From: Phycisphaerales bacterium
GTDB lineage: Bacteria; Planctomycetota; Phycisphaerae; Phycisphaerales; SM1A02
Reading direction: 5' to 3'
Assembly: GCA_009691785.1 (NCBI GenBank)
Contig: SIAM01000004.1
Coordinates: 1 to 64,000 of the forward strand
DNA: 64,000 nucleotides
The stretch's first letter is position 1; every line of letters starts with the position of its first letter. The notes below the pieces were generated by a model. It saw nothing but the letters and a program-made list of their open reading frames with translations, did no database searches and had not been told where the DNA came from. Both the position numbers and the translations under genes were made by a program. This document shows positions 1 to 64,000 of this stretch, one piece after another.

Positions 1-612
1 CAGTTCACCACCGAAAGTGGTGAGACCATTCATATACCGCCAACACTGCTTATTTCTGGTTTGGGAATTGTTGCCAACGTTGAACACTCCATAACCATGG
101 ATGCAAAAACCGCTGGAAACGCTCTGATTTTGGTGGGTTTTACAGATGGGCGTATGGGTGGCTCACACAGATCTATGTTGGGGGATTGCGAGAACATGAA
201 CATGCAACTTCCAATGGTTGATTTGGAAATTGGTCCAAGGACCGCGCGCGCGGTTGCCACATGCATTGCATCTGGCCATGTGGCGAGCGCGCATGATGCA
301 AGTGAGGGCGGCGTGTTGTTGGCCGCCGCCGAAATGGCGTTCGGTGGTGATCTTGGCGTTGACATTTATTTACACGCAATGCCGTGTGAAAATAATATTT
401 CACTTCAGGCGCGCGCTTTCAGTGAAACGCCAAGTCGTTATTTGCTTGAAGTGGCGCCACGACATGTTGCCGCCATAACAGCGTTACTTGGTGATGTTGC
501 CCACGCTGTCATTGGTCAATTCAACAATAGTGGACAGCTTGTGGTGGGTGATAAAAAAATATTCGTGAGTGTGTTGCGCGACGCCTGGAAAAGCGCCGGG
601 GGCAACTGGTAA
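1..612 (+). CDS. purL: phosphoribosylformylglycinamidine synthase subunit PurL, C-terminal part
   Basis: This is the 3' end of a gene that enters from the left edge; the frame is open from base 1. PurL is the ATP-dependent synthase subunit that converts FGAR to FGAM in purine synthesis, using ammonia supplied by PurQ. Visible family signatures are IPPTLLISGLGIV near the edge, a GGSH motif, and HDASEGGV followed by a Glu-rich alanine helix, which matches the conserved C-terminal catalytic half of the family. The tail with FSETPSRYLLEV is also typical. It ends 3 nt before purQ, so the two subunits are co-transcribed. The N-terminal part, including the nucleotide-binding half, lies outside the window. 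Confidence 0.93.
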   Translation, partial: QFTTESGETIHIPPTLLISGLGIVANVEHSITMDAKTAGNALILVGFTDGRMGGSHRSMLGDCENMNMQLPMVDLEIGPRTARAVATCIASGHVASAHDASEGGVLLAAAEMAFGGDLGVDIYLHAMPCENNISLQARAFSETPSRYLLEVAPRHVAAITALLGDVAHAVIGQFNNSGQLVVGDKKIFVSVLRDAWKSAGGNW

Positions 613-615
613 ACC

Positions 616-1560
616 ATGAAATCCCTCAATGCCCTTGTTATTACTGCGCCCGGAATTAATTGCGACCTTGAGTTGTCACAAGCATTTGCCGCGGCGGGCG
701 CTCAACCAGAAAGTATTTTGCTTTCGCGGCTCATGCGCAACCCAAGTCTTGTTGATAAATTCGCGCTGATTGGTTTGCCCGGTGGGTTTAGTTATGGCGA
801 CGACATTGCGGCGGGACGAATTATGGCGGCGTTAATGCGCCGCGAAATTTATCCAGCACTCGCCGCGGCTGTTGCGCGTGGCACACCAATAATTTGTCCG
901 TGCAATGGATTTCAGATCGCGGTACAGGCAGGTTTGTTGCCTGGTCCAACCGCAAGCCCAACCTTGAATCTGGTGTCCAACCCCGCAGCAATTTCGGACG
1001 CCAAAAAACCCGCGTCCATAAATACATGCACAACTTCTGCCACACCATTTAGCGCGTGGCCAAGTTTAGCCGCCTCTCCAACCGTTGCGCTTGACACAAA
1101 TATTGGTGAACGCTTTCATGATGCGTGGACGTGTGTGGAAATTCCAAGCAACACAAAATGTGTTTGGACTCGCGGACTTTGTCTAAGCCAAGATTGCGAC
1201 ATGCTTCCCAGCGCCCATGGTGAAGGGCGTTTTATGACTGACGCCAAGACGCTTGAAACGCTTGAAAAATGCGGTCAAATTGCCCTGCGTTACGCGACGC
1301 ACGACAACTTTAATGGCAGCACAAACGCCATTGCCGGAATCTGTGATCCAAGTGGCTTGGTTTTTGGACTTATGCCACACCCAGAGCGCTTCACGCGTTG
1401 GACGCAACACCCTTGGTGGACACGCCTGACAACACACCAGCGGGGCGTTGACACCCTTGGACTTTCTATATTTAAAAATGCGGTGGCTCACTTAAATTGT
1501 GGATTTGTGTCTTACGTTGCAAAAAATAATCAGCCCACTCGCCTTCACACAACTTTATGA
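616..1560 (+). CDS. purQ: phosphoribosylformylglycinamidine synthase, glutaminase subunit PurQ
   Basis: This class I glutamine amidotransferase releases ammonia from glutamine for PurL in purine biosynthesis. The N-terminus has APGINCD and the GGFSYGDD oxyanion region. The nucleophile is Cys96 in PCNGFQ, and the His/Glu of the triad lie in MPHPERF near residue 253. At 314 aa it is clearly longer than the roughly 230 aa of classical PurQ. The extra length is spread between the nucleophile and the HPE motif and at the C-terminus. ATG lies 3 nt after the purL stop, and the last four bases overlap the next gene's start (ATGA), which implies translational coupling. Confidence 0.94.
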   Translation: MKSLNALVITAPGINCDLELSQAFAAAGAQPESILLSRLMRNPSLVDKFALIGLPGGFSYGDDIAAGRIMAALMRREIYPALAAAVARGTPIICPCNGFQIAVQAGLLPGPTASPTLNLVSNPAAISDAKKPASINTCTTSATPFSAWPSLAASPTVALDTNIGERFHDAWTCVEIPSNTKCVWTRGLCLSQDCDMLPSAHGEGRFMTDAKTLETLEKCGQIALRYATHDNFNGSTNAIAGICDPSGLVFGLMPHPERFTRWTQHPWWTRLTTHQRGVDTLGLSIFKNAVAHLNCGFVSYVAKNNQPTRLHTTL

Positions 1561-2441
1561 CTACAGATGCAAAGCAAAATATTTTTTGCATGAAGTGTGG
1601 ATATCAACTTGTTGGACGACCTCTTTCGACACGTTGTTCTGAGTGTGGTTATCCGGTTGTGTATCAAGCCAGGTGGTGTGAAAGTGAATTACATCGCGCC
1701 GGTCCACTAATTGTGTGGCCAATCACAAGGCGTCTTGTTGTGGCTGCTTTATTGTTGGGATTTTCGTTGTTAGCCGCGCTTTTTTTATATGGCGAGGTGC
1801 TGAATAAATTGCAGTTGATTAAATTTTCAACCGCGTCATGGGCTCTTATTCCATTTTTTATTATTGCTCCAATCGCTGCGTTCTGTTGGCAAACATGCAT
1901 CAATGGACCTGGATCTGATTTGTGGTGTTTAAACAAACAGGCGACACAAAGAGTTTGGGTGTTACCCTGTTCGCTCTTATTTTGGATTGTCGCTTATTTT
2001 TCCATCTCTGGCATAAGCGCCGCACAACAACAAGTAGGTGTTCGTTTATCACCCCAAGTGACAACACAAAATCTATTTGATCAAATTGCCACCTTCGCGC
2101 TTGTTCCAGCAATCGCGTTGTGGTCCGTTGTTTTATTTCACGTCAGTAGAATTTCACTCTATCTACGCAATGTGTTTTTGCGCCGCGTTTGGATAGGTGT
2201 GTATTGTTTCATGTTGCTTGTTTCTGTTCCATTTATTTTTGTGATTTACATAAACAAAAAATTTGAAATTGTTGAATTTTATGTGTTGATACTTGCTTGG
2301 ATAACATTATTTATAAGCGTTCTGTTTGCGGCCTTTGTGGCTTGGGATATGGCCAATTGCCTTACGCATTCGTACGAAACAATGGCCCGAGAAGAGCGTT
2401 TAACAAAGCAAAATTCTCGGCGATATTCCACGCCAAAATGA
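1557..2441 (+). CDS. zinc-ribbon polytopic membrane protein of unknown function
   Basis: The protein has 294 aa. The N-terminus (residues 11-33) carries two CxxC pairs, FCMKCGY and RCSECGY, spaced as in a zinc ribbon. About six hydrophobic segments follow (near residues 57-80, 95-115, 135-155, 182-200, 213-235 and 240-265), then a short basic tail. I do not recognise a catalytic motif. This zinc-ribbon plus multi-TM layout is frequent among uncharacterised planctomycete proteins (general knowledge). The start overlaps the purQ stop by 4 nt, so it is co-translated with purQ, but the context gives no specific role. Confidence 0.75.
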   Translation: MTTDAKQNIFCMKCGYQLVGRPLSTRCSECGYPVVYQARWCESELHRAGPLIVWPITRRLVVAALLLGFSLLAALFLYGEVLNKLQLIKFSTASWALIPFFIIAPIAAFCWQTCINGPGSDLWCLNKQATQRVWVLPCSLLFWIVAYFSISGISAAQQQVGVRLSPQVTTQNLFDQIATFALVPAIALWSVVLFHVSRISLYLRNVFLRRVWIGVYCFMLLVSVPFIFVIYINKKFEIVEFYVLILAWITLFISVLFAAFVAWDMANCLTHSYETMAREERLTKQNSRRYSTPK

Positions 2442-2459
2442 CTATGCTCAACAACGGCA

Positions 2460-3491
2460 ATGAGCAAGAAAACACTTCGATATGGCGTTATTGGGGCGGG
2501 TCGCATGGGCCGCCACCACATTCGTTTGGGAACCCAACTAGCCGCTGTTGAACTGGTTGGTGTTGTTGATCGCGATGCCTCGCGAAGAAATGAAATGACT
2601 GAAACCTATGGCGTCAAAGGCTTTGAAACGGTAGATGAACTTATTGCCCATGGTGTTGACTGTGTGGTCATTGCCACACCAACCATACACCATCGCACTG
2701 CGGCAGAAGCATTGTTGGCCAAGGGCGTGCACTGTCTCATTGAGAAGCCTCTTGCGCCCAGCGTGGTTGAGGCACGTGCAATTGCCGACGCCGCCGCAAG
2801 GTCTGGCGCAACATTGCAGGTTGGGCACGTTGTTCGCTACGACCCAGTCATGGTCGCCATACGCCAACTTTCTCTCAGTATGCCGCGATTTATTGTGATT
2901 GATCGCATTAGTCCAATGACGTTTCGCAGCGTTGATGTTGGCGTTGTTCTTGACATGATGATTCATGATCTTGATCTGTTGTTGATGTTGCTTGAGCGTG
3001 AACCTTCCGAAGTGCACGCGAGTGCGGTGAGTGTTCTTGGAGACAGCGAGGATGTATGTAACGCCCGCCTTACGTTTCCGCCTGGACCAGATGGATATCG
3101 TTGTGTCGCCAATATCACCGCGAGTCGGTTGGCTATGAAGACCGAGCGTAAAATTCGTTTAATTGGTTCAGACGCTTATACAAGCGCCGACTTTGTCGCG
3201 CGTAAGGGAACGGTTATTCGTAAAACAGCTAACCAAGAAACTTTGATTTCTGTAAAGAAAAGCCTGAAAGATGGCGAGGATTTGAGCAGTGTGAATTGGC
3301 TTGATCTTGTGTCGGTTGAACCACTGGATGTGAAAGCGGGGGAGCCATTGAAATTACAACTTGAAGATTTTATCGACGCCATTCATACCGGTCGAAAACC
3401 ATTCGCAGACGCGGAGGCGGGGTTTGCCGCGGTCCGTACCGCCGAACGAATTGTTGCGGCAGCAAAATCTATGGACAACGCCAAGGTGTAG
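2460..3491 (+). CDS. Gfo/Idh/MocA family NAD(P)-dependent oxidoreductase
   Basis: A 343-aa member of the Gfo/Idh/MocA dehydrogenase family. The Rossmann fingerprint GAGRMGRHH is at residues 12-20, and the family signature EKPLAP (catalytic lysine) is near residue 95. The second half fits the C-terminal sugar-binding alpha/beta domain, with a likely catalytic segment DMMIHDLDL around residues 164-172. The family oxidises or reduces sugars, inositols or UDP-sugars; the substrate cannot be read from the sequence. ATG at 2460 lies 18 nt after the preceding stop, with a TATGCT hexamer just upstream that could act as an internal promoter. It is 6 nt upstream of the endonuclease IV gene. Confidence 0.9.
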   Translation: MSKKTLRYGVIGAGRMGRHHIRLGTQLAAVELVGVVDRDASRRNEMTETYGVKGFETVDELIAHGVDCVVIATPTIHHRTAAEALLAKGVHCLIEKPLAPSVVEARAIADAAARSGATLQVGHVVRYDPVMVAIRQLSLSMPRFIVIDRISPMTFRSVDVGVVLDMMIHDLDLLLMLLEREPSEVHASAVSVLGDSEDVCNARLTFPPGPDGYRCVANITASRLAMKTERKIRLIGSDAYTSADFVARKGTVIRKTANQETLISVKKSLKDGEDLSSVNWLDLVSVEPLDVKAGEPLKLQLEDFIDAIHTGRKPFADAEAGFAAVRTAERIVAAAKSMDNAKV

Positions 3492-3497
3492 CCACCC

Positions 3498-5492
3498 ATG
3501 AGAATTGGTTCACATAGAAGCGCGGCAGGTGGGGTTGCAAACGCAATTCTTGAGGCGGTTGCGCTTGGTCTTGATTGTGTTCAATTATTCACCGCAAACC
3601 AACGGCAATGGAAACCGCGCCAACCATCTCAACAAGAATGCTCTGCCTGGTTTGCGGCGCTAAAAACCGCGGGTTGGAGCAAGCCTAAAAATAATCATGT
3701 TGTAAGCCACAATAGTTATTTGGTGAATCTTGCGAGTCCAGACGCGCAAGCAAGAAAAAAATCTATTGGGTTGCAACGAAGTGAATTGGAGCGTTGCGAA
3801 ATGCTTGGTATTGGTTTGTGTGTCATGCATCCCGGCGCGCACTTGGGCGACAAGCGATCACCCAAAGACAAAAATAATTTAGAAGCACAGCCAAACCTGG
3901 GGGAATTGGCTGGTATCAAGCGTCTTGTGGAAAGTTTGAATCAACTTCATAAAGATTTGCCTGGGTATAAAGTTTTGATGTGTCTTGAAAATACGGTGGG
4001 AGCGGGAACAACGCTGGGCTACAACTTCAATCAACTCGCAATGACTAGGGCACTTGTTGGTCATCCTGATCGAATTGCTTTTTGCATTGATACATGCCAC
4101 GCTGTCGCGGCGGGTTACAATATGGGCACAATCACAGGCGCGAATCAAACCTTAAAATTAATTGACCAACACCTTAAATTCGAACAGATTCGGGTGATTC
4201 ATGTCAATGATTCGCAATTTCCTTGTGGAAGCCGCAAAGATAGACACGCTCACATTTTTGATGGTGCGTGTGGTTCAACTTGTTTTGGAGCGGTAACCAA
4301 GGTGGCGGAGTGGAAAAATATTCCCATGATTCTGGAAACACCAAAGGAGGGTTTGTTTCAGGGCAGGAATTGGGATGTGGTAAACGCAGAGCGTGTGCTT
4401 GGTGCAGCCAATTTAAAATTCGGTTTGAAATCACCGAAGAAAAAAACCGTGGGTGCTCAAACTCCAAAGAATCCAGCCCTGGTTTTGTTACTTGTGACAA
4501 CACTGCTTGTGTTCAATACCGCTTGTAAAACAAGAACGCTTGATCAAATTCGTGGCGATACACCCATTGATAACCAACCCTTGTTTAGTGACACAACCGT
4601 TCCAAATGTTAAAGAAACGGCTCAGCTTTCGCACGCTGGGCAACTTATTGAGTCGGGTGATTACGACAGTGCGTTGGCAACCTTTCAAGAAATACTGCAA
4701 GAAAATCCAAAACTTCCGGAAGCGTGGGTGGGTGTTGGTCAGGTGCAGGCTCTGAAGAATGATTGGACACAATCCGAATCGGCGTATTTGAACGCGACAA
4801 ATCTTGATTTAAACAATTTCGATGCTCAGTTTGGTCGTGGCAAAGCACTTCAAGTTTTAAATCAATTGGTTGATGCAATTCGCGCCTATCACCGCGCTCT
4901 TTTGATTCGTCCCGAGGATTTTGACACCAATCTAAACATGGCCACTGCGTATCTTCAACTTGATGAAGGACAAAGCGCGGTTGTGTTCGCTGAAAAATCA
5001 GTCAAGCTAAAACCTGATTCTGGAATTGCGCGCTTAAATTTGGGCGTCGCTTATGAGTTATCAGGGAAACCAGAATTAGCTATTTCTCAATATGAAATTG
5101 CGGCGGAATTGATGGAGCCAACTCCGCAGCTTTTAAGAAATTTGTTAAATGCATATGCGCAAAGCAAGCGTTACCGTGAAGCCGTGAACGCTGCGTTACT
5201 GTTAGTAAAGTTGGCTCCCAACGCTAATAGTTACGAACGTCTTGGTTGGGCGTATTTTCGTGTGGGTGATTATGAGAAAAGTTTGTCAAGCTATCGCGAG
5301 GCTGTGCGCATTGATCCCAAACATTGGCCATCGTGGAACGGTATTGGTGTGAATTTGCTCAACGCGTGGATTAATAGCGGAAAGAAGGATGTAAATCTGC
5401 GCGGGAACGCCAAATCGGCTTTTGAACGATCGCTTCAACAAAATCCAGAACAGCCGAAAGTAGCTAAATTGATAAAGGCTTACAAATTATAA
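3498..5492 (+). CDS. nfo: endonuclease IV fused in frame to a TPR domain with an internal lipoprotein-like signal
   Basis: Residues 1-305 form a complete AP endonuclease IV, which incises DNA at abasic sites. All metal ligands expected of the family are visible: His71, His111, Glu164, Asp198, His201, His235, Asp248, His250 and Glu280. At about residue 325 a hydrophobic stretch begins and ends in a lipobox-like VFNTAC (Cys343), preceded by lysines. Residues 370-650 are TPR repeats with typical Ala/Gly/Pro spacing. No stop separates the halves. An independent start is possible at GTG 4449 (codon 318) or TTG 4425, which would give an ordinary TPR lipoprotein. A cytosolic repair enzyme joined to an exported half is odd; see findings. 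Confidence 0.88.
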   Translation: MRIGSHRSAAGGVANAILEAVALGLDCVQLFTANQRQWKPRQPSQQECSAWFAALKTAGWSKPKNNHVVSHNSYLVNLASPDAQARKKSIGLQRSELERCEMLGIGLCVMHPGAHLGDKRSPKDKNNLEAQPNLGELAGIKRLVESLNQLHKDLPGYKVLMCLENTVGAGTTLGYNFNQLAMTRALVGHPDRIAFCIDTCHAVAAGYNMGTITGANQTLKLIDQHLKFEQIRVIHVNDSQFPCGSRKDRHAHIFDGACGSTCFGAVTKVAEWKNIPMILETPKEGLFQGRNWDVVNAERVLGAANLKFGLKSPKKKTVGAQTPKNPALVLLLVTTLLVFNTACKTRTLDQIRGDTPIDNQPLFSDTTVPNVKETAQLSHAGQLIESGDYDSALATFQEILQENPKLPEAWVGVGQVQALKNDWTQSESAYLNATNLDLNNFDAQFGRGKALQVLNQLVDAIRAYHRALLIRPEDFDTNLNMATAYLQLDEGQSAVVFAEKSVKLKPDSGIARLNLGVAYELSGKPELAISQYEIAAELMEPTPQLLRNLLNAYAQSKRYREAVNAALLLVKLAPNANSYERLGWAYFRVGDYEKSLSSYREAVRIDPKHWPSWNGIGVNLLNAWINSGKKDVNLRGNAKSAFERSLQQNPEQPKVAKLIKAYKL

Positions 5493-5494
5493 AC

Positions 5495-6535
5495 ATGGAA
5501 AATTTGAATCCAATTCATGTTTTTCAGTCAGTCATGCTTGCAACAAGTGAAAATACATCGCTTACTTCCAAACAAGTTGATGAAGCACTAACGGCAATTT
5601 TTAGTGGGGGGGTTGAAACATCACTCATTGAAAAATGGTTGCGATTGGTATCGACGCATGTTCCCACAACCGCGGAAATATTTGGGGGTGTTCGGGCGTT
5701 GCTGCGAACGGGTTCGTCCATTCCAACAGATATCGCTTGTGAAAGAATCATTGATACGGCTGGTACGGGCGGTGCGCCAAAAATGCTAAATGTAAGCACG
5801 CTTTCCGCCGTGATTATTGCTGCGTGCCGCGGTGTGGTTGCAAAAAGTGGAAATCGTTCACGAACTGGATTTGGTTCATCTGAAACACTGGCGGCGCTGG
5901 GAGTAAATATCCAAGCCGAGCCCATTACACAAGCAAGAATGTTGGCTGAGTGTGGTTTTTGTTTTTGCTTGGCTCCCAAACATTATCCCGCGGCGCGGTT
6001 TGCGAGTGAAGCCCGTAAAGCAATTGGTACTCCAACACTGTTCAATGCTATTGGACCATTGTCCAATCCTGCGGGTGCAATGCGCCAGGTGGTTGGAGTT
6101 TGGAACCGAGATCTTTTAACACCTGTAGCAGAAGTTCTTGCGCGTCGTGGCGCGGTGCGGGCGTTTGTGATTCATAGCGCGGATGGATTTGATGAAGTGA
6201 GTGTGAGTGATCAAACACACGCTGTTGAGGTTGTGCGTGGAAGGGTTATGGGAAATATTGTTTTTGAACCAGAGCAGTTTGGAATTCCAAGAAGTAAATC
6301 GCCACCACAAGGCGTCCAAAATCTTCAAGACGCCACAACCTTATTTCGTAGATTGGCATCTGGAATTGATTGTGGGGGCGCGCTTGATTTGGTTTTGGTA
6401 AACGCCGCTCTTGGTTTAATGGTGGCGGACAAAGCCAATGATCCAAAAACGGCGGCGGCGTTGGCGCTAGATGCAATTCAATCAGGACGCGTAAATTCGC
6501 TTCTTGAAAGAATTGTTGTCTTGTCGAATCAATAA
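5495..6535 (+). CDS. trpD: anthranilate phosphoribosyltransferase TrpD
   Basis: TrpD transfers phosphoribose from PRPP to anthranilate, the second step of tryptophan synthesis. The 346-aa length is typical. The PRPP-binding glycine motif GTGG is at residues 90-93, followed by LNVST, then SGNRS near residue 115 and FNAIGPLSNPAG near residue 180. The residue after GTGG is usually Asp but is Ala here, and a helix-capping SGSAD-type segment reads GSSET. ATG lies 2 nt after the endonuclease-TPR gene stop. No other trp gene is present in the window, so the pathway is dispersed. Short A/T-rich hairpin-like sequence follows the stop. Confidence 0.92.
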   Translation: MENLNPIHVFQSVMLATSENTSLTSKQVDEALTAIFSGGVETSLIEKWLRLVSTHVPTTAEIFGGVRALLRTGSSIPTDIACERIIDTAGTGGAPKMLNVSTLSAVIIAACRGVVAKSGNRSRTGFGSSETLAALGVNIQAEPITQARMLAECGFCFCLAPKHYPAARFASEARKAIGTPTLFNAIGPLSNPAGAMRQVVGVWNRDLLTPVAEVLARRGAVRAFVIHSADGFDEVSVSDQTHAVEVVRGRVMGNIVFEPEQFGIPRSKSPPQGVQNLQDATTLFRRLASGIDCGGALDLVLVNAALGLMVADKANDPKTAAALALDAIQSGRVNSLLERIVVLSNQ

Positions 6536-6594
6536 AAATCAAGAAAAACGGTGTGTTTTTTTAGAATCGTGAAGATCGCCCCCATTCTTGGGCA

Positions 6595-9153
6595 GTGCGT
6601 AATGGAATCCTTGGTCTTCTGGTTGCTTTAATTCTTTTTGCGTCTGTGTCTATTGGCTTGTCGCTTAAGCCAGGTTTGGGCGCTGAATTGTTGATTGATT
6701 TTTTAATTGCCGCTTCCGCCTGCCTAGCTGTGGTGGTTTTTGCTTGCGGAACTCGTGGCGCTTTGGTGACGGCATTTTTTTCATTAGTTTTTATTGGAAT
6801 TGCTTGGGGTGGCCATGCTTCCACAAGAGAAAGTCTTGAAAATATCCGCGCAAAAATTGGGTCAAATCCGGCGTTAATTCAATTTAAAGCGGAATTGGTT
6901 GAGCAATTTAAACAACCAGAAGCACCCGAAGAGGATGTTCTTGATCAATTTCAAAATGCCGTAGAGCCGCCTCGGTTTCGAGCGTTGGCTCAAATGATTC
7001 ATGTATCTAGTAAATGCGATTTGGTTCCATGTTCTGGAACAGTAACTTTATTCATTGATGGTGATGGTGCAGAATTTTCAACTGGTGATGTGTTGGAAGG
7101 GGTCGGATGGATTCGTGGTGTAGGAATTCCACACAACCCGGGCGAAATTGATTTGCGTGTTCGTTCGTTTCGAAACAACAATGGCGGAAGTATTTCTGTT
7201 GCTGGAAATCCTAAAATTGTATTTAAAGCCTCTAACAGAAATAATTTTTATGTGTTGTGTCGCGAGCGGGTGTGTGGTTGGGTGGATAACAATTTACTTA
7301 AAACAATATCATTTGTGGCTCCACCCAAAATCCAAGCTCTTGTTGTTGCCATGACCACTGGCCGGGAGTTGGTTGGATACCGCGGGCTTCGTGAAAGCTT
7401 TTCTGCAAGTGGTTTAAGTCATTTTTTGGCGATTAGCGGTTTCAATCTGGCTGTTTTATTTGGCGCGGTTTGGATTTGTATGGAGCTTTTTCATTTACCC
7501 TGGATTATTCGTGGGTGGTTTCTTGTGTGTACGGCGATTGTTTTTCTTTTTGTAGTCGATGTTGAAACTTCGGTTTTGCGGGCTGGGATTGCGGGCATTT
7601 TGGTTGGTGTTTCTGTTGCATGCGATCGCGGTTGGAAGGCGGATGGACTGCTTGCAGTTGCTGCGATATTCACAATCGCCTGTGATCCATGGGCCGCGTG
7701 GAACCCTGGATTTCAATTGAGCTATGGAGCGGTTTTGGCCTTGCGTTATGGAAGCGAACCAATAGGGAAATTTTTGGCTTTGCCTTGGAAAATTTTCCCG
7801 TATTTACCAAAAATTATTCCATCATTTATAAAGCCCGTATCAGTTGCGTTTTCAGCAAGTATTGCGGCATGGTTGATGTCCACGCCTATTACAGAGTCCC
7901 ATTTTGGAAGCGTCTCTGTTTGGTCGGCGATTGCTAGTCCCGTTCTTGCTCCACTTGCGGCTGTAATTACAGTTCTGGCATCGTTGGCGTGTTTGGTTGG
8001 TTCAATTCCGGGCGTGTCGGTGGTTTTGGGTTACCCACTTACATTGTTCGCCTCTATTTTTCTTTGGCTGTCAGATTGTGTTGGTCAGTTGCCGGCCGCA
8101 AATATTCGTGGGGGCGTGGTTCCGTGGTGGTGGTCTGTCACAGAATTGGGGGCTCTTTGTGCTTGTTGGTTATCTAATTTAGTTTTAATTAAGCGTGGCG
8201 CATTTTTTTTGTTTGTGTTTCTATTAATCACTGCTTTATTTTTTCCTCTTTCAATTTATGCCGCTCCGTGTTTGGGGTGGAAGCTTCGTATGACAAGTAT
8301 TTCTGTTGGAGATGGAAGCGCCCACGTTGTTGAAACGCAAAATTCCTGTGTGCTGTTTGATGCGGGAACAATTTCACGGCGCGCGGGGGGGTCAAAATTA
8401 ATAGTTCCAGCACTAAAGGCAATTGGTTGCTCAAGGTTTAACGCTGTATTTATCTCACACCCACACCTTGATCACTTTTCTGCCTTGCCAGAAATTGCGA
8501 ACGCATTCGAAATTGATAATGTTTACGCAACTGAGGCATTTATAAATTTTCGGTCAAGCCAATATGCGCCCGGGGTTTTAATTGATTATTTGCAAACACG
8601 TGGGCTGAAAATTACCGTGTTAACGGCCGGTGAAAAAATTAAATTTGACGGATTTGTGTGGACGGTTTTACACCCACAAATTGGGTATCACAGCCGAATT
8701 GTGAATGATGGAAGTCTGACATTTCAAATTGAACCCGAAAACCCCATGCGATTGGAATCAACCACTAAAATTACTTCACAAGCTTCGTGGTTAACTCTTT
8801 GTGGCGACTCACAAACCGAGGCCATTGCCCACATTCTTGCCTCGGCGTCATTTCGTCCTTCATTGGTTATGGAATTACCACATCATGGTGCCTGGTCGGA
8901 TGGTGTTCAAGAACTTGTTCAAAAAACAAACCCTAATATTTTAATTCAAAGCACTGGCTATCAGCGGTTTCGATTTGATAAAATTGGTCCCGTAGTGCAA
9001 AATATAATTCGTGGAGTGACTTGTCGGGATGGGGCGTTGCGTGTGACTTGGTTCGAAAGGGAATTCAACAACCGTATTACAAATCAGATTTTACTGGAGC
9101 GATGGGAGGGGGAGGGTTGGATTGAGGTGGCGTGCCACACGAATCCGAAATAA
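6595..9153 (+). CDS. comEC: ComEC/Rec2 family DNA-uptake channel
   Basis: An 852-aa membrane protein of the ComEC/Rec2 family, the inner-membrane channel for single-stranded DNA in natural transformation. It has three parts: an N-terminal membrane pair followed by a soluble beta region (residues 1-230), a multi-TM competence domain opening with GLSHFLAISGFNLAV near residue 275, and a C-terminal metallo-beta-lactamase domain with SHPHLDHF near residue 622. GTG 6595 is the only usable start after the in-frame stop at 6562. Length and domain order look complete. No other competence gene is nearby. Its last 77 bp are overlapped by the 3' end of the convergent gene. Confidence 0.9.
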   Translation: MRNGILGLLVALILFASVSIGLSLKPGLGAELLIDFLIAASACLAVVVFACGTRGALVTAFFSLVFIGIAWGGHASTRESLENIRAKIGSNPALIQFKAELVEQFKQPEAPEEDVLDQFQNAVEPPRFRALAQMIHVSSKCDLVPCSGTVTLFIDGDGAEFSTGDVLEGVGWIRGVGIPHNPGEIDLRVRSFRNNNGGSISVAGNPKIVFKASNRNNFYVLCRERVCGWVDNNLLKTISFVAPPKIQALVVAMTTGRELVGYRGLRESFSASGLSHFLAISGFNLAVLFGAVWICMELFHLPWIIRGWFLVCTAIVFLFVVDVETSVLRAGIAGILVGVSVACDRGWKADGLLAVAAIFTIACDPWAAWNPGFQLSYGAVLALRYGSEPIGKFLALPWKIFPYLPKIIPSFIKPVSVAFSASIAAWLMSTPITESHFGSVSVWSAIASPVLAPLAAVITVLASLACLVGSIPGVSVVLGYPLTLFASIFLWLSDCVGQLPAANIRGGVVPWWWSVTELGALCACWLSNLVLIKRGAFFLFVFLLITALFFPLSIYAAPCLGWKLRMTSISVGDGSAHVVETQNSCVLFDAGTISRRAGGSKLIVPALKAIGCSRFNAVFISHPHLDHFSALPEIANAFEIDNVYATEAFINFRSSQYAPGVLIDYLQTRGLKITVLTAGEKIKFDGFVWTVLHPQIGYHSRIVNDGSLTFQIEPENPMRLESTTKITSQASWLTLCGDSQTEAIAHILASASFRPSLVMELPHHGAWSDGVQELVQKTNPNILIQSTGYQRFRFDKIGPVVQNIIRGVTCRDGALRVTWFEREFNNRITNQILLERWEGEGWIEVACHTNPK

Positions 9154-10285
9154 GTATTGCTTCGTTCATACGAATTGCGCACCCAAATGCACCGTGCTTT
9201 GATTCATCAAGGCGAACTATAATTTCACAGCTGTCAACTGGAATTTTTATTTGTGTTGGTTTAAAATTTGGTGTCACTTTATTTTGCCAAAGAATTTTTC
9301 CTTCGCATTCAATTGTAATTTGACAATTAATTTTTTTTTCTAGTTGTGGCGGGAGACTGAGTAAGGCCGATAGTGTCCCTTTTGTTTGATTTGTGGTGAA
9401 TTTGAATCCGCCTGGGCCATGTAAATCCATTGGTATTGCATCAAACGACGCGGGTCGAACCTCTGTTTTTATTGTTGGTGGAGAAAGCCTTGGAACGAAT
9501 GAATCTGGGTTCGTAATTGCTTTCCAGGAACAATTCGCCAGTGCTGAAATAGAGTTTGGGTTTGGCGCAATTGATAACACCTCATTCCAAAAAATGGTTG
9601 AAGCCTGCATTTCTGGATTTATGTGTGGTCCTTTCAAGTGGCATTTATTTTTATCGTCGCTCCAGGAATCCACATCTATAACACTGCCGTCAGACATCCA
9701 GAATCTCCAACCGGTTGGTTGTTTAATTTTTGTAGACAAGCAAATTTCAACAATTCGTTCTATTGGTATGTGTGTTAATTGCTTTGTTAGCTTTTCGTTA
9801 ATCGGTGTGCCTGGTGTTGTAACCTGAAGTGCGACCCCGGTTGTTCCATCAATGGACTCAATAAATCCATCTAGACGATCATTATTCACCAACAAAACAG
9901 TGTCTTTCAATTTTGTGTCAGACCCACCAATAGATAGGGGCCCAATAGATTGAGCGTGTTCAAGATCAATAAATATGGATTCCAGCACGTTGTTGCGCCA
10001 TGAAATTTTTGTGTTATCAAACTCAAATATTCCAGCAAATCTTTGACCGTCATCCAGCGCGTAGTAGCTTTTAAGATTTAGTTTTTTGAATATGTTTTTT
10101 TGTTGTTGAACTCTCACACCGCACCAACCGGGCCACTGATTACTTGTTGGTGGATTTTGTGTGGTCTCTGGGATAGCTATACCGCTTACAACAGGCTGAA
10201 AAACAACTAAATCTGCTGCCAATAGATTTGTTGCAAAAAACATCGCCAGAAAAAGCCCTGAACTATTTATTTTTGTGTATGTCAC
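9077..10285 (-). CDS. secreted protein of unknown function with NPCBM-like C-terminal domain
   Basis: About 402 aa starting at GTG 10285, which overlaps the upstream gene's stop by 4 nt (GTGA); a longer open frame upstream runs through that gene and is unlikely. A signal peptide is evident (LFLAMFFATNLLAA). The middle part alternates beta-strand-like segments about a displayed effect on FDNTKISW and similar repeats. The last ~110 residues, with FTTNQTKGTLSALLSLP, GKILWQ and EIIVRLDESKHGAFG, resemble an NPCBM carbohydrate-binding beta-sandwich (moderate inference). It is the last gene of the seven-gene operon. Its 3' end runs 77 bp into the end of comEC on the other strand. Confidence 0.72.
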   Translation of the reverse strand: MTYTKINSSGLFLAMFFATNLLAADLVVFQPVVSGIAIPETTQNPPTSNQWPGWCGVRVQQQKNIFKKLNLKSYYALDDGQRFAGIFEFDNTKISWRNNVLESIFIDLEHAQSIGPLSIGGSDTKLKDTVLLVNNDRLDGFIESIDGTTGVALQVTTPGTPINEKLTKQLTHIPIERIVEICLSTKIKQPTGWRFWMSDGSVIDVDSWSDDKNKCHLKGPHINPEMQASTIFWNEVLSIAPNPNSISALANCSWKAITNPDSFVPRLSPPTIKTEVRPASFDAIPMDLHGPGGFKFTTNQTKGTLSALLSLPPQLEKKINCQITIECEGKILWQNKVTPNFKPTQIKIPVDSCEIIVRLDESKHGAFGCAIRMNEAILISDSCGTPPQSNPPPPIAPVKSDL

Positions 10286-11553
10286 TTTTGAAAAATTGGT
10301 AAATATCGTTTGGGCATTTGCAACACGATAAGCGCCATGGATGTGCTGTAGGCCTGTCCAGCTTGGTAATCCAGCCAACCTCCGTTAACGGCTTGTTTGG
10401 AAATCATTTCGTCTCGGATATTTGGCCACCAATCTGTCCAACGCTTGCCGCCCGCTAGATACATGGCTTGCACGGCATAATAATGTCCATAGAAATAATG
10501 TGCTTCACCACCAAGGCCTCTTCCATCTGGGTTGACGGTGTCTTGTAAATAATTCAATCCACGATCAATAGAATTATCCGAGTACACGCCCGCGTAATAC
10601 AGGCTGGCAACACCAGCGGCTGTTCTGGGCCAAGCGCTTGTTCCGACTGTAGACATGTACCGGAACCCTCCGTCGCTATTTTGACACGAGCGTACATAAG
10701 CGATTGCGCGTTCAATTGTCTCCTTGGGAACTTTCACGCCTGCGTTTCTTGCGCTTCGAAGCGCCATCACTTCACAAATAGTTACGCTGATATCTGCGTC
10801 GAATGGAACAGGGTTGTAGCGCCAGCCTCCCTCTTGATTTTGGCTGTTAATAATAAGATCCACGGCACGCGTAAGTGTGTCGCGAACCCGCGCGTCTTCA
10901 CTGTTCATTCCATAAATTTCACCCAGGAAAAGTGTTGCAAACCCGTGGCCATACATTGGTCCGTGGCTGTTTTCGGCGGCAAGCAATCCGGTTTCTGTGG
11001 CGCTGCTTAACACAAACTCCATCGCCCTGCGAACATTGTCTCCATATGCACCCCTACCTGGTAGGTGTCCATCAGCCATGAATGCTAAACCACAAAGCGC
11101 TGTGATTCCTGCGTGACGAGCAAATTGTCCGCGGCCAAACGATCCATCATCGTTTTGTAATGACGCCAAATAGCGTAGACCGCGCTGAACGGATTCTTCC
11201 ATTGCTGGAGTCATCTCTGACTCCATTGGTGCGTTTTGTGCACTAGCCCCCACCTCGGATGGTCGTTCTTTATCAAGATCAATGGGCACAACCACTACTT
11301 GTGGTGGAGCGGAGTTATTTTCATTTGTGTCTGTACTTTTAGAATCGTTTTTAATTTCCTTTAAGACCTCGGCTGGTTTGGAAACCTCTTTGGGTTTGTT
11401 ATCTTTCGTTTGGCTTGCTTCTTGCGTTGTTTGGTTTGATAATTTTAATGGTGGGTCCTGAAATGATTCGGTAGCAAAGATCGCAAACGAAAAAAAGTTG
11501 GTGGCCATGAATGCAGGCATTAGTCTTGAAAATATTGTCTTGTTCAACATCAT
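10282..11553 (-). CDS. exported prenyltransferase/squalene-cyclase repeat protein
   Basis: About 423 aa. ATG 11553 overlaps the upstream stop (ATGA). A signal peptide (residues 1-27) is followed by a Lys/Pro/Thr-rich linker to about residue 120. An alpha-barrel of prenyltransferase/squalene-cyclase type follows, with repeated motifs QNDDGSFG, QNQEGGW and QNSDGGFRY and a final VNGGWLDY. These alpha-alpha toroid repeats are shared by terpene cyclases, prenyltransferases and complement-like proteins. No DxDD cyclase motif is seen, so it is probably a structural or binding toroid rather than a terpene cyclase. It follows the DUF4175 protein in the envelope operon. Confidence 0.85.
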   Translation of the reverse strand: MMLNKTIFSRLMPAFMATNFFSFAIFATESFQDPPLKLSNQTTQEASQTKDNKPKEVSKPAEVLKEIKNDSKSTDTNENNSAPPQVVVVPIDLDKERPSEVGASAQNAPMESEMTPAMEESVQRGLRYLASLQNDDGSFGRGQFARHAGITALCGLAFMADGHLPGRGAYGDNVRRAMEFVLSSATETGLLAAENSHGPMYGHGFATLFLGEIYGMNSEDARVRDTLTRAVDLIINSQNQEGGWRYNPVPFDADISVTICEVMALRSARNAGVKVPKETIERAIAYVRSCQNSDGGFRYMSTVGTSAWPRTAAGVASLYYAGVYSDNSIDRGLNYLQDTVNPDGRGLGGEAHYFYGHYYAVQAMYLAGGKRWTDWWPNIRDEMISKQAVNGGWLDYQAGQAYSTSMALIVLQMPKRYLPIFQK

Positions 11554-14500
11554 GGTCCACGCTCCTCTGCCATGCGTCGATAGTAGGCCTCGGTGGCCCG
11601 TTGATAGAGCGCGCTTATTCGATCTCGGCGGCTTTGTGACATAATTTCTCGAATGCGTAAGGGAAGATGACCCCATTCTGATCGTCCCTCTTCCATATCG
11701 GCATCTGCCTGCAACTGTGCGTCCTCGAATTCTGGCGTGTTTACCTTGTCGCCGCCTTCGCCATTGTTTTTTGGGGAATCAGATTTGTCTGTGTTTCCGA
11801 TTTTGTTTTTTTGGTTTTTTTTGTCTCCGTCTTTTTGGGGGTCATTACCCTCTTTATTAGTTTCGTCGTTCTTACTTTTTTGTGATCCAGATTGTGAATC
11901 TGATTTCTTTTGTTGTGGCTTACTTTTAGAAGATTTTTTTTGTGATGATTTTTCAAACTTCACCGCGGCGTCGATCAAAGCGTCAAGACGAGACAACACT
12001 TGGGCTTGGACTCTTTGTGTTCCAATACCCAAATCATGATCTCGTGAGACAAGTTGTTGGGCAAGTTTCATGTCTTGCATGGCGGCTTCCGCCAGGTCTT
12101 TAAGTGATTCTTCGTTGAGACCCCGTTCAAGTTTATCTTTGCGTTGTTCTTGTGCCGCCATTTCGCCACCCTTTCCGCCAATTCCCAAAAGTTCATCTAG
12201 TGTTTGTGGTGGTTTTTCAATTGGATTTTGTTTGGGTGTTTGTGGTGTTGGTTTGGCTTGTTCGTTCTGCTTACTGTTGTTGAATGATGATATTTCTTGG
12301 ACAATCTTATTTATAATTAAATGCTTTGGATATAATTCGTTTTTTGGGGGGGCATTTAAGCTGCGTGATTGTAATTTATGAGCTTCGTTTTTTGGTTCCG
12401 TCGTTGGGGTTGCTTCTTTATTGGAAGCCTTCTTCATTTTTTCCACCCACTCTTCGCCAAGCGTGCGCACGGTGTCTTGTAATTTTGAAAGATCGCCTAC
12501 GGCTTTCGCTGCGCCTGGAGAATTTATGCCAACTTCTTCTATTAGCTTGGTGCGTCGATTTATTTGTGCTTGCAATTCACGAACAAGCCTTATTTCCGCA
12601 AGTGGTGGAATTGTTTTCTTTTTTTCTCTGGAACCTCCGCTGCCACCTTCTCCGCCGCCCGAATTCTCTTGGGCAAATGGGTCTTCTTTTTGTTCGGGGT
12701 CGGTTAATGCTATTGCTAACCCATCAAGTGCCTCGGTAACAAAGTCAAGTTCATTTACGGTTTCTGGTGTTGGTTTTACTTGAGCAAGTTGTTCTTGCGC
12801 CGATCCCATCCATTGATCAATTAATTCATGTGTTTTAACAAAAACCGCCGCGTCATTTATTTCGGTGGACTTATTTAAAATATTTTTTACTTGTTGGCGA
12901 AGTGTTTTTTGCCGCCCTGCAATTTCTCTAGAAGTAACGGCGTCCTGTCTGTTTAAATCTTTTTGATCTAGTGTAATAATTGCGGCAACTTCTTGACGCA
13001 AGACTTTTTGAAGCTGGGCATATTCGCGATATTTGTTTGCTAGTTCTTCGCGTTCTTTTTCTGATTCTTCCTCTTGCTGCCTTGCTTTCTCCTGTTCAGC
13101 TTTTTCGAGCGCCTGTTTCAACAATTCAAGCCCACGCGACGAGGTTTCTCTGGCTGTATCTATTTGAATCGGATTGGATCGAAGCGCAATAACAACACCG
13201 CTCTCTAGATCACTTGCTCGCACCAATATTTTTGTGACCTGCTCCATAGCCCGTCCGCCCGTCTTGGACTCCTCTATTGTGGCAGCGGTGTTTCGCGCCA
13301 ATCTTTCGGCATTTTTCTCAATGACAGTTTTAATATCTGCGGCCGCTTCTTGTAGGGTGTCAATTTCGTTTCTACCTGTTTCCGCGTGCGCAACCAATCC
13401 TTTAATCGTTTCAACAAGGCTTGATAAACGCCTCTTTAGCTCCTCTGTTTTTGCTTTTCTATCGACCTTTAGTGCTTTTTGAATTTTTTCAACAGCATCA
13501 GCTGCTGCCTGCATTGAATTGTCTGCGGCTCCTGTTTGGTTTTTTTCACTTCGGTCGGCTGATTCCTCTAAACGTTTTGCGGCGTCGCCGCGTTCGCCTT
13601 CTTCGGCGGCCGCGCGAAGCGATTGAGCTTGAATGGGGTCTTTTTTATTATTTTGTTGAGCTCGATCAAATAGATCCTCAACAAGCGCTCTGGCTTCTTG
13701 CGCGGCGACTCGCTGCTTTTGTGCCTGCTCCTGAAGTTGTTCCTTTTCTTGGTCAGACAAGTCTTCTGCTGGTCGACCCGTGGTTTTACTTGCTGTTTTT
13801 TGTAGTTCTTTACGAAGCCTAGAAATTTCTTGTGCCAATTTATCTGTTCTGTGTTGAGCGCCAGCCGCGTCGTTATCACGATCTAAAATATCCAGCATGG
13901 CGTGGATGGCTTGTAGTGATTGTGCTTGTTCTTTTTTTGCTTCTTGAACTGCTTTTTCATTTCCTGTAGCGCCTTGTTGAAGTTGTTGAGATGCGCTTTG
14001 GCTGTGTGTTGCGGCGACTGATGCTTGCTGTTCAACCCCCTGTAGCGCTTCTGTGATGTTGGAGTCTTTCATTCCATTACGCCTCAGTCTTTTTGCCAGC
14101 TTGTTTGCTGTTTTTTGTGTTTGATCAATTCGATCACTGAGGTTTTTTTGAGATTGAATTGAGTTCGTAATTTCTGTTTGCTCTATTGTTTCTTTTTGAT
14201 TTATTTCTAGGCGTGCCACGTTTTGACGAAGAGTGTTTGTTTGTTGGCGTATGTTTTGTTCAAACACGTCTTGATCCACTATACGAATCCGTCGCGGTTC
14301 GCTAAGCGTGACTCGCCTCTTGATGCCTTCTGTTTCAAATCGGTCTTGCGCCATGCCGCGCAAAAGCAGTGTGTCTCCACTTTTCGACTCTGTGGTTGAA
14401 ATTTCTAAAACGTTCTTCAATTCGGACTCTCCTGAATCAACCTGCACTTCTTTTATTTGAATCAATTTTGGAACTGGTTCTCCAGATCGTTGTTGTCTGT

Positions 14501-15878
14501 CAACCCGCATTCCAATAGAGACCAGTCCCAAATCGTCTCTGGCTTGTATAAGTATTGGAAGAGTCGCCTTGTTGGTTACGATCTCGTCTTCTTCTGGGTC
14601 GCCAACCACTACGGTTGGCTCTTGGTCTACAACCACTTGAATTCTTATGCGTAATGGTTGTTGTCCATGAATCCCATTTTCATCGCATGGATCAACAACA
14701 ATATCCGTGCCTCCTTGAATTGTCCAAAAAAGTCTCCATTGTGTTTGTGATTCCACCACAAATCGAAATGCATTCAGTGATGTGTTGTTTGTGGTGTCAG
14801 TGACTGAAATGGTTCGAGCCAACCACGCTGGATCAATTTTTCCGTTTGTGTCTTGTGGTGGTTTTGGTGGTGCGGATAGATTTAATTGCAGACTTGCTGT
14901 TGCGCCAACAAGAACTGTTGGAAGCGTTGGCACAGTGCCGCCATTCCAGTTCATTTCCACCACCTCGCGCTTACTTACTGCATAACTGGGGGGATGAATC
15001 ACAAGTTTCGCGCTTTCGACCGTTGGTGGCTCTATTACTTCTATTTGTATGGGTGGCGTCTTTGTGTCTTCGGTAAAAAATACAACAGTCATTAATTCGC
15101 CCTCTGCCACAACAGGTTTTTCCCAAGAACCGTCTGTTTGTGCTGTCATTTCAAATATTTTTTTTGAAACCACCTGATTTTTTTCTTTAATTTCACAAAT
15201 GACGCTTACGCGGGCCCTGTTTATCTTTTTGGGGTCCTGATTTTCGTCGGCTCGCGCCCGAAGCAAAACTGTTTCGCCTTTTGCAACATGTGATATTGAA
15301 AGCTCTGGATGAATCAATAGTTCTGGTGGCCAATCTGTTTGGCTCCATGGAATTATTGTTCGAGTTAATCCTGTCTTTGTGGCTTGCTCTGAAAAATAGA
15401 AACTGGTCAGCCAAAGACCCGTAATAATTATTGTGGTGCTGGTGGCATAAATTGCTGGCAGCCACTGAATGTGTTTGTTTGGTTGAATTAATTTCCAAAG
15501 GTTGTTTGCGCGTTCGACAACCTTGGCGACAAGGTGATTTGTTTTATCCACGCCCCCCAATTCAAAATCTACCGCACTGGCTAAATATCCACGAAGCGAT
15601 GGTTCAACATCCTCTATTCGAATTGCGACACTGGTTATTGTTGGTGTTTGATTCCAGGCCGGCTTGACCCAGCGCTTAAATATTTTGTGGGCAATAGCGA
15701 TGGTGACCAAAAAAATTACACTGCGCGCCGCGATTGGCCAATGAACAACAAAATCAACACACACACAGACAGCTAAATAGCAACAGATTGCCGTGGTGCT
15801 GAAAGCAACTGCCTGAATTCGGTTTAGGACAATAATTCTTTTTCGAAGAATTGCGATATGTCTACTAATTTGTGCCAT
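11550..15878 (-). CDS. very large DUF4175-type membrane-anchored coiled-coil protein
   Basis: 1442 aa from ATG 15878; a TTG two codons earlier is also possible. Three hydrophobic helices lie in the first ~160 residues. A beta-rich extracytoplasmic region (about 190-520) follows, then long Gln/Glu/Ala coiled coils (about 540-1000), a flexible Pro/Lys segment, and a highly charged Ser/Lys/Gln tail near residues 1310-1400. The layout matches DUF4175 proteins found next to MoxR/VWA genes in Planctomycetota (family knowledge); no enzymatic motif is seen. The gap of 54 nt to the upstream gene contains TCGCTACGCT, a likely internal promoter. It is expected to be a scaffold or envelope-spanning partner in this operon. 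Confidence 0.85.
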   Translation of the reverse strand: MAQISRHIAILRKRIIVLNRIQAVAFSTTAICCYLAVCVCVDFVVHWPIAARSVIFLVTIAIAHKIFKRWVKPAWNQTPTITSVAIRIEDVEPSLRGYLASAVDFELGGVDKTNHLVAKVVERANNLWKLIQPNKHIQWLPAIYATSTTIIITGLWLTSFYFSEQATKTGLTRTIIPWSQTDWPPELLIHPELSISHVAKGETVLLRARADENQDPKKINRARVSVICEIKEKNQVVSKKIFEMTAQTDGSWEKPVVAEGELMTVVFFTEDTKTPPIQIEVIEPPTVESAKLVIHPPSYAVSKREVVEMNWNGGTVPTLPTVLVGATASLQLNLSAPPKPPQDTNGKIDPAWLARTISVTDTTNNTSLNAFRFVVESQTQWRLFWTIQGGTDIVVDPCDENGIHGQQPLRIRIQVVVDQEPTVVVGDPEEDEIVTNKATLPILIQARDDLGLVSIGMRVDRQQRSGEPVPKLIQIKEVQVDSGESELKNVLEISTTESKSGDTLLLRGMAQDRFETEGIKRRVTLSEPRRIRIVDQDVFEQNIRQQTNTLRQNVARLEINQKETIEQTEITNSIQSQKNLSDRIDQTQKTANKLAKRLRRNGMKDSNITEALQGVEQQASVAATHSQSASQQLQQGATGNEKAVQEAKKEQAQSLQAIHAMLDILDRDNDAAGAQHRTDKLAQEISRLRKELQKTASKTTGRPAEDLSDQEKEQLQEQAQKQRVAAQEARALVEDLFDRAQQNNKKDPIQAQSLRAAAEEGERGDAAKRLEESADRSEKNQTGAADNSMQAAADAVEKIQKALKVDRKAKTEELKRRLSSLVETIKGLVAHAETGRNEIDTLQEAAADIKTVIEKNAERLARNTAATIEESKTGGRAMEQVTKILVRASDLESGVVIALRSNPIQIDTARETSSRGLELLKQALEKAEQEKARQQEEESEKEREELANKYREYAQLQKVLRQEVAAIITLDQKDLNRQDAVTSREIAGRQKTLRQQVKNILNKSTEINDAAVFVKTHELIDQWMGSAQEQLAQVKPTPETVNELDFVTEALDGLAIALTDPEQKEDPFAQENSGGGEGGSGGSREKKKTIPPLAEIRLVRELQAQINRRTKLIEEVGINSPGAAKAVGDLSKLQDTVRTLGEEWVEKMKKASNKEATPTTEPKNEAHKLQSRSLNAPPKNELYPKHLIINKIVQEISSFNNSKQNEQAKPTPQTPKQNPIEKPPQTLDELLGIGGKGGEMAAQEQRKDKLERGLNEESLKDLAEAAMQDMKLAQQLVSRDHDLGIGTQRVQAQVLSRLDALIDAAVKFEKSSQKKSSKSKPQQKKSDSQSGSQKSKNDETNKEGNDPQKDGDKKNQKNKIGNTDKSDSPKNNGEGGDKVNTPEFEDAQLQADADMEEGRSEWGHLPLRIREIMSQSRRDRISALYQRATEAYYRRMAEERGP

Positions 15879-15895
15879 AAACAACCTTGATTTAA

Positions 15896-15905
15896 AGCGT
15901 AGCGA
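15896..15905 (-). promoter_or_regulatory. TCGCTACGCT internal promoter upstream of the DUF4175 gene
   Basis: The minus strand carries TCGCTACGCT, with TACGCT as -10 (15901-15896), in the 54-nt gap between the VWA/GATase-like and DUF4175 genes. It lies 17 nt before ATG 15878. This gap and promoter may split the seven-gene operon into two expression units. Confidence 0.45.
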
Positions 15906-15932
15906 CCTGGTGGAAATATGCGTGTTTCAATT

Positions 15933-18224
15933 TCACATGAATTTCAAAATTCTTCGTCCAATCCATTCTGTGGTTAATAGTGTTATTAAAATCGCAAAAA
16001 TTATCCATTGATTCCACAGCGGAATTTGTATTGGCTGGCGTATTGTGAATGATCGTCGAGGTATAAGATTTTCAAGGGCGTCGATATTTGAAGTTGCCAC
16101 CACTTGCCCCTTTGTTGCGACGCTTAATTTTTCCAGGGCGGCGTGATCTGGTGTTGCATCAATTCTCTCTGTGTCTTCTTGTATTATTGTTAGAGTGGCT
16201 TCGGGTGTTTCTGGTGTCTTTGGTTGTCGAATTCGAAACTTCCAAACGCCCTCACCGTCGCTTGGTGCAATCCAAACAGTGGAAAATTGGTTTCCGCCCT
16301 CTGGTTTAAGGGTGATATCAACATTTTTTCCACTTGTGGCCTGAAATGCTTCAACAATGACAACATCACTTGCTTGTGCCTCGGCTAGATCAACAACAAT
16401 CCGAACTGGTTGATTTGTGGCTGCTCTTGGTGGATCAACCAGTAGTGATAATCCGGCATTGTTTCGCAACCCTGATCGCGCAAGGTGTCTTATGAGTTGA
16501 ATCCAAAAACGTTCTGGGAGTGTTTCTCCTCGACCATAACGCCATCTCCACGTTTCATCAGTCGCCACAAATGTTGATTGGCCTGCGCCATATCGCATGG
16601 TTAGAACCATTGGTGTCCCTTTGTTTGATTCGCTTGTGGTATTTAAATTCTCTGTTTGTTGTGTGACGGCGTTCGCCAACACTTCAGTGGTTGGTTTAAG
16701 GTCTCTTGTATCAATGCGCTGAACCCATTCAAGTTTGCCCCAGGATTCGCCACCGGGCGAAATTTCTCTGGGCCACGACTGCTCATTTTCTTGTGTGTTA
16801 CCAAGTCGAAACATGCCAATCCTGATCGCCAATTCTGTTGGTTCCATATAAGCCGGTTGATCCAGTCTCGGTAAATCAAGGGAGCCACGAAACGGAAGCA
16901 GATCCTCCATGGGGGTGCCACGCCAACTTGATGGGGTGCTGCGATCTCCAGCAATCCACAATATTCCGGTGCCGCGTTTGGCAACCTGGTCGCGAATAAT
17001 TTTTTGCTGTGTCGTGTTGAGAAATCCGGCGGGAACATCGCCAAGAATTATCACGTCAAATGCGGCAAACTCTTTTTCCGTTCTTGGAAGCCTTGCAAGC
17101 GGGGTGGTTCCCTCTTGCGCGAAATCACGATCAGCTGATAGCAGCATAATTGAGCTTTCGATTCCTTTTTCTCTTAATAAAATGTTTTTGATATAGCGAA
17201 ACTCCCATCGCGGCCAACCATCCATATACAAAACGCGAATTGGGCGCTCTATTAATGTGATATCCACCCGTTGTGAGTCGTTTGATTGATCGGCGTCTGG
17301 ATCGCCCACGATCGCTACTTCCCAAATTGCTTCTCCCGGCTTACTTCCTTGGCCAACCAGTGTCACGCTTACCATTCCATCCGCACCAGAGATGACTTCT
17401 TGTTCGTCTATTTTTCTTTGCGAATCTTTTTCTTTTAATACAACGCGAATTTTTTTGTTGGGCTTTCTTGTGTTAAGTTGGGCCTGAATTGGAATTTGAT
17501 CTTGTAAAAATCCGCTTTGTGGCGCTTCCACAGAAACAATGGACTGGTCGTTGACGCCGTTGGGATCACCCAAAGCTATGGTAAAAACTGGAACCGCTAG
17601 TGTTTGAATTTGACGAAGGGTTGTTGAATTGATCACATCTTGGCTCCTTCCATCGGAAATCACCACAACCGCCGAAAGGGGTCGTCCTAAATTTCTTTGT
17701 AGTGTTTCACGCATGGCGGATGCGAGCAGTGTTCTGTTGCCTTGTGCCTCGGGAAGGGCTTGCTTGTTTGGTACCACTATGGAGTTTCCAGTAACCGCCA
17801 CCCATTCCAATTTGTGGTCTTGGGCGAGTCGATCCCAAACTCCGTTTTGTAAAATTTTGTTTTGATATTCAACTCGCGAAATTATTTTATTTTGATCGTC
17901 AACCATGTCACGAACTTGCAGGCTGGAACTGCGATCAACCAAGACTTCCACAAAATCCTGTTCTATTTTTTCTTGTGGCCACTCAAGAACTGGTTGCATT
18001 AATAGAAGCGCGATAATAAAAAGGACCGTTGTGCGAAGACTTCCTAAAAAAAACCTTGTTCGGCGCGATCCCTTGATATTTGTATATGAAAATATCGATA
18101 TTGAAACCAAAGCAATGGCGACCACCAACCACAGCCATGTTGGGGCTGGTCTTTCAAATACAAAATGCCACGGTTGCCCCCGAAGCGTGGGTGGAACTCC
18201 AAGTTGTGTAAAAAACCACTCCAT
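15933..18224 (-). CDS. membrane protein with VWA-like and glutamine-amidotransferase-like domains
   Basis: 763 aa, starting at ATG 18224, whose first base is shared with the last base of the upstream stop codon (TAATG); an in-frame extension upstream is only shadow. Two N-terminal helices (about residues 31-50 and 60-80) precede a VWA-like domain with the MIDAS-type DRSSS near residue 96 and VVISDGRS near residue 185. A GATase1-like fold follows (residues 390-480, GTGILWIAGDRS) that lacks an obvious nucleophile Cys. A C-terminal helix lies near residues 735-757. This architecture accompanies MoxR and DUF58 genes in bacteria; it is probably a membrane complex subunit. Confidence 0.86.
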   Translation of the reverse strand: MEWFFTQLGVPPTLRGQPWHFVFERPAPTWLWLVVAIALVSISIFSYTNIKGSRRTRFFLGSLRTTVLFIIALLLMQPVLEWPQEKIEQDFVEVLVDRSSSLQVRDMVDDQNKIISRVEYQNKILQNGVWDRLAQDHKLEWVAVTGNSIVVPNKQALPEAQGNRTLLASAMRETLQRNLGRPLSAVVVISDGRSQDVINSTTLRQIQTLAVPVFTIALGDPNGVNDQSIVSVEAPQSGFLQDQIPIQAQLNTRKPNKKIRVVLKEKDSQRKIDEQEVISGADGMVSVTLVGQGSKPGEAIWEVAIVGDPDADQSNDSQRVDITLIERPIRVLYMDGWPRWEFRYIKNILLREKGIESSIMLLSADRDFAQEGTTPLARLPRTEKEFAAFDVIILGDVPAGFLNTTQQKIIRDQVAKRGTGILWIAGDRSTPSSWRGTPMEDLLPFRGSLDLPRLDQPAYMEPTELAIRIGMFRLGNTQENEQSWPREISPGGESWGKLEWVQRIDTRDLKPTTEVLANAVTQQTENLNTTSESNKGTPMVLTMRYGAGQSTFVATDETWRWRYGRGETLPERFWIQLIRHLARSGLRNNAGLSLLVDPPRAATNQPVRIVVDLAEAQASDVVIVEAFQATSGKNVDITLKPEGGNQFSTVWIAPSDGEGVWKFRIRQPKTPETPEATLTIIQEDTERIDATPDHAALEKLSVATKGQVVATSNIDALENLIPRRSFTIRQPIQIPLWNQWIIFAILITLLTTEWIGRRILKFM

Positions 18225-20332
18225 TAGGCAATCACCCCAACAGGCTGTTTTGTAACGCGTGGTGTGCCCCTGCGTGAAAGCAGGCTTTCGGCCAGGGCGC
18301 AAAGCAGTCCTAATAGAAAAAGTGTTCCACTAATGGCTGGATCGGCGACACTCTGTGTCATCTGCGTGTTGTTTGTTTCTGTCTCATCCTGAAATTGAAT
18401 TGGCTTAACCGCACTAAACCATGCTCGAACAGCGCTCTCTGTTTGTGGTTGTATGGATGCGGCGGCTGGTGACAAATTCACGGCGAATGTTTGTGTTTTT
18501 CCAGATTTTGTTTGAAGCGTCCACAGACCGGGAACAGAAACGTGGGTTTGTGATTGTCCGTTCTGATCAAGTTCAATTGTCGCCGCGCTGCTTTGTGGTG
18601 GTGGAATAAAAATTCCACCCGCCGCCATGGATCCCAGAGAAACAACACTGCCTGTTTCTATCTCTTGCTGCTCGGTTGCGATCATTCTGCCACCACGAAT
18701 AAGTTCCTGAAACAGTGGAACCATGAGTGGTTTCAGTGGTAAATCGCTCCAAGACAAAGTGGGGGAAACCCCCAAAACAACGATAATTCCACTGCCGTTT
18801 TTAGGTTTGGACCAACAAATTATGGGGTTTCCGTTTTCAAGTAATAGCGCGGGTTGCGCGGCGGCATCTGTTATTTCAAGTGGGAGATACTTTGAAATAT
18901 GAATTGGTTCACACAAAACATCCAACTCTACGCCCAAAAGTGAAAGCGGTCCGCCCCGTGGTTGTTTTGTTGATAGACGGTACTGGCCAGATTTGGTTTC
19001 CTTTGGAGCACGAATTGGAACCTGTAAAAGTCTTTCAATATCAGCGGCCCAATTTTGTTGCGTGCATTCTGTTGCGGGGGTAATGATGAGGACGCCGCCA
19101 TTTTTTGAAAAATTTTGTAGCCATGACCAACCCGCCTGATCAACCAGATCTGGTCTGGTTAAAATTAGTGTGTCCGAAATTGGGGGTGGGCGAATTGAAA
19201 TTGTTTCAGCGTCTGTTTCTTGCACGACCATGCTGGCTGATTCGATGGCGCGAGAGATCCAACTGGAAGCCGGAAGGTTTTCAATATTTTGATCAATGGA
19301 TTTTCTTCCTAGGATTGTTACCTTGTGATTTTCTGTTGCGTCAAACGAAATAAATATTTTGTTGTCAAATGGTTGGGCGTCTTCTTGTATTGTTACTTGA
19401 ATTCCTTTTTGCAATCCTCGATCAAGTTGTACTTGCGCATCAAATTCGTTTTCAATTGAGTCCTTATTCCAATACACCTCGCTTTTTGCAACTATTTCGT
19501 TTTTTGTGTTTTGAAACAAAACTGCCTTTGTTACCTGTTCAAGCAAGCCCTCGCGCCGGATCTCTACTTTGATTTGGCGTTGGTTTATATCTTCGTTTTC
19601 GCCCGCTGAACGACTGCCCGTGCATTTCCAAAGAGTTTGGTTTGTGGGTTGGCTTTGTAGTGGCTTGGCAACTATAAGCGTGACTTGTTCGTCCGTATTT
19701 TTAAGTGTGGTGGGGAGGGGTTTCTCAAGATTTGCGCTTCCGCGTCTAAATCCACTCCATACTTCAACCCGTCTTGTATTTAATTTGTTTTCTTTTTGTG
19801 AAAAAGATTTTTCAAGGGCCGTGGGAATATCGCTTGGAATCTCTTTTGAAACCAATTTCGAAATTACTTGAATCACCGCTTCTTTGTTTGTTGTTGGTTC
19901 AATCAGTGTGCGTGCGGGTATAGAAGCCAACACGATTGCGAAACGATCGTTGACTCCTTGGGTTTGAATGGACTTGATAATGTTTTGTTTGGTTTCTGAA
20001 AGAACGCTGTGACCGTCTGGTTTTATTTCTGCGCTTGCTGCGCCATCATCGATAATGATCCAGTGTTCCTTGATTTGGCCTTCTTGCGTCCACGTTTTGG
20101 CGAATGGCCCTGCGGCCGCGAATCCAACTAGAACAATGACAAGGATTCGAAGGGCAAGTAACAACCATTTTTCAAATCGACGGTGCTGTTGTATTTTGAC
20201 AAGCGCAATTTGAAGAAGATAATTTGAACCCCAGGTTGTAATTCTGGGCCGGCGAAGAAACAGGTGTAAAATGATCGGAATAAAAGCCGCGCCAATTGCG
20301 GCCCACGCAAGTGTGGCGCTTGCGAAAATCAT
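18224..20332 (-). CDS. BatA-like membrane protein with aerotolerance-type N-terminal domain
   Basis: 702 aa. The N-terminus is the BatA/aerotolerance-regulator type: one helix, then ILHLFLRRPRI, then a second helix at about residues 57-80. A VWA-like region with degenerate metal site follows (IIDDGAASAEI near residue 96), then long beta-rich stretches, and a C-terminal helix near residues 665-685. Proteins of this type sit with MoxR ATPases and DUF58 proteins and have been linked to stress tolerance in Bacteroides and Leptospira (family knowledge). The start overlaps the DUF58 stop by 4 nt, and the stop overlaps the next start by one base, so it is tightly coupled. Confidence 0.86.
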   Translation of the reverse strand: MIFASATLAWAAIGAAFIPIILHLFLRRPRITTWGSNYLLQIALVKIQQHRRFEKWLLLALRILVIVLVGFAAAGPFAKTWTQEGQIKEHWIIIDDGAASAEIKPDGHSVLSETKQNIIKSIQTQGVNDRFAIVLASIPARTLIEPTTNKEAVIQVISKLVSKEIPSDIPTALEKSFSQKENKLNTRRVEVWSGFRRGSANLEKPLPTTLKNTDEQVTLIVAKPLQSQPTNQTLWKCTGSRSAGENEDINQRQIKVEIRREGLLEQVTKAVLFQNTKNEIVAKSEVYWNKDSIENEFDAQVQLDRGLQKGIQVTIQEDAQPFDNKIFISFDATENHKVTILGRKSIDQNIENLPASSWISRAIESASMVVQETDAETISIRPPPISDTLILTRPDLVDQAGWSWLQNFSKNGGVLIITPATECTQQNWAADIERLLQVPIRAPKETKSGQYRLSTKQPRGGPLSLLGVELDVLCEPIHISKYLPLEITDAAAQPALLLENGNPIICWSKPKNGSGIIVVLGVSPTLSWSDLPLKPLMVPLFQELIRGGRMIATEQQEIETGSVVSLGSMAAGGIFIPPPQSSAATIELDQNGQSQTHVSVPGLWTLQTKSGKTQTFAVNLSPAAASIQPQTESAVRAWFSAVKPIQFQDETETNNTQMTQSVADPAISGTLFLLGLLCALAESLLSRRGTPRVTKQPVGVIA

Positions 20333-21300
20333 GTTGATCTCCGCTGTTTGCTGTGCGCTTCGCGCCGACTTAACAGACTAGAAATAGGTGGGCCGACCGA
20401 GTTGTGGCTATCTATTCTGCAAAGATCGAACGTTAAACTGCGCGTTAGTTTTTCCAACTCGTTGTCATGTTGTTTAAGTGTTTCCAGATAAGCCGCGCGA
20501 ATATTTTCTGCATCGGTCTCTATATCTTCAGCCCCTTCAAGATCCTCAAATCTACGCAGTCCATCTAGTTTAAACTGTAATTCTCCGCGATCAAGAATTC
20601 TGACAAGGACAAGATCGTGTCCTTTAAATTTTAATTTTGCCATTGAATCATAAATTTTGTCTAGTGGATACAAAAAATCGCTTAATACAAACAGAAGGCA
20701 GCGATTTCCTAAACCGGCAATGAGTTGATCTATTGCGCGCGGGAAATTGGCAATTCCATTTACTGGCGTGGTTGCCAGGGCTTGTACCATGCTTTTCCAC
20801 TGACCCCGATTTCCAGATCTTCGAACAACAGACTTGGTCTCATCTGAAAAAATATGTAAACCAACTCGATCGCGTTGTTGCAAACATAGATGCGCTAGTG
20901 CGACCGTTATTGCCGCGGCACAATCAAATTTTGTCCATTGATTTGTTTGGCGCCCGGCATCAGTGCCGCCCCAACCTGATTTTGTTCCAAGCGTGGAAAA
21001 CCTCATTGAATTAGATGAGTCAACTAAAATCACAACATCAAGACTGGTTTCTTGTTGATATCGTTTGATGTACAACTTGTCGCTGCGTCCAAACATTTTC
21101 CAATCAAGGTGTCGTAGTGATTCTCCTGGTGTGTAGGGCCGATGTTCGGCAAACTCCACAGCCATGCCTTGCTTCATGCTTGTGTGCATTCCGCTTGAAA
21201 CGCCATCAACCACCATTCGCGCGCGTAATTCAAATGATGAAAGTTGTGCCAGTGTTTCTGGCGCAAGATACGCTTCTGCTCGCAGCGGTATTTCACTCAC
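20329..21300 (-). CDS. DUF58 domain protein (VWA-related)
   Basis: 323 aa of the DUF58 family, a VWA-related protein that usually follows a MoxR ATPase gene. The diagnostic central motif RPYTPGESLRHLDWKMFGRSD is nearly complete around residues 54-75. A VWA MIDAS-like VDSSNSM follows near residue 92, with SDFLYPL near residue 205. It has no transmembrane helix, so it is cytosolic or peripheral. The start overlaps moxR by 4 nt and the stop overlaps the BatA-like gene by 4 nt. Likely role, from the family: substrate or adaptor of the MoxR AAA+ chaperone. Confidence 0.92.
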   Translation of the reverse strand: MSEIPLRAEAYLAPETLAQLSSFELRARMVVDGVSSGMHTSMKQGMAVEFAEHRPYTPGESLRHLDWKMFGRSDKLYIKRYQQETSLDVVILVDSSNSMRFSTLGTKSGWGGTDAGRQTNQWTKFDCAAAITVALAHLCLQQRDRVGLHIFSDETKSVVRRSGNRGQWKSMVQALATTPVNGIANFPRAIDQLIAGLGNRCLLFVLSDFLYPLDKIYDSMAKLKFKGHDLVLVRILDRGELQFKLDGLRRFEDLEGAEDIETDAENIRAAYLETLKQHDNELEKLTRSLTFDLCRIDSHNSVGPPISSLLSRREAHSKQRRST

Positions 21301-22373
21301 TGGATAAGTGTGCCGAGTGGTCGTTGGTTGGATGCGTCATCAAGAGTTGTGGTGTTTAACAATGTCTGCACCACAACATCGGAATTCACGCCATCAGCTT
21401 CGGCATTAAAGTTGGTGACAATTCGATGTCGAAGAACTGGAAGTGCAACTTCCTGAATATGTTTTGGAAGCACGTGGTATTCACCTGAAAATAGAGCCTT
21501 GGCTTTGGCTGCCAGAACAAGAAATTGGCTCGCCCTGGGACCGCCACCCCAAGACACATAGTCCTTCACAATTTTTGGGGTTGATTGGTTTGAATTTCCA
21601 TCCCGCTCACCAGATCTGGTGGAGCGGACAAGTCGAAGCGCATAACGCACAACATGATCCGCCACGGGAATTCGGCGTACCGCGGCCTGAATCCTTGTTA
21701 ATTCTGTTGCGTCAAGAACTGGCGTCGCCTCAAATTTTTCCTCGCCGGTTGTGCGCGACACGATTTCCAATTCTTGTTGTTCGTTTGGATATCCAATACG
21801 AATGTTCAACATAAATCGATCCAACTGTGCTTCTGGTAGGGAATATGTTCCTTCTTGCTCAATTGGATTTTGTGTGGCAAGAACAAAAAATGGATTAGCA
21901 AGTTTGTGTGTTATTCCGCCAACCGTCACTTGCCGCTCCTGCATTGATTCCAAAAGCGCGGCCTGTGTCTTTGGGGGTGTTCGATTAATTTCATCCGCCA
22001 ACACAATGTTGGCAAAAATTGGACCACGAACAAATCGAAGAGTTCTCATTCCTGTGGAGCGGTCTTCTTCGATTACTTCTGTTCCTGTGATATCTGATGG
22101 CATTAAGTCGGGCGTAAATTGAATTCTGCTGAATTGCAACGATAAACATTTTGCCAGTGTGGAAATTAAAAGAGTTTTTGCCAACCCTGGTACTCCCTCC
22201 ACAATGGCGTGCCCGCCACACACCATTGTTAATAAGACTTCGTCCAGCACTTGCTCTTGCCCCACAATTACCTTGTGAACCTCTGTGCGAACCCTTCCTA
22301 CGGCATCTAGTGCCCATGCAATTTCGTTGGTAATTTCATCTTCTGACATGCTGTTTGGTGCGCTTTCATTCAT
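21297..22373 (-). CDS. MoxR family AAA+ ATPase
   Basis: 358 aa. Walker A is GVPGLAKT near residue 61, Walker B is VLADEINR near residue 126, and sensor 1 is ATQNPIEQ near residue 166. These are hallmarks of the MoxR branch of AAA+ chaperones, which remodel or activate VWA proteins. It is the first gene of a seven-gene transcript that continues with DUF58, BatA-like, VWA/GATase-like, DUF4175, squalene-cyclase-fold and NPCBM-like proteins. ATG 22373 is preceded by TATACT with a 6-nt gap, which suggests a leaderless message. A second Met at 22349 is a less likely start. Confidence 0.95.
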   Translation of the reverse strand: MNESAPNSMSEDEITNEIAWALDAVGRVRTEVHKVIVGQEQVLDEVLLTMVCGGHAIVEGVPGLAKTLLISTLAKCLSLQFSRIQFTPDLMPSDITGTEVIEEDRSTGMRTLRFVRGPIFANIVLADEINRTPPKTQAALLESMQERQVTVGGITHKLANPFFVLATQNPIEQEGTYSLPEAQLDRFMLNIRIGYPNEQQELEIVSRTTGEEKFEATPVLDATELTRIQAAVRRIPVADHVVRYALRLVRSTRSGERDGNSNQSTPKIVKDYVSWGGGPRASQFLVLAAKAKALFSGEYHVLPKHIQEVALPVLRHRIVTNFNAEADGVNSDVVVQTLLNTTTLDDASNQRPLGTLIQ

Positions 22374-22379
22374 GCAATG

Positions 22380-22387
22380 AGTATAGA
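22380..22387. promoter_or_regulatory. overlapping divergent -10 elements for moxR and mutM
   Basis: The 22-bp spacer between the two start codons contains TATACT on the minus strand (22385-22380, 6 nt before the moxR ATG) and TATAGA on the plus strand (22382-22387, 8 nt before the mutM GTG). The two hexamers share four bases. Any -35 contacts must lie inside the opposite coding sequence. No Shine-Dalgarno sequence fits either gene. Confidence 0.55.
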
Positions 22388-22395
22388 GTTCAAGT

Positions 22396-23238
22396 GTGCC
22401 GGAACTACCTGAAGTTGAAACAATTTGTCGTGGTTTATCGCAGCATTGTGTGGGCGCGGTTGTTCTTGGCGCGCACGTTCACCGTCCCAGTTTTATTCGC
22501 GGTTCCATTCAGCCGGCTGACCTATTTTTTGGCTTAACCATTGAGCGTGTTTCCCGTCATGGAAAACAATTTGTCTTGGAGTCAGGTTGCGGGCGGGCAA
22601 TATTGTTTCACATGGGCATGAGTGGGTCTGTCACAATTCGTCCGTTTTTATCTATTCGCGCTACCCACGTGCACGTTCACTGGACATTATTGAAAAATGG
22701 AAACAAGTTTGAAATTCACCATAAAGATCCACGGCGATTTGGGTTTGTGCGAACCTACAGCCAAATGAAAACCGTGCGTGAAAAAATATGGTCCAAGCTT
22801 GGTCCAGACGCGCTTGTGGTGACCGCTATGAATTTGTCACAAAGTTTTAAAAATAAAAAACGGTCAATTAAGGCGGCGTTACTTGATCAAAAAGTTGTCG
22901 CTGGTATTGGAAATATTTATGCGGATGAATCTCTATTTCAATCTAAAATTCACCCGTTGCGTAAAGCAAATTCGATCACTTTCCAGGAACTTGAGTTTTT
23001 CATTCGAAAGCTTCGTTTAATTCTTAATCGATCCATTAAAAACGGTGGTTCAACTATTCAAGACCACACAAGTGCCCTAGGAACGGCTGGAACCTTTCAG
23101 AACGCTCATCAGGTTTATGGTCGCGGCGGAGAGCCCTGCAGGGTTTGTGGTGCGCTTCTAAGGCAATCAATATGTGTGCAACGAACAACGGTTTTCTGCT
23201 CAATATGTCAACCAAAAAGACCTTTTAAAAAATCATGA
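22396..23238 (+). CDS. mutM: formamidopyrimidine-DNA glycosylase (Fpg/MutM)
   Basis: Base-excision repair glycosylase/AP lyase for oxidised purines such as 8-oxoguanine. 280 aa, typical length. The N-terminus is MPELPEVE, with the catalytic Pro2 exposed after Met removal, which fixes the GTG start at 22396. A conserved basic lysine lies in RHGKQF near residue 57. Helix-two-turn-helix residues IGNIYADE are near residue 173. The C-terminal zinc finger has CRVC and CSIC pairs around residues 247-270. It is divergent from moxR across 22 bp and apparently monocistronic. With the endonuclease IV and recO genes it adds a DNA repair flavour to the region. Confidence 0.96.
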   Translation: MPELPEVETICRGLSQHCVGAVVLGAHVHRPSFIRGSIQPADLFFGLTIERVSRHGKQFVLESGCGRAILFHMGMSGSVTIRPFLSIRATHVHVHWTLLKNGNKFEIHHKDPRRFGFVRTYSQMKTVREKIWSKLGPDALVVTAMNLSQSFKNKKRSIKAALLDQKVVAGIGNIYADESLFQSKIHPLRKANSITFQELEFFIRKLRLILNRSIKNGGSTIQDHTSALGTAGTFQNAHQVYGRGGEPCRVCGALLRQSICVQRTTVFCSICQPKRPFKKS

Positions 23239-23540
23239 TTCCCGTATGGTTAAAATTTTCTTTCTATGTTTCTTAAGAGATTTATTCATAGTCATAGATA
23301 AAGAGCCTGTCTGTTTGTGGATAACAAGACGGTAAGTGTTCTAATAAACCACACAACAAGCATTTACAAACAACAAAAAACAGTAACAACCTGTCAACAA
23401 GAGGTCGTTTGTCTTTCTATAAATTCTATGACATTGCGGCAAAGCAATTGAACGAATAAATAAAGCCACCCCAAGTAATTTATAGCGACAGCAAACAAAC
23501 AAACAAGACAGGTAATACACACCCAAAATCAAGAGTTAAT
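23239..23540. other. 302-bp AT-rich convergent spacer beside dnaA, candidate DnaA-binding region
   Basis: No gene is seen here. The spacer lies between the 3' ends of mutM and dnaA. It holds one perfect DnaA box, TGTGGATAA, at 23316-23324. It also holds an imperfect inverted repeat: CCTGTCTGTTTGT at 23306-23318 against ACAAACAAGACAGG at 23499-23512. The sequence is A/T rich with CAAA repeats. A replication origin is possible but a single consensus box is thin evidence, and no dnaN or gyrB is adjacent. No clear intrinsic terminator is seen. Confidence 0.35.
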
Positions 23541-24938
23541 TTAGTGTGCAGAAGTTGTAGGGGAAGGTGAAACAAGCCTTAAGCCTTCTTCTAAACGCTC
23601 AACATCAGAGCGAAGGCCATCGTCCATATTGCTTCGCGCAGTCACGGTTCGGACCGCGTGAAGCACGGTGGTGTGATCGCGTCCACCTATATAGCCGCCA
23701 ATTTCTTCCAGGCTGTAGCGGGTGTGACGACGAGCAAGCCACATACAAATCTGTCGCGGTAAAACAATACTTTTATGGCGGCGCTTACCCAAGAGATCGG
23801 TCATTTTTACATCGTAATAAAGGGACACAGAATCAAGAATGGTCTGCATGGATGGCTGATTGTTTTTTGAACCAACAATCAAAACATTCACACCCAGGGC
23901 TTCTTTGGCAAGATCAAGATCAATGCTTCTTCCTAGAGCCAGAGCAAAGCCACGAATTTTTGTAAGGGCGCCTTCAAGTTCACGAATATTGGAATCAATT
24001 CTGGCCGCAACATATGCGGCAACATCATCCAGAAGTTGAAGGTCGTGCAGTTTGGCCTTGGACTTCAAAATAGCCACGCGTGTTTCATAACAAGGTCGAT
24101 CAATTCGAGCCACAAGACCGCTGTTAAATCGGCTTATTAAGCGCTCTTCAAGAGCTGGAATTTCAGAAGGAGCCGCGTCAGAGCTAAGAACAATCTGCCG
24201 ACCCGATTGATGCAACATGTTAAAGGTGTGAAAAAATTCCTCTTGAGTTTGTTCGCGTTTGGACAAAAAGTGAATGTCGTCTATGACCAACAGATCGACG
24301 TTTCTAAAACGAAGGCGGAAGTCACCCATGCGACCAGCTTTCACGCATTCATGAAACGCGTCCATAAAAGTGTTGCAACTGATATACAAAATTCTGGTGG
24401 CAGGCTGGTTACGAAGCGTTGTTTGGCAAATAGCCTGGAGCAGGTGGGTCTTACCCAATCCAACAGCTCCGTGAATAAAGAAAGGGTTGTAGGCGCGCCC
24501 GAGCTTTGAAGCAACAGCCAAAGATGCGGCGTGAGCTAAACGATTTCCAGGACCAACAACGAAGGCGTCAAAGCAATAATCCGGACAGAGAAGCATTTGC
24601 TCATCAAGCAGCATTGGAGTTTCTGTAAAATTATTTTCAGAGGAACCACCCGATTGGCGAACAAGCCTTACAGAAGTGTCGACTTTCTCAACTTCCGATG
24701 CAACAAAGCGAACCGTCATTAAACGACCAGAAGCGGCCTGGGCCGCCTCAGTAAAAGAAGCAACACATGTTCGCTGTAGATATTTCAATCGAACGGGCTC
24801 GTTCACGACCAAACGCAATAAGCCGCCCTCAACACCAGCGACGAGGATTTCATCAAACCAATGACGACAAACTTCCGGATTATGTCGCCGTAAATAGGCG
24901 TACATTTTTTCTAGAAGTTCTTTGTTGTTCGTGGACAT
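23541..24938 (-). CDS. dnaA: chromosomal replication initiator DnaA
   Basis: 465 aa. Domain I is the N-terminal ~80 residues, followed by a linker. The AAA+ domain III has Walker A GAVGLGKTH near residue 160 and Walker B LLVIDDIHF near residue 220. Domain IV ends with the DNA-binding signature GGRDHTTVLHAV near residue 425, which contacts DnaA boxes. ATG 24938 is chosen as first in frame. A 9-bp inverted repeat lies 42 nt upstream and a perfect DnaA box lies in the downstream spacer. The gene is not next to dnaN, recF or gyrB, an uncommon but known arrangement in this phylum (inference). Confidence 0.97.
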   Translation of the reverse strand: MSTNNKELLEKMYAYLRRHNPEVCRHWFDEILVAGVEGGLLRLVVNEPVRLKYLQRTCVASFTEAAQAASGRLMTVRFVASEVEKVDTSVRLVRQSGGSSENNFTETPMLLDEQMLLCPDYCFDAFVVGPGNRLAHAASLAVASKLGRAYNPFFIHGAVGLGKTHLLQAICQTTLRNQPATRILYISCNTFMDAFHECVKAGRMGDFRLRFRNVDLLVIDDIHFLSKREQTQEEFFHTFNMLHQSGRQIVLSSDAAPSEIPALEERLISRFNSGLVARIDRPCYETRVAILKSKAKLHDLQLLDDVAAYVAARIDSNIRELEGALTKIRGFALALGRSIDLDLAKEALGVNVLIVGSKNNQPSMQTILDSVSLYYDVKMTDLLGKRRHKSIVLPRQICMWLARRHTRYSLEEIGGYIGGRDHTTVLHAVRTVTARSNMDDGLRSDVERLEEGLRLVSPSPTTSAH

Positions 24939-24979
24939 TTTGTTTTAGAAAGATGCGAGAAATTTGGAGCAAGACGGAA

Positions 24980-25005
24980 GGTGATTTGCATCCATTCAAA
25001 TCACC
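24980..25005. promoter_or_regulatory. perfect 9-bp inverted repeat upstream of dnaA
   Basis: GGTGATTTG at 24980-24988 is mirrored by CAAATCACC at 24997-25005, with an 8-nt centre. It lies 42 nt upstream of the dnaA start and 114 nt after the end of the RNase Z-like gene. There is no T-tract on the side expected for a terminator, so an operator or mRNA hairpin is more likely. Confidence 0.45.
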
Positions 25006-25118
25006 AACAAAGAAATTTTGAATCAATCACACACAATGAAGTCCATAACAAAGTGTGGTACGTCAATGTAAATCCACATTGGCCATTCGTCAACTAAATT
25101 AAAAGATTTTGTAAAGAT

Positions 25119-26060
25119 TTATATTTCGGCGCTTGGCGCCGGAGAATTCTTTGAGACCGCTTCTCCGCTTTCAAGAATCTGTTGTTCAAAGCGTTGTCTA
25201 TTGATTCGGTGGTCCATTAAAATATGAACACGGTTCATGTGCGAACCAAGAACCTCAATCAGGCGCTCGCGCGCAAATTGCAGATTTGTTCGACGACTAA
25301 TATGAGTGATAACAACATGCTCTGCTTTCCAGGCTTCCATAAGCGGCAAGAGATCATCCACGTGAATGTGTCGACCCACACGAGCTCGATCCCGATGCTC
25401 TTTTTCAAAGAAGGTGCATTCGGTCACCACAATCTTAGCGTTAGTGAACTCATCGCGATAAAGAAAGGGACCAATTTCTGTGTCGCCGGTGTAGGCCACC
25501 AAAGGAATTTCCGAGATGCGAGAAATTTCCGTGCCAGAAACTTTTAATTCACGCAGACGATCTTGTGGGAACCCCTGGAACTCATCTTTTAATTTGCTCC
25601 TATTTTCAATCACGCTAAATCCAAGAGTTGGCGCAGAGTGACCGACCTCAATCGCGCGCACGTTTAAATTTGGTCGCAATACATAGTGGCTATCAGGTTC
25701 AACACCCACAATCTCATGTGGTGTTTTCTGGTGCTCCAAATCGATCCAAGACTCCATCATGAGCTCAAGTGGGCGAACAAGTTTTGGATGGCACAACACT
25801 CGACCAGTACCCAGCTTTTGAAACGACCGCTGGCTAAACCAATACGCCAACCCAGCGACATGATCCATGTGTGTGTGGCTTAAGCAAACCGTTCCAGCAG
25901 CTAGGGTTGCGCGCGGACACAGGCCAATATCAAAAACAAGGTCCAGTTCCGGAATGTGCACAACGGTCTGCTCTCCAGCAACACTAATACCCTGGATTCG
26001 GTAGGGCGGCAAATAAAGGAAGCCTAATTGCCCTTCTCTGGGCGGTGGCTTTGGGACCAT
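25119..26060 (-). CDS. RNase Z-like metallo-beta-lactamase-fold hydrolase
   Basis: 313 aa. The metallo-beta-lactamase metal site SHTHMDHVAGL lies near residues 60-70, a second histidine in EVGHSAP near residue 139, an Asp in YTGDTE near residue 192, and a last histidine in ITHISRR near residue 250. The pattern fits the RNase Z / tRNA 3'-processing family, which cuts pre-tRNA at the discriminator base. RNase Z homologues that lack the flexible exosite arm can act on other substrates, so the tRNA role is inferred. AGGAG at 26069-26073 with an 8-nt gap supports ATG 26060. A TCGCTACAAT promoter lies at 26113-26122. Confidence 0.82.
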   Translation of the reverse strand: MVPKPPPREGQLGFLYLPPYRIQGISVAGEQTVVHIPELDLVFDIGLCPRATLAAGTVCLSHTHMDHVAGLAYWFSQRSFQKLGTGRVLCHPKLVRPLELMMESWIDLEHQKTPHEIVGVEPDSHYVLRPNLNVRAIEVGHSAPTLGFSVIENRSKLKDEFQGFPQDRLRELKVSGTEISRISEIPLVAYTGDTEIGPFLYRDEFTNAKIVVTECTFFEKEHRDRARVGRHIHVDDLLPLMEAWKAEHVVITHISRRTNLQFARERLIEVLGSHMNRVHILMDHRINRQRFEQQILESGEAVSKNSPAPSAEI

Positions 26061-26112
26061 AGTTCAATCTCCTGAAACGGCGCTTTCGCGCGGCTAGGCT
26101 TGGAAAAATTCG

Positions 26113-26122
26113 ATTGTAGCGA
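26113..26122 (-). promoter_or_regulatory. TCGCTACAAT extended -10 for the RNase Z-like gene
   Basis: The minus strand reads TCGCTACAAT, with TACAAT as -10 (26118-26113). It lies about 52 nt upstream of the start codon. The same TCGCTACNNT string recurs upstream of at least five other genes in the window. Confidence 0.5.
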
Positions 26123-26262
26123 TGTTTTAATCAACACAAGTCATAAATCGATAATTCAAGCAGATTTTGAAAAATATGTTTGGTTATGTGGAAAATAGAA
26201 CAGATATTTGTGATAACAAAAAAAGACGCGCGTTTTGGTGATACACGAAGCTAAAATAATGC

Positions 26263-26268
26263 AAGGAG
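26263..26268 (+). promoter_or_regulatory. Shine-Dalgarno AAGGAG that fixes the HPt gene start
   Basis: AAGGAG is followed by 8 nt and then ATG 26277. An in-frame GTG further upstream (26235) has no such site, so the shorter protein is preferred. Confidence 0.7.
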
Positions 26269-26276
26269 CCCGCAGA

Positions 26277-26630
26277 ATGCTGGATGACGACAAATTACCA
26301 AACACGCCCATTGTTAGTAGTTATATAAATGACGACGGAATGGCAAAAATTATCAATGTTTTTTTGGATAAAATTCCAAAAAGTATCGCGGATCTTGAAG
26401 CGAACTTTACGAGCGCAAACAAGGACAACTTCTGCAAATTAGTCCATCAATTTAAAGGAGCCGGAGGCGGATATGGGTTTGCAATAATCACGAAGACGGC
26501 GGCCGGCATAGAAATGAAACTTCGCATTTCCAAAAAAGAGTGGAAAGAAGAAATACAAAAAAACATGGATGAATTTATAACCGTCTTGCAACGCGTTCAT
26601 GCAGGCAGGGGCCTTTCTGGGCACACTTAA
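26277..26630 (+). CDS. histidine-containing phosphotransfer (HPt) protein
   Basis: 117 aa, a single HPt domain. It is a mostly helical protein with the phospho-accepting histidine in LVHQFKGAGGGYGF near residues 57-70, the standard HxxKG(A/S)xxxxG motif. HPt proteins relay phosphoryl groups from the receiver domain of a hybrid kinase to a downstream response regulator. The next gene, 4 nt away, is a receiver-GGDEF protein, a probable output partner. The only hybrid kinase in the window is at 51876 and could be its donor (inference). The AAGGAG site upstream selects this start over a GTG 42 nt earlier. Confidence 0.85.
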   Translation: MLDDDKLPNTPIVSSYINDDGMAKIINVFLDKIPKSIADLEANFTSANKDNFCKLVHQFKGAGGGYGFAIITKTAAGIEMKLRISKKEWKEEIQKNMDEFITVLQRVHAGRGLSGHT

Positions 26631-26633
26631 ATC

Positions 26634-27587
26634 ATGGTTGAAGAAAACCAAATTCCAATAGTGCTTGTGATAGACGATTCAGAACTCATCCATCGCCTGT
26701 TAGAAACACGCCTACAGGGGGAACACTTGGTGCTTCACTTTACCAAGAGTAGCGACGAGGGATTCAAGAAGGCCGTCGAGAAGAATCCAGATCTAATTTT
26801 GCTGGACGTAGAAATGGAGGGCATGGATGGTTTTGGGTTGCTTGAAAAATTAAAGGAAGACCCGCGAACACGAAACATTGCCGTGATATTTATCGCCGCC
26901 ACCAGCGAATCCAAGGACCGAGCAAGAGGTCTTGATATGGGTGCGATTGATTTTATATCCAAACCATTTGATACGTCTGAGTTGAAGGCGCGCGTGCGCA
27001 ACGCGCTTCGAACGCAACACCTTATGAAAATGTTGGAGCAGAAGGCCCAAATTGATGCACTCACTGGTATTGGGAATCGTCGTTATTTCGATCAACGTTT
27101 GATTCAAGAGATTTCCCAAGCGAAACGACACCCGCGCCCATTTTCTCTTGTGCTGTGCGACCTTGACCGATTTAAAAGACTGAACGATCGGTTTAAACAC
27201 ACGTTTGGTGATGTTGTTCTTGAGAGGGTTGCGCAAATACTTTCAGGTGGCAGAACAAGTGATATTGTCTGCCGCTGGGGGGGCGAGGAGTTTGGCTTGA
27301 TTTTGCCTTCGACAAATGTCCAACAAGGCTATGAAGTCGCGGAACGACTTCGTATAGATATCGAGTTGGCAGTTTGGCCCGGCAAACAAGATTTAGTTGT
27401 TACGGCGAGTTTTGGAATATGCGATACCGAAATTTTTTCGGAGGAAGTAACACCAAAAGCCATGTTAGATATGGCGGATTCTGCTCTTTATACAGCGAAA
27501 CAAAACGGGCGCAATCGTGTTGAGGTTGCGCGAAAAAAAAAATCAATTAAAATTCCGCTTGAAAAAAACAACTCTCCAAGCAAATAA
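26634..27587 (+). CDS. response regulator diguanylate cyclase (REC-GGDEF)
   Basis: 317 aa. The receiver domain (residues 8-125) has the acidic pair IDDSE, phospho-acceptor Asp58 in LLDVEM, and the conserved Lys in SKPFD near residue 112. The GGDEF domain follows, with active site GGEEF near residues 216-220, so it should make cyclic di-GMP from two GTP. An RxxD inhibitory site (RTSD) lies five residues upstream, as in product-inhibited enzymes. The layout resembles a short PleD with one receiver. It is coupled to the HPt gene upstream and lies 5 nt before recO. A PilZ effector candidate is 800 bp downstream on the other strand. Confidence 0.95.
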   Translation: MVEENQIPIVLVIDDSELIHRLLETRLQGEHLVLHFTKSSDEGFKKAVEKNPDLILLDVEMEGMDGFGLLEKLKEDPRTRNIAVIFIAATSESKDRARGLDMGAIDFISKPFDTSELKARVRNALRTQHLMKMLEQKAQIDALTGIGNRRYFDQRLIQEISQAKRHPRPFSLVLCDLDRFKRLNDRFKHTFGDVVLERVAQILSGGRTSDIVCRWGGEEFGLILPSTNVQQGYEVAERLRIDIELAVWPGKQDLVVTASFGICDTEIFSEEVTPKAMLDMADSALYTAKQNGRNRVEVARKKKSIKIPLEKNNSPSK

Positions 27588-27592
27588 AATCA

Positions 27593-28333
27593 GTGTCAGT
27601 ACTCATTGATGATGCTCTGTGTATACGCCACTGGGATTGGTCTGAAACAAGTCAGACCACCGTGTTGTTTACAAAAACAAACGGAATTGTTCGCGGCTTG
27701 GCCAAAGGAGCAAAGCGTGACAAAGGAAAATTTTCTGGTGGCTTTGATGTGCTTTCACGGGGAGAAATTGGATTTATTCTAAAACGGGAAATCGAACTTG
27801 CGACACTGACAGAGTGGGATGTCCGTGAAACATTTCCAAAACTTCGCGATAATCTTCAGGCGAATAGATCAGCTTGGTATGTGGTCGACATGATTGGGCG
27901 AATGTTGCCAACCGCTGATCCACATCCAGGGTTGTACGCTACCACCCTTGAACACTTGCGAAACTTGCAAGCCGATGTGGGTCACAATCTTTCATTGTTG
28001 CGCTTTCAGTGGTCGTTGTTGGAAGAAACGGGTTGGCGCCCGGAACTGAAAGATCCAGATCCACACGCACAAACATTGGCGTTTGACCCAATTGGGGGCA
28101 GGTTTACAACAGATTCTGGAATACCAACACACTGGAGAATTAGGCGTGCAACAATATTGGTGCTTGAATCACTCGCGCTTCACAAGGAACCATCAACCGA
28201 TGACGAAGGCTTGAACAGGGCAAACCGCCTGCTTGCCGCGCATCTTCGGAATGTTTTAGGCGAAGAACCAATGACCATGGCAGCGGTTTTTGGAAAGCTT
28301 CCAACAAGCTTTCAGAAACCATTACGGGCCTAG
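27593..28333 (+). CDS. recO: DNA repair protein RecO
   Basis: 246 aa. The N-terminal OB-fold segment carries family signatures FTKTNGIVRGLAKGAKR, and the helical C-terminal part shows LRFQWSLLEETGWRPEL, typical of RecO (residues ~135-155). RecO anneals single strands and helps RecR load RecA onto SSB-coated DNA. GTG 27593 lies 5 nt after the diguanylate cyclase stop, so it is co-transcribed with signalling genes. Four-cysteine zinc ligands present in some RecO proteins are absent. The assignment relies on the N-terminal motif and length. Confidence 0.85.
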   Translation: MSVLIDDALCIRHWDWSETSQTTVLFTKTNGIVRGLAKGAKRDKGKFSGGFDVLSRGEIGFILKREIELATLTEWDVRETFPKLRDNLQANRSAWYVVDMIGRMLPTADPHPGLYATTLEHLRNLQADVGHNLSLLRFQWSLLEETGWRPELKDPDPHAQTLAFDPIGGRFTTDSGIPTHWRIRRATILVLESLALHKEPSTDDEGLNRANRLLAAHLRNVLGEEPMTMAAVFGKLPTSFQKPLRA

Positions 28334-28356
28334 AAAAATCCGCAACACCCACACGC

Positions 28357-28707
28357 CTAGAAGAATCGAATTCCCGCCTCGTAATTTTGAATCTCGCCAG
28401 TTTCACCCCGCACGGTCCTACACCATACGACGATCGACGGTCGGTCAATTCGGATGTTTGTTGGTCTATGAATAAGCGCGAGGCCAGTTAGGCCATCCGG
28501 CATATAGCAATCAACAACAATCCGCGCGCCATTTTCACTAATATCAAGGGTTGTATAGGAGCGAAGCACATCGGGTTCATGGTGCCAGGAGATTAAAATT
28601 TCCCCCACACCGGTCGCTCGTTGTTGGGTGCGACGATTTTCTAAAGATACAGAATCACCAAAAGTTTGCGTGACTTTTTTAGGAAATAACGGAGGCTTAA
28701 AATCCAT
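28357..28707 (-). CDS. PilZ domain protein (probable c-di-GMP receptor)
   Basis: 116 aa, essentially one PilZ domain. The two c-di-GMP-binding signatures are present: RxxxR at Arg26-Arg30 (RTQQR) and DxSxxG at Asp55-Gly60 (DISENG), with the usual spacing of about 25 residues. No membrane segment is visible. It is convergent with recO (23-bp gap) and close to the REC-GGDEF cyclase, so it may be a local effector of that signal (inference). The weak hexamer GATCAT lies 6 nt before the ATG. Confidence 0.83.
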   Translation of the reverse strand: MDFKPPLFPKKVTQTFGDSVSLENRRTQQRATGVGEILISWHHEPDVLRSYTTLDISENGARIVVDCYMPDGLTGLALIHRPTNIRIDRPSIVVWCRTVRGETGEIQNYEAGIRFF

Positions 28708-28833
28708 ACAACAATGATCACATTCACCCCCAAAAAATAACGCTCGAACACGAAAAACATTAATAATTTACCTGTTTTTACGGTGTTTTAAAAAAAAACT
28801 CCATCCGATAATGAGCGGTTGGCGGGTACAAAC

Positions 28834-28839
28834 TAGAAT
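28834..28839 (+). promoter_or_regulatory. -10 TAGAAT for the M16 protease gene
   Basis: TAGAAT ends 6 nt before ATG 28846 and no Shine-Dalgarno sequence is present, which points to a leaderless transcript. A convincing -35 is not seen. Confidence 0.5.
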
Positions 28840-28845
28840 CGCGCC

Positions 28846-30081
28846 ATGACATTTGTGTATAAAGAAGCGCGTCTATCAAACGGGTTGTTGGTTGTTGGTG
28901 AAGTCGATCAAACCACACACACCGCCGCCACAGGATTTTTTGTTCGCACGGGGGCGCGGGATGAATCAAGCAATCTCATGGGCGTGAGCCACTTTCTTGA
29001 GCACATGATGTTTAAGGGATCCAAGCACCGAACAGCGTTGAATGTGAACAATGATTTTGACGCCATCGGCGCCAACCACAACGCGTTTACCAGTGGCGAG
29101 ATGACAGCGTTTCACGCGCATGTTTTGCCTGAACACATTTTCTCCGCCATAGAAATTTTATCCGACATTCTTCGACCCGCCTTACGCAACGAGGATTTTG
29201 AGGAGGAGCGCGGAGTTATTTTGGAAGAGATCGCCATGTACGAAGACAATCCATTTATGGGTTTGTATGAGCAAATGATGGAGACCTACTACAAAGGCCA
29301 CCCACTTTCTCACAGGGTGCTTGGAACCAAAAAAACAGTTACTGATTTGTTAAAAGATGAAATGTCCACCTATTTTCAAAATCGATACGCCGCGGACAAC
29401 ATGGTCTTGGCTGTTACTGGTCCGGTTGATTTTGAAAAAGTGGTTGGTGAAGCGCAACGCCTTTGCGGTCAATGGCCGCAGGGAAAGCCCGGCCGCGTGC
29501 ATACGCCATTCACGCCGTCGCCAAATGAATTCACGCGTGTTATGCCCAAAACCAACCGTGCTTATTTAGGCATGATGATGCCGGCGCCGGCTCTTGGTGA
29601 TCAACGGCGTTATGCAAGCAGCCTTATTAGCCAAATTCTTGGTGATCGAGAGGGAAGCAAATTTTATTGGAGTGTTGTGGAGACAGGCCTTGCTGAAGAA
29701 GCCTCATGTTCATTTGAGGGTCGCGACGGTCTTGGCGAATATTTAGTTTTTGTCGCATGCGAAATACAAAACGTTAATGAGGTGGAAAAAAGGCTCAATA
29801 CTGAAATGAATCAACTTTCCCAAACCATGCAACAAGGGGAATTGGATCGTGCCCGAGCCCGTATTGCCACTGGAATTGCGTTAACCAATGAACGACCGTC
29901 GGGTCGAATGCATCGCCTGGGTTCCCAGTGGGCATATGGGTTGCCACCAATTTCAATAGAGGAAGAAATGCAACAGATTGAAAATCTAACACTAAACGAC
30001 CTACGCCAATGTTTGGTTGAATTTCCAATGAGACCAGTCGTTTCAGGAAGAATGCTTCCGCCAGAAACTAAAGATCACTAA
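28846..30081 (+). CDS. M16 family zinc peptidase
   Basis: 411 aa of the M16 (pitrilysin/processing peptidase) family. The inverted zinc motif HFLEH has His49, Glu52 and His53, and the third ligand Glu lies in the helix EERGVILEEI around residues 121-130. The C-terminal half is the second, inactive M16 domain with the conserved Arg/Tyr-type segment (RVMPKTNRAYLGM). Bacterial homologues degrade peptides in the cytoplasm or periplasm; no signal peptide is visible. The 3' end overlaps convergent lipA by 14 bp. Start support is the leaderless-type -10 just upstream. Confidence 0.92.
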   Translation: MTFVYKEARLSNGLLVVGEVDQTTHTAATGFFVRTGARDESSNLMGVSHFLEHMMFKGSKHRTALNVNNDFDAIGANHNAFTSGEMTAFHAHVLPEHIFSAIEILSDILRPALRNEDFEEERGVILEEIAMYEDNPFMGLYEQMMETYYKGHPLSHRVLGTKKTVTDLLKDEMSTYFQNRYAADNMVLAVTGPVDFEKVVGEAQRLCGQWPQGKPGRVHTPFTPSPNEFTRVMPKTNRAYLGMMMPAPALGDQRRYASSLISQILGDREGSKFYWSVVETGLAEEASCSFEGRDGLGEYLVFVACEIQNVNEVEKRLNTEMNQLSQTMQQGELDRARARIATGIALTNERPSGRMHRLGSQWAYGLPPISIEEEMQQIENLTLNDLRQCLVEFPMRPVVSGRMLPPETKDH

Positions 30082-31075
30082 TCAAGGCGGCTTGTTCATC
30101 GGCGCGGTAACTGCTTCGAACCAGTGGACCGCTTTCACAAATTCTGTAGCCACGATCCAAGGCCTGTTTTTTAAATTCAATAAATTGATCGGGGCGAACC
30201 CAGCGATCGATCGGAAGATGATTTCTTGTTGGCTGCAAATATTGGCCAATGGTCAAAATGTCCGCCTGAGATTCGCGGCGTACATCATCCATAAGGTCTA
30301 GAACCTCCTCGTCGTGTTCCCCAATACCAACCATGATTCCAGTTTTGGTGAGCAAGCCACTTGCCTTGAATTGTTTAAGAACACTCAACGAGCGTTCATA
30401 ACGCGCTTGTGGGCGGACGGCGGAATGCATGCGCCGAACGGTTTCCATGTTGTGACTAATGATTCGTGGTCGCGCATCACACACGGTCTGAATTGCTTTT
30501 TCGTTGCCACAAAAATCGCCAACAAGAACCTCAATACTCATCTGTGGACACGCGGCGCGCGTAAGGCGAATTGTTTGCGCCCAAATTTCAGCGCCACCAT
30601 CCGGCAACTCGTCACGGTTCACGCTGGTAATTACCACATGCTTTAGAGCCATAAGCCGCAAACTTTCCGCGACGCGGCGGGGTTCATCAAAATCAAGAGC
30701 GGCGGGGCGACCGGTTTTGACATTACAAAAACCACAACTGCGCGTGCACGTGTCGCCAAGAATCATAATTGTGGCCGAACCACGGCTCCAACACTCGCCC
30801 ATGTTTGGGCAACTTGCCTCTTGGCAAACCGTATGAAGTTTGTGCTCGTCCATAATTCCCTTTAGGCGCAGATAACCCTCGCCACCAGGGACGCGGGCGC
30901 GTAGCCAATCAGGCTTTTTTCCGATTCGTAAATTTTGGCGGGTTTCATCACCATTATTTAAAATGAACGCAGAAAGACTTATGGCCGGAACGGGAAGATT
31001 TCTGGCTGTGTCACCACCAAGTGGCTTTGGATGGCGCGCAAGAGTTCGGTTGTTTGCGGATTGTGGAGTGGTCAC
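30068..31075 (-). CDS. lipA: lipoyl synthase LipA
   Basis: 335 aa radical-SAM enzyme that inserts two sulfurs into protein-bound octanoate to make lipoate, needed by the E2 protein encoded at 34019. Both iron-sulfur sites are visible: the auxiliary CxxxxCxxxxxC (CQEASCPNMGEC near residues 83-94) and radical-SAM CxxxCxxC (CTRSCGFC near residue 110). The C-terminal RSSY motif that holds the auxiliary cluster is present near residue 322. The N-terminal extension of about 45 residues is longer than in E. coli. Start is GTG 31075. No lipB is adjacent. Confidence 0.97.
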   Translation of the reverse strand: MTTPQSANNRTLARHPKPLGGDTARNLPVPAISLSAFILNNGDETRQNLRIGKKPDWLRARVPGGEGYLRLKGIMDEHKLHTVCQEASCPNMGECWSRGSATIMILGDTCTRSCGFCNVKTGRPAALDFDEPRRVAESLRLMALKHVVITSVNRDELPDGGAEIWAQTIRLTRAACPQMSIEVLVGDFCGNEKAIQTVCDARPRIISHNMETVRRMHSAVRPQARYERSLSVLKQFKASGLLTKTGIMVGIGEHDEEVLDLMDDVRRESQADILTIGQYLQPTRNHLPIDRWVRPDQFIEFKKQALDRGYRICESGPLVRSSYRADEQAALISDL

Positions 31076-31083
31076 AGATACCT

Positions 31084-31089
31084 AGCGTA
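31084..31089 (-). promoter_or_regulatory. -10 TACGCT for lipA
   Basis: The minus strand reads GGCTACGCT, with TACGCT ending 8 nt before GTG 31075. There is no Shine-Dalgarno sequence, which is consistent with a near-leaderless message. The element is the same as that upstream of the YggS-family gene at 62904. Confidence 0.45.
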
Positions 31090-31125
31090 GCCCCAACAAG
31101 CCATATCATTCAAGCCAAATTAATG

Positions 31126-31131
31126 CATACT
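31126..31131 (+). promoter_or_regulatory. -10-like CATACT for the ThuA lipoprotein gene
   Basis: CATACT ends 6 nt before ATG 31138. The spacing matches other leaderless-type starts in the window, and it supports this Met over an in-frame ATG 15 nt earlier. Confidence 0.35.
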
Positions 31132-31137
31132 TCAGCC

Positions 31138-32037
31138 ATGTTAAACGCAGCTATTGCGCAGGCGGCGCGTTGTTTTAAATACCCAGCGGTACTTTGGGTA
31201 TTCGTGGCGGTGTTTGGGTGTGTTGATACGCCCACACCAAACAACACGCCGCCCGTGATTAAAAATGAATCACGGTTACAACCCCAATCATTAAATAGTC
31301 AAACAACCAGCGCAAGGGTGCCAATAACAAACATCCCCGCCGAGTTGCCACACGTTCTTGTTTTCACAAAAACAATGGCGTATAGACACAAGAATATTTC
31401 CGATGGCGTGTATGCGCTGCGCGAAACAGGAATTGGAAAATTTATTGTGGAGCAAACAGAGGATTCGGGCGTGTTTACCCCCAACAACCTAAAACGATTT
31501 TGCGCCGTTGTTTTTTTTAGCACAACAGGTGACGTGCTCAACAAGGAGCAACAGGTCGCGTTTGAACAATACATACACGACGGAGGCGGATTTGTGGGCA
31601 TTCACTCTGCTTCCGATACGGAATATGACTGGCCCTGGTACGGGAAACTTGTTGGCGCTTGGTTTAAAGATCACACCAAAGTTATTTTGGCGACAGTGTG
31701 CCGCGAAGACAAGACACACATTAGCACCAATGATTTTCCGGATATGTGGAAACGCGAAGATGAGTGGTATAGGTTTCGAACCAACCCGCGGAAAAACGTT
31801 CGGGTGTTGGTGACCGTCAATGATCAAGATTTGGGCGAGGTCACAATGAATGGCGACCATCCAATTTCTTGGATGCATGAATTTGAAGGTGGACGGTCCT
31901 GGTACACAGGCATGGGGCACACGAAAGAATCTTTTTTAGAGCCAGAATTTAGGAAACATGTTTTGGGTGGAATTTTGTGGGCAATGGGGCCTTGTGCAAT
32001 CGCAGATTTAAATCAAGCAAACACGAATTCCAAGTAA
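31138..32037 (+). CDS. ThuA-domain lipoprotein
   Basis: About 299 aa. A lipoprotein signal ends in VAVFGC near residue 28, followed by a Thr/Pro/Asn-rich linker. The rest is a ThuA-like domain (class I glutamine-amidotransferase-like fold, trehalose-utilisation family), recognisable from LVFTKTMAYRHKNI, GGGFVGIHSASDTEYDW and PISWMHEFEGGRSWYTGMGH. Such proteins are abundant in Planctomycetota and are thought to act on or bind sugars; the precise substrate is unknown. An in-frame ATG at 31123 is an alternative start. It is divergent from lipA and its 3' end faces deoC. Confidence 0.88.
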   Translation: MLNAAIAQAARCFKYPAVLWVFVAVFGCVDTPTPNNTPPVIKNESRLQPQSLNSQTTSARVPITNIPAELPHVLVFTKTMAYRHKNISDGVYALRETGIGKFIVEQTEDSGVFTPNNLKRFCAVVFFSTTGDVLNKEQQVAFEQYIHDGGGFVGIHSASDTEYDWPWYGKLVGAWFKDHTKVILATVCREDKTHISTNDFPDMWKREDEWYRFRTNPRKNVRVLVTVNDQDLGEVTMNGDHPISWMHEFEGGRSWYTGMGHTKESFLEPEFRKHVLGGILWAMGPCAIADLNQANTNSK

Positions 32038-32117
32038 ACAATTACAACATGGGTCAGTCGCCGAATGTTGAAAAAAAACAAGTTGCGACCGATTGCATTT
32101 AGGCCACCCGCAGCGGT

Positions 32118-33062
32118 TTATTCGCCAAGATCCCAAGACGAAACGTAGCGACCGGTTTCAAGTTTTAAAATTTGCCGCAGAATGTCGTTTGCCAGCGAAC
32201 TTGCTCCAAAGCGGAAAAGATTTGGCGTGAGCCAATCGTCACCAAGGGTTTCCTTCACCATGACCAGATAATGAAGAGCCTGTTTCGCTGTTCGGATTCC
32301 GCCAGCAGGCTTCATGCCAATCTTTGGACCACCCGCGAGAAAGGTGTCTCGAATTGCTTCCAACATGACAAGCGTAACTGGCATAGTCGCGGCGGGTTGA
32401 ATCTTTCCGGTGCTTGTCTTGATAAAAACCTCACCGTCCGAAAGGGGTTTTGCGTCGCGCCGGCTCAGAAGCGCGTTGATAGCAAGATCACTTGCGCGAC
32501 GAGCGTTGTCGAGCGTTTCAAGCTCGCCCGTTTCTAGAATAATTTTTAAGTGCGCCGCCCCACACGCGTCTTTTGTTTCAACAATCTCTTTTCGAACAGC
32601 ATCAAACTGCCCAGCCAGAAATAATCCACGGCTGACAACCATATCTATCTCGTCAGCGCCAGACTCTACTGCGGAGCGAACATCACGAATTCGAATATCA
32701 AGTGGATATTGACCACTTGGAAACCCAGTGGCAACCGCCGCAACCTTGATGTTGTGCCCCACCAGCGCTTTTTTTGCGATAGCTATAAGCATGGGGTACA
32801 CACACACCGCCGCAACCGACGGGACAGGGATTTTTAAAGGCGTGCTGGAAACATGCGGACAAATTGCCTTTGCACAAAGGGCGCGAACCTTTTCCGGACT
32901 GTCTTTGCCCTCAAGCGAGGTGAGGTCAAGCATGGACATTGCAAGGCGAAGACCAGAAGATTTTGAGGTGGTTTTAATGCTTCGGGTAGTGAACGCGGAT
33001 GCGCGTCGTTTTGCCATGACCGCATCAACCGCGGGGCTTTTTCTGAATGAATCTTGAAACAT
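32118..33062 (-). CDS. deoC: deoxyribose-phosphate aldolase DeoC
   Basis: 314 aa from ATG 33062; a TTG five codons upstream would be possible, but AAAGGG lies at a usable distance from this ATG. DeoC cleaves 2-deoxyribose 5-phosphate to glyceraldehyde 3-phosphate and acetaldehyde in nucleoside salvage. Family motifs are VATGFPSG, EIDMVVS, the Schiff-base lysine in FIKTSTGK (about residue 207), and KPAGGIRT with the second lysine (about residue 253). It is longer than the ~220-260 aa bacterial enzyme because of an N-terminal extension of about 45 residues and a longer tail, as in some eukaryotic-type DeoC. Confidence 0.93.
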   Translation of the reverse strand: MFQDSFRKSPAVDAVMAKRRASAFTTRSIKTTSKSSGLRLAMSMLDLTSLEGKDSPEKVRALCAKAICPHVSSTPLKIPVPSVAAVCVYPMLIAIAKKALVGHNIKVAAVATGFPSGQYPLDIRIRDVRSAVESGADEIDMVVSRGLFLAGQFDAVRKEIVETKDACGAAHLKIILETGELETLDNARRASDLAINALLSRRDAKPLSDGEVFIKTSTGKIQPAATMPVTLVMLEAIRDTFLAGGPKIGMKPAGGIRTAKQALHYLVMVKETLGDDWLTPNLFRFGASSLANDILRQILKLETGRYVSSWDLGE

Positions 33063-33113
33063 CAGCGACCCTTTCAATCAAAACCGAGCGCCCGGCCAAG
33101 AAAAATATTGGTA

Positions 33114-33434
33114 TTAGTTTCCGCGCGCTTGTTTAAAGATGTCAGCAAGGTTTTTTACCACGCGCACATCAAGAACTTTGTTGTACACATCACCATAAAA
33201 TATCATGAGTGTTTCACTTCGATCATCAATAAGCCAAAGAAGGTCATAGGTTTCTGATCCCGTCTGAATACCACAGGTAATGGTTGACATACAAAAACCA
33301 TTCGTGGTGGCCACAGAATCAGCCTGCGCGTTTTGAACGCGACCGGCCTGGGTTAAAATAAGTCCAGCAAGAAAAAAAGCGCTTGCCCACAACGCAACGG
33401 TGTTCATTTGAAAATTATTTGTTTTGCGTTTCAT
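33114..33434 (-). CDS. small secreted protein of unknown function
   Basis: 106 aa. A signal peptide with a hydrophobic core near residues 12-30 ends in an Ala/Gln/Ala-type cleavage region. Two cysteines (FCMSTITC) follow closely. The C-terminal half (LIDDRSETLMIF through NLADIF) aligns loosely with the C-terminal half of the neighbour at 33449, so the two look like diverged duplicates. No known motif is recognised. It lies 14 nt after that neighbour on the same strand and 36 nt before deoC. Confidence 0.6.
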   Translation of the reverse strand: MKRKTNNFQMNTVALWASAFFLAGLILTQAGRVQNAQADSVATTNGFCMSTITCGIQTGSETYDLLWLIDDRSETLMIFYGDVYNKVLDVRVVKNLADIFKQARGN

Positions 33435-33448
33435 AAAATTGACCCGCG

Positions 33449-33733
33449 TTAGCGTGTTTTTTGATTTTGCTCAGTTAGTTTTGAAATACTTTTATATCCA
33501 ACACCAAACAGGTTTTTAGAACCATCGTTCCACGATAAGGAAACAAGTTCTTGATTTGATTGATCAAGGATGTACGCGACACCAGCTTGGTTTAAAACAT
33601 ATTTTCCACCAACCATGAGATATTGACCGCGAGAACGCACAGCCTGCGCGCGGGCACTGGGACCCAGCGTCACCGCACCAAGGATTAGAAGCAGACAAGC
33701 ATTCAGTGTGATAAGGGCAACTTTTGGTTTCAT
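33449..33733 (-). CDS. small secreted protein of unknown function
   Basis: 94 aa with a clear signal peptide (residues 1-29, ending in SARA). The mature part has a repeated beta-strand feel: GQYLMVGGKYV, then ILDQSNQELVSLSW and a final helix. It probably shares ancestry with the downstream protein at 33114 (pattern ILDQ...L against LIDD...L). I do not recognise a family. It is the middle gene of a run of three exported proteins, 27 nt after the stop of the small membrane protein at 33761. Confidence 0.62.
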   Translation of the reverse strand: MKPKVALITLNACLLLILGAVTLGPSARAQAVRSRGQYLMVGGKYVLNQAGVAYILDQSNQELVSLSWNDGSKNLFGVGYKSISKLTEQNQKTR

Positions 33734-33760
33734 AAAATCTTTCTTTGTTATAAAATATTT

Positions 33761-33958
33761 CTATTTAATATTTGATCTTTTACCGACATACATGCTCACA
33801 AATACGGCACCACCAACCAACAAAAAGGCTAGACCATACCCAACAAGGGGCCAACCAGGCGGATTAGCAAGCTCTGGATACGGAGCAGCTGTGGTTTGTG
33901 CTGACACAAAAGAATTTGTCGCAAGCAAGCAAATCACCAGGGCAAAAGTATTCTTCAT
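33761..33958 (-). CDS. small membrane protein with signal peptide and one TM helix
   Basis: 65 aa. The N-terminal signal-like segment ends in SFVSAQ near residue 20, and a single helix (LVGYGLAFLLVGGAVFVSMYV) occupies residues 38-58, followed by a short basic tail. Function unknown. It is the first gene of the three-gene exported-protein run. A TAGAAT hexamer lies exactly 6 nt upstream of the ATG, which supports this start and marks the transcript as probably leaderless. Confidence 0.65.
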   Translation of the reverse strand: MKNTFALVICLLATNSFVSAQTTAAPYPELANPPGWPLVGYGLAFLLVGGAVFVSMYVGKRSNIK

Positions 33959-33964
33959 GGGCGC

Positions 33965-33970
33965 ATTCTA
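33965..33970 (-). promoter_or_regulatory. -10 TAGAAT for the small exported-protein genes
   Basis: The minus strand reads TAGAAT followed by GCGCCC and ATG 33958. The same hexamer and 6-nt gap occur before the M16 gene at 28834. Confidence 0.5.
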
Positions 33971-34018
33971 TCCAATGATCACAAACAGATAAATTGAATT
34001 TTGTAAAAAAAACACACC

Positions 34019-35434
34019 CTAAACAAGAAGCCTGTCTGGATTTTCCAGAAACCCCAACACTGTGTTTAAAAATTTTGCACCCTCGGCGCCATCCACAATT
34101 CGGTGATCACACGAAAGACTGAGCGGAAGAACAAGGCCGGCGTAGAAGGTCCCATCTTTGGTTAAAACCTGCTCCCTGGCGCGGCCAACAGCAAGAATGG
34201 CGACCTCTGGATAATTGATAATTGGCGTGGCGAACGCGCCGCCGTAACTGCCCACATTGCTCATGGTGAATGTTCCACCCACAAGATTCTCGCGGGCAAC
34301 AGTGCGCTCTTTGCAAGACTCAGCAAGCTCTTTCACAAGCGTGGCCAACTCGCCAACATTTTTCTGGTGCGCATTTCGAAGAACTGGAACCATGAGTCCA
34401 TGATCCGTGTCTACGGCGCAACCAAGGTGAATTGGTTCCTTGATCAAGATTTCCTCGTTGGCGTCATCCACATTCGCGTTCAGTGTTGGGTGTTTGCGCA
34501 ACGCCTTGCACACAGCCAGCATGACAAACGGCAACATGCTGAGCTTTGTTCCCAAGGCGGCCGCATATTCCTTTCGCTTGCGATCAAGTTTGGTGACATC
34601 GGCGGTGTCGACCACGGTGAAATGCACGGCGGTCTTTACAGACAGGTCAAGAGCCTGCGCAATCTTTCGGCGGATTCCACGGAATGGAATGCATTCCTTG
34701 ACGCCTTCGCGATTCACGCTTGGATACGCGACAGAAATTGCGGCAGGGCTTGTGGTGATCGTGTTGTTGTTTGTTGCAGAGTGGGTGATTGGTTGCGCAA
34801 TGACAACACGCGAAGCGGTTGTTTCACGCGCCACATCCGCCGCGCCCTGACTGACGGCTTGAAGATCGCTGGCGGTAACGCGACCACCGCGACCAGTTCC
34901 GCGAACTTGTTGAATGTTCACACCAAGTTCCTTGGCGATCCGTCGAACGGCGGGTGTGGCAAGCGATTTGTTGGGGCCAGAAGAAACACTTTCGTGCTCT
35001 GGCTGCCGAGCAAATCGGCTTGGAACACCAAGTGATCCACTTACATTTCCAACAACGGTACCAGCGTCCTCGGTGGTGTCTGCTTTTGTTTCAATCTTTG
35101 CGGCGGCGACAGGCGCGGCGGGTTGTTTTACGGGCGCGGAAACAGTTTTTGGCGCGCCGGTAACAGCGGCTCTCTTGGCCGCATAGCGGACAAGAACACT
35201 TCCAACCAAAATGGTGTCTCCGGCATTTCCACACAGCTCGCCAATGACGCCATTCCAAGGACTTGAAACTTCAACCAACGCCTTGTCGGTTTCCATTTCG
35301 GCCAGTGTTTGATGTTCTTTGACGACATCGCCAACCCGTACGCGCCATTTAATAAGTTCGGCTTCGTGAACACCTTCGCCAAGATCTGGAAGAATGAAAT
35401 AACTTTTGTCGTCAGGTTGTTTTACGCCAGCCAT
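34019..35434 (-). CDS. 2-oxoacid dehydrogenase E2 (dihydrolipoamide acyltransferase)
   Basis: 471 aa with three parts. The lipoyl domain (residues 10-85) carries the lipoylated lysine in EMETDKALVEVSSP. After an Ala/Pro/Thr linker comes the peripheral-subunit-binding domain (about residues 150-195, ATPAVRRIAKELGV). The catalytic acyltransferase domain ends with SCDHRIVDGAEGA, the HxxxDG active site, near residue 445. It carries acyl groups from E1 to CoA. A GGAG ribosome site precedes the ATG. The product may be acetyl-CoA or branched acyl-CoA; neighbours favour the branched-chain complex (inference). It is modified by the LipA product and reoxidised by the E3 encoded at 50208. Confidence 0.94.
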   Translation of the reverse strand: MAGVKQPDDKSYFILPDLGEGVHEAELIKWRVRVGDVVKEHQTLAEMETDKALVEVSSPWNGVIGELCGNAGDTILVGSVLVRYAAKRAAVTGAPKTVSAPVKQPAAPVAAAKIETKADTTEDAGTVVGNVSGSLGVPSRFARQPEHESVSSGPNKSLATPAVRRIAKELGVNIQQVRGTGRGGRVTASDLQAVSQGAADVARETTASRVVIAQPITHSATNNNTITTSPAAISVAYPSVNREGVKECIPFRGIRRKIAQALDLSVKTAVHFTVVDTADVTKLDRKRKEYAAALGTKLSMLPFVMLAVCKALRKHPTLNANVDDANEEILIKEPIHLGCAVDTDHGLMVPVLRNAHQKNVGELATLVKELAESCKERTVARENLVGGTFTMSNVGSYGGAFATPIINYPEVAILAVGRAREQVLTKDGTFYAGLVLPLSLSCDHRIVDGAEGAKFLNTVLGFLENPDRLLV

Positions 35435-35486
35435 GTGAGGTTCTCCAAGAGCAAGTGGGTTTGGTGCGAGATGTGTTGGTCATAAA

Positions 35487-36455
35487 TTAGTACGCGGCGG
35501 TTTCCTCAATCGCGCGGGCAATGCGATCCGCGTCAGGCATGTAGTCAAGTTCAAGTTTGTAGTAAGGCATGATGGTGTCAAATCCAGTCACGCGTTGCAC
35601 GGGAGATTCCAGATACAAGAAGCATCGCTCCATAATGCGCGCGGCAATTTCGGCGCCAAACCCACACGTTTTTGGTGCTTCATGCACAATCACGCAGCGA
35701 CCAGTTTTCTTAACACTGGCTTCAACCGCGTCCATATCAAACGGATACAACGTGCGAAGATCGATGAGCTCAATGGAACGACCGCCACGCTCAATGGCTT
35801 GCATGCATTGAACAACACTGGATCCCCAACTGACAATGGTCATTTCATTTCCTTCACACACCACGCGCGCCTTGCCAAGAGGAAGCGTGTATTCATCCTC
35901 AGGAACCTCTTCGCGGAAAGCGCGGTAGATGCGCTTTGGTTCAAAGAACATGACGGGATCTGGATCGCGGATTGCCGAGATCAACAAACCTTTGGCGTCA
36001 TATGGACTGCTGGGCATAATCACCTTGATGCCGGGTTGATGAATGTAAACAGTTTCAGGGCTGTCGGAGTGAAGTTCTGGCGCGTGAATTCCGCCGCCAA
36101 CAGGAATGCGAATAGTGAGTGGCACAGTCATGGCGCCACGAGTGCGGGTGCGCATGCGCGCAGCGTGACTGCAAATTTGGTCGTACGCGGGACCAAGAAA
36201 TCCTTCAAATTGAATTTCTGGAATTGGACGCAAGCCAGCCATGGCAAGCCCAATACTTGTGCCAATGATTCCGCTTTCCGCAAGCGGCGTATCGACCACA
36301 CGTTTATCACCAAAACGTTTGTGAAGACCTTCGGTCACGCGGAATACGCCGCCGTTCAGACCAACATCTTCGCCAAGAATGAGCACGCGTTCATCGCGCT
36401 CCATTTCTTGAATCAGCGCCAAATTAATTGCTTGCACAAGCGTGAGATTTGCCAT
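35487..36455 (-). CDS. 2-oxoacid dehydrogenase E1 beta subunit
   Basis: 322 aa of the transketolase C-terminal type beta subunit of E1. Visible family features are NLALIQEMERDERVLILGEDV near residue 12, DTPLAESGI (about residue 57) and GGIHAPELHSDSPE (about residue 125), with the C-terminal swivelling domain EAPKTCGFGAEIA. Together with the alpha subunit it decarboxylates a 2-oxoacid using thiamine diphosphate. AAGGA lies 8 nt before the ATG. It lies 12 nt from the alpha gene and 52 nt before E2. It could belong to pyruvate or branched-chain dehydrogenase. Confidence 0.93.
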   Translation of the reverse strand: MANLTLVQAINLALIQEMERDERVLILGEDVGLNGGVFRVTEGLHKRFGDKRVVDTPLAESGIIGTSIGLAMAGLRPIPEIQFEGFLGPAYDQICSHAARMRTRTRGAMTVPLTIRIPVGGGIHAPELHSDSPETVYIHQPGIKVIMPSSPYDAKGLLISAIRDPDPVMFFEPKRIYRAFREEVPEDEYTLPLGKARVVCEGNEMTIVSWGSSVVQCMQAIERGGRSIELIDLRTLYPFDMDAVEASVKKTGRCVIVHEAPKTCGFGAEIAARIMERCFLYLESPVQRVTGFDTIMPYYKLELDYMPDADRIARAIEETAAY

Positions 36456-36467
36456 GGCGTTATTCCT

Positions 36468-37601
36468 TTAGTGTGAAGTTTTTGCAGGCAGCTCAATAAC
36501 CGCGCCTTCAATTTGAGATGGATCTTGGCCAATACCATGAGTTTGCATGGTGTCGCGTTGCAGCGCAAGGTCTGGTGGAATTGTCGCGTACATGTTGTTG
36601 AAGAAGTCGTTGCGGTCTGGCGGCGGGATGGATTCCGCGCGCTCAACCGCCGCGGCCACGTCGCGTTGCGCGCGCTCCGCAAGCGCGGCCTCCTTGGCGT
36701 CGTCCCAAAGACCACGGGTGGTTAGAAACTTTCGAATGCGAAGAATTGGATCGCGGGTTTTCCACGCGTCGACTTCGGCTTGATCACGGTAACGACGCGC
36801 GTCGTCAGCGGTGGTGTGATCGCCCAGGCGATAAGTGACCGCTTCGATAAAGAATGGGCGACCTTTTTCGCGCGCAAGCGCGGCGGCTTTGCGCACGCAA
36901 TACACAACGGAGAAAATATCGTTTCCATCACACTGAATAGTGTCCATTCCGTAAGCCACGGCGCGTTGAGCAATAGTTGGAGCGGAGCACTGAATTTTTC
37001 CTGGAACACTGATGGCCCAGAAATTATTTTGGCAGAAGAAAATAACAGGAATGTCCAGGTTTGCCGCGAAATTCATGGCTTCATGAAAGTCGCCCTCGCT
37101 GGTTGCTCCATCGCCAAAGAACGTGCACGCCAAACGTTTTTCACCACGATATTTGGCGGCCCACGCCAAACCCGTGGCGTGCAACAGTTGCGTTCCAATT
37201 GGAATGGCAAGCGGCATGCAATACAACTCGCGCGGAATGGCGTTGCCGCGCTCGTCGCCCATCCAATGCAACAAAATCATTTCCATTGGAAGACCGCGCC
37301 AAAACAGGCCGGCATTTTCGCGGTAACACGGAACCAGCCAATCGGTTTTGTCCAGCGCATACGCCGCGCCCATGCTTGCGGCTTCTTGTCCCATGTTCTG
37401 CGGAAACGTTCCCATGCGACCAGAGCGTTGAAGTTTGAACGCCACCTCATCAAGGTGGCGACATACGCACATGTGCTCATACAAACGGACAAGGTCGCCA
37501 TCCGGAATCAGACCCGCGCCCAACTTCTCATCAAAGTTGGCGTTGACGTCCAGAATGGAGACGTGGTCAATGGTGGTCGTGAAGGCGCTTTTGATTGGCA
37601 T
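36468..37601 (-). CDS. 2-oxoacid dehydrogenase E1 alpha subunit
   Basis: 377 aa. The thiamine-diphosphate fold is marked by FGDGATSEGDFHEAMNFAA (Mg2+/ThDP motif, GDG...N) at about residues 171-189, followed by FFCQNNFWAIS. The phosphorylation-loop-like sequence YRLGDHTTADDARRYR lies near residue 263. It is the catalytic alpha half of an alpha2beta2 E1. It opens the E1-E2 set, with an AGGA ribosome site and a probable promoter (TCGCTACACT, 37665-37674) in the 87-nt gap after leucine dehydrogenase. Context suggests branched-chain 2-oxoacids, but pyruvate cannot be excluded from sequence alone. Confidence 0.93.
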   Translation of the reverse strand: MPIKSAFTTTIDHVSILDVNANFDEKLGAGLIPDGDLVRLYEHMCVCRHLDEVAFKLQRSGRMGTFPQNMGQEAASMGAAYALDKTDWLVPCYRENAGLFWRGLPMEMILLHWMGDERGNAIPRELYCMPLAIPIGTQLLHATGLAWAAKYRGEKRLACTFFGDGATSEGDFHEAMNFAANLDIPVIFFCQNNFWAISVPGKIQCSAPTIAQRAVAYGMDTIQCDGNDIFSVVYCVRKAAALAREKGRPFFIEAVTYRLGDHTTADDARRYRDQAEVDAWKTRDPILRIRKFLTTRGLWDDAKEAALAERAQRDVAAAVERAESIPPPDRNDFFNNMYATIPPDLALQRDTMQTHGIGQDPSQIEGAVIELPAKTSH

Positions 37602-37664
37602 GGTGATTTCCTAGAACAAAAAAATTATTCAAACAGAGAGGGCGGACTTTGTATTCAGTTCAAA

Positions 37665-37674
37665 AGTGTAGCGA
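37665..37674 (-). promoter_or_regulatory. TCGCTACACT extended -10 upstream of E1 alpha
   Basis: The minus strand carries TCGCTACACT, with TACACT as -10 (37670-37665), about 63 nt upstream of the E1 alpha start and just past the leucine dehydrogenase stop. It would let the E1-E2 genes be expressed apart from the upstream catabolic genes. Confidence 0.45.
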
Positions 37675-37688
37675 ATGTGTTTGTTGAT

Positions 37689-38813
37689 TTAGGACGCGGT
37701 GCTTGTGATTTGATTTGGATTTGTGCCCGTGTGCGCGTTGCCCAATTCATGAACCCGCTCAACACTTTGGGCACGGCCATGTTCAATGCGACGCTTGGCA
37801 TACGCCACCGCCGCCTCATGCGTGCTGTGGGCGGCGTTGCCTTCTTTGAGCACGGACGTGGTTGTGTGCTCAATTTGCTCAATCTTTTGATTGATTTGAG
37901 CTTCGGTCATTCCCAAATACAAACCAGCCAAACGAATAAGACCGCCAGCGTTGACCACAAAATCTGGACCATACAAAATGCCACACTTCTTCAGGCGCGC
38001 GCCATCATCAATCGTGTGCAGCAATTGATTGTTGGCGGTGCCACACACAATTTCACACTTGAGATTGGTGATGGTGCGGTCATCAAGCACTCCACCAAGC
38101 GCGCATGGCGCAAGTATGTCGACCTTGGTGGTGAAAATATTTTCACTATCGCCCACGGCGCTAATGCCAAGTTCTTTCACGGCCTTCTCAAGCGCGCCGC
38201 GGTTCACGTCGCTTGCAATTACTTTGGCGCCAGCTTCTTTACACAACCTAGCCAGGCGGTAGCCCGTTGCGCCAACACCTTGCACACCAACAGTCATGCC
38301 GGAAAAATCAACCTTGCGGCCAATGTGCTTCAAGCACGCCTTCATGCCGTTAAAGCAACCGGTCGCGGTGAACGGACTTGGGTCGCCACCATGACTCACG
38401 GTTTCACCGCCCATGACGTGTTGAGTTTCTTCCGCCATCCAATCGCAGAACTGCGGCGTTACACCAACATCTTCCGCGGCGATATACGCGCCATTCATGG
38501 TGTCGACAAAGCGACCCATGGCGCGGGCCTCAGCTTCGGTCGCGGCTTGACCAGGCTTGATCAAGATCACGCTTTTTGCGCCGCCCATGGCAAGTTCCGC
38601 GGCGGCGGATTTGTACGTCATGCCTTCTGAAAGGCGAAGCACATCGCGGATAGCCTCGGCCTCATCGGCGTAGGCCCAACGGCGCGTGCCACCAAGTGCG
38701 TTGCCAAGCACGGTGCTGTGAATGGCAATAATGGAGCGAAGACCCGTGATCGGATCGTTGTGAAAACAAAGTCGTTCGTGTCCGTGATCAGCGAGCGTTT
38801 CAAAAAGTTTCAT
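37689..38813 (-). CDS. leucine/valine dehydrogenase (Glu/Leu/Phe/Val dehydrogenase family)
   Basis: 374 aa. Catalytic-domain motif YKSAAAELAMGGAKSVI holds the two conserved lysines (near residues 68 and 80), and the second domain has the NAD-binding GVQGVGATGYRLA near residue 180. Leucine dehydrogenase deaminates branched-chain amino acids reversibly to 2-oxoacids, with NAD+. It is directly upstream of E1 alpha, E1 beta and E2, so its products could feed that complex. A GGAG site lies 10 nt before the ATG. The plus strand carries a very long shadow frame here, due to codon bias. Confidence 0.93.
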   Translation of the reverse strand: MKLFETLADHGHERLCFHNDPITGLRSIIAIHSTVLGNALGGTRRWAYADEAEAIRDVLRLSEGMTYKSAAAELAMGGAKSVILIKPGQAATEAEARAMGRFVDTMNGAYIAAEDVGVTPQFCDWMAEETQHVMGGETVSHGGDPSPFTATGCFNGMKACLKHIGRKVDFSGMTVGVQGVGATGYRLARLCKEAGAKVIASDVNRGALEKAVKELGISAVGDSENIFTTKVDILAPCALGGVLDDRTITNLKCEIVCGTANNQLLHTIDDGARLKKCGILYGPDFVVNAGGLIRLAGLYLGMTEAQINQKIEQIEHTTTSVLKEGNAAHSTHEAAVAYAKRRIEHGRAQSVERVHELGNAHTGTNPNQITSTAS

Positions 38814-38864
38814 GACTGCAACTCTCCGTATAAATTGAATAAAGAAATGAATAACAACACCAAA

Positions 38865-40805
38865 CTATTTACCAACCTTGATGCCTTCAAAAACACTTCC
38901 CGAACCAAATTGTGGAATGGGCGATTGATTTACCTTGTGGCCAGATCCGCGCGCCTTTAAATCCACGGTGCGCTCTGGAATGGCGTAGTTGGAATTTGCA
39001 AGCAGATCAGAACGCTTCATGGCCGCGGCTGCGGCGCGCCTCATTGTGGAATCTGTGTTGTGATGTAACGAGCGGATTTCACTCTGAATTTCAAGATTTG
39101 CCATGGCCACCAAATGTTCAACCATGGCCATGTCGTGTTCAAGCGCGTTGCCTTCAAGACCGTTGCGCAAGGCGCGGTCAAGCTTGGAAAGCGAGCACAC
39201 CACGGCGTGAATCCAAAGCGAACACATGGAAAGGCGGGCCTGCACCATTTGGTTGGTGATCAGTTTTTCCTCGTACTCTTTGAAGGCCATCTTCACTTGA
39301 TGGCTATGCTCACGAATGTGCATCATGGTTGACAAACCAAATCGCCGCAACCGCGGATGCAGTGTTTGCGCCTTTGGAAGGCCACCGCGAAGGCCAAGGA
39401 ATAGTTGTCCACCAATCTGAACCGCGCTGCTGATGGCCTTGAGAGGATTGGCGCGAATGGAAAGCATCCACTCACCAAGTTGCTTGGAGCCATAGGCAAA
39501 AATGAAACTGTGCATGACTTCGTTGGCGCCTTCAACAATGATGTTGATGCGCGAGTCGCGCCAAATTCGCTCGATGCCATTTTCGGTCATGTAACTTTCG
39601 CCGCCCATGATTTGCATGGTGTCATCCACAACTCGGTACCCCATTTCGCTGCAGAACACCTTGCACATTGCGGTTTCCAACATGATGTCGTCGTCATGTC
39701 GATCCAGGAAACCCGTGGTCATGTACAGAATGGCGTCCATGGCGTACAGGCGCGCGCCCATACGCGCGATTTTTTCTTGGATGAGGTCAAACTCGGCGAT
39801 AGGTCGATCAAATTGATAGCGATATTTAGCCCACTTACACGCTTGTTCATAGGCGAAGGTGGCGCCGCCCAACATGCCGGCGCTTAGCGTGCAACGGCCA
39901 TAATTTAAACAAGTGAGCGCGACGTTCAGTCCGCGGCCCTCCTTGTGAAGAAGATTTTCTTTGGGCACTTTGACATTGGTGAGCTTGATGCGCGCTTGCC
40001 ACGTTCCGCGAATGCCGCACTTGGAACGATTACGGCTGAAGATTTCAACGCCCTCCATGTCCGGCGTGCAAATAAGCGCGCTGACCGCGTCCTTTTCTTT
40101 TCCGGTTTTTGGGTCCTTCAGTTTTTGTTTTGCCATGACGGTGAAGAAACCAGCAAGCGCGGCGCTGGTGGCCCATTTCTTTTCACCATTGATAATGTAG
40201 AAATTTCCGCACGGACTTATTTCACATCGGGTTTCTTGGCCGCCAGCGTCGCAACCAACATTGGGCTCGCTTAGGCAAAATGCGGAAAGCGAATCTTTGG
40301 CCATTCTTGTTAAAAAGCGATTCTTTTGCTCAGCATTTCCAAAAAGCATAAGGGCCTTGCAGCCTATGCTTTGATGCGCGCTGACAAGCACCGCTGTGCT
40401 GCCGCAATAACGGCCAATGAGTTCAAGCGAGCGGTTGTAACTGGTGATACCAAATCCGCCGCCGCCATATTCCTTTGGAATGGTCATGCCAAGCGCGCCC
40501 AAATCAAAGAGTCGCTTCACAACCCAATCTGGAATTTCCTGTTTTTGGTCAATTTCAATCGCTGGATGTTCTGTCTTGAGATATTGCTCAAGCGCCGCAA
40601 GAAGTTGATCGCAACGCGCGGTTTCCTCCGCTGAACTTTCCGGATACGGAAACGCGACGCTTTCGCGGAAGTTGCCCCAGAAATAATTTTTAACAAGACC
40701 CATCTTGTCTGGATCTGGTCCAAGCATTTCTTGAGCCTGCTCGATTTGTTTGCGATCTTTTTCAGAAACATTTTTCAAATCGGTGGCAAGATTGGCGGCG
40801 GCCAT
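38865..40805 (-). CDS. very-long-chain-type acyl-CoA dehydrogenase
   Basis: 646 aa, larger than the ~380 aa short/medium-chain enzymes and close to the VLCAD/ACAD9 type with an extra helical C-terminal domain (residues ~440-640). FAD-binding motifs include AFCLSEPNVGCDAG (about residue 177) and EKKWATSA (about residue 209). A catalytic-base candidate Glu is in IVEGANEVM near residue 428. The flavoenzyme makes trans-2-enoyl-CoA, passing electrons to ETF. It is followed by leucine dehydrogenase and preceded by three crotonases. AGGAG 6 nt before the ATG is a good ribosome site. A branched-acyl substrate is suggested by context only. Confidence 0.92.
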   Translation of the reverse strand: MAAANLATDLKNVSEKDRKQIEQAQEMLGPDPDKMGLVKNYFWGNFRESVAFPYPESSAEETARCDQLLAALEQYLKTEHPAIEIDQKQEIPDWVVKRLFDLGALGMTIPKEYGGGGFGITSYNRSLELIGRYCGSTAVLVSAHQSIGCKALMLFGNAEQKNRFLTRMAKDSLSAFCLSEPNVGCDAGGQETRCEISPCGNFYIINGEKKWATSAALAGFFTVMAKQKLKDPKTGKEKDAVSALICTPDMEGVEIFSRNRSKCGIRGTWQARIKLTNVKVPKENLLHKEGRGLNVALTCLNYGRCTLSAGMLGGATFAYEQACKWAKYRYQFDRPIAEFDLIQEKIARMGARLYAMDAILYMTTGFLDRHDDDIMLETAMCKVFCSEMGYRVVDDTMQIMGGESYMTENGIERIWRDSRINIIVEGANEVMHSFIFAYGSKQLGEWMLSIRANPLKAISSAVQIGGQLFLGLRGGLPKAQTLHPRLRRFGLSTMMHIREHSHQVKMAFKEYEEKLITNQMVQARLSMCSLWIHAVVCSLSKLDRALRNGLEGNALEHDMAMVEHLVAMANLEIQSEIRSLHHNTDSTMRRAAAAAMKRSDLLANSNYAIPERTVDLKARGSGHKVNQSPIPQFGSGSVFEGIKVGK

Positions 40806-40933
40806 GGGGTGCTCCTAAAGATTGGCAGTGCAAGATTGTCTATTCAACGCTGACAAGCGTGATCGATCAACCCCCAAACGCGTTAAATGTATAAAATTGA
40901 TAAATATGTATTCATGTGTAGCAGGCCCCGTAT

Positions 40934-41815
40934 TTATCGCTTCAAAAACGCATCAAGGCACGCGCGGGCTTCGGGAGTATGTCGCAACTCAATAAGATGT
41001 TTTTGCTCGCACAACAATCCGGCCTGAAAGCCATGTTGCAAACCGGCCCTGACTGCATCAAGGGCGGCGCGCGCGGCGGCGGTGTTTGGCAGTTGTGATT
41101 CAAGTTGTTCAAGCACTTTCAATGTTGCTTGGTGAAATTGCGCGTCGGCGACAGAAAGCGGTGAGCGACGCGTTTGTATTTTTGGATTGGCGTGAATCCA
41201 CGCGACCGCGATTTCTGTGGCAGATTCACCAGCGGAAATTTTTTTTACGAACAGGCCGCTTGGAATTTCTGTCGAGTCAAATGGAGTACCGGTGCATGTG
41301 GCCATGATGGCTTTGGAAATATCCATGCGCGCGGCCAACATCATGGTGCCGCCCCAGCCAGGACAAATTCCAAGACCACATTCTGGAAGTCCAACCTTCC
41401 AACTTTTTTCGCCAGGAGCAGGGACCGCGCCAATCAACGCGTCGCAGTGCATGGCAAGTTCAAGACCACCTCCAAGCGCGGCTTTGTGAATGACCGCGAC
41501 ACTGGTGAACGCAAGGGCACTAATGCGGCCATACGCAACGCTTCCGGCGCGCAAATACACATCAAGATCGGCGTCATTGAGCGCGTCTATTTCCGCAAGA
41601 TCCGCGCCGGCCACAAACACGCGCGCGCTTGAGCTTTGCAAAATAAGACCAGAGAGATCTTGTTTAGCAAGTTGGCACAAGGCAGCGTCCAGCGAATCAA
41701 TCAACCAACGATCAAGCACAACAACGCCACCGCGCGGCTTTTTTGGATTTGGAATAAGTGATAGAACGGCAATGTTGTCCGCGCGAATTTCAATTGGAAG
41801 GGCGGGTTCACTCAT
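40934..41815 (-). CDS. enoyl-CoA hydratase/isomerase family protein with both catalytic glutamates
   Basis: 293 aa crotonase-fold protein. The oxyanion loop and first Glu are in ALGGGLELAMHCD (about residue 121), and the second Glu is in GLPECGLGICPGWGG (about residue 148). Both positions match active hydratases. It would hydrate enoyl-CoA from the neighbouring acyl-CoA dehydrogenase. The ATG overlaps the previous gene's stop by 4 nt. The C-terminal ~70 residues form the trimerisation helix region. It is the last of three adjacent crotonase genes. Confidence 0.9.
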   Translation of the reverse strand: MSEPALPIEIRADNIAVLSLIPNPKKPRGGVVVLDRWLIDSLDAALCQLAKQDLSGLILQSSSARVFVAGADLAEIDALNDADLDVYLRAGSVAYGRISALAFTSVAVIHKAALGGGLELAMHCDALIGAVPAPGEKSWKVGLPECGLGICPGWGGTMMLAARMDISKAIMATCTGTPFDSTEIPSGLFVKKISAGESATEIAVAWIHANPKIQTRRSPLSVADAQFHQATLKVLEQLESQLPNTAAARAALDAVRAGLQHGFQAGLLCEQKHLIELRHTPEARACLDAFLKR

Positions 41816-42582
41816 GATTTACTTTGGGTTGTGTCAAAGCGGGCGCGCAGGCGTTCTTGCGCTTCATTACCGGAAATAATTTCCGCGGAAAGATTGGCGG
41901 CCTTGGTTAAAACAGATTCTTCAAGAAGGCCATCAAGTTGGTGTAACCAACGCTTGGTGGTGGCAATGGCGTTTGGACCACCAGAAGATAATTTGTGCGC
42001 GAAGTCAATGGTGGCGCTATCAAGTTGTTCAACACCAACCAAGTGTGTTGCCATACCAATGCGCGCGGCTTCTTGGCCATCAACAATTCCGCCCGCCAGA
42101 AGCAACGCGCGCGCGCGACCGGCGCCAATTTTAGAAATAAGAAATGGCGCGACAACCGCGGGGCAGACACCAAGATCAACCTCGGGGCAGCCAAACTTGG
42201 CCTGTTCATGGGTGAATGCAAAATCACAGGCGACTACAAGTCCGCAACCACCACCAATGGCGGCGCCCTGAACTTTTGCAATAACGGGAATGGAAAGTTT
42301 GCGAAGCGCCAAACCAACACGCGCGAGTCCGTGCAACATGAGACCCATTTTTTGTGAGTCGTGTAACACGCCGCGAAGATCCATGCCCGCGCAAAATGAT
42401 TTTCCGTTGCCCGAAAGAATAAGAACGCGCGCGGCGGAATGTGCGGCCACCGTGGCCACGGCGCGTTCAAGTTGTTCTATAAGTTCAAAACTGAGCGCGT
42501 TGCGCGCGTCGGGCCTGTTCAGCGAAACGTGCACAATTCCTGCGGCTTCCGGCGTTGAATTGATTTGTACCAACTCATTCAT
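41812..42582 (-). CDS. LiuC-like enoyl-CoA hydratase (methylglutaconyl-CoA hydratase-like)
   Basis: 256 aa from ATG 42582; upstream in-frame codons lie beyond the -10 element and are excluded. The first catalytic Glu position is Gly (IGGGCGLVVACD) while the second is kept (GCPEVDLG). The segment VCPAVVAPFLISKIG resembles LiuC-type hydratases of the leucine/isovalerate route, which keep the same single Glu pattern (family knowledge). TACTCT ends 7 nt before the ATG. It overlaps the next crotonase by 4 nt and fits branched-chain catabolism with the downstream genes. Confidence 0.88.
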   Translation of the reverse strand: MNELVQINSTPEAAGIVHVSLNRPDARNALSFELIEQLERAVATVAAHSAARVLILSGNGKSFCAGMDLRGVLHDSQKMGLMLHGLARVGLALRKLSIPVIAKVQGAAIGGGCGLVVACDFAFTHEQAKFGCPEVDLGVCPAVVAPFLISKIGAGRARALLLAGGIVDGQEAARIGMATHLVGVEQLDSATIDFAHKLSSGGPNAIATTKRWLHQLDGLLEESVLTKAANLSAEIISGNEAQERLRARFDTTQSKS

Positions 42583-42589
42583 ATATGAA

Positions 42590-42599
42590 AGAGTAGCGA
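42590..42599 (-). promoter_or_regulatory. TCGCTACTCT extended -10 for the LiuC-like gene
   Basis: The minus strand has TCGCTACTCT; TACTCT (42595-42590) ends 7 nt before ATG 42582. No Shine-Dalgarno sequence is present. The 120-bp gap before it contains no gene. Confidence 0.5.
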
Positions 42600-42702
42600 A
42601 ATGAAACAAGAATTGGTTCAGCGCACCCGAAGCCAGGTGGCGCACAAGCCATATTTTGGGCGTGCTGAAATGGTGGGAAAGTAAAATTAAAATTCATGTT
42701 GT

Positions 42703-43551
42703 CTAAGAACGCTTTTTCCAAACAGCGGCGACTCGATCAACGCTTTCGCCGCCGCCAACACCGGACATGCTGGCCGCAAGGGCAGACGCGCGATGTGTGT
42801 GGTGTGAAAGCGGGTCAAGTTGTTGCAACCACCGCTTTGTTGCCAAGAGCGCGCGTGGACCTTTGGCCAACAAGGCGTGTGTGAGCTTGGAAGTTTCTTG
42901 AACCAGCGCGCCGTTGTGATTGGGCGTGTTGCTTGTTGGGTTCTTCGGCTCCGGTTCTGAAGCGACCATGTGTGAAGCAAAACCCAATTCAAACGCGCGC
43001 GCACCACTTATAAGTTCACCCCCCAACAATAATTCTCGCGCCGCGCCAAGGCCCATGCGCGAGGAAAGTGTTGGCCCACTGAGAGCCGGTGATAATCCAA
43101 TGGCGTGTGTTGGATATCCAAATTTGGCGTCGGCCGTGGCGATGACAAAATCACACGTGGATACAAGCGCGCAACCACCAGCAAGCGCGGCGCCAGACAC
43201 GGCGGCAATTGTGATGGCAGGCAGTTGCGAAACCATGTCAATGCAGTGGTGAAGTCGATGTAAATAACCGGCAAGCACTGGTTGCGCGCTGGACGCATCA
43301 TTAGCCACCGCGTGAAGATTGAAGCCGGCGCAAAATGCGGGACCATTGGCGCGCAGAACAACAACGCGAATTGTGGAATGTTTTTGAACATCCGCCAGGG
43401 CGTTTTCAAGCGCAACGAACATGTCATTGTCAAGCGCGTTGCGGCGATCTGGATTATTCATCGTGATAGTGGCGACATCGCGCTCGTTGGTTTCACCATT
43501 ACGACCACCTGAATATTCAAGAAGAACCAATTCGCGCGCCGGCGTTGTCAT
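42703..43551 (-). CDS. crotonase-fold protein lacking both catalytic glutamates
   Basis: 282 aa from ATG 43551, whose ATGA overlaps the upstream gene's stop; an extended frame upstream is shadow. The fold is clear (SGAALAGGCALVSTCDFVIA, then GLSPALSGPTLSSRMG), but the first Glu position is Ala and the second is Thr (YPTHAIGL), so the usual hydratase acid/base pair is absent. It may act as an isomerase, hydrolase or binding protein, or have lost activity. It sits directly after a histidine phosphatase and before the LiuC-like gene. An insertion between the helices (EPEPKNPTSNTPN) is unusual. Confidence 0.85.
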   Translation of the reverse strand: MTTPARELVLLEYSGGRNGETNERDVATITMNNPDRRNALDNDMFVALENALADVQKHSTIRVVVLRANGPAFCAGFNLHAVANDASSAQPVLAGYLHRLHHCIDMVSQLPAITIAAVSGAALAGGCALVSTCDFVIATADAKFGYPTHAIGLSPALSGPTLSSRMGLGAARELLLGGELISGARAFELGFASHMVASEPEPKNPTSNTPNHNGALVQETSKLTHALLAKGPRALLATKRWLQQLDPLSHHTHRASALAASMSGVGGGESVDRVAAVWKKRS

Positions 43552-44147
43552 CGACCAACTCCGGGCCCAGACGGAACCGCGCCCATGCTCCAAATGACTT
43601 TGTTGGTGTGTTCCCAACCAAGCACATTGACGCTGCCGGCGCGAATTGCAAAACTTCTGCCACGCGTCACCGGCAATTCAAGCCATGTGGCAATGAGCAC
43701 GCGCGAAAAATGTCCATGCGTGAACAAGGCCGTGTTTCCAGTGAGTGATTTGCAGCGATCAAGCAATTGCACGGCGCGCTTGTGAACATCCGAAAGATGT
43801 TCACCACCAGGACAACCGTGATGCCATAAATCCCAGCCAGGATTTTTTGCGGCAATTTCGGGCGAGGTCCAACCTTCGTAGTCGCCATAATCCCACTCCG
43901 CTAGAAGCGGCTCAACCCGAACCTGTTTTTCAAGCCCACATAATTGAGCCGTATGAAAAGCGCGAGCGCGCGGGCTTGAAAGAACTGTTTCAAACCGCAA
44001 GGCGCTGACCCAAGGCTTTAATTCAACAGCCGCCGCGTTTCCGCGCGCGGTTAATGGAATATCTGTTTTGCCCGTGTGTCTCCCACTCAAACTCCATTCA
44101 GTTTCAGCGTGGCGAATTACCCAGATTTGCGGAAGGGATTCATTCAT
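43548..44147 (-). CDS. histidine phosphatase family protein (phosphoglycerate mutase-like)
   Basis: 199 aa. The phospho-accepting histidine lies in VIRHAETEWS (about residue 12), and the second catalytic His is in FTHGHFSR near residue 140, both typical of the branch-1 histidine phosphatases. These dephosphorylate small sugars, nucleotides or cobalamin intermediates; the specific substrate cannot be read. It overlaps the crotonase start by 4 nt and lies 14 nt after a lipoprotein gene. The whole run from 44647 to 40934 may be one transcript with an internal promoter at 42590. Confidence 0.86.
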   Translation of the reverse strand: MNESLPQIWVIRHAETEWSLSGRHTGKTDIPLTARGNAAAVELKPWVSALRFETVLSSPRARAFHTAQLCGLEKQVRVEPLLAEWDYGDYEGWTSPEIAAKNPGWDLWHHGCPGGEHLSDVHKRAVQLLDRCKSLTGNTALFTHGHFSRVLIATWLELPVTRGRSFAIRAGSVNVLGWEHTNKVIWSMGAVPSGPGVGR

Positions 44148-44161
44148 AAAAAAACCATTTT

Positions 44162-44647
44162 TTATTTTTTTGTGTTCTGAACGGGATCGGATTGGGGAAC
44201 TGACGAAATTTGATTTGGAAGCGATACAAATAGATCGCGGTGGTACACAAATATGATTCCATCGCTACCCCGAAGCGCGAGACGGTCCTGTTCCACAATT
44301 GGAATAAACGATAATTCCACGCGTTCTGGTGGTGGATCAAGGATTATTTTTAAGGAACCAGACGAAATTTTCCACGTGCCTCGACGCACAAATTGCGCAA
44401 TTCTGGCCGTCATAATTCCACCTTCGCCCAATGAAATTGAAGCACCAATCGGGCTTTCAATAACACTATCAGCCGTCGCCGCCTTTGGGTCTTGGGGTAA
44501 AGAACTATCGCCCGGAGAAAAAATCCAACGACCCACAAGTTGCGGCATTCTTCCATCAACGGCCCGTAAGGTTTTTGGACTCGGTGTCGCAACGCACGAA
44601 GCCAAAACCATTGTTAAAGATAAAACATGAACGGCGCGAAGAACCAT
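44162..44647 (-). CDS. hypothetical lipoprotein
   Basis: 161 aa. The N-terminal signal ends in the lipobox VLASC (Cys18). The mature part is a small beta-rich domain with VGRWIFSPG, MTARIAQFVRRGTWKI and GIIFVYHRD, similar in outline to lipocalin-like or calycin-type small lipoproteins, but no family is recognised. TAACAT lies exactly 6 nt before the ATG, so it is probably the first gene of a leaderless transcript and is followed by the histidine phosphatase gene. Confidence 0.7.
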   Translation of the reverse strand: MVLRAVHVLSLTMVLASCVATPSPKTLRAVDGRMPQLVGRWIFSPGDSSLPQDPKAATADSVIESPIGASISLGEGGIMTARIAQFVRRGTWKISSGSLKIILDPPPERVELSFIPIVEQDRLALRGSDGIIFVYHRDLFVSLPNQISSVPQSDPVQNTKK

Positions 44648-44653
44648 GGCGGC

Positions 44654-44659
44654 ATGTTA
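44654..44659 (-). promoter_or_regulatory. -10 TAACAT for the lipoprotein gene at 44647
   Basis: The minus strand reads TAACAT, then GCCGCC, then ATG. There is no Shine-Dalgarno sequence, and the spacing matches other leaderless-type starts. Confidence 0.5.
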
Positions 44660-44754
44660 CGAGCAAGCGTGAATTATTGCGATCTTTAGAAAATAAATTC
44701 GGACGCCCTACAAAATAAATGACAGTGCGTTAATGATTTAAATTGAGGTTGTTG

Positions 44755-46767
44755 TTAAAGAATTGGCAGTTGAATGTCCAGTCGATACGCGAACGCGCGA
44801 AGCAACAATAGCTCTTGTGTGTTATAGACATTGTCAGCGGCGGCAACGCACACAAGCGCTTTGGCAAGAAGTTGTCGGTCTCGTGGTCCAAGCGCGTCTA
44901 GTCCTTCAAGCGATAAATGAAGCGAGTCAAGAGCGCACTCCGCTGGCGCGGGAATGCTGAGGCCACTCAAACCACACTCCAGGGTTGCAAGATCAAACGC
45001 GCGGGCGCAATGATCCGGACCACAAACTCGCGCCAGCGTTCCTAAAACAATTCGTATGTCGTGAGAGCATTCTTGAATTGAGCGCGTCGATTTCTTTTTT
45101 GACAGCGCACCAAAACGTGTTTCAATTCTTCGAGTTAGAACAATGCGTGTCATCCACTCGAATAAATCAACCTGACCATCCGAGCGCATGGCTGCGGTAA
45201 GTGTTGTTCGGAATGCGACATACTGTTGTTTATTCAGCTGGATCAATGTTGGAACACAAAGATCAAGAACAACCAGGCGAATTTCATCGGGCAAATCCAA
45301 CATATGTAAAGCGAGTTGATCCCAACACGCGACCATTGCTTCGCCAAGTTGTTCCAGTGTGAGCGCGCGCACTTTTTCCCGAATGTCTGGCTGAACGCCA
45401 GTGATGAGCAGCAACAAAACCGCCTGCGCGTCCAAAGGCTCATGCGTCGCTTTTTGCACAGCGTCTGGGATTTTTTTCAATAATGAACGCGCCGCGTCAA
45501 GAGATTCTTGCCCAAGCGATTTGGACATGGTCGCTTTAAGAATATTGGCGCGCGTCATCGAGCCACCACCCGTGTTTGTTGCCGTGCTGGTGATTTGAAA
45601 TGAATCAGAGATATTTTTCTTCGAGTCCACGGACGCTTTTTGTGCGCCGCCAGCCATAAATCCAGCCGCTAATTCAGTCGGGCTACCTGAGGCAACCCCC
45701 GTTAAAGAATCGTAGTTGGCCGAATCCACGCTTGTTGAGCGCGATGATTGGTCAACAACATCATTGATAAACCCACCTTTTTCAATGCGTCGAATGCGCT
45801 CTGGAAGTGGGGGGTGCGTTGAAAGCCAAGAGTGAATTGACTTTGAAAAAAAGAAATGATTTAGGCCGGACGCCGCGGGCGACTGAATTGGCGTGAAAGG
45901 TATACCGCCAATGCGGCGCAACGCGCTTGCAATGCCCGCAGGATTTCTTGAATACTGAACAGCCGAGGCGTCGGCAAGAAATTCTCGCTGACGACTTACA
46001 GCCGCTTGAAGCAGTCGACCAAAGAACGCGCCAACACCGCCGACCACAAGAAGCCCAAGACCAACGGCAACAAACATAAGCGCCGCGCTACCGTGATCAC
46101 CTTTTTTGCTTGAGATGCGCGGAGACGTGGCAATGCGCCCGGCCACCTGAAGCATTACGCGACCAATGAGTGCGATCAACATGACGCCAGCCACAACACA
46201 TGCAATGCGCAAATTGAGTCGCGTGTCCTTGTGCGCAACGTGGCTGAACTCATGTCCCGTGACGCCTTGTAATTCATCGCGGTTCAATTGCGTAATGGCA
46301 CCACGGGTGAAACCAAGCACGGCGTTTTGCGGATTATTTCCCGCGGCGAACGCGTTGATTGCATCCTCTTGCAAAATATAAATTGGTGGAACGGGCATAC
46401 CACTGGCGATGGCCATTTCTTCCACAACGTCGCGCAATGTTTGCTCTTGCGTATTGTTGGTGGAGCCTTGTAACAATTGACCGCCCAACGCCTCGGCCAC
46501 TGATTTACCAGTGCCACCAAGTCGCAGTCGCTGCACGCCCGCGCCAAGAAAAATAATCAAGCAAACCGCGCCAGTGATTTCCAAGAAGATTTCCGAGTTC
46601 CACCAAATTTCCACACCTGTTGCGCCACGATCTTGAGCCTGGGGAATAATGACAAACAGGGCGAGTCCATAGAAACTAAGCGCGACACACGCAATAGCCA
46701 GTATGAAAAGAATCACAAGCCAGATGGTGCGCCGTCTTGCCTGATCTTGGTGCTCGAAGAAATTCAT
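44755..46767 (-). CDS. M48 family (HtpX-like) membrane protease with TerB-like C-terminus
   Basis: 670 aa. Two N-terminal helices (residues 14-40 and 58-78) are followed by an M48 protease with the zinc motif GHEFSHVAHKD (HEFSH near residue 173) and a third ligand likely in SRQREFLADASAV near residue 262. HtpX-type enzymes clear damaged membrane proteins. Residues ~440-670 are helical, with MRSDGQVDLFEW and VCVAAADNVYNTQE segments that resemble TerB-type helical domains (moderate inference). An Asp/Thr-rich linker joins the parts. The LemA gene is upstream on the same strand, a frequent partnership. Confidence 0.9.
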   Translation of the reverse strand: MNFFEHQDQARRRTIWLVILFILAIACVALSFYGLALFVIIPQAQDRGATGVEIWWNSEIFLEITGAVCLIIFLGAGVQRLRLGGTGKSVAEALGGQLLQGSTNNTQEQTLRDVVEEMAIASGMPVPPIYILQEDAINAFAAGNNPQNAVLGFTRGAITQLNRDELQGVTGHEFSHVAHKDTRLNLRIACVVAGVMLIALIGRVMLQVAGRIATSPRISSKKGDHGSAALMFVAVGLGLLVVGGVGAFFGRLLQAAVSRQREFLADASAVQYSRNPAGIASALRRIGGIPFTPIQSPAASGLNHFFFSKSIHSWLSTHPPLPERIRRIEKGGFINDVVDQSSRSTSVDSANYDSLTGVASGSPTELAAGFMAGGAQKASVDSKKNISDSFQITSTATNTGGGSMTRANILKATMSKSLGQESLDAARSLLKKIPDAVQKATHEPLDAQAVLLLLITGVQPDIREKVRALTLEQLGEAMVACWDQLALHMLDLPDEIRLVVLDLCVPTLIQLNKQQYVAFRTTLTAAMRSDGQVDLFEWMTRIVLTRRIETRFGALSKKKSTRSIQECSHDIRIVLGTLARVCGPDHCARAFDLATLECGLSGLSIPAPAECALDSLHLSLEGLDALGPRDRQLLAKALVCVAAADNVYNTQELLLLRAFAYRLDIQLPIL

Positions 46768-46909
46768 TGATTTTTATTTACAAGAAACGCGCTGGAAACA
46801 AAACAAATACAGCGCGGCCACCTTTGAAATTGTTGTCTTGATTTATGTAAGCCAATACAAATCCGCACGATATTGGAAAATTTGCGCGGACATTCTTGGG
46901 CACCTTGCA

Positions 46910-47527
46910 TTAGGAAATTCGCGCGGAAGGAACCGAGCGCGAGTCCTCCGAGGTTGTCCAAAGTTCTGCTTGTTCAAATCGAAAAAATCCCGCGACTACA
47001 TTGCCAGGAAATGTGAGCACGCCCTCGTTATAGCGCATGGCCGCGTCGTTGAATGCTTGTCGTGCGAACGCCACGCGGTTTTCCGTTGAGACCAATTGCT
47101 CTTGAAGGGTAAGAAATTGCGCGCTGGCTTTTAAATCTGGATATGCCTCAACCCGCGCGAACAATCCACGCAATGCGCCGCCAAGCGCCATAGAGGCGGT
47201 GGACAGCGCGCGAATTGCGCCAAAATTTCCAGTCGAGGCTTCGCCCGCCGCGGCGTTCACATCGCCCCGCGCGCGAATGACCGCCTCCAATGTTGTGCGT
47301 TCGTGTTGCATATAGCCCTTCACAACTTCAATTAGGTTAGGAATTAAGTCGGAACGTCGTCGCAGCTGCACATCAATTTGACTAAACGCGTTCGCCATAC
47401 GTACGCGCCGAATGGCAAGTCCGTTGTATAAAATAATCAAAACCACAAGCGCAATGAAAACAAGCGCGATGCTTCCAACAATCAATTGAGAATTTATGAA
47501 CGCGGCAAGTGTCATTGTGAAAGGCAT
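46910..47527 (-). CDS. LemA family membrane protein
   Basis: 205 aa from ATG 47527; ATG 47515 is an alternative. A single N-terminal helix (residues ~12-36) precedes the LemA helical hairpin, which begins with ANAFSQIDVQLRRRSDLIPNL and continues through VVKGYMQHERTTLEAVIRAR. LemA proteins commonly adjoin M48/HtpX proteases, as here, and their role in envelope quality control is only partly understood. The open frame upstream of this start overlaps gmk and is not supported. It lies 142 nt upstream of the M48 gene. Confidence 0.9.
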   Translation of the reverse strand: MPFTMTLAAFINSQLIVGSIALVFIALVVLIILYNGLAIRRVRMANAFSQIDVQLRRRSDLIPNLIEVVKGYMQHERTTLEAVIRARGDVNAAAGEASTGNFGAIRALSTASMALGGALRGLFARVEAYPDLKASAQFLTLQEQLVSTENRVAFARQAFNDAAMRYNEGVLTFPGNVVAGFFRFEQAELWTTSEDSRSVPSARIS

Positions 47528-47615
47528 TATGACGAATTTTGTGTTGGTGATACATGGCGCCAACACATTCACCCAATATTTAAATTTGGAGCCACCAACC
47601 AAATAAAATCCACCG

Positions 47616-48212
47616 TTATTTAGAGAGCGGGGTCTGCAACGGATTCCTGACTCGCGCCGCCACAAGTAGCGCCACTTCTTCAATGGCGGCTGAAAGGTCA
47701 TCATTGATTACGAACGCGTTGTAAACACCATTCTCGCGGGCTCGTTGCATTTCAACGGTCGATTCGCGGAAGCGTCGCTGAATTGCGGATTCATCCTCGC
47801 GACCACGCTGGCGCAGGCGTGTAAGCAGCGACTCGTCGCTGGGGGGAAGAATAAAAATTCCAAGCATTTCTGGATATTTTTCGCGCACAAGTTCCGCACC
47901 TTGCACATCGATATCAAGCACCACTAACTCACCACGCGCCAACGCCCCGTCAACCGGTTGGCGCGGCGTTCCGTACCAACTGCGACCAAACACCTGCGCG
48001 AATTCAATGAACAACTTCTGGTCAATCATTTGTTGAAAAAATTCAGGCGTGATAAAGGAATAGTCCACATCATTTTTTTCCTCATTGGTTGGCGCTCGCG
48101 TGGTGGCGCTTACGCTGAAATGTCCACCAAAGCGGCGAAGCATTTCATGCGCGATTGTGGTCTTGCCCACGCCCGAAGGGCCACTGAGAACCAAAAGTAA
48201 TCCTGCTGCCAT
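47616..48212 (-). CDS. gmk: guanylate kinase
   Basis: 198 aa. It phosphorylates GMP to GDP with ATP. The P-loop is GPSGVGKTT (residues 10-18); the GMP-binding segment is SATTRAPTNEEKNDVDYSF near residue 35, and the lid helix region contains RLRQRGREDE near residue 132. Length is typical. Start ATG 48212 is supported by TAGTAT located 6 nt upstream. It is followed by LemA and M48. It supplies GDP/GTP, also for the diguanylate cyclase. Confidence 0.96.
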   Translation of the reverse strand: MAAGLLLVLSGPSGVGKTTIAHEMLRRFGGHFSVSATTRAPTNEEKNDVDYSFITPEFFQQMIDQKLFIEFAQVFGRSWYGTPRQPVDGALARGELVVLDIDVQGAELVREKYPEMLGIFILPPSDESLLTRLRQRGREDESAIQRRFRESTVEMQRARENGVYNAFVINDDLSAAIEEVALLVAARVRNPLQTPLSK

Positions 48213-48218
48213 AGATCG

Positions 48219-48224
48219 ATACTA
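48219..48224 (-). promoter_or_regulatory. -10 TAGTAT for gmk
   Basis: The minus strand reads TAGTAT followed by CGATCT and ATG 48212, with no Shine-Dalgarno sequence. A weak TTATCA at suitable distance upstream could be a -35. Confidence 0.5.
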
Positions 48225-48278
48225 CGGAGCGCGCTGGAAATTTGATAACGCTTAATTTTTAGCCGAAATAAAGCAAGA

Positions 48279-48590
48279 TTATTGTTGTGGCTGCTCCGCG
48301 CGAAACAGTTGGTAAAGCTTTAAAACAGTCTTGTCGGGCAGCGTTGTGCGCCAACGCGGTCCATATTCCGCATTCATTTGTTGCGCGAAGATCCATTCTT
48401 CTTGAACAGTGTGCGATAAAGTTTTCTTCCACCACGGCAATCCGGTCCCAACAAAACTATTCGAATTACCGTTGTATGAGGCCGCACCAGATGGACGCGA
48501 TACAACACTTGCCGCAACCGTGCCAGCAACACAAATGAAAACCAGAAACAGAATTCGTGTTCTGCGTTGAATATTTAAGCTCCGAGCCAT
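48279..48590 (-). CDS. small secreted or membrane-anchored protein of unknown function
   Basis: 103 aa. An N-terminal basic stretch and hydrophobic helix (residues 13-28) form a signal or anchor. The rest is Ser/Gly/Asn-rich to residue 50, then Trp-rich (LPWWKK, EEWIF) and ends with a helix. No family is recognised. Its start overlaps the stop of the upstream helix-turn-helix gene by 16 nt, which suggests the two are co-translated. Confidence 0.55.
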   Translation of the reverse strand: MARSLNIQRRTRILFLVFICVAGTVAASVVSRPSGAASYNGNSNSFVGTGLPWWKKTLSHTVQEEWIFAQQMNAEYGPRWRTTLPDKTVLKLYQLFRAEQPQQ

Positions 48591-49819
48591 CTGGCGCCTC
48601 CTTCTGCGTTAACAAATCGCGCTTCATTTAAGATGCGCCAACCGGCCGCGCGAAAATTTGGAAACCGCCCCATAGTCCCCGCAATAATTCGCACCTCCTC
48701 ATCATCAAGAACCCACGGCTCATTGACAAGGCGTTGGTGGCGCTCTAAATCCATATGAAATGCGCGCTCGCGCAAACTCCAGTTTTCCAAACGGTCCGCA
48801 ATTTCCATTGCCTTATTTGTGAAGATGGCCATGCGCATTGAAATTACGTCCTCTGGAAAATGTCGCAGCGCAACGTTGCAGCCAAAAATGCACCACCAAC
48901 CCCAACTTTCAAGCCAATCACCAGGCTCGTGAATTGCTACATCAACAACGCGATCAAGAGCCACGGTTAAGCGCTCCAACACTTCGCCAGGCGTCATTTC
49001 ACCAAGCACGGCCCCAACTTCAAGCAAGCCTCCGCGACAAGTATTTGCGATCGCCGCATATCGTTCATCAGCGAATGTATCGGCAAGATCCTCATACTCC
49101 TTCAACGCCTGCACCAATTCGTTGTGGGCGTGCTGGGCATGAATGCGGGCCAAATCACTTTCAATAACAATCATTCGGCGAAAACTATTTCCACGCACAT
49201 AGTGCGCAAACGCATGACACACACGCTCGCGCCGCTCCGTCATGGTGGTGGCTTCCAACAATTCCAAAACTTCATGCGCCGCGGCACGACTTTCCGTGAG
49301 GTTCCACATGGAATAATGCGCGTTAGCCAAATTCACCGTGAGCATTAAGCGAAGACCAGACGGAATTCCGCGCTCAGCAAGAGCCGCCTGCAAACACGGA
49401 ACACTTTTGTTGTATTGACCAAGCCCGTCATACGCGCCAGCCATACGATTTGCGGCAAGTGCCTGCTCGCTTGGCGTTGTTGCAATGCGCCTCATTTGAT
49501 TTGCAATCGCCAACATTTGACGAAATTTTCCCTCGCCATGCGCGGCGCGCGCATTGGTGTCAAGCAACGCGTAGTCGCCTTCAATTTTCTGATCGGTATC
49601 GGCGGTCCAAACACCGTCAATCACATCGCCAACACTCCAATCAAGGGCGTCGGCAAGACCAACAATTAAATCTAATTTTGGATTTCCACTTTCTGGCAAA
49701 AGCTTTCCAGCGTCACGACCTAACGCACGTGAAACTTCTCCGCGCGACCAACCCCGATACACCTTGGCTAAATCAATAAATTTTGCCAAACGTTCTCGCC
49801 GATCTTCGGCTGTTCGCAT
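48575..49819 (-). CDS. predicted regulator with XRE-like N-terminus and helical repeats
   Basis: 414 aa. The first ~65 residues (WSRGEVSRALGRDAGKLLP, then LDLIVGLADALDWSVGDVI) fit a helix-turn-helix of the Cro/XRE kind. The remainder consists of alpha-helical repeats with TPR-like spacing (about residues 85-400), as in transcriptional regulators that bind peptides or ligands. No kinase, receiver or DNA-modifying motif is visible. AAGGA lies 9 nt before the ATG. A GTCGG/CCGAC inverted repeat is 17-36 nt upstream and may be an operator. It is followed by a small secreted protein that overlaps it. Confidence 0.6.
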   Translation of the reverse strand: MRTAEDRRERLAKFIDLAKVYRGWSRGEVSRALGRDAGKLLPESGNPKLDLIVGLADALDWSVGDVIDGVWTADTDQKIEGDYALLDTNARAAHGEGKFRQMLAIANQMRRIATTPSEQALAANRMAGAYDGLGQYNKSVPCLQAALAERGIPSGLRLMLTVNLANAHYSMWNLTESRAAAHEVLELLEATTMTERRERVCHAFAHYVRGNSFRRMIVIESDLARIHAQHAHNELVQALKEYEDLADTFADERYAAIANTCRGGLLEVGAVLGEMTPGEVLERLTVALDRVVDVAIHEPGDWLESWGWWCIFGCNVALRHFPEDVISMRMAIFTNKAMEIADRLENWSLRERAFHMDLERHQRLVNEPWVLDDEEVRIIAGTMGRFPNFRAAGWRILNEARFVNAEGGARWLGA

Positions 49820-50207
49820 TCTGTCCTATCCTTTTGTCGGACCCACGTGACCGACATGCCGCATCTACACAACAGAATGATGACACGCATTGAGCGGGTT
49901 TCAAAAGATAGAAGGAAATTTCACAGTTATTTTACCTTCGTATTTAATAAGCCCTTAAATAGTTACGACCACGGCGTGACTGTTTACGGCTTGCACACAA
50001 ATGTACATTAACTTAAAAATTAACAAACCAACCCGGTTGACAAGAGGTGTGTGGTCTGGAGATGGTTTGTTCATGACAAAGAATATCTCGCTTGATTGGG
50101 CTTCCAACCCCGCATCAACCGTACATCAACCCAGATTCTGCTTGCGCCAAACCGCGCACCCAAGCACATGTCTGGTTGCGCGAAAAGTGTTACAGGCACA
50201 CAGAAAA
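49820..50207. other. 388-bp spacer with no convincing gene
   Basis: Between the regulator start and the lpd stop. It has mixed composition, a short GTCGG/CCGAC inverted repeat at 49836-49855 near the regulator start, and an open plus-strand frame from 50001 that runs on into the lpd antisense and shows no coding character. No RNA gene, tRNA or clear terminator hairpin is seen. Confidence 0.5.
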
Positions 50208-51698
50208 TTATCCGTGAATCACGCGGCCCTCGGACGCCAATGCGGCCTCATGAATACTTTCGGCCATTGTTGGATGCGCATGCACCGTGGAGATAATGTC
50301 CTCGATTGTGGCTTCAAGACGCTTGGCAATGCAAATTTCATGGATCAATTCGCTGGCGTCTTCGCCAAAAATATGAGCGCCTAAAATTTCACCGTACGGC
50401 TTGCTGGCGATAAGTTTGACAAGGCCCTCGGTGGCGCCAACGGCAATGGCTTTGCCGTGCGCCTTCAGTGGATATTTTCCAACCGTGTACAACAAGCCCT
50501 TGGCTTTCGCATCGCGCTCGGTCATGCCAACGCTTGCCACTTGCGGATTGCAATAAGTGGCGCCTGGAATGCTTGCGTAATCCACACCCAAAGTATGGTG
50601 GCCCATGAATCGTTCAACACACGCCACGGCTTCTTCGCTTGCAACATGCGCCAACCATGGCGGCCCAATCACATCGCCAATGGCGTACACGCCTGGCAGG
50701 TTGGTTTGATATGTCGGTTCAGATTTTTCCGTGTAGTCCGTCCATATATGTCCACGCGCCGGACCCGCGTCCCACATTTTTAAACCAAGCGACGCAGCGC
50801 ACAAACCTTCAACGCGCGCACGCACACCTGCGGCCACAAGAATCACTTCACACTCCAGAACTTTCTTGCTGCCATCCTTCACGTTTTCAACCGTGATCTT
50901 GGCGCCACTCGCGCCCTTGTCAACACTGGCCGCTTTGTGACCGGTGAGAAATAGAATGCCTTGCTTCTCAAAAGACTTTTGCGCCGCGGCGCAAATATCA
51001 TCGTCTTCTACAGGAAGAATGCGATCCTGCATTTCAATAACCGTGACCTTGGTGCCAAACGAGTTGTAGAAATAAGCGAACTCCATGCCAATTGCTCCCG
51101 AACCAATAATGACCATGGTCGCGGGCTTTTTGGGCAAATTCATGGCTTCATAACTTGAGATAACAACCTTGCCGTCGTTTGGAGCGAAGGGAAGTTGCAC
51201 GGGTTGAGCGCCAGTGGAAATAAGAATGCGGTCAGCTTCAATGGTCTCACCAGCGCCGTCGCCGGAACCACCGTAGTACGCGCCCGTGGCTTTGCCTACC
51301 AGAATTGTGCACGGCGCGGCGCCAGCTTTGCCCGAAAGAATTTTCGCGTGGCCAACAATGTGCTCAATTTTATTTTTCTTGAACAGGTACGCAATTCCAG
51401 AATTCAACTGACCCGTGATGTTGCGGCTTCGACCCACAACCTTGCTCCAATCCACCGCCACATCGGTGGGCTTGAATTGAAAACCCCACTCCGCGCCGTG
51501 AGTGATGGCCTCGCGGTAAAGTTCGGCGTTATGCAGCAGGGCCTTGGTTGGAATGCATCCCCAATTCAGGCACACGCCACCAAGTTTGTCGCGTTCAACG
51601 CACGCCACCTTTAAACCCATTTGCGCGGCGCGAATGGCGCCAACATAACCACCAGGACCGCCACCAATCACCACAAGATCAAAGCGTTTTAGGACCAT
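50208..51698 (-). CDS. lpd: dihydrolipoamide dehydrogenase (E3)
   Basis: 496 aa flavoprotein that reoxidises dihydrolipoamide on E2 with NAD+. FAD site GGGPGGYVGAIRAAQ lies near residue 12, the redox disulfide is in GGVCLNWGCIPTKAL (Cys42/Cys47-type pair), the NAD site is IGSGAIGMEFAYFY near residue 195, and the C-terminal catalytic pair is in HAHPTMAESIHEA near residue 478. GGAG lies 9 nt before the ATG. It is the likely E3 for the E1/E2 set at 34019-37601, encoded 13 kb away. A TCGCTACGAT promoter lies about 87 nt upstream. Confidence 0.96.
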   Translation of the reverse strand: MVLKRFDLVVIGGGPGGYVGAIRAAQMGLKVACVERDKLGGVCLNWGCIPTKALLHNAELYREAITHGAEWGFQFKPTDVAVDWSKVVGRSRNITGQLNSGIAYLFKKNKIEHIVGHAKILSGKAGAAPCTILVGKATGAYYGGSGDGAGETIEADRILISTGAQPVQLPFAPNDGKVVISSYEAMNLPKKPATMVIIGSGAIGMEFAYFYNSFGTKVTVIEMQDRILPVEDDDICAAAQKSFEKQGILFLTGHKAASVDKGASGAKITVENVKDGSKKVLECEVILVAAGVRARVEGLCAASLGLKMWDAGPARGHIWTDYTEKSEPTYQTNLPGVYAIGDVIGPPWLAHVASEEAVACVERFMGHHTLGVDYASIPGATYCNPQVASVGMTERDAKAKGLLYTVGKYPLKAHGKAIAVGATEGLVKLIASKPYGEILGAHIFGEDASELIHEICIAKRLEATIEDIISTVHAHPTMAESIHEAALASEGRVIHG

Positions 51699-51785
51699 AA
51701 ATGCAATCTCCAGATCGAATCAATTTGAACAATGTGAATTCTTGGGACATCCAAGAAAATATATACAAGTTTCGTTTGAGAAGTT

Positions 51786-51795
51786 ATCGTAGCGA
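51786..51795 (-). promoter_or_regulatory. TCGCTACGAT extended -10 for lpd
   Basis: The minus strand carries TCGCTACGAT, with TACGAT as -10 (51791-51786). It gives a leader of about 80 nt before lpd, consistent with the GGAG ribosome site there. Confidence 0.45.
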
Positions 51796-51853
51796 TGGTC
51801 GAGGCGTTGGGCGGGAAGTTTCATTTATAAAATTACTTTCTTGCAAAGAGTTT

Positions 51854-51859
51854 TATAAT
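51854..51859 (+). promoter_or_regulatory. consensus -10 TATAAT for the hybrid kinase gene
   Basis: TATAAT lies 16 nt before ATG 51876, with GGAAAG/GGTG purine-rich sequence between them. No good -35 is visible at 17 nt. Confidence 0.5.
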
Positions 51860-51875
51860 CGGAAAGTGGTGATCT

Positions 51876-53720
51876 ATGAGCAAAAAACCTACCAACGAAG
51901 AAATGCCAGATCCCCAAGATCGATTAGCCGCGTCATTGGAAGCTGCTGGGCCCAACGAAGAAATGCCAGATCCCCAAGATCGATTAGCCGCGTCATTGGA
52001 AGCTGCTGGGCACGCCGCGTGGCATTGGAATTCGACCACCGGTTCCGCCTGGTATTCGAAGACGTTTCTAAAACTTTTAGGATTTAGCCGCGTCGAGTTT
52101 CCAAACCGCTTTGAAAGTTTTGCCAGCAACCTGCACCCCGAAGATATTGGTCGTGTCTTTCACGCCATTGCCTCGCACCTGCACGCGGGGTCTGAATTTG
52201 ATTTGGAATTTAAAATGCGCACTAAGGAAGGAACTTGGCGTTGGGTTCGCGCGCGAGGTAGCGCGAATATTGATGGCGGAAAATCAAACGTAATGATGGG
52301 AACGCTTACGGCTTGGCCATTGTTCGCCGCACGCGATCGTCTGGCGGCATCGACCAGCGATCAACTGACCGCGGCATTGCAGGATCAAAGCAAGAGTTCG
52401 CGTGATCTTGAAATTGTCCGCAAGGATTTGGTGGCGCAAAACCGGGCGCTACAAGAGGCACAGGCTTCTGCGGAAGCAATCACGAAGTTAAAAAGCAGTT
52501 TCTTGGCCAACATGAGCCACGAAATTCGCACGCCCATGACCGCCATACTTGGCTATATCGATCTTCTTTCAGAGGAGCAGGAGGACCCCAAAGACCGGGC
52601 GCTTGCGATCAGCGTCATTCAAAGAAATAGCAGGGACCTTCTTACGATCATTAACAACACTCTTGATCTGTCAAAAATTGAAGCCGGAGGAATGGGTGTA
52701 GAAATTATTCCGTGCGCGCCGCTGAACATGATTCAAGACGTTGTTGCCCTACTGCAATCACGAGCGCGGACCACAGGACTTGAATTGTTTGTTGAGTTGA
52801 AGTCGCCCGTTCCTGAAATTATTGAAACAGATCCAACGCGTTTGCGCCAAATTTTAAGCAATCTGATTGGCAACGCGATTAAATTCACGGAACACGGCGG
52901 TGTAAATGTTATGGTTGATCTCACCAAAGAAGCGCTTGAGCCCCGCGTGGATCCCGATGCCAGCGACGCCCCGCCCGCGCCAATTCGACTTCGAGTGCAG
53001 GTAAAGGATACCGGTATTGGTATTGATGAAGAGCAAAGACTGCGATTGTTTAAACCTTTTACACAAGCGGATCCATCGATCACGCGGCGATTTGGCGGAA
53101 CAGGTTTGGGACTCACCATAAGCCGGCGTTTTTCGCGAATGCTTGGCGGCAACATTACAAGTAGTAGCGAGGTTGGTCGTGGAAGTCTTTTTATTATTGA
53201 AATTGGAATTGGAAATTCAAACCTTGGCAAAATGATTTTAACTTTGCCGGAATATTCGCCTGGAAAATCTAATTCAAAATTACAGATGACGGGTCACGAT
53301 TCTGTCACAACAAAAGATCTCAAAGACATAACCGTGCTTGTTGCGGAGGACGGCGAAGACAATAGAAGATTGATCGTTCATCATCTCACGCGCGCAGGTA
53401 TGAAAACCACCGTGGCCAACAACGGACTTGAGGCCATCAAACTTGCTCTTGCCGCACAGCGACAATCACGCGCGCACGACTTAATTTTAATGGACATGCA
53501 AATGCCCGTTATGGATGGATACGAAGCCACAAAAAAATTACGGGAGAAGGGGTGGCTTGGTCCGATTGTGGCGATCACCGCGCACGCCATGCTCGGCGAT
53601 CGCGAGCGTTGCATAGAGGCGGGTTGCGACGAATATTTAACCAAACCGATCGAACGTAATGTGCTCATTCAAATCGTGAAAAAAATGGCTCAAAAACCAC
53701 AAAAAAATCAAAATAGATGA
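51876..53720 (+). CDS. soluble hybrid histidine kinase (PAS-HisKA-HATPase-REC)
   Basis: 614 aa without membrane helices. Residues 6-45 are two identical 20-residue units from a 60-bp tandem duplication. A PAS domain follows (about 45-140, with PEDIGRVF and the WRWVRARG strand), then a coiled coil. HisKA has His215 in MSHEIRTPM. HATPase shows NLIGNAIKF, DTGIGI and GTGLGL. A C-terminal receiver (about 485-605) has phospho-acceptor Asp540 in LILMDMQMP. Hybrid kinases pass phosphate from the receiver to an HPt; a single-domain HPt protein is encoded at 26277. The stimulus is unknown. Confidence 0.95.
   Translation: MSKKPTNEEMPDPQDRLAASLEAAGPNEEMPDPQDRLAASLEAAGHAAWHWNSTTGSAWYSKTFLKLLGFSRVEFPNRFESFASNLHPEDIGRVFHAIASHLHAGSEFDLEFKMRTKEGTWRWVRARGSANIDGGKSNVMMGTLTAWPLFAARDRLAASTSDQLTAALQDQSKSSRDLEIVRKDLVAQNRALQEAQASAEAITKLKSSFLANMSHEIRTPMTAILGYIDLLSEEQEDPKDRALAISVIQRNSRDLLTIINNTLDLSKIEAGGMGVEIIPCAPLNMIQDVVALLQSRARTTGLELFVELKSPVPEIIETDPTRLRQILSNLIGNAIKFTEHGGVNVMVDLTKEALEPRVDPDASDAPPAPIRLRVQVKDTGIGIDEEQRLRLFKPFTQADPSITRRFGGTGLGLTISRRFSRMLGGNITSSSEVGRGSLFIIEIGIGNSNLGKMILTLPEYSPGKSNSKLQMTGHDSVTTKDLKDITVLVAEDGEDNRRLIVHHLTRAGMKTTVANNGLEAIKLALAAQRQSRAHDLILMDMQMPVMDGYEATKKLREKGWLGPIVAITAHAMLGDRERCIEAGCDEYLTKPIERNVLIQIVKKMAQKPQKNQNR
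51892..52011 (+). repeat. perfect tandem duplication of 60 bp
   Basis: Bases 51892-51951 and 51952-52011 are identical over the full 60 bp. The unit is in frame and adds 20 residues (P/T-NEEMPDPQDRLAASLEAAG type) to the N-terminus of the hybrid kinase. The absence of any mismatch indicates a recent event or an assembly artefact. Confidence 0.97.
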
Positions 53721-53760
53721 ATTTGGTTGTAGCAGATTTCAAAATATATAAAATGTGTTT

Positions 53761-53789
53761 TTGACGCATCTGGTGCGAAGCCGTAACAT
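53761..53789 (+). promoter_or_regulatory. sigma70-type promoter TTGACG-N17-TAACAT
   Basis: A -35 TTGACG (53761-53766) is followed by 17 nt and the -10 TAACAT (53784-53789). It lies 20 nt before ATG 53810 of the phosphoesterase gene. This is the best two-part promoter seen in the window. Confidence 0.6.
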
Positions 53790-53809
53790 TCGTTCCCCTT
53801 GGAAATCAT

Positions 53810-54604
53810 ATGCGAATAGGCATCATTAGCGACGTTCATGGAAATCTGGAAGCACTGCAAACAGTGCTGGCCGATATTGACAGCAAGAGCGTTGACGCAA
53901 TTGTTTCTCTTGGCGACATTGTTGGCTATGGACCTGATCCAGTCGCGTGTGTTGACTTGGTGGCCAAGCGATGTAATTGGAGCCTGATGGGCAATCACGA
54001 TTACGCAGTGATGTATGAGCCAACCAATTTTAACAAGGCCGCAGAAGAAGCCGCGTACTGGACACGCGAACAATTTGAATTACAGGCCAAACAGGATCGC
54101 GAAGAAGCGATCAGGCGATGGGAATTTCTAGGTAAGTTGAGGGTTCGTGTGACTATGGGGCAATTTCTCTGCGTTCATGGGTCGCCACGGCGACCGATTA
54201 ACGAGTACCTATTTCCAGAGGACGCTGAAAAAAGTAAAATGACAGCCATTTTTGAGCGAATTGATAAATTTTGTTTGGTGGGTCATACGCATGTTCCTGG
54301 TGTTTTCACTGGCGACAATGAATTTTATCCCCCGAATGAAATAGGCAGTGTTTATGAATTCAAGGATCATGAAAAAGCAATCTTGAATCCAGGATCTGTT
54401 GGTCAACCACGGGATTTGGATTCACGCGCCTCATATGCGATTTTAGATTTGAAGGAAGAGTCCGTGAATAACAAAGTGACCCTTGTTGCAAATCGCGCGC
54501 ACTTTTACAGGTTGGATTATCCAATTCAAACCGTGGTTGACAAAATTCACGCAATTCCAAAATTAACAAATTGGTTGGGCGACCGATTGCTTGAAGGGCG
54601 CTAA
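53810..54604 (+). CDS. calcineurin-like metallophosphoesterase
   Basis: 264 aa. The five family blocks are present: ISDVHGN (residues 6-12), SLGDIVGYGPDP (about 41), GNHDY (about 63), VHGSPR near residue 124 and GHTH near residue 155. The two-metal site should hydrolyse phosphodiesters or phosphomonoesters; the substrate is unknown. It resembles the MJ0936/YfcE group. GGAA is 7 nt before the ATG. It runs 3 nt into the yidC start, so the two are co-transcribed. Confidence 0.92.
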   Translation: MRIGIISDVHGNLEALQTVLADIDSKSVDAIVSLGDIVGYGPDPVACVDLVAKRCNWSLMGNHDYAVMYEPTNFNKAAEEAAYWTREQFELQAKQDREEAIRRWEFLGKLRVRVTMGQFLCVHGSPRRPINEYLFPEDAEKSKMTAIFERIDKFCLVGHTHVPGVFTGDNEFYPPNEIGSVYEFKDHEKAILNPGSVGQPRDLDSRASYAILDLKEESVNNKVTLVANRAHFYRLDYPIQTVVDKIHAIPKLTNWLGDRLLEGR

Positions 54605-54607
54605 TAG

Positions 54608-56824
54608 TTGAGCGAGCAGAAGAAAAAATCACGATTGCCGCTTACGCTTGCAGCAATTGTTGCCACGATTGGGGTAATTTCCGCGGCAATTTGGGGGCCC
54701 GGTTCCAAGAAAAATGGCGGCATGGATCCCGCAATGCCGGCGGCTCAGGTATCTAAAGGTGTGGCGCCTTCGTCCGCCGCAATCACAACACCCTCCGCCA
54801 CAACGGCCACAAACTCTGGCGCCACGCCAACAAACACAACCACCGCCGCGCCAGTGCAAACGTCCGCGCCAACCGCAACAATAAGCGCGCCGACAACGCA
54901 AAAGTTCACCGTGCGATTGCCATTGGGAACCACGGCGCCCACAACGCCCGCAATGTTGGGATCGCTTGATCCAGGCAAGTTCAACTATCAAATTCAATTT
55001 TCGCCAATCAGCGCTGGATTTTCCAGAATTATTTTCAGCGACTTTTGGAACGATGCAGTGGCCGCGCAGCAGTCGCGACGACATCAAGCGGCGTTGAATA
55101 GCAAAGAGGCAAATGTGCCAGCGTTGCCAGCGGATTCTTTGCGCTATGAATTGCAAACCGTGCAAACATTGCAGGGCTATCAAGTGCCACTGTTTAGCGC
55201 GCGCGGCGTGGAGATAGATGGAAGCACGGTAAGTTTGTATGGAGCAGTGTGGGCTGAGCGATCTCCGGGCGTGTTTGAAACCGAAGTGGTTGGAGAAAAC
55301 GGAAGTGTCGTGTTGCGCGTTATGCGGCAATTCACGCTGGCTGAAAATTCATACGACTTGACCCTGCAACAAACCGTGCAAAATGTTTCGCCAGACGCGC
55401 ACTCGGTCCGCTGGATTCAATATGGTCCCGGCGATTTGTCCATAGATCAAAGCGGCATGATGGACATTCGCCGATTTCAGTTTGGATACTTGTACAACGC
55501 GCAGCGCGATCCAGGCCGCGCCAATGTAGTGGTGCACGGCGCAATGTTTGAGCGCTCTGAAGCGTTGAAGAAAATCACCGATGGCACGCCGCAGTTGTGG
55601 CCGCAACCTGATCACAAGGCGCAAGGATTTGAGTTGAGTTGGTACGGCACAACCAATCGATATTTTGCGCTTGCGGTGCACGCTCCGTTTGCTCCGCCAA
55701 AAGACAATTCAAAAAACATGAGTGCCGTGGAAAGCGTGTTTGCATTGGCGGACGCGGACGCGGCAACACAAACAGTGGTGTGTGAACTTCGCAGCGAGCA
55801 AATCCAACTAGAGGCTGGTGCGACCGCGCGCTTTAACATGGGTATTTACGCGGGTCCACTCAGTCCCGAAGTGCTCGCTGTTACAGAGCCGTACCAAGCG
55901 TTGCGCATGGACGGCTTAATTGAATATCTCATGGGAGGCTGTTGCAGTTTTTGCACTTTCAGTTGGCTTGCTGATTTGATTGTGATCATGCTCACATTTC
56001 TGCATGACTATGTTGTGTTTGACTGGGCCATTGCCATTATGGTGTTGGTTATAGTGGTGCGATTTTTTCTGCACCCAGTCACCAAGCGCAGCCAGATTTC
56101 AATGACCAAGGTGACGCGTGGAATGGCGTCGATTAAGCCAGAACTTGAAGCGTTGCAGAAGCGCTATCCCGGTGACACCAAGAAATTGCAGGCGGAGCAA
56201 ATGCGCCTGTACCGCGAGAAAGGCATTAACCCAGTGGGTTGCGTGGGCGGCATGTTGCCAACATTCTTGCAGACACCAATTTGGATCGCGCTGTACGCCG
56301 TGTTGTATTTTGCTTTCGCGCTGCGCCAACAACCCGCGTTCTTTGGCGTGTTCCAAAATTTCGGCGGCTGGCAATTCTTAGGCGATCTCAGCGCGGCGGA
56401 TCATTTCATTCGCTTCTCAACGCCTTTGATCAAGTGGCCATTTGAGTTTGCGTCCATCAATCTCATTCCAATTCTGATGGGCGGACTTTTCTTCCTGCAG
56501 CAGAAATACATGACGCCGCCGCCAAACGCGTCCATGACGCCGGAGCAACTGCAGCAACAAAAGATGATGAAGTGGATGACAGTGGTGTTGTTTCCAGTCA
56601 TGCTTTACAACGCGCCAAGCGGATTGACCCTGTACATCATGACCAGCACCACGATTGGAATTTTTGAGGGCAAACGCATTCGCGCGCAAATGGACAAGAT
56701 GGATTTCACACCCAAGCCGCGCGATCCAGCCAAACAAGATCGCATTGGTCGTTTCTATGAGAAGGCTATGGAGCGTGCGCGCAGCAAGCGCGAGACGCAA
56801 AAGCGATTTAAAGATCGCGAGTGA
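54608..56824 (+). CDS. yidC: membrane protein insertase YidC
   Basis: 738 aa starting at TTG 54608, the only in-frame start before the first helix (residues 10-30). A low-complexity Ala/Thr/Pro linker (30-95) and a periplasmic beta-sandwich (about 110-435) follow, then the conserved core of about five helices from residue ~455, including the YidC signature near LLPTFLQTPIWIAL and FLQQKYM. It inserts membrane proteins, alone or with SecYEG. A basic tail follows the last helix (ribosome contact). Length is larger than E. coli YidC (548 aa) because of the linker and periplasmic region. Confidence 0.95.
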   Translation: MSEQKKKSRLPLTLAAIVATIGVISAAIWGPGSKKNGGMDPAMPAAQVSKGVAPSSAAITTPSATTATNSGATPTNTTTAAPVQTSAPTATISAPTTQKFTVRLPLGTTAPTTPAMLGSLDPGKFNYQIQFSPISAGFSRIIFSDFWNDAVAAQQSRRHQAALNSKEANVPALPADSLRYELQTVQTLQGYQVPLFSARGVEIDGSTVSLYGAVWAERSPGVFETEVVGENGSVVLRVMRQFTLAENSYDLTLQQTVQNVSPDAHSVRWIQYGPGDLSIDQSGMMDIRRFQFGYLYNAQRDPGRANVVVHGAMFERSEALKKITDGTPQLWPQPDHKAQGFELSWYGTTNRYFALAVHAPFAPPKDNSKNMSAVESVFALADADAATQTVVCELRSEQIQLEAGATARFNMGIYAGPLSPEVLAVTEPYQALRMDGLIEYLMGGCCSFCTFSWLADLIVIMLTFLHDYVVFDWAIAIMVLVIVVRFFLHPVTKRSQISMTKVTRGMASIKPELEALQKRYPGDTKKLQAEQMRLYREKGINPVGCVGGMLPTFLQTPIWIALYAVLYFAFALRQQPAFFGVFQNFGGWQFLGDLSAADHFIRFSTPLIKWPFEFASINLIPILMGGLFFLQQKYMTPPPNASMTPEQLQQQKMMKWMTVVLFPVMLYNAPSGLTLYIMTSTTIGIFEGKRIRAQMDKMDFTPKPRDPAKQDRIGRFYEKAMERARSKRETQKRFKDRE

Positions 56825-56927
56825 GTTGGTGGTGTTGCGCGCCCGCGCCGCGTTGTGGGCGGGTACAAGTTGTGTGTTGACCCAGCGAATATCCAGCGTT
56901 TATCCAGCGTAAATTCAGTGTTTATTT

Positions 56928-56933
56928 AGGAAG
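56928..56933 (+). promoter_or_regulatory. Shine-Dalgarno AGGAAG that fixes the mnmE start
   Basis: AGGAAG is 9 nt before ATG 56943. A TTG three codons earlier abuts the site directly and is not favoured. Just upstream is a short direct repeat, TATCCAGCGT twice, followed by a diverged copy. Confidence 0.6.
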
Positions 56934-56942
56934 TTGACTTGT

Positions 56943-58457
56943 ATGAAAAACAAAACAACTCCCACAGGAAACCAGAATGATCAATGGCAACTGAATGATG
57001 TCATTGTGGCGGTGTCGAGCCCAGTCGGTCAATCCACCCGCGCGGTGATACGAGTTTCTGGAAACGGCGCGCTTGAAATACTAAGAAAAACGGAGCGAGT
57101 TTCCGCCATTCACCGCCGCGGAATATTTTTCACCACATTGTTTTTTGCATTTGGTGAATTGCCCGCGCTGGTCATTGTCATGCCCGGGCCAAACTCATAC
57201 ACCGGCGAAGATTCATTTGAATTGCTTGTGCCCGGAAATCCGCATCTTGTGCAAATGATCGTGTCGGAAATTGTTCGCGCCAACAACAATGTTCGACGCG
57301 CCGGGCCAGGTGAATATTCATTACGCGCATTTTTAAGCGGCAAGTTGACGCTTGAACAAGTGGAGGGCGTGGCCGCCACTATTTCCGCGCGCACCGATGC
57401 GGAACTTCGCGCCGCAGAGCAGTTGCGCAAGGGAACGCTTGGACACATTGCCGCACGATTGTTGGAAGCGCTTGCCGATATGTTGGCGTTGGTGGAGGCG
57501 GGAATTGATTTCACGGATCAAGAAGATGTGGTCGCAATTTCGCCCGCGGTGTTGTGCGCTGGATTGCGCGCGGCGCTGCACGAAATGCGGAATATTTTAA
57601 ACGCCAGCATTCCCATGGAGCACTTGGAGTGCGCGCCGTGGGTGGTGCTGACTGGAAACACAAATGCCGGCAAGAGCGCATTGATGAACGCCCTGTTGCA
57701 ACAGGACCGCGCCGTTGTGACCAACCAAGCGGGCACTACGCGCGACGCGTTGGTTGAGCCATGGGTTGTTCCTGTGGCTGGCGGAAATTTAGAAGTTTTG
57801 CTGGTGGATTCGCCTGGATTTATTGGAGATTTTACCAGCGAACTTTTATTGCTTGATCAACTGGGCCAAGAAGCCAGAGCGAAAGCCATTGAACACGCAA
57901 CGCTTATTGTGCGCTGTCATGCGGTCGGTGCGCCAGTTGTGGTGAAAGAGGGTGGCGCCACAGTGACGGCGGGGGAGACTGCGGCAGCGAATGAAATTAT
58001 TGTTGTAACCAAATGTGATTTGTTAGATGCCGCGCAAGTACCAAGTGAACCCAGTGTGTTAGACCATTTTTATGATTCCGCGGGGGCGCGCAGGTCTGGC
58101 GCAACCCACATGAACCACGCCGCGGGCGTGATATATACAAGCGCCAAAAATAAAATTGGATTGAAAGAATTCGCCCACGCGGTTGGCGCGGCGCTTTCTG
58201 GAAGCGGAATTTCCAACACTGGTCAAGGCATGGCGCTTGCGCAGCGGCACCGCGCGCTATTGGCGGCGTGCGTGATTGATTTACAACAGGCGCTTGCCGC
58301 GGCCGTGGCGGATGAATCTTGTCGCCATTTGAGAACGCCAGAACTTGTTGCAAGCGCCATGCACAGCGCGCTGGAAAATCTTGGCGGCATTGCCGGTCGC
58401 ATGACGCCCGACGACATTCTTGGCCGCATCTTTTCAAGGTTTTGTGTGGGTAAATAA
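56943..58457 (+). CDS. mnmE: tRNA modification GTPase MnmE, divergent G-domain motifs
   Basis: 504 aa. MnmE, with MnmG, makes 5-carboxymethylaminomethyl-type wobble uridines. The N-terminal folate-binding domain is marked by PGPNSYTGEDSFEL and PGEYSLRAFLSGKLTLEQVEGV. The G domain sits inside the helical domain: G1 GNTNAGKSALMN, G2 TRD, G3 DSPG (usual DTAG) and G4 TKCD (usual NKxD). The C-terminal cysteine motif FCVGK is intact. The altered G3/G4 are unusual for this enzyme. Start ATG 56943 is chosen by the AGGAAG site. mnmG is not in the window. Confidence 0.88.
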   Translation: MKNKTTPTGNQNDQWQLNDVIVAVSSPVGQSTRAVIRVSGNGALEILRKTERVSAIHRRGIFFTTLFFAFGELPALVIVMPGPNSYTGEDSFELLVPGNPHLVQMIVSEIVRANNNVRRAGPGEYSLRAFLSGKLTLEQVEGVAATISARTDAELRAAEQLRKGTLGHIAARLLEALADMLALVEAGIDFTDQEDVVAISPAVLCAGLRAALHEMRNILNASIPMEHLECAPWVVLTGNTNAGKSALMNALLQQDRAVVTNQAGTTRDALVEPWVVPVAGGNLEVLLVDSPGFIGDFTSELLLLDQLGQEARAKAIEHATLIVRCHAVGAPVVVKEGGATVTAGETAAANEIIVVTKCDLLDAAQVPSEPSVLDHFYDSAGARRSGATHMNHAAGVIYTSAKNKIGLKEFAHAVGAALSGSGISNTGQGMALAQRHRALLAACVIDLQQALAAAVADESCRHLRTPELVASAMHSALENLGGIAGRMTPDDILGRIFSRFCVGK

Positions 58458-58530
58458 ATACGAAGATCAAATTGTGTTGCCCATGTATTTGGGTGCGCAA
58501 TACAAATTACGCACCAGGTCGCGCGCACAA

Positions 58531-58540
58531 TCGCTACCTT
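58531..58540 (+). promoter_or_regulatory. TCGCTACCTT extended -10 for the thioesterase gene
   Basis: TACCTT (58535-58540) ends 6 nt before ATG 58547. No Shine-Dalgarno sequence is present. It supports ATG 58547 rather than the longer frame starting at 58472. Confidence 0.5.
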
Positions 58541-58546
58541 GCCCAC

Positions 58547-58927
58547 ATGAAAGGTTCCCTGACTGTGCGTGTGCGATATTGCGAATGCGACCCAATGGGC
58601 GTGGTTCACCACACGGTGTATCCAATTTGGTTTGAAATGGGGCGCACGGAATTGTTGCGCTCAACTGGAAAGACCTACCGCGAAATGGAAGAGGCCGGCG
58701 CGTTCTTGGCCATTGTTCGTTTGCAGGTGAGTTATAAAAAGCCCGCCAAGTACGACGATGAAGTGCGCCTAGAAACCACCATGACAGATATTGGCCAAGT
58801 GAAGATTGAGCACACGTACGAATTGTTTCGCGGCGATGAATTGTTGTGCAACGCGTCCACCACGCTTGCCTGCATTGACCGCGAGGGCAAGGCGCGGCAG
58901 ATTCCAGAGAATTTATTTTTGGCGTGA
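58547..58927 (+). CDS. acyl-CoA thioesterase of the YbgC/FcbC hotdog-fold family
   Basis: 126 aa. The catalytic Asp is in RYCECDPMGVVHHTVYPIWFEMGR (Asp near residue 14, motif DxxG...Y), and the following long helix is typical of 4-hydroxybenzoyl-CoA/YbgC thioesterases, which hydrolyse short acyl-CoA. The leaderless-type -10 supports the shorter start. A longer frame upstream begins in the mnmE-thioesterase spacer. The Tol-Pal genes that usually accompany YbgC are not present here. Confidence 0.88.
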   Translation: MKGSLTVRVRYCECDPMGVVHHTVYPIWFEMGRTELLRSTGKTYREMEEAGAFLAIVRLQVSYKKPAKYDDEVRLETTMTDIGQVKIEHTYELFRGDELLCNASTTLACIDREGKARQIPENLFLA

Positions 58928-59018
58928 GCGCGGAGTTTAAGCGAGCCACTTTGGGGCGGCGGCGCAAACGCACATCATGTTCTACATACATTGAGCAAGC
59001 CGAAATTTTGCCGCCACA

Positions 59019-59510
59019 CTAATCGCGTGGCTTGGGGTCGTCTTGAAATTTTCCAAGCCGCGTGCGCACGCGCAACAATCCCTGAATCACATTTTTCAGG
59101 TCGTTCTCCAAACCTCCACGCAATGCGCGGTCCACTTCAAAGGCCGCGGCTGAACTTTCCACCAATAATGTCAATGTTCCAGCTCGCATGGATTCAACTG
59201 ATGCAACTTTTTGCAGCGCAAGCGGCGCAAGTTGCATCCACGCATCACTTGCCGCACCGATTGATTTTTCCGTACGGACAAACTGTTTGGCAAATATGGA
59301 AACATCTTTATTGATGGACCGATCAGGCTCTCGCCACGCGCGCCAGGCGCTTAGTTTCTGAAGTCGTTGCTCAAGTGGATCCACTGAATCATGGTATCGC
59401 CCAAGCACGCGCGACTGAAACGCGCGCCAATGCCAAGGATTTTTGTCACAAATGCAAACCATAGTTGCTATGGACGCGCCGCCTAAAACGCCGCACGCCG
59501 TCGCTGCCAC
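59019..59510 (-). CDS. hypothetical exported protein
   Basis: 163 aa, starting at GTG 59510. An N-terminal hydrophobic stretch (VLGGASIATMVCIC) is a short signal-like segment. The remainder is helical with Trp/Arg-rich WHWRAFQSRVLGRY and a heptad-like helix near residues 45-75. No family is recognised. Its start lies base-to-base with the plus-strand ATG 59511 of the ABC gene. It is flanked by the thioesterase and ABC genes and shows no shadow relation to a longer frame. Support is length and coding-like composition only. Confidence 0.5.
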   Translation of the reverse strand: MAATACGVLGGASIATMVCICDKNPWHWRAFQSRVLGRYHDSVDPLEQRLQKLSAWRAWREPDRSINKDVSIFAKQFVRTEKSIGAASDAWMQLAPLALQKVASVESMRAGTLTLLVESSAAAFEVDRALRGGLENDLKNVIQGLLRVRTRLGKFQDDPKPRD

Positions 59511-60590
59511 ATGAACGCACTGGAGTATCCTTTGGTCACCGTGCTTCCAATTCGCCTAGAAAAATTGCGCTGCGAGTTTGGATCGACCGTTGCGGTGGAT
59601 TCAGTTGATTTGCACATTCCAGCGGGCTCGCTGTATTTCATGTTGGGACCGTCCGGTTGCGGCAAGACAACGCTGCTGCGCATGATTGCGGGCTTTCAAG
59701 AACCCACCAGCGGAAAGATTTTTTTTGGCGACCGCGACGTCACGCACACGCCGCCAGAAAAGCGCAACGCCGGAATGGTTTTTCAAAGTTACGCGCTGTG
59801 GCCACACCTGAGCGTGTTTGACAATGTCGCATTTGGACTGCAAGTGCGCGGCGTGTCCGCCGCCGAGCAGGGCAAGCGCGTTGGAGCGGCGCTTGAAATG
59901 GTCCGCATGGGACATTTGGCGCAGCGGAAACCGAATCAACTTTCTGGTGGTCAACAACAACGCGTTGCCTTGGCGCGCGCGATTGTTTTTAATCCTGAGG
60001 TGTTGTTGCTGGATGAGCCGCTTTCAAACTTGGACGCCAAGTTGCGTTTAGAAATGCGCGCCGAAATTAAGCGTATTTGCGCTGAAATTCATATGACCAC
60101 CGTGTATGTCACGCATGACCAAAAGGAGGCGTTAAGTTTGGCCGACGACCTGGTGGTGCTTCGCGACGGACGCATTGAACAAACGGGCGCTCCGAAACAG
60201 GTCTATCAACAACCGCACAATTCATTTGTGGCGGAGCTCATGGGCGAAACCAATTTTATTCAGGGCACCGTGAAATCATCCAGCGACACTGGCAGTGACA
60301 TAAAAACCGCCGCTGGCATATTGCAAAGTAGTTGCGCTAGCGCGGACGTGGGTGCGCAGGTGACGCTCAGTATTCGTCCCGAGTCGCTGCGAATTGCCGA
60401 TGAGCCCAATTGTATTCGCGGAGTTTGCAAGAGCAGCCTATATTTAGGCGAGATGTCGCAACACCACGTTGAAACGCTCGTTGGTATTTTGAAAGTGTTC
60501 GAACTTGATCCACGCGAGACCACGCGCGTTGGACAACAATTGTCGTTGCGCGTGCAACCCGACGCCGTAGTGGTGCTTGCAGGGAAATAA
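59511..60590 (+). CDS. ABC transporter ATP-binding protein (CysA/PotA/UgpC type)
   Basis: 359 aa. Walker A GPSGCGKTT lies near residue 47, Q-loop VFQSYALWP near residue 90, signature LSGGQQQRVALARA near residue 145, Walker B LLLDEPLSNLD near residue 166, and H-loop YVTHDQKEA near residue 200. A C-terminal TOBE-type regulatory domain follows (about 250-355). This matches ATPases of molybdate/polyamine/sulfate/iron or sugar importers. No permease or binding protein lies nearby, so it is an orphan ATPase shared between importers (inference). ATG 59511 abuts the divergent gene; GTG 59541 is an alternative start with TATCCT 9 nt before it. Confidence 0.93.
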   Translation: MNALEYPLVTVLPIRLEKLRCEFGSTVAVDSVDLHIPAGSLYFMLGPSGCGKTTLLRMIAGFQEPTSGKIFFGDRDVTHTPPEKRNAGMVFQSYALWPHLSVFDNVAFGLQVRGVSAAEQGKRVGAALEMVRMGHLAQRKPNQLSGGQQQRVALARAIVFNPEVLLLDEPLSNLDAKLRLEMRAEIKRICAEIHMTTVYVTHDQKEALSLADDLVVLRDGRIEQTGAPKQVYQQPHNSFVAELMGETNFIQGTVKSSSDTGSDIKTAAGILQSSCASADVGAQVTLSIRPESLRIADEPNCIRGVCKSSLYLGEMSQHHVETLVGILKVFELDPRETTRVGQQLSLRVQPDAVVVLAGK

Positions 60591-60591
60591 A

Positions 60592-61380
60592 ATGATTCAA
60601 ATTGAAGTCAATAATGTCGTTGTTGAATTAAAGCCCCAAGAGCGTCAAACTTTTGCTCAATTAATGAGCACCATGTTGCCCGGACTAGTGTCTGGGAAAA
60701 AAATTATCGAGCTATTTTGCAGCATTATTGCCGAGGGCTCTAAGCGCGGTATTGAAACAACAAATCCCACATTTCAAGCGACACTTTGGGCCATGTATCA
60801 AATTGGCGTGCGCGGCGTGCGCATTAACAAAGAGACCAACAACGCCGATTTAAAAACAGAAAAGTCATCAAACTTTGACAAGCAACCATTTGAATCACAT
60901 TTCACAATGGGAAATATTTCAACAGGTCGCGCCATGGTGGCGTCCATGATTTTATTTACAAACCGCAATATTCGTGTGAACCAAGTCATGCAGTTTGTTG
61001 TTCCACAAACCATGGAGTTAATGAAACCAACTAACGAAGCAGTTATGAAGTCCCGCTTGGCTGGCGAGGAAATTCATATCACGGCGGCGCGCTATTTTGT
61101 AAGGATGATCGAGGCCGGTCACACCATGGATTCCGCCGAGGTTCGCTGCGCTTTACAAGTGTTGGCGGATCTTTCAGTGGCCGCGTTTTCCTACAGCGTT
61201 GAAAATAAAACCATCAACATAGAGGGTTTCAACGAAGCCAACGCGTGCGCGCTTGCGTACATGCAAGGAATGGATGCCGATCAGATTGCGCAAATGCATT
61301 CACGCGCGGCCAAAGCCAACGCGCGTATGCGCGGAGTTCCAACACCGCCGATTGCCATGGCTCGTAGGCGGCGTTCTTAA
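60592..61380 (+). CDS. protein of unknown function
   Basis: 262 aa starting at ATG 60592, one base after the ABC gene stop. No signal peptide or TM helix is evident. It is mostly helical, with a central region rich in Met/Asn/Ile (TGRAMVASMILF, ETMELMKPTNEAV) and a basic tail (ARRRRS). I do not recognise the family. Tight coupling with the ABC ATPase suggests shared function or regulation, but nothing in the sequence states what. A TTG five codons upstream lies inside the ABC gene and is less likely. Confidence 0.7.
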   Translation: MIQIEVNNVVVELKPQERQTFAQLMSTMLPGLVSGKKIIELFCSIIAEGSKRGIETTNPTFQATLWAMYQIGVRGVRINKETNNADLKTEKSSNFDKQPFESHFTMGNISTGRAMVASMILFTNRNIRVNQVMQFVVPQTMELMKPTNEAVMKSRLAGEEIHITAARYFVRMIEAGHTMDSAEVRCALQVLADLSVAAFSYSVENKTINIEGFNEANACALAYMQGMDADQIAQMHSRAAKANARMRGVPTPPIAMARRRRS

Positions 61381-61429
61381 ATTTGCAATTATTTGCAACA
61401 CAATAGTTCGCGCTTCTCGCCCGAGAAAA

Positions 61430-62095
61430 TTATTTACGCGGCCCGCAGGTGGCGCTGGTAGAACACCATTGCTCTAGGCCTCTGGTTAATTGCGTGAACA
61501 CCTCGTCGGGTAATTTGCCGGCGTCCACCACAAGAAAATCATTCGGGTTTTGCTGCGCTTGTCGCAAATATCCCTGGCGCACGCGCGCGTGAAAATCCGC
61601 GCCTTTGCCCTCCATTCGATCCATTAATGGATTCAGCCTGGCCATGGCAATGGCGGTGTCCACATCAAACAACACATTCAGGTCTGGCCAACGGCCGCCA
61701 ATAGCAACTTGCGCCACGGCGCGAATGTCATGCGGCGGCAAACCACCAGCGGTGCCTTGATACGCCAACGTGCTTGCGACAAATCGATCGCTAAGGACCA
61801 TCGTTCCCTCGCGAAGCGCCGGCTCAATGCGCTCTTTCATAAGTTGCGCGCGGCTGGCCATGTACAAAAGCATTTCGCAGCGAACATCCATTTCACCATG
61901 GGTTGGATCAAGCAACACATTGCGCACGCGTTCACCAATAGCCGTGCCACCCGGCTCGCGCACGGTGAGCATTTTTAAATTTTTGTCCTTGCAAAATTTT
62001 TCCAGGCGCGCAATCTGCGTTGACTTGCCGCTGCCATCGGGACCCTCAAACGCCAGAAACTTTCCGCGCAAGTTGTTCCACCAACTGTCGCCCAT
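61430..62095 (-). CDS. tmk: thymidylate kinase
   Basis: 221 aa. P-loop GPDGSGKSTQ (about residue 18), the DRF motif LSDRFVASTLAYQG (about residue 101), and the lid region RMEGKGADFHARVR (about residue 160). It phosphorylates dTMP to dTDP for DNA synthesis. ATG 62095 is 2 nt after the stop of the YggS-family gene, so the two are co-transcribed. Length is typical for bacterial thymidylate kinase. Confidence 0.95.
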   Translation of the reverse strand: MGDSWWNNLRGKFLAFEGPDGSGKSTQIARLEKFCKDKNLKMLTVREPGGTAIGERVRNVLLDPTHGEMDVRCEMLLYMASRAQLMKERIEPALREGTMVLSDRFVASTLAYQGTAGGLPPHDIRAVAQVAIGGRWPDLNVLFDVDTAIAMARLNPLMDRMEGKGADFHARVRQGYLRQAQQNPNDFLVVDAGKLPDEVFTQLTRGLEQWCSTSATCGPRK

Positions 62096-62097
62096 GA

Positions 62098-62895
62098 TTA
62101 CTCTTCGGTGGTCTCGACCACTTGTGGATCACCAATGACGGCGGAACCCACGCGCACCATGTTGGCGCCGCACTCAATGGCCACCTCAAAGTCATGGCTC
62201 ATGCCCATGGAAAGAATGTTGAACGCGCCGCCACCGTCGCCACTTCCGCGAATCTCTTGAAACAATTCGTGGCAGCGCTCAAAGGTGCGCCGCGTCGCGT
62301 CAGGTCCGCCGTCAAGCGGACCCATGCACATAATTCCACGCGGCTTCATGTTGGGCATGCTAAGAAGTTGCTCCACCAAATGTTTCACGGCTGGCGGCGC
62401 AATGCCGTGTTTGTTGCTGTCGCCAGATACATTCACCTCTAGCAACACCTCGGTTGGTGTTGCTCGGCGCGTGGACGCTTCTTGCACCTCCTCCGCAATG
62501 CGCATGGAGTCAATGGAGTGGATCAGGCGCGCGGCCTCCAAACATTTTTTCACCTTGTTTCGCTGCAGCGAACCAACCATGTGCCAACGCACTTGAGGCA
62601 GCGTTACCTTGGGATCCATTTCTTTGCGGCGGGAAACCCATTCGCCAATAGTTGCGGCGCGCTGTGAAAGTTGTTGCACGCGGTTCTCGCCAAAATCAAT
62701 TTGGCCCATGTTCACCATTTCACGGATTTGTTCAATGCTTCCGGATTTAGAAACCACGATTAACACAACACTGCCTGCGCGCCGACCAGATTTTTTTTCC
62801 GAGGCGGCGACGCGTTGACTGACTGAATTCAAACGGTCGCGAAGAGCGGTGGCTTGATCAGCGTCAAACGGAACGGATGCTGTTGTTTCTGACAT
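62098..62895 (-). CDS. YggS/PLPBP family pyridoxal-phosphate-binding protein
   Basis: 265 aa from ATG 62895. The PLP-binding lysine lies in VVSKSGS near residue 49, and FGENRVQQL, WHMVGSLQRNKV and SMGMSHDFEVAIECGANMVRVG follow in family order. These TIM-barrel proteins have no known catalytic activity; they buffer pyridoxal phosphate and affect amino-acid metabolism. TACGCT ends 8 nt before the ATG, and no Shine-Dalgarno sequence is present. The longer frame upstream lies beyond the promoter. tmk follows with a 2-nt gap. Confidence 0.92.
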   Translation of the reverse strand: MSETTASVPFDADQATALRDRLNSVSQRVAASEKKSGRRAGSVVLIVVSKSGSIEQIREMVNMGQIDFGENRVQQLSQRAATIGEWVSRRKEMDPKVTLPQVRWHMVGSLQRNKVKKCLEAARLIHSIDSMRIAEEVQEASTRRATPTEVLLEVNVSGDSNKHGIAPPAVKHLVEQLLSMPNMKPRGIMCMGPLDGGPDATRRTFERCHELFQEIRGSGDGGGAFNILSMGMSHDFEVAIECGANMVRVGSAVIGDPQVVETTEE

Positions 62896-62903
62896 GCGCT
62901 TCA

Positions 62904-62909
62904 AGCGTA
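62904..62909 (-). promoter_or_regulatory. -10 TACGCT for the YggS-family gene
   Basis: The minus strand has TACGCT followed by TGAAGCGC and ATG 62895 (8 nt). The same hexamer precedes lipA with the same gap. Confidence 0.45.
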
Positions 62910-63095
62910 ACAGCATGGCGCAAAAATCGGCAACATAAAATGCGCCCACAAATTGCCGCAAAAACAGACAACAATCATGCGGCGTTTAGTAACGTGCGCC
63001 GACGCATGGCGCACATTTGAAATTGCATGGGCGTGCGGGATTGCGGGGTATGTGTTAACGCGACGCATTTATGGTGTGCGGCGAATGCGCGGCTG

Positions 63096-63101
63096 TATCC
63101 T
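63096..63101 (+). promoter_or_regulatory. -10 TATCCT for gpmI
   Basis: TATCCT is followed by GACGGG and GTG 63108, a 6-nt gap. No Shine-Dalgarno sequence lies between, and no other in-frame start is available upstream. Confidence 0.5.
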
Positions 63102-63107
63102 GACGGG

Positions 63108-64000
63108 GTGAACGCAGCGCAATCGCAACACGCAACTGGTCCCGTGGTTCTGATCATTCGCGATGGCTGGGGAAAAAATCCTCACCCCGAGCAGGATTCC
63201 TACAACGCCGTCAAACTTGCACGCACGCCGTGCGCCGACGACCTTGAAAAAAATTGGCCGCACACGCTGATCAAGACCAGTGGCGAAGATGTTGGTTTGC
63301 CAATTGGTCCCACTGGACCCGTGATGGGCAACAGCGAAGTGGGCCACCAAAATATTGGAGCCGGTCGAATTGTGGACCAAGAACTTATGCGCATTACGCG
63401 CGCTATTCGCGGCGGTGAATTTGCGCTCAATGCGCCAATGCTTGCGGCGTTTGAACACGCAAAGAAATCTGGCGCCGCTGTTCATGTCATGGGCCTGCTC
63501 AGCGACGGCCAAGTGCACAGCGATCTGTCGCACCTTGAGGCCATTTTGAAAGCGGCCAAGGCCAACGGCGTGAATGACGACAAACTTTTTGTGCACGCAT
63601 TCTTGGATGGCCGCGATACGCCATCCCAGGGCTCGCTGAAATATGTTCCGTGGTTGCAAAATGTGTTGCGCGCAACTGGCGGACGACTTGCCACCGTGTG
63701 TGGGCGATTCTTTGCCATGGACCGCGATCACCGCTGGGAGCGCGTGAAGAAGGCCTATGACTTGTTGACAAAAAAATCCGTCACCAACACAAACTCCATC
63801 CCCAACACAAATTCTGCCGCGAGCTTGGGCGTCAACACTAACGCCGCTATCAATCACATGAACCTTGATGTGATGGAAGCCATTCACCAACACATTGCGC
63901 ACCCCGCAAGCAACACCGAGCGCGGCGACGAGTTCATGCCACCCACGCGCCTGTTGCGCGAGGGGGTGATTGAAGGCGGCGACTCGGTTATCTTTTTCAA
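63108..64000 (+). CDS. gpmI: 2,3-bisphosphoglycerate-independent phosphoglycerate mutase, N-terminal part
   Basis: About 297 residues are present; the gene runs off the right edge. The metal-binding/phosphatase part begins with LIIRDGWG (about residue 18). The phospho-acceptor Ser lies in GPVMGNSEVGHQNIGAGR near residue 77, and LSDGQVHS plus FLDGRDTPSQG mark the transferase domain. The enzyme interconverts 3- and 2-phosphoglycerate in glycolysis using Mn2+. Around residues 224-250 there is a short Asn/Thr/Ser-rich insertion (TNTNSIPNTNSAAS) not usual for the family. The GTG start is supported by TATCCT 6 nt upstream. Confidence 0.93.
   Translation, partial: MNAAQSQHATGPVVLIIRDGWGKNPHPEQDSYNAVKLARTPCADDLEKNWPHTLIKTSGEDVGLPIGPTGPVMGNSEVGHQNIGAGRIVDQELMRITRAIRGGEFALNAPMLAAFEHAKKSGAAVHVMGLLSDGQVHSDLSHLEAILKAAKANGVNDDKLFVHAFLDGRDTPSQGSLKYVPWLQNVLRATGGRLATVCGRFFAMDRDHRWERVKKAYDLLTKKSVTNTNSIPNTNSAASLGVNTNAAINHMNLDVMEAIHQHIAHPASNTERGDEFMPPTRLLREGVIEGGDSVIFF

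What the first reader, a model, noticed from the sequence alone, without database searches (positions are those of the whole stretch)
3498..5492. Endonuclease IV fused in frame to a TPR lipoprotein-like half
A complete AP endonuclease IV (all nine expected metal ligands visible) continues without a stop into a hydrophobic segment ending in VFNTAC and then a TPR array. A lipobox-like signal in the middle of a cytosolic repair enzyme makes little sense if translated as one chain. Either the stop codon between two genes was lost, or an internal start (GTG 4449 or TTG 4425) yields a separate TPR lipoprotein, or the fusion tethers a repair enzyme to the membrane. None of these is a normal nfo arrangement.
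Basis: partly seen in the sequence, partly recalled or inferred. Interest (0 to 1): 0.6.

Follow-up and report, generated by a model that had tools for sequence, protein, structure and literature searches.

The report
DNA-repair enzyme fused to exported lipoprotein
In a group of lake bacteria the only recognised enzyme of its kind for cutting DNA at missing bases is made in one piece with an exported, probably membrane-anchored protein, joined through an export signal in the middle of the chain; the join is real and arose more than once, but what it does for the cell has not been tested.

Summary
The ORF at 3498..5492 is one unbroken 664-aa frame: endonuclease IV (TIGR00587; all nine metal ligands), a basic linker, a hydrophobic segment ending in Cys343, then a TPR solenoid. 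It is not a sequencing error. I verified the same unbroken frame in 44 genomes of six genera of one planctomycete-like family, including 13 of 13 congeners that hold the locus; 37 rows from related genera carry two adjacent genes with a stop between them. The fusion was not found outside that family in order-wide (301) and phylum-wide (392) samples. Fused genes are not one clade (AU p = 7e-47; at least 3-4 changes), so stops were lost more than once, or lost and regained. The linker is the least conserved part, yet the [G/A/S]-Cys end of the hydrophobic segment is kept in 44 of 44. Nfo and Xth never co-occur (112 and 25 of 151 genomes), so this chain carries the only AP endonuclease of either family that I could find. 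Without a stop, every ribosome that makes Nfo also makes the tail. Best reading: a membrane precursor, Nfo inside and TPR outside, probably cut at the internal lipobox. Against it: Lgt was not found, the window's own lipobox is non-canonical (Asn at -3), and nothing was measured.

The parts
3498..5492 (+). Single open reading frame, 664 aa: Nfo - linker - internal signal/lipobox - TPR
   Evidence: Unbroken in 44 genomes.
3498..4397 (+). Endonuclease IV (Nfo) domain, residues 1-300, all nine metal ligands
   Evidence: Pfam PF01261 E 5.6e-42; TIGR00587 E 1.9e-69; 1qtw alignment; Foldseek TMt 0.90-0.93. dN/dS 0.05-0.18.
4398..4475 (+). Variable basic linker, residues 301-326; holds TTG 4425 and GTG 4449, candidate internal starts that relatives do not conserve
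   Evidence: Low pLDDT at 309-325.
4476..4514 (+). Hydrophobic segment, residues 327-339 (ALVLLLVTTLLVF)
   Evidence: A hydrophobic segment is present in 44 of 44 fused rows.
4515..4526 (+). Internal lipobox-like NTA-C, Cys343
   Evidence: Cys invariant in 36 of 36 of A1; G/A/S at -1 in 44 of 44; Asn at -3 is non-canonical.
4608..5480 (+). TPR solenoid, residues 371-661
   Evidence: Pfam TPR families; helical pairs with pLDDT mostly above 90; designed CTPR hits TMt 0.90.
2460..3491 (+). Upstream neighbour, Gfo/Idh-type oxidoreductase, 6 nt before the nfo ATG
5495..6535 (+). Downstream neighbour trpD, ATG 2 nt after the TAA of the fused gene
   Evidence: TIGR01245 E 1.9e-73.

Best explanation
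This is a real, inherited fusion of two neighbouring genes, nfo and a TPR lipoprotein gene, by loss of the nfo stop codon with the downstream signal peptide kept. SHOWN by sequence: one frame; both halves under strong purifying selection; ligands and Cys kept; recurrence; no second AP endonuclease found. INFERRED: the chain is made in one piece; the Nfo domain folds in the cytosol; the basic linker and hydrophobic segment act as an internal (type II) signal that sends the TPR half through Sec; the conserved Cys is lipidated and signal peptidase II cuts before it. This leaves a TPR lipoprotein outside and an active Nfo in the cytosol with the spent signal peptide as a C-terminal membrane anchor, which an RseP-type protease may later release. 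The signal peptide would act as a built-in separator, which would explain why stop loss is tolerated. Whether tethering Nfo is useful or merely harmless is open.
For: Same unbroken frame in 44 genomes of 6 genera. Cys343 invariant in 36 of 36 while the linker is the least conserved region. Hydrophobic segment with G/A/S-Cys in 44 of 44, net basic flank in 41 of 44. 3 of 44 have no ATG/GTG/TTG 14-45 codons upstream; ATG at 16-35 codons in 18 of 44 fused against 32 of 37 split. dN/dS 0.05-0.18 for Nfo, 0.02-0.10 for TPR, 0.26-0.93 for the linker where defined. All ligands invariant. Nfo in 112 of 151 genomes and Xth in 25 of 151, none with both, so the Nfo half must work if these cells repair AP sites by a known enzyme. 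LspA homologue present and M50 protease family present. AlphaFold: two confident domains, low-confidence link 309-325 and 339-364, pTM 0.51. In 415 kb of the genome (19%) this was the only internal-lipobox candidate.
Against: Lgt (PF01790) was not found in the window's 92%-complete assembly; no lipidation, and so no SPase II substrate, without it unless it is missed or divergent. The LspA homologue passes Pfam but not the NCBIfam equivalog cut-off (53.2 of 73.95). The window's own clade has Asn (7) or His (1) at -3 of the lipobox in 8 of 8, and only 27 of 44 fused rows fit a PROSITE-like lipobox pattern (recalled) against 28 of 37 split. In g17 an ATG 19-25 codons before the Cys is present in 4 of 4, and 36 of 44 fused rows have some start codon at 16-35 codons, so extra internal starts are possible in many. 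No expression, topology or cleavage data.
Confidence: 0.48

Rival explanations
1. Uncleaved bitopic protein: the signal stays as a transmembrane anchor, holding active Nfo at the inner face of the membrane and TPR outside as one chain; the Cys may be lipidated or not.
For: Lgt not found; non-canonical -3 residue in the window clade and only 27 of 44 pattern fits; basic flank and hydrophobic segment would anchor a type II protein.
Against: Cys with G/A/S at -1 in 44 of 44 in an otherwise variable linker; linker length varies from nearly none (g43) to tens of residues, and the model shows no confident domain-domain arrangement (pTM 0.51), which gives no sign of a coupled two-domain machine.
Confidence: 0.22
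2. Dual products by internal initiation: the fusion is made, and the TPR lipoprotein is also made separately from an internal start (GTG 4449, 25 codons before the Cys, in the window).
For: GTG 4449 would give a plausible 25-residue signal; g17 has ATG 19-25 codons before the Cys in 4 of 4; 36 of 44 have some start codon at 16-35 codons.
Against: 3 of 44 have none at 14-45 codons; ATG at 16-35 codons drops from 32 of 37 (split) to 18 of 44 (fused); GTG 4449 has no Shine-Dalgarno-like motif and is not conserved in the genus. SD is a weak test here: only 10 of 37 split genes show one with an ATG. Even so, Nfo alone could not be made, since no stop exists.
Confidence: 0.25
3. Sequencing or assembly error, or a decaying gene.
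For: The related named sources are mostly metagenome bins.
Against: 44 genomes, six genera, strong purifying selection on both halves.
Confidence: 0.01

Closest known systems
Endonuclease IV / Nfo (E. coli 1qtw, T. maritima 4hno; TIGR00587)
   Same: TIM barrel, nine metal ligands, about 32% identity in the structural alignment; over the TIGR00587 cut-off.
   Different: Solved Nfo chains are 252-323 aa; this one has over 350 more residues, a membrane segment and an exported-type domain. It is below the cut-offs of the narrower PRK01060 equivalog models.
Sec/Lgt/LspA bacterial lipoproteins, including the TPR lipoprotein of the same family in related genera
   Same: Basic flank, hydrophobic core, G/A/S-Cys; the split relatives have ordinary N-terminal lipoprotein-type signals.
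   Different: The signal lies at residues 327-343, behind a 300-residue enzyme; -3 is Asn; Lgt not found in this assembly.
Internal-signal polyproteins: hepatitis C core-E1 (PMC5402940, start of abstract seen in the listing)
   Same: Cytosolic N-terminal protein ends in the signal peptide of the next protein; signal peptidase separates them and the first stays anchored until an intramembrane protease frees it.
   Different: Viral, eukaryotic ER, a different signal peptidase; here the cut is only inferred and would be by SPase II.
Bradyrhizobium fbcH, cytochrome b-c1 precursor cut at an internal signal (recalled; no paper on it found)
   Same: Bacterial gene fusion whose product is separated at an internal signal peptide.
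   Different: Both parts are membrane or exported subunits of one complex; here one part is a cytosolic DNA-repair enzyme with no known link to the other.

Membership tests
Endonuclease IV (Nfo) | Sequence over the family cut-off | tested here: met
   TIGR00587 234 bits, cut-off 129.65; the narrower equivalogs NF002196-NF002199 were matched below their cut-offs.
Endonuclease IV (Nfo) | Nine trinuclear-metal ligands | tested here: met
   All nine aligned with 1qtw and invariant in 36 of 36; the E. coli ligand list is recalled.
Endonuclease IV (Nfo) | TIM-barrel fold | tested here: met
   Foldseek 4hno, 1qtw TMt 0.90-0.92.
Endonuclease IV (Nfo) | AP endonuclease activity | not testable with these tools
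   No assay; indirect support from mutual exclusion with Xth.
Bacterial lipoprotein | Lipobox Cys with G/A/S at -1 | tested here: met
   44 of 44 fused rows; that search pattern required G/A/S/C before the Cys, but the Cys is also invariant in A1, aligned without it.
Bacterial lipoprotein | Canonical -4 to -2 residues (Leu-type at -3) | tested here: not met
   Asn at -3 in the window; 27 of 44 fused and 28 of 37 split fit a recalled PROSITE-like pattern.
Bacterial lipoprotein | Signal peptide at the N terminus | tested here: not met
   Segment at residues 327-343 of the unbroken frame.
Bacterial lipoprotein | Lgt and LspA in the genome | tested here: inconclusive
   LspA over the Pfam cut-off; Lgt not found, assembly 92% complete.
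TPR protein | Tandem helical TPR repeats | tested here: met
Internal-signal polyprotein (core-E1 or fbcH type) | Proteolytic separation at the internal signal | not testable with these tools
   No protein data.

The most novel reading that the evidence does not exclude
A bacterial housekeeping 'polyprotein': the sole AP endonuclease is delivered as a precursor with an exported lipoprotein, separated by signal peptidase II at an internal lipobox, and stays membrane-tethered by the spent signal peptide. The arrangement evolved repeatedly because a signal peptide makes loss of the upstream stop nearly harmless, and it puts base-excision repair at the membrane or links it to envelope state.
Probability: 0.35. 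Interest if true: 0.75.

Novelty: new variant of a known kind. Interest (0 to 1): 0.5.

Why it matters
The parts are known; the joining is not described in anything I found. It gives a concrete, repeatedly evolved bacterial case in which a cytosolic DNA-repair enzyme and an exported protein share one reading frame, and it predicts either membrane-tethered base-excision repair or protein separation by lipoprotein signal peptidase. It also warns gene annotators: a lipobox in mid-protein here is not an annotation error. If signal peptides buffer stop-codon loss, similar fusions should be detectable in other streamlined genomes.

Tried and rejected
Sequencing or assembly error: rejected by 44 genomes. 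Loss of the gene in G005, G009, G012: not concluded; they also lack the neighbour trpD, so the region is probably missing from those bins. A single origin of all fusions: rejected, with the cautions that g43, G016 and G038 have long branches, that several deep forks are weakly supported, that the group was named before the test but after a first tree had been seen, and that one fusion followed by several re-splits cannot be told from several fusions by parsimony alone. Other internal-lipobox fusions in the same genome: none seen in 415 kb; that scan's -3 statistic rests on only 10 candidates, some of them doubtful. Shine-Dalgarno motifs as proof of start choice: dropped, since only 10 of 37 split genes show one with their ATG. 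A function for the TPR half: nothing beyond generic TPR; the NCBIfam TPR lipoprotein models were all far below cut-off. Literature: four searches aimed at this fusion or at internal lipoprotein signals listed no such protein by title or start of abstract; those papers were not read, apart from passages of PMC9360617. (stop loss between adjacent genes) was equally unhelpful. Passages of PMC11039613 and PMC6461901 on freshwater bacteria hold no occurrence of 'fusion' in the main text. The phylum-wide scan used E <= 1e-120 and could miss a very distant fusion.

Full report
WHAT IS THERE. The window carries one unbroken frame, 3498..5492 on the + strand, 664 codons, ATG to TAA. It begins 6 nt after a Gfo/Idh-type gene and ends 2 nt before the ATG of trpD, so it sits in a tight co-directional run. 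Residues 3-284 are endonuclease IV: TIGR00587 at 234 bits against a cut-off of 129.65, best solved relatives 1qtw and other Nfo structures. Residues ~370-661 are TPR repeats. AlphaFold2 with the 36-row alignment A1 gives mean pLDDT 87.5 and pTM 0.51: two confident domains with uncertain relative placement, low confidence at 309-325 and 339-364, and a short helix at 326-339. Foldseek finds Nfo structures (4hno, 1qtw; TMt 0.90-0.92) and a designed TPR solenoid (8chy; TMt 0.90). The nine metal ligands line up with E. coli Nfo (the ligand list itself is recalled) and are invariant in A1.

IS IT REAL. Yes. In the window's genus, 16 genomes were examined. Ten have the full fused frame, three more (G001, G003, G013) are fused through the junction but cut by a contig end, and three (G005, G009, G012) lack the locus together with its neighbour trpD. 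For G001 the two contig ends share an exact 149-base overlap, and the second contig carries the rest of the TPR half followed by trpD. In all I verified the unbroken frame in 44 genomes: 44 rows from 43 genomes (g1 12, g59 15, g60 1, g6 3, g17 4, g43 9 rows from 8 genomes) plus G001. A named public contig, L038, carries it too.

ANCESTRAL STATE. 37 comparison rows from related genera have nfo followed, on the same strand, by the TPR gene, with an ordinary stop between and usually an ATG that opens a normal lipoprotein-type signal peptide soon after it. In an order-wide sample of 301 genomes the unbroken full-length matches all lay in the window's family f1 (the row list is cut at its weak end, but unbroken matches rank at the top). 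In a phylum-wide sample of 392 genomes the only unbroken matches were again in f1: G000, G007, G020 and G064 (E <= 1e-120).

HOW OFTEN DID IT ARISE. On a tree of 81 rows built from both halves without the linker, the state needs at least 5 changes, 4 forced by well supported branches. On a careful tree of 49 of those rows it needs 4, of which 3 are forced, and 0 of 200 bootstrap trees make the fused rows one clade. Holding them together is rejected (log-likelihood 136 lower, AU p 6.8e-47). Long branches (g43, G016, G038) and several weak forks make the exact number uncertain, and repeated fusion cannot be separated from fusion plus re-splitting. Because the order is otherwise split, I favour repeated stop loss.

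THE JUNCTION. The linker is the least conserved part: dN/dS 0.26-0.93 in the nine pairs where it is defined, against 0.05-0.18 for Nfo and 0.02-0.10 for lipobox plus TPR, 11 pairs in all. Yet Cys343 is the only invariant residue between N296, at the end of the Nfo domain, and P369, just before the TPR array. All 44 fused rows have a hydrophobic segment ending in G/A/S-Cys, 41 of 44 with net positive flank. In g43 the signal follows the last Nfo helix almost directly. The lipobox is not canonical everywhere: the window and its seven nearest congeners have Asn (7) or His (1) at -3; overall 27 of 44 fused and 28 of 37 split rows fit a PROSITE-like pattern that I recalled.

INTERNAL START? With no stop, any ribosome that completes Nfo must read on, so free-standing Nfo cannot be a primary product; only an additional, separate TPR product is in question. 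GTG 4449 would give a plausible signal peptide in the window but is not conserved, nor is TTG 4425. Within 16-35 codons before the Cys an ATG is present in 32 of 37 split but 18 of 44 fused rows; counting GTG and TTG the figures are 35 of 37 and 36 of 44; 3 of 44 fused rows (G020, G081, G295) have no such codon at 14-45. In g17 an ATG 19-25 codons upstream is present in 4 of 4, so internal initiation may persist there. Related rows are not independent counts.

WHY NFO MUST STILL WORK. In 151 family genomes, Nfo was found in 112 and Xth above its cut-off in 25, with no genome in both sets and 14 with neither. None of the fused genomes in that sample has Xth above cut-off. In the window's genome seven other AP_endonuc_2 or Exo_endo_phos matches exist; the five whose proteins I scanned are sugar-isomerase-like, secreted-nuclease-like or unmatched in NCBIfam, not Nfo or Xth. 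So the fused chain carries the only AP endonuclease of either family that could be recognised. In G019 and G022, which have Xth instead, the TPR protein is kept without Nfo, so that half does not need Nfo to be retained.

MECHANISM. From the anatomy, the likeliest course is a type II precursor: Nfo folds inside, the internal signal sends the TPR half out, the Cys is lipidated and LspA cuts before it, leaving Nfo anchored by the spent signal until, perhaps, an intramembrane protease frees it. An LspA homologue and the M50 protease family are encoded. A review read in passages (PMC9360617) states that SPase II acts on diacylglycerol-modified prolipoproteins and that RseP can cleave membrane-spanning signal peptides. 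Against this, Lgt was not found in the 92%-complete assembly, and the LspA match is under the NCBIfam equivalog cut-off. If lipidation is absent, the uncleaved bitopic form is the next candidate. No protein evidence exists for any of them here.

WHAT IT IS LIKE. It works, by inference, like polyproteins separated at an internal signal: hepatitis C core-E1 (PMC5402940, start of abstract as printed) and, from recall only, Bradyrhizobium fbcH, for which searches listed no dedicated paper. Its two halves are members of known families; the combination was not found in the searches.

ORGANISM. Not named by the tools. Related named records are mostly lake or other metagenome bins, one labelled Planctomycetaceae. 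A small genome of 2.19 Mb is reminiscent of the freshwater Nemodlikiaceae (Phycisphaerae; PMC6461901, passages read), which is an inference, not a test.

Noticed in passing
family f1, 151 genomes: Endonuclease IV and exonuclease III (Xth) are mutually exclusive: 112 genomes with Nfo, 25 with Xth over cut-off, none with both, 14 with neither.
   Followed up: partly
G064 (L079 and L088): One genome holds two fused copies on different contigs; the C11 copy is nearly identical to that of G096. Duplication or mixed bin.
   Followed up: no
L099 (G030): In genus g16, sister to the window's genus, the TPR lipoprotein carries a roughly 300-residue Pro/Ala/Glu-rich stretch between lipobox and TPR; nfo and TPR are separate there.
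   Followed up: partly
window genome G000: LspA homologue found but no Lgt by PF01790; either missing from the assembly, divergent, or truly absent.
   Followed up: no
L038 (RFYV01000065.1): A contig deposited as a Betaproteobacteria bin carries this planctomycete-type fused gene at 76% identity, probably a binning error.
   Followed up: no
L048 (G139): The junction contains a run of Met-rich near-repeats with many in-frame ATGs.
   Followed up: no
window 616-1560: PurQ-like protein of 314 aa scores below the NCBIfam equivalog cut-off and seems to carry an extra stretch.
   Followed up: no
window 31021-32034: Protein of 338 aa with a lipobox-like site at residue 66 of the longest frame; the true start may be further downstream.
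   Followed up: no
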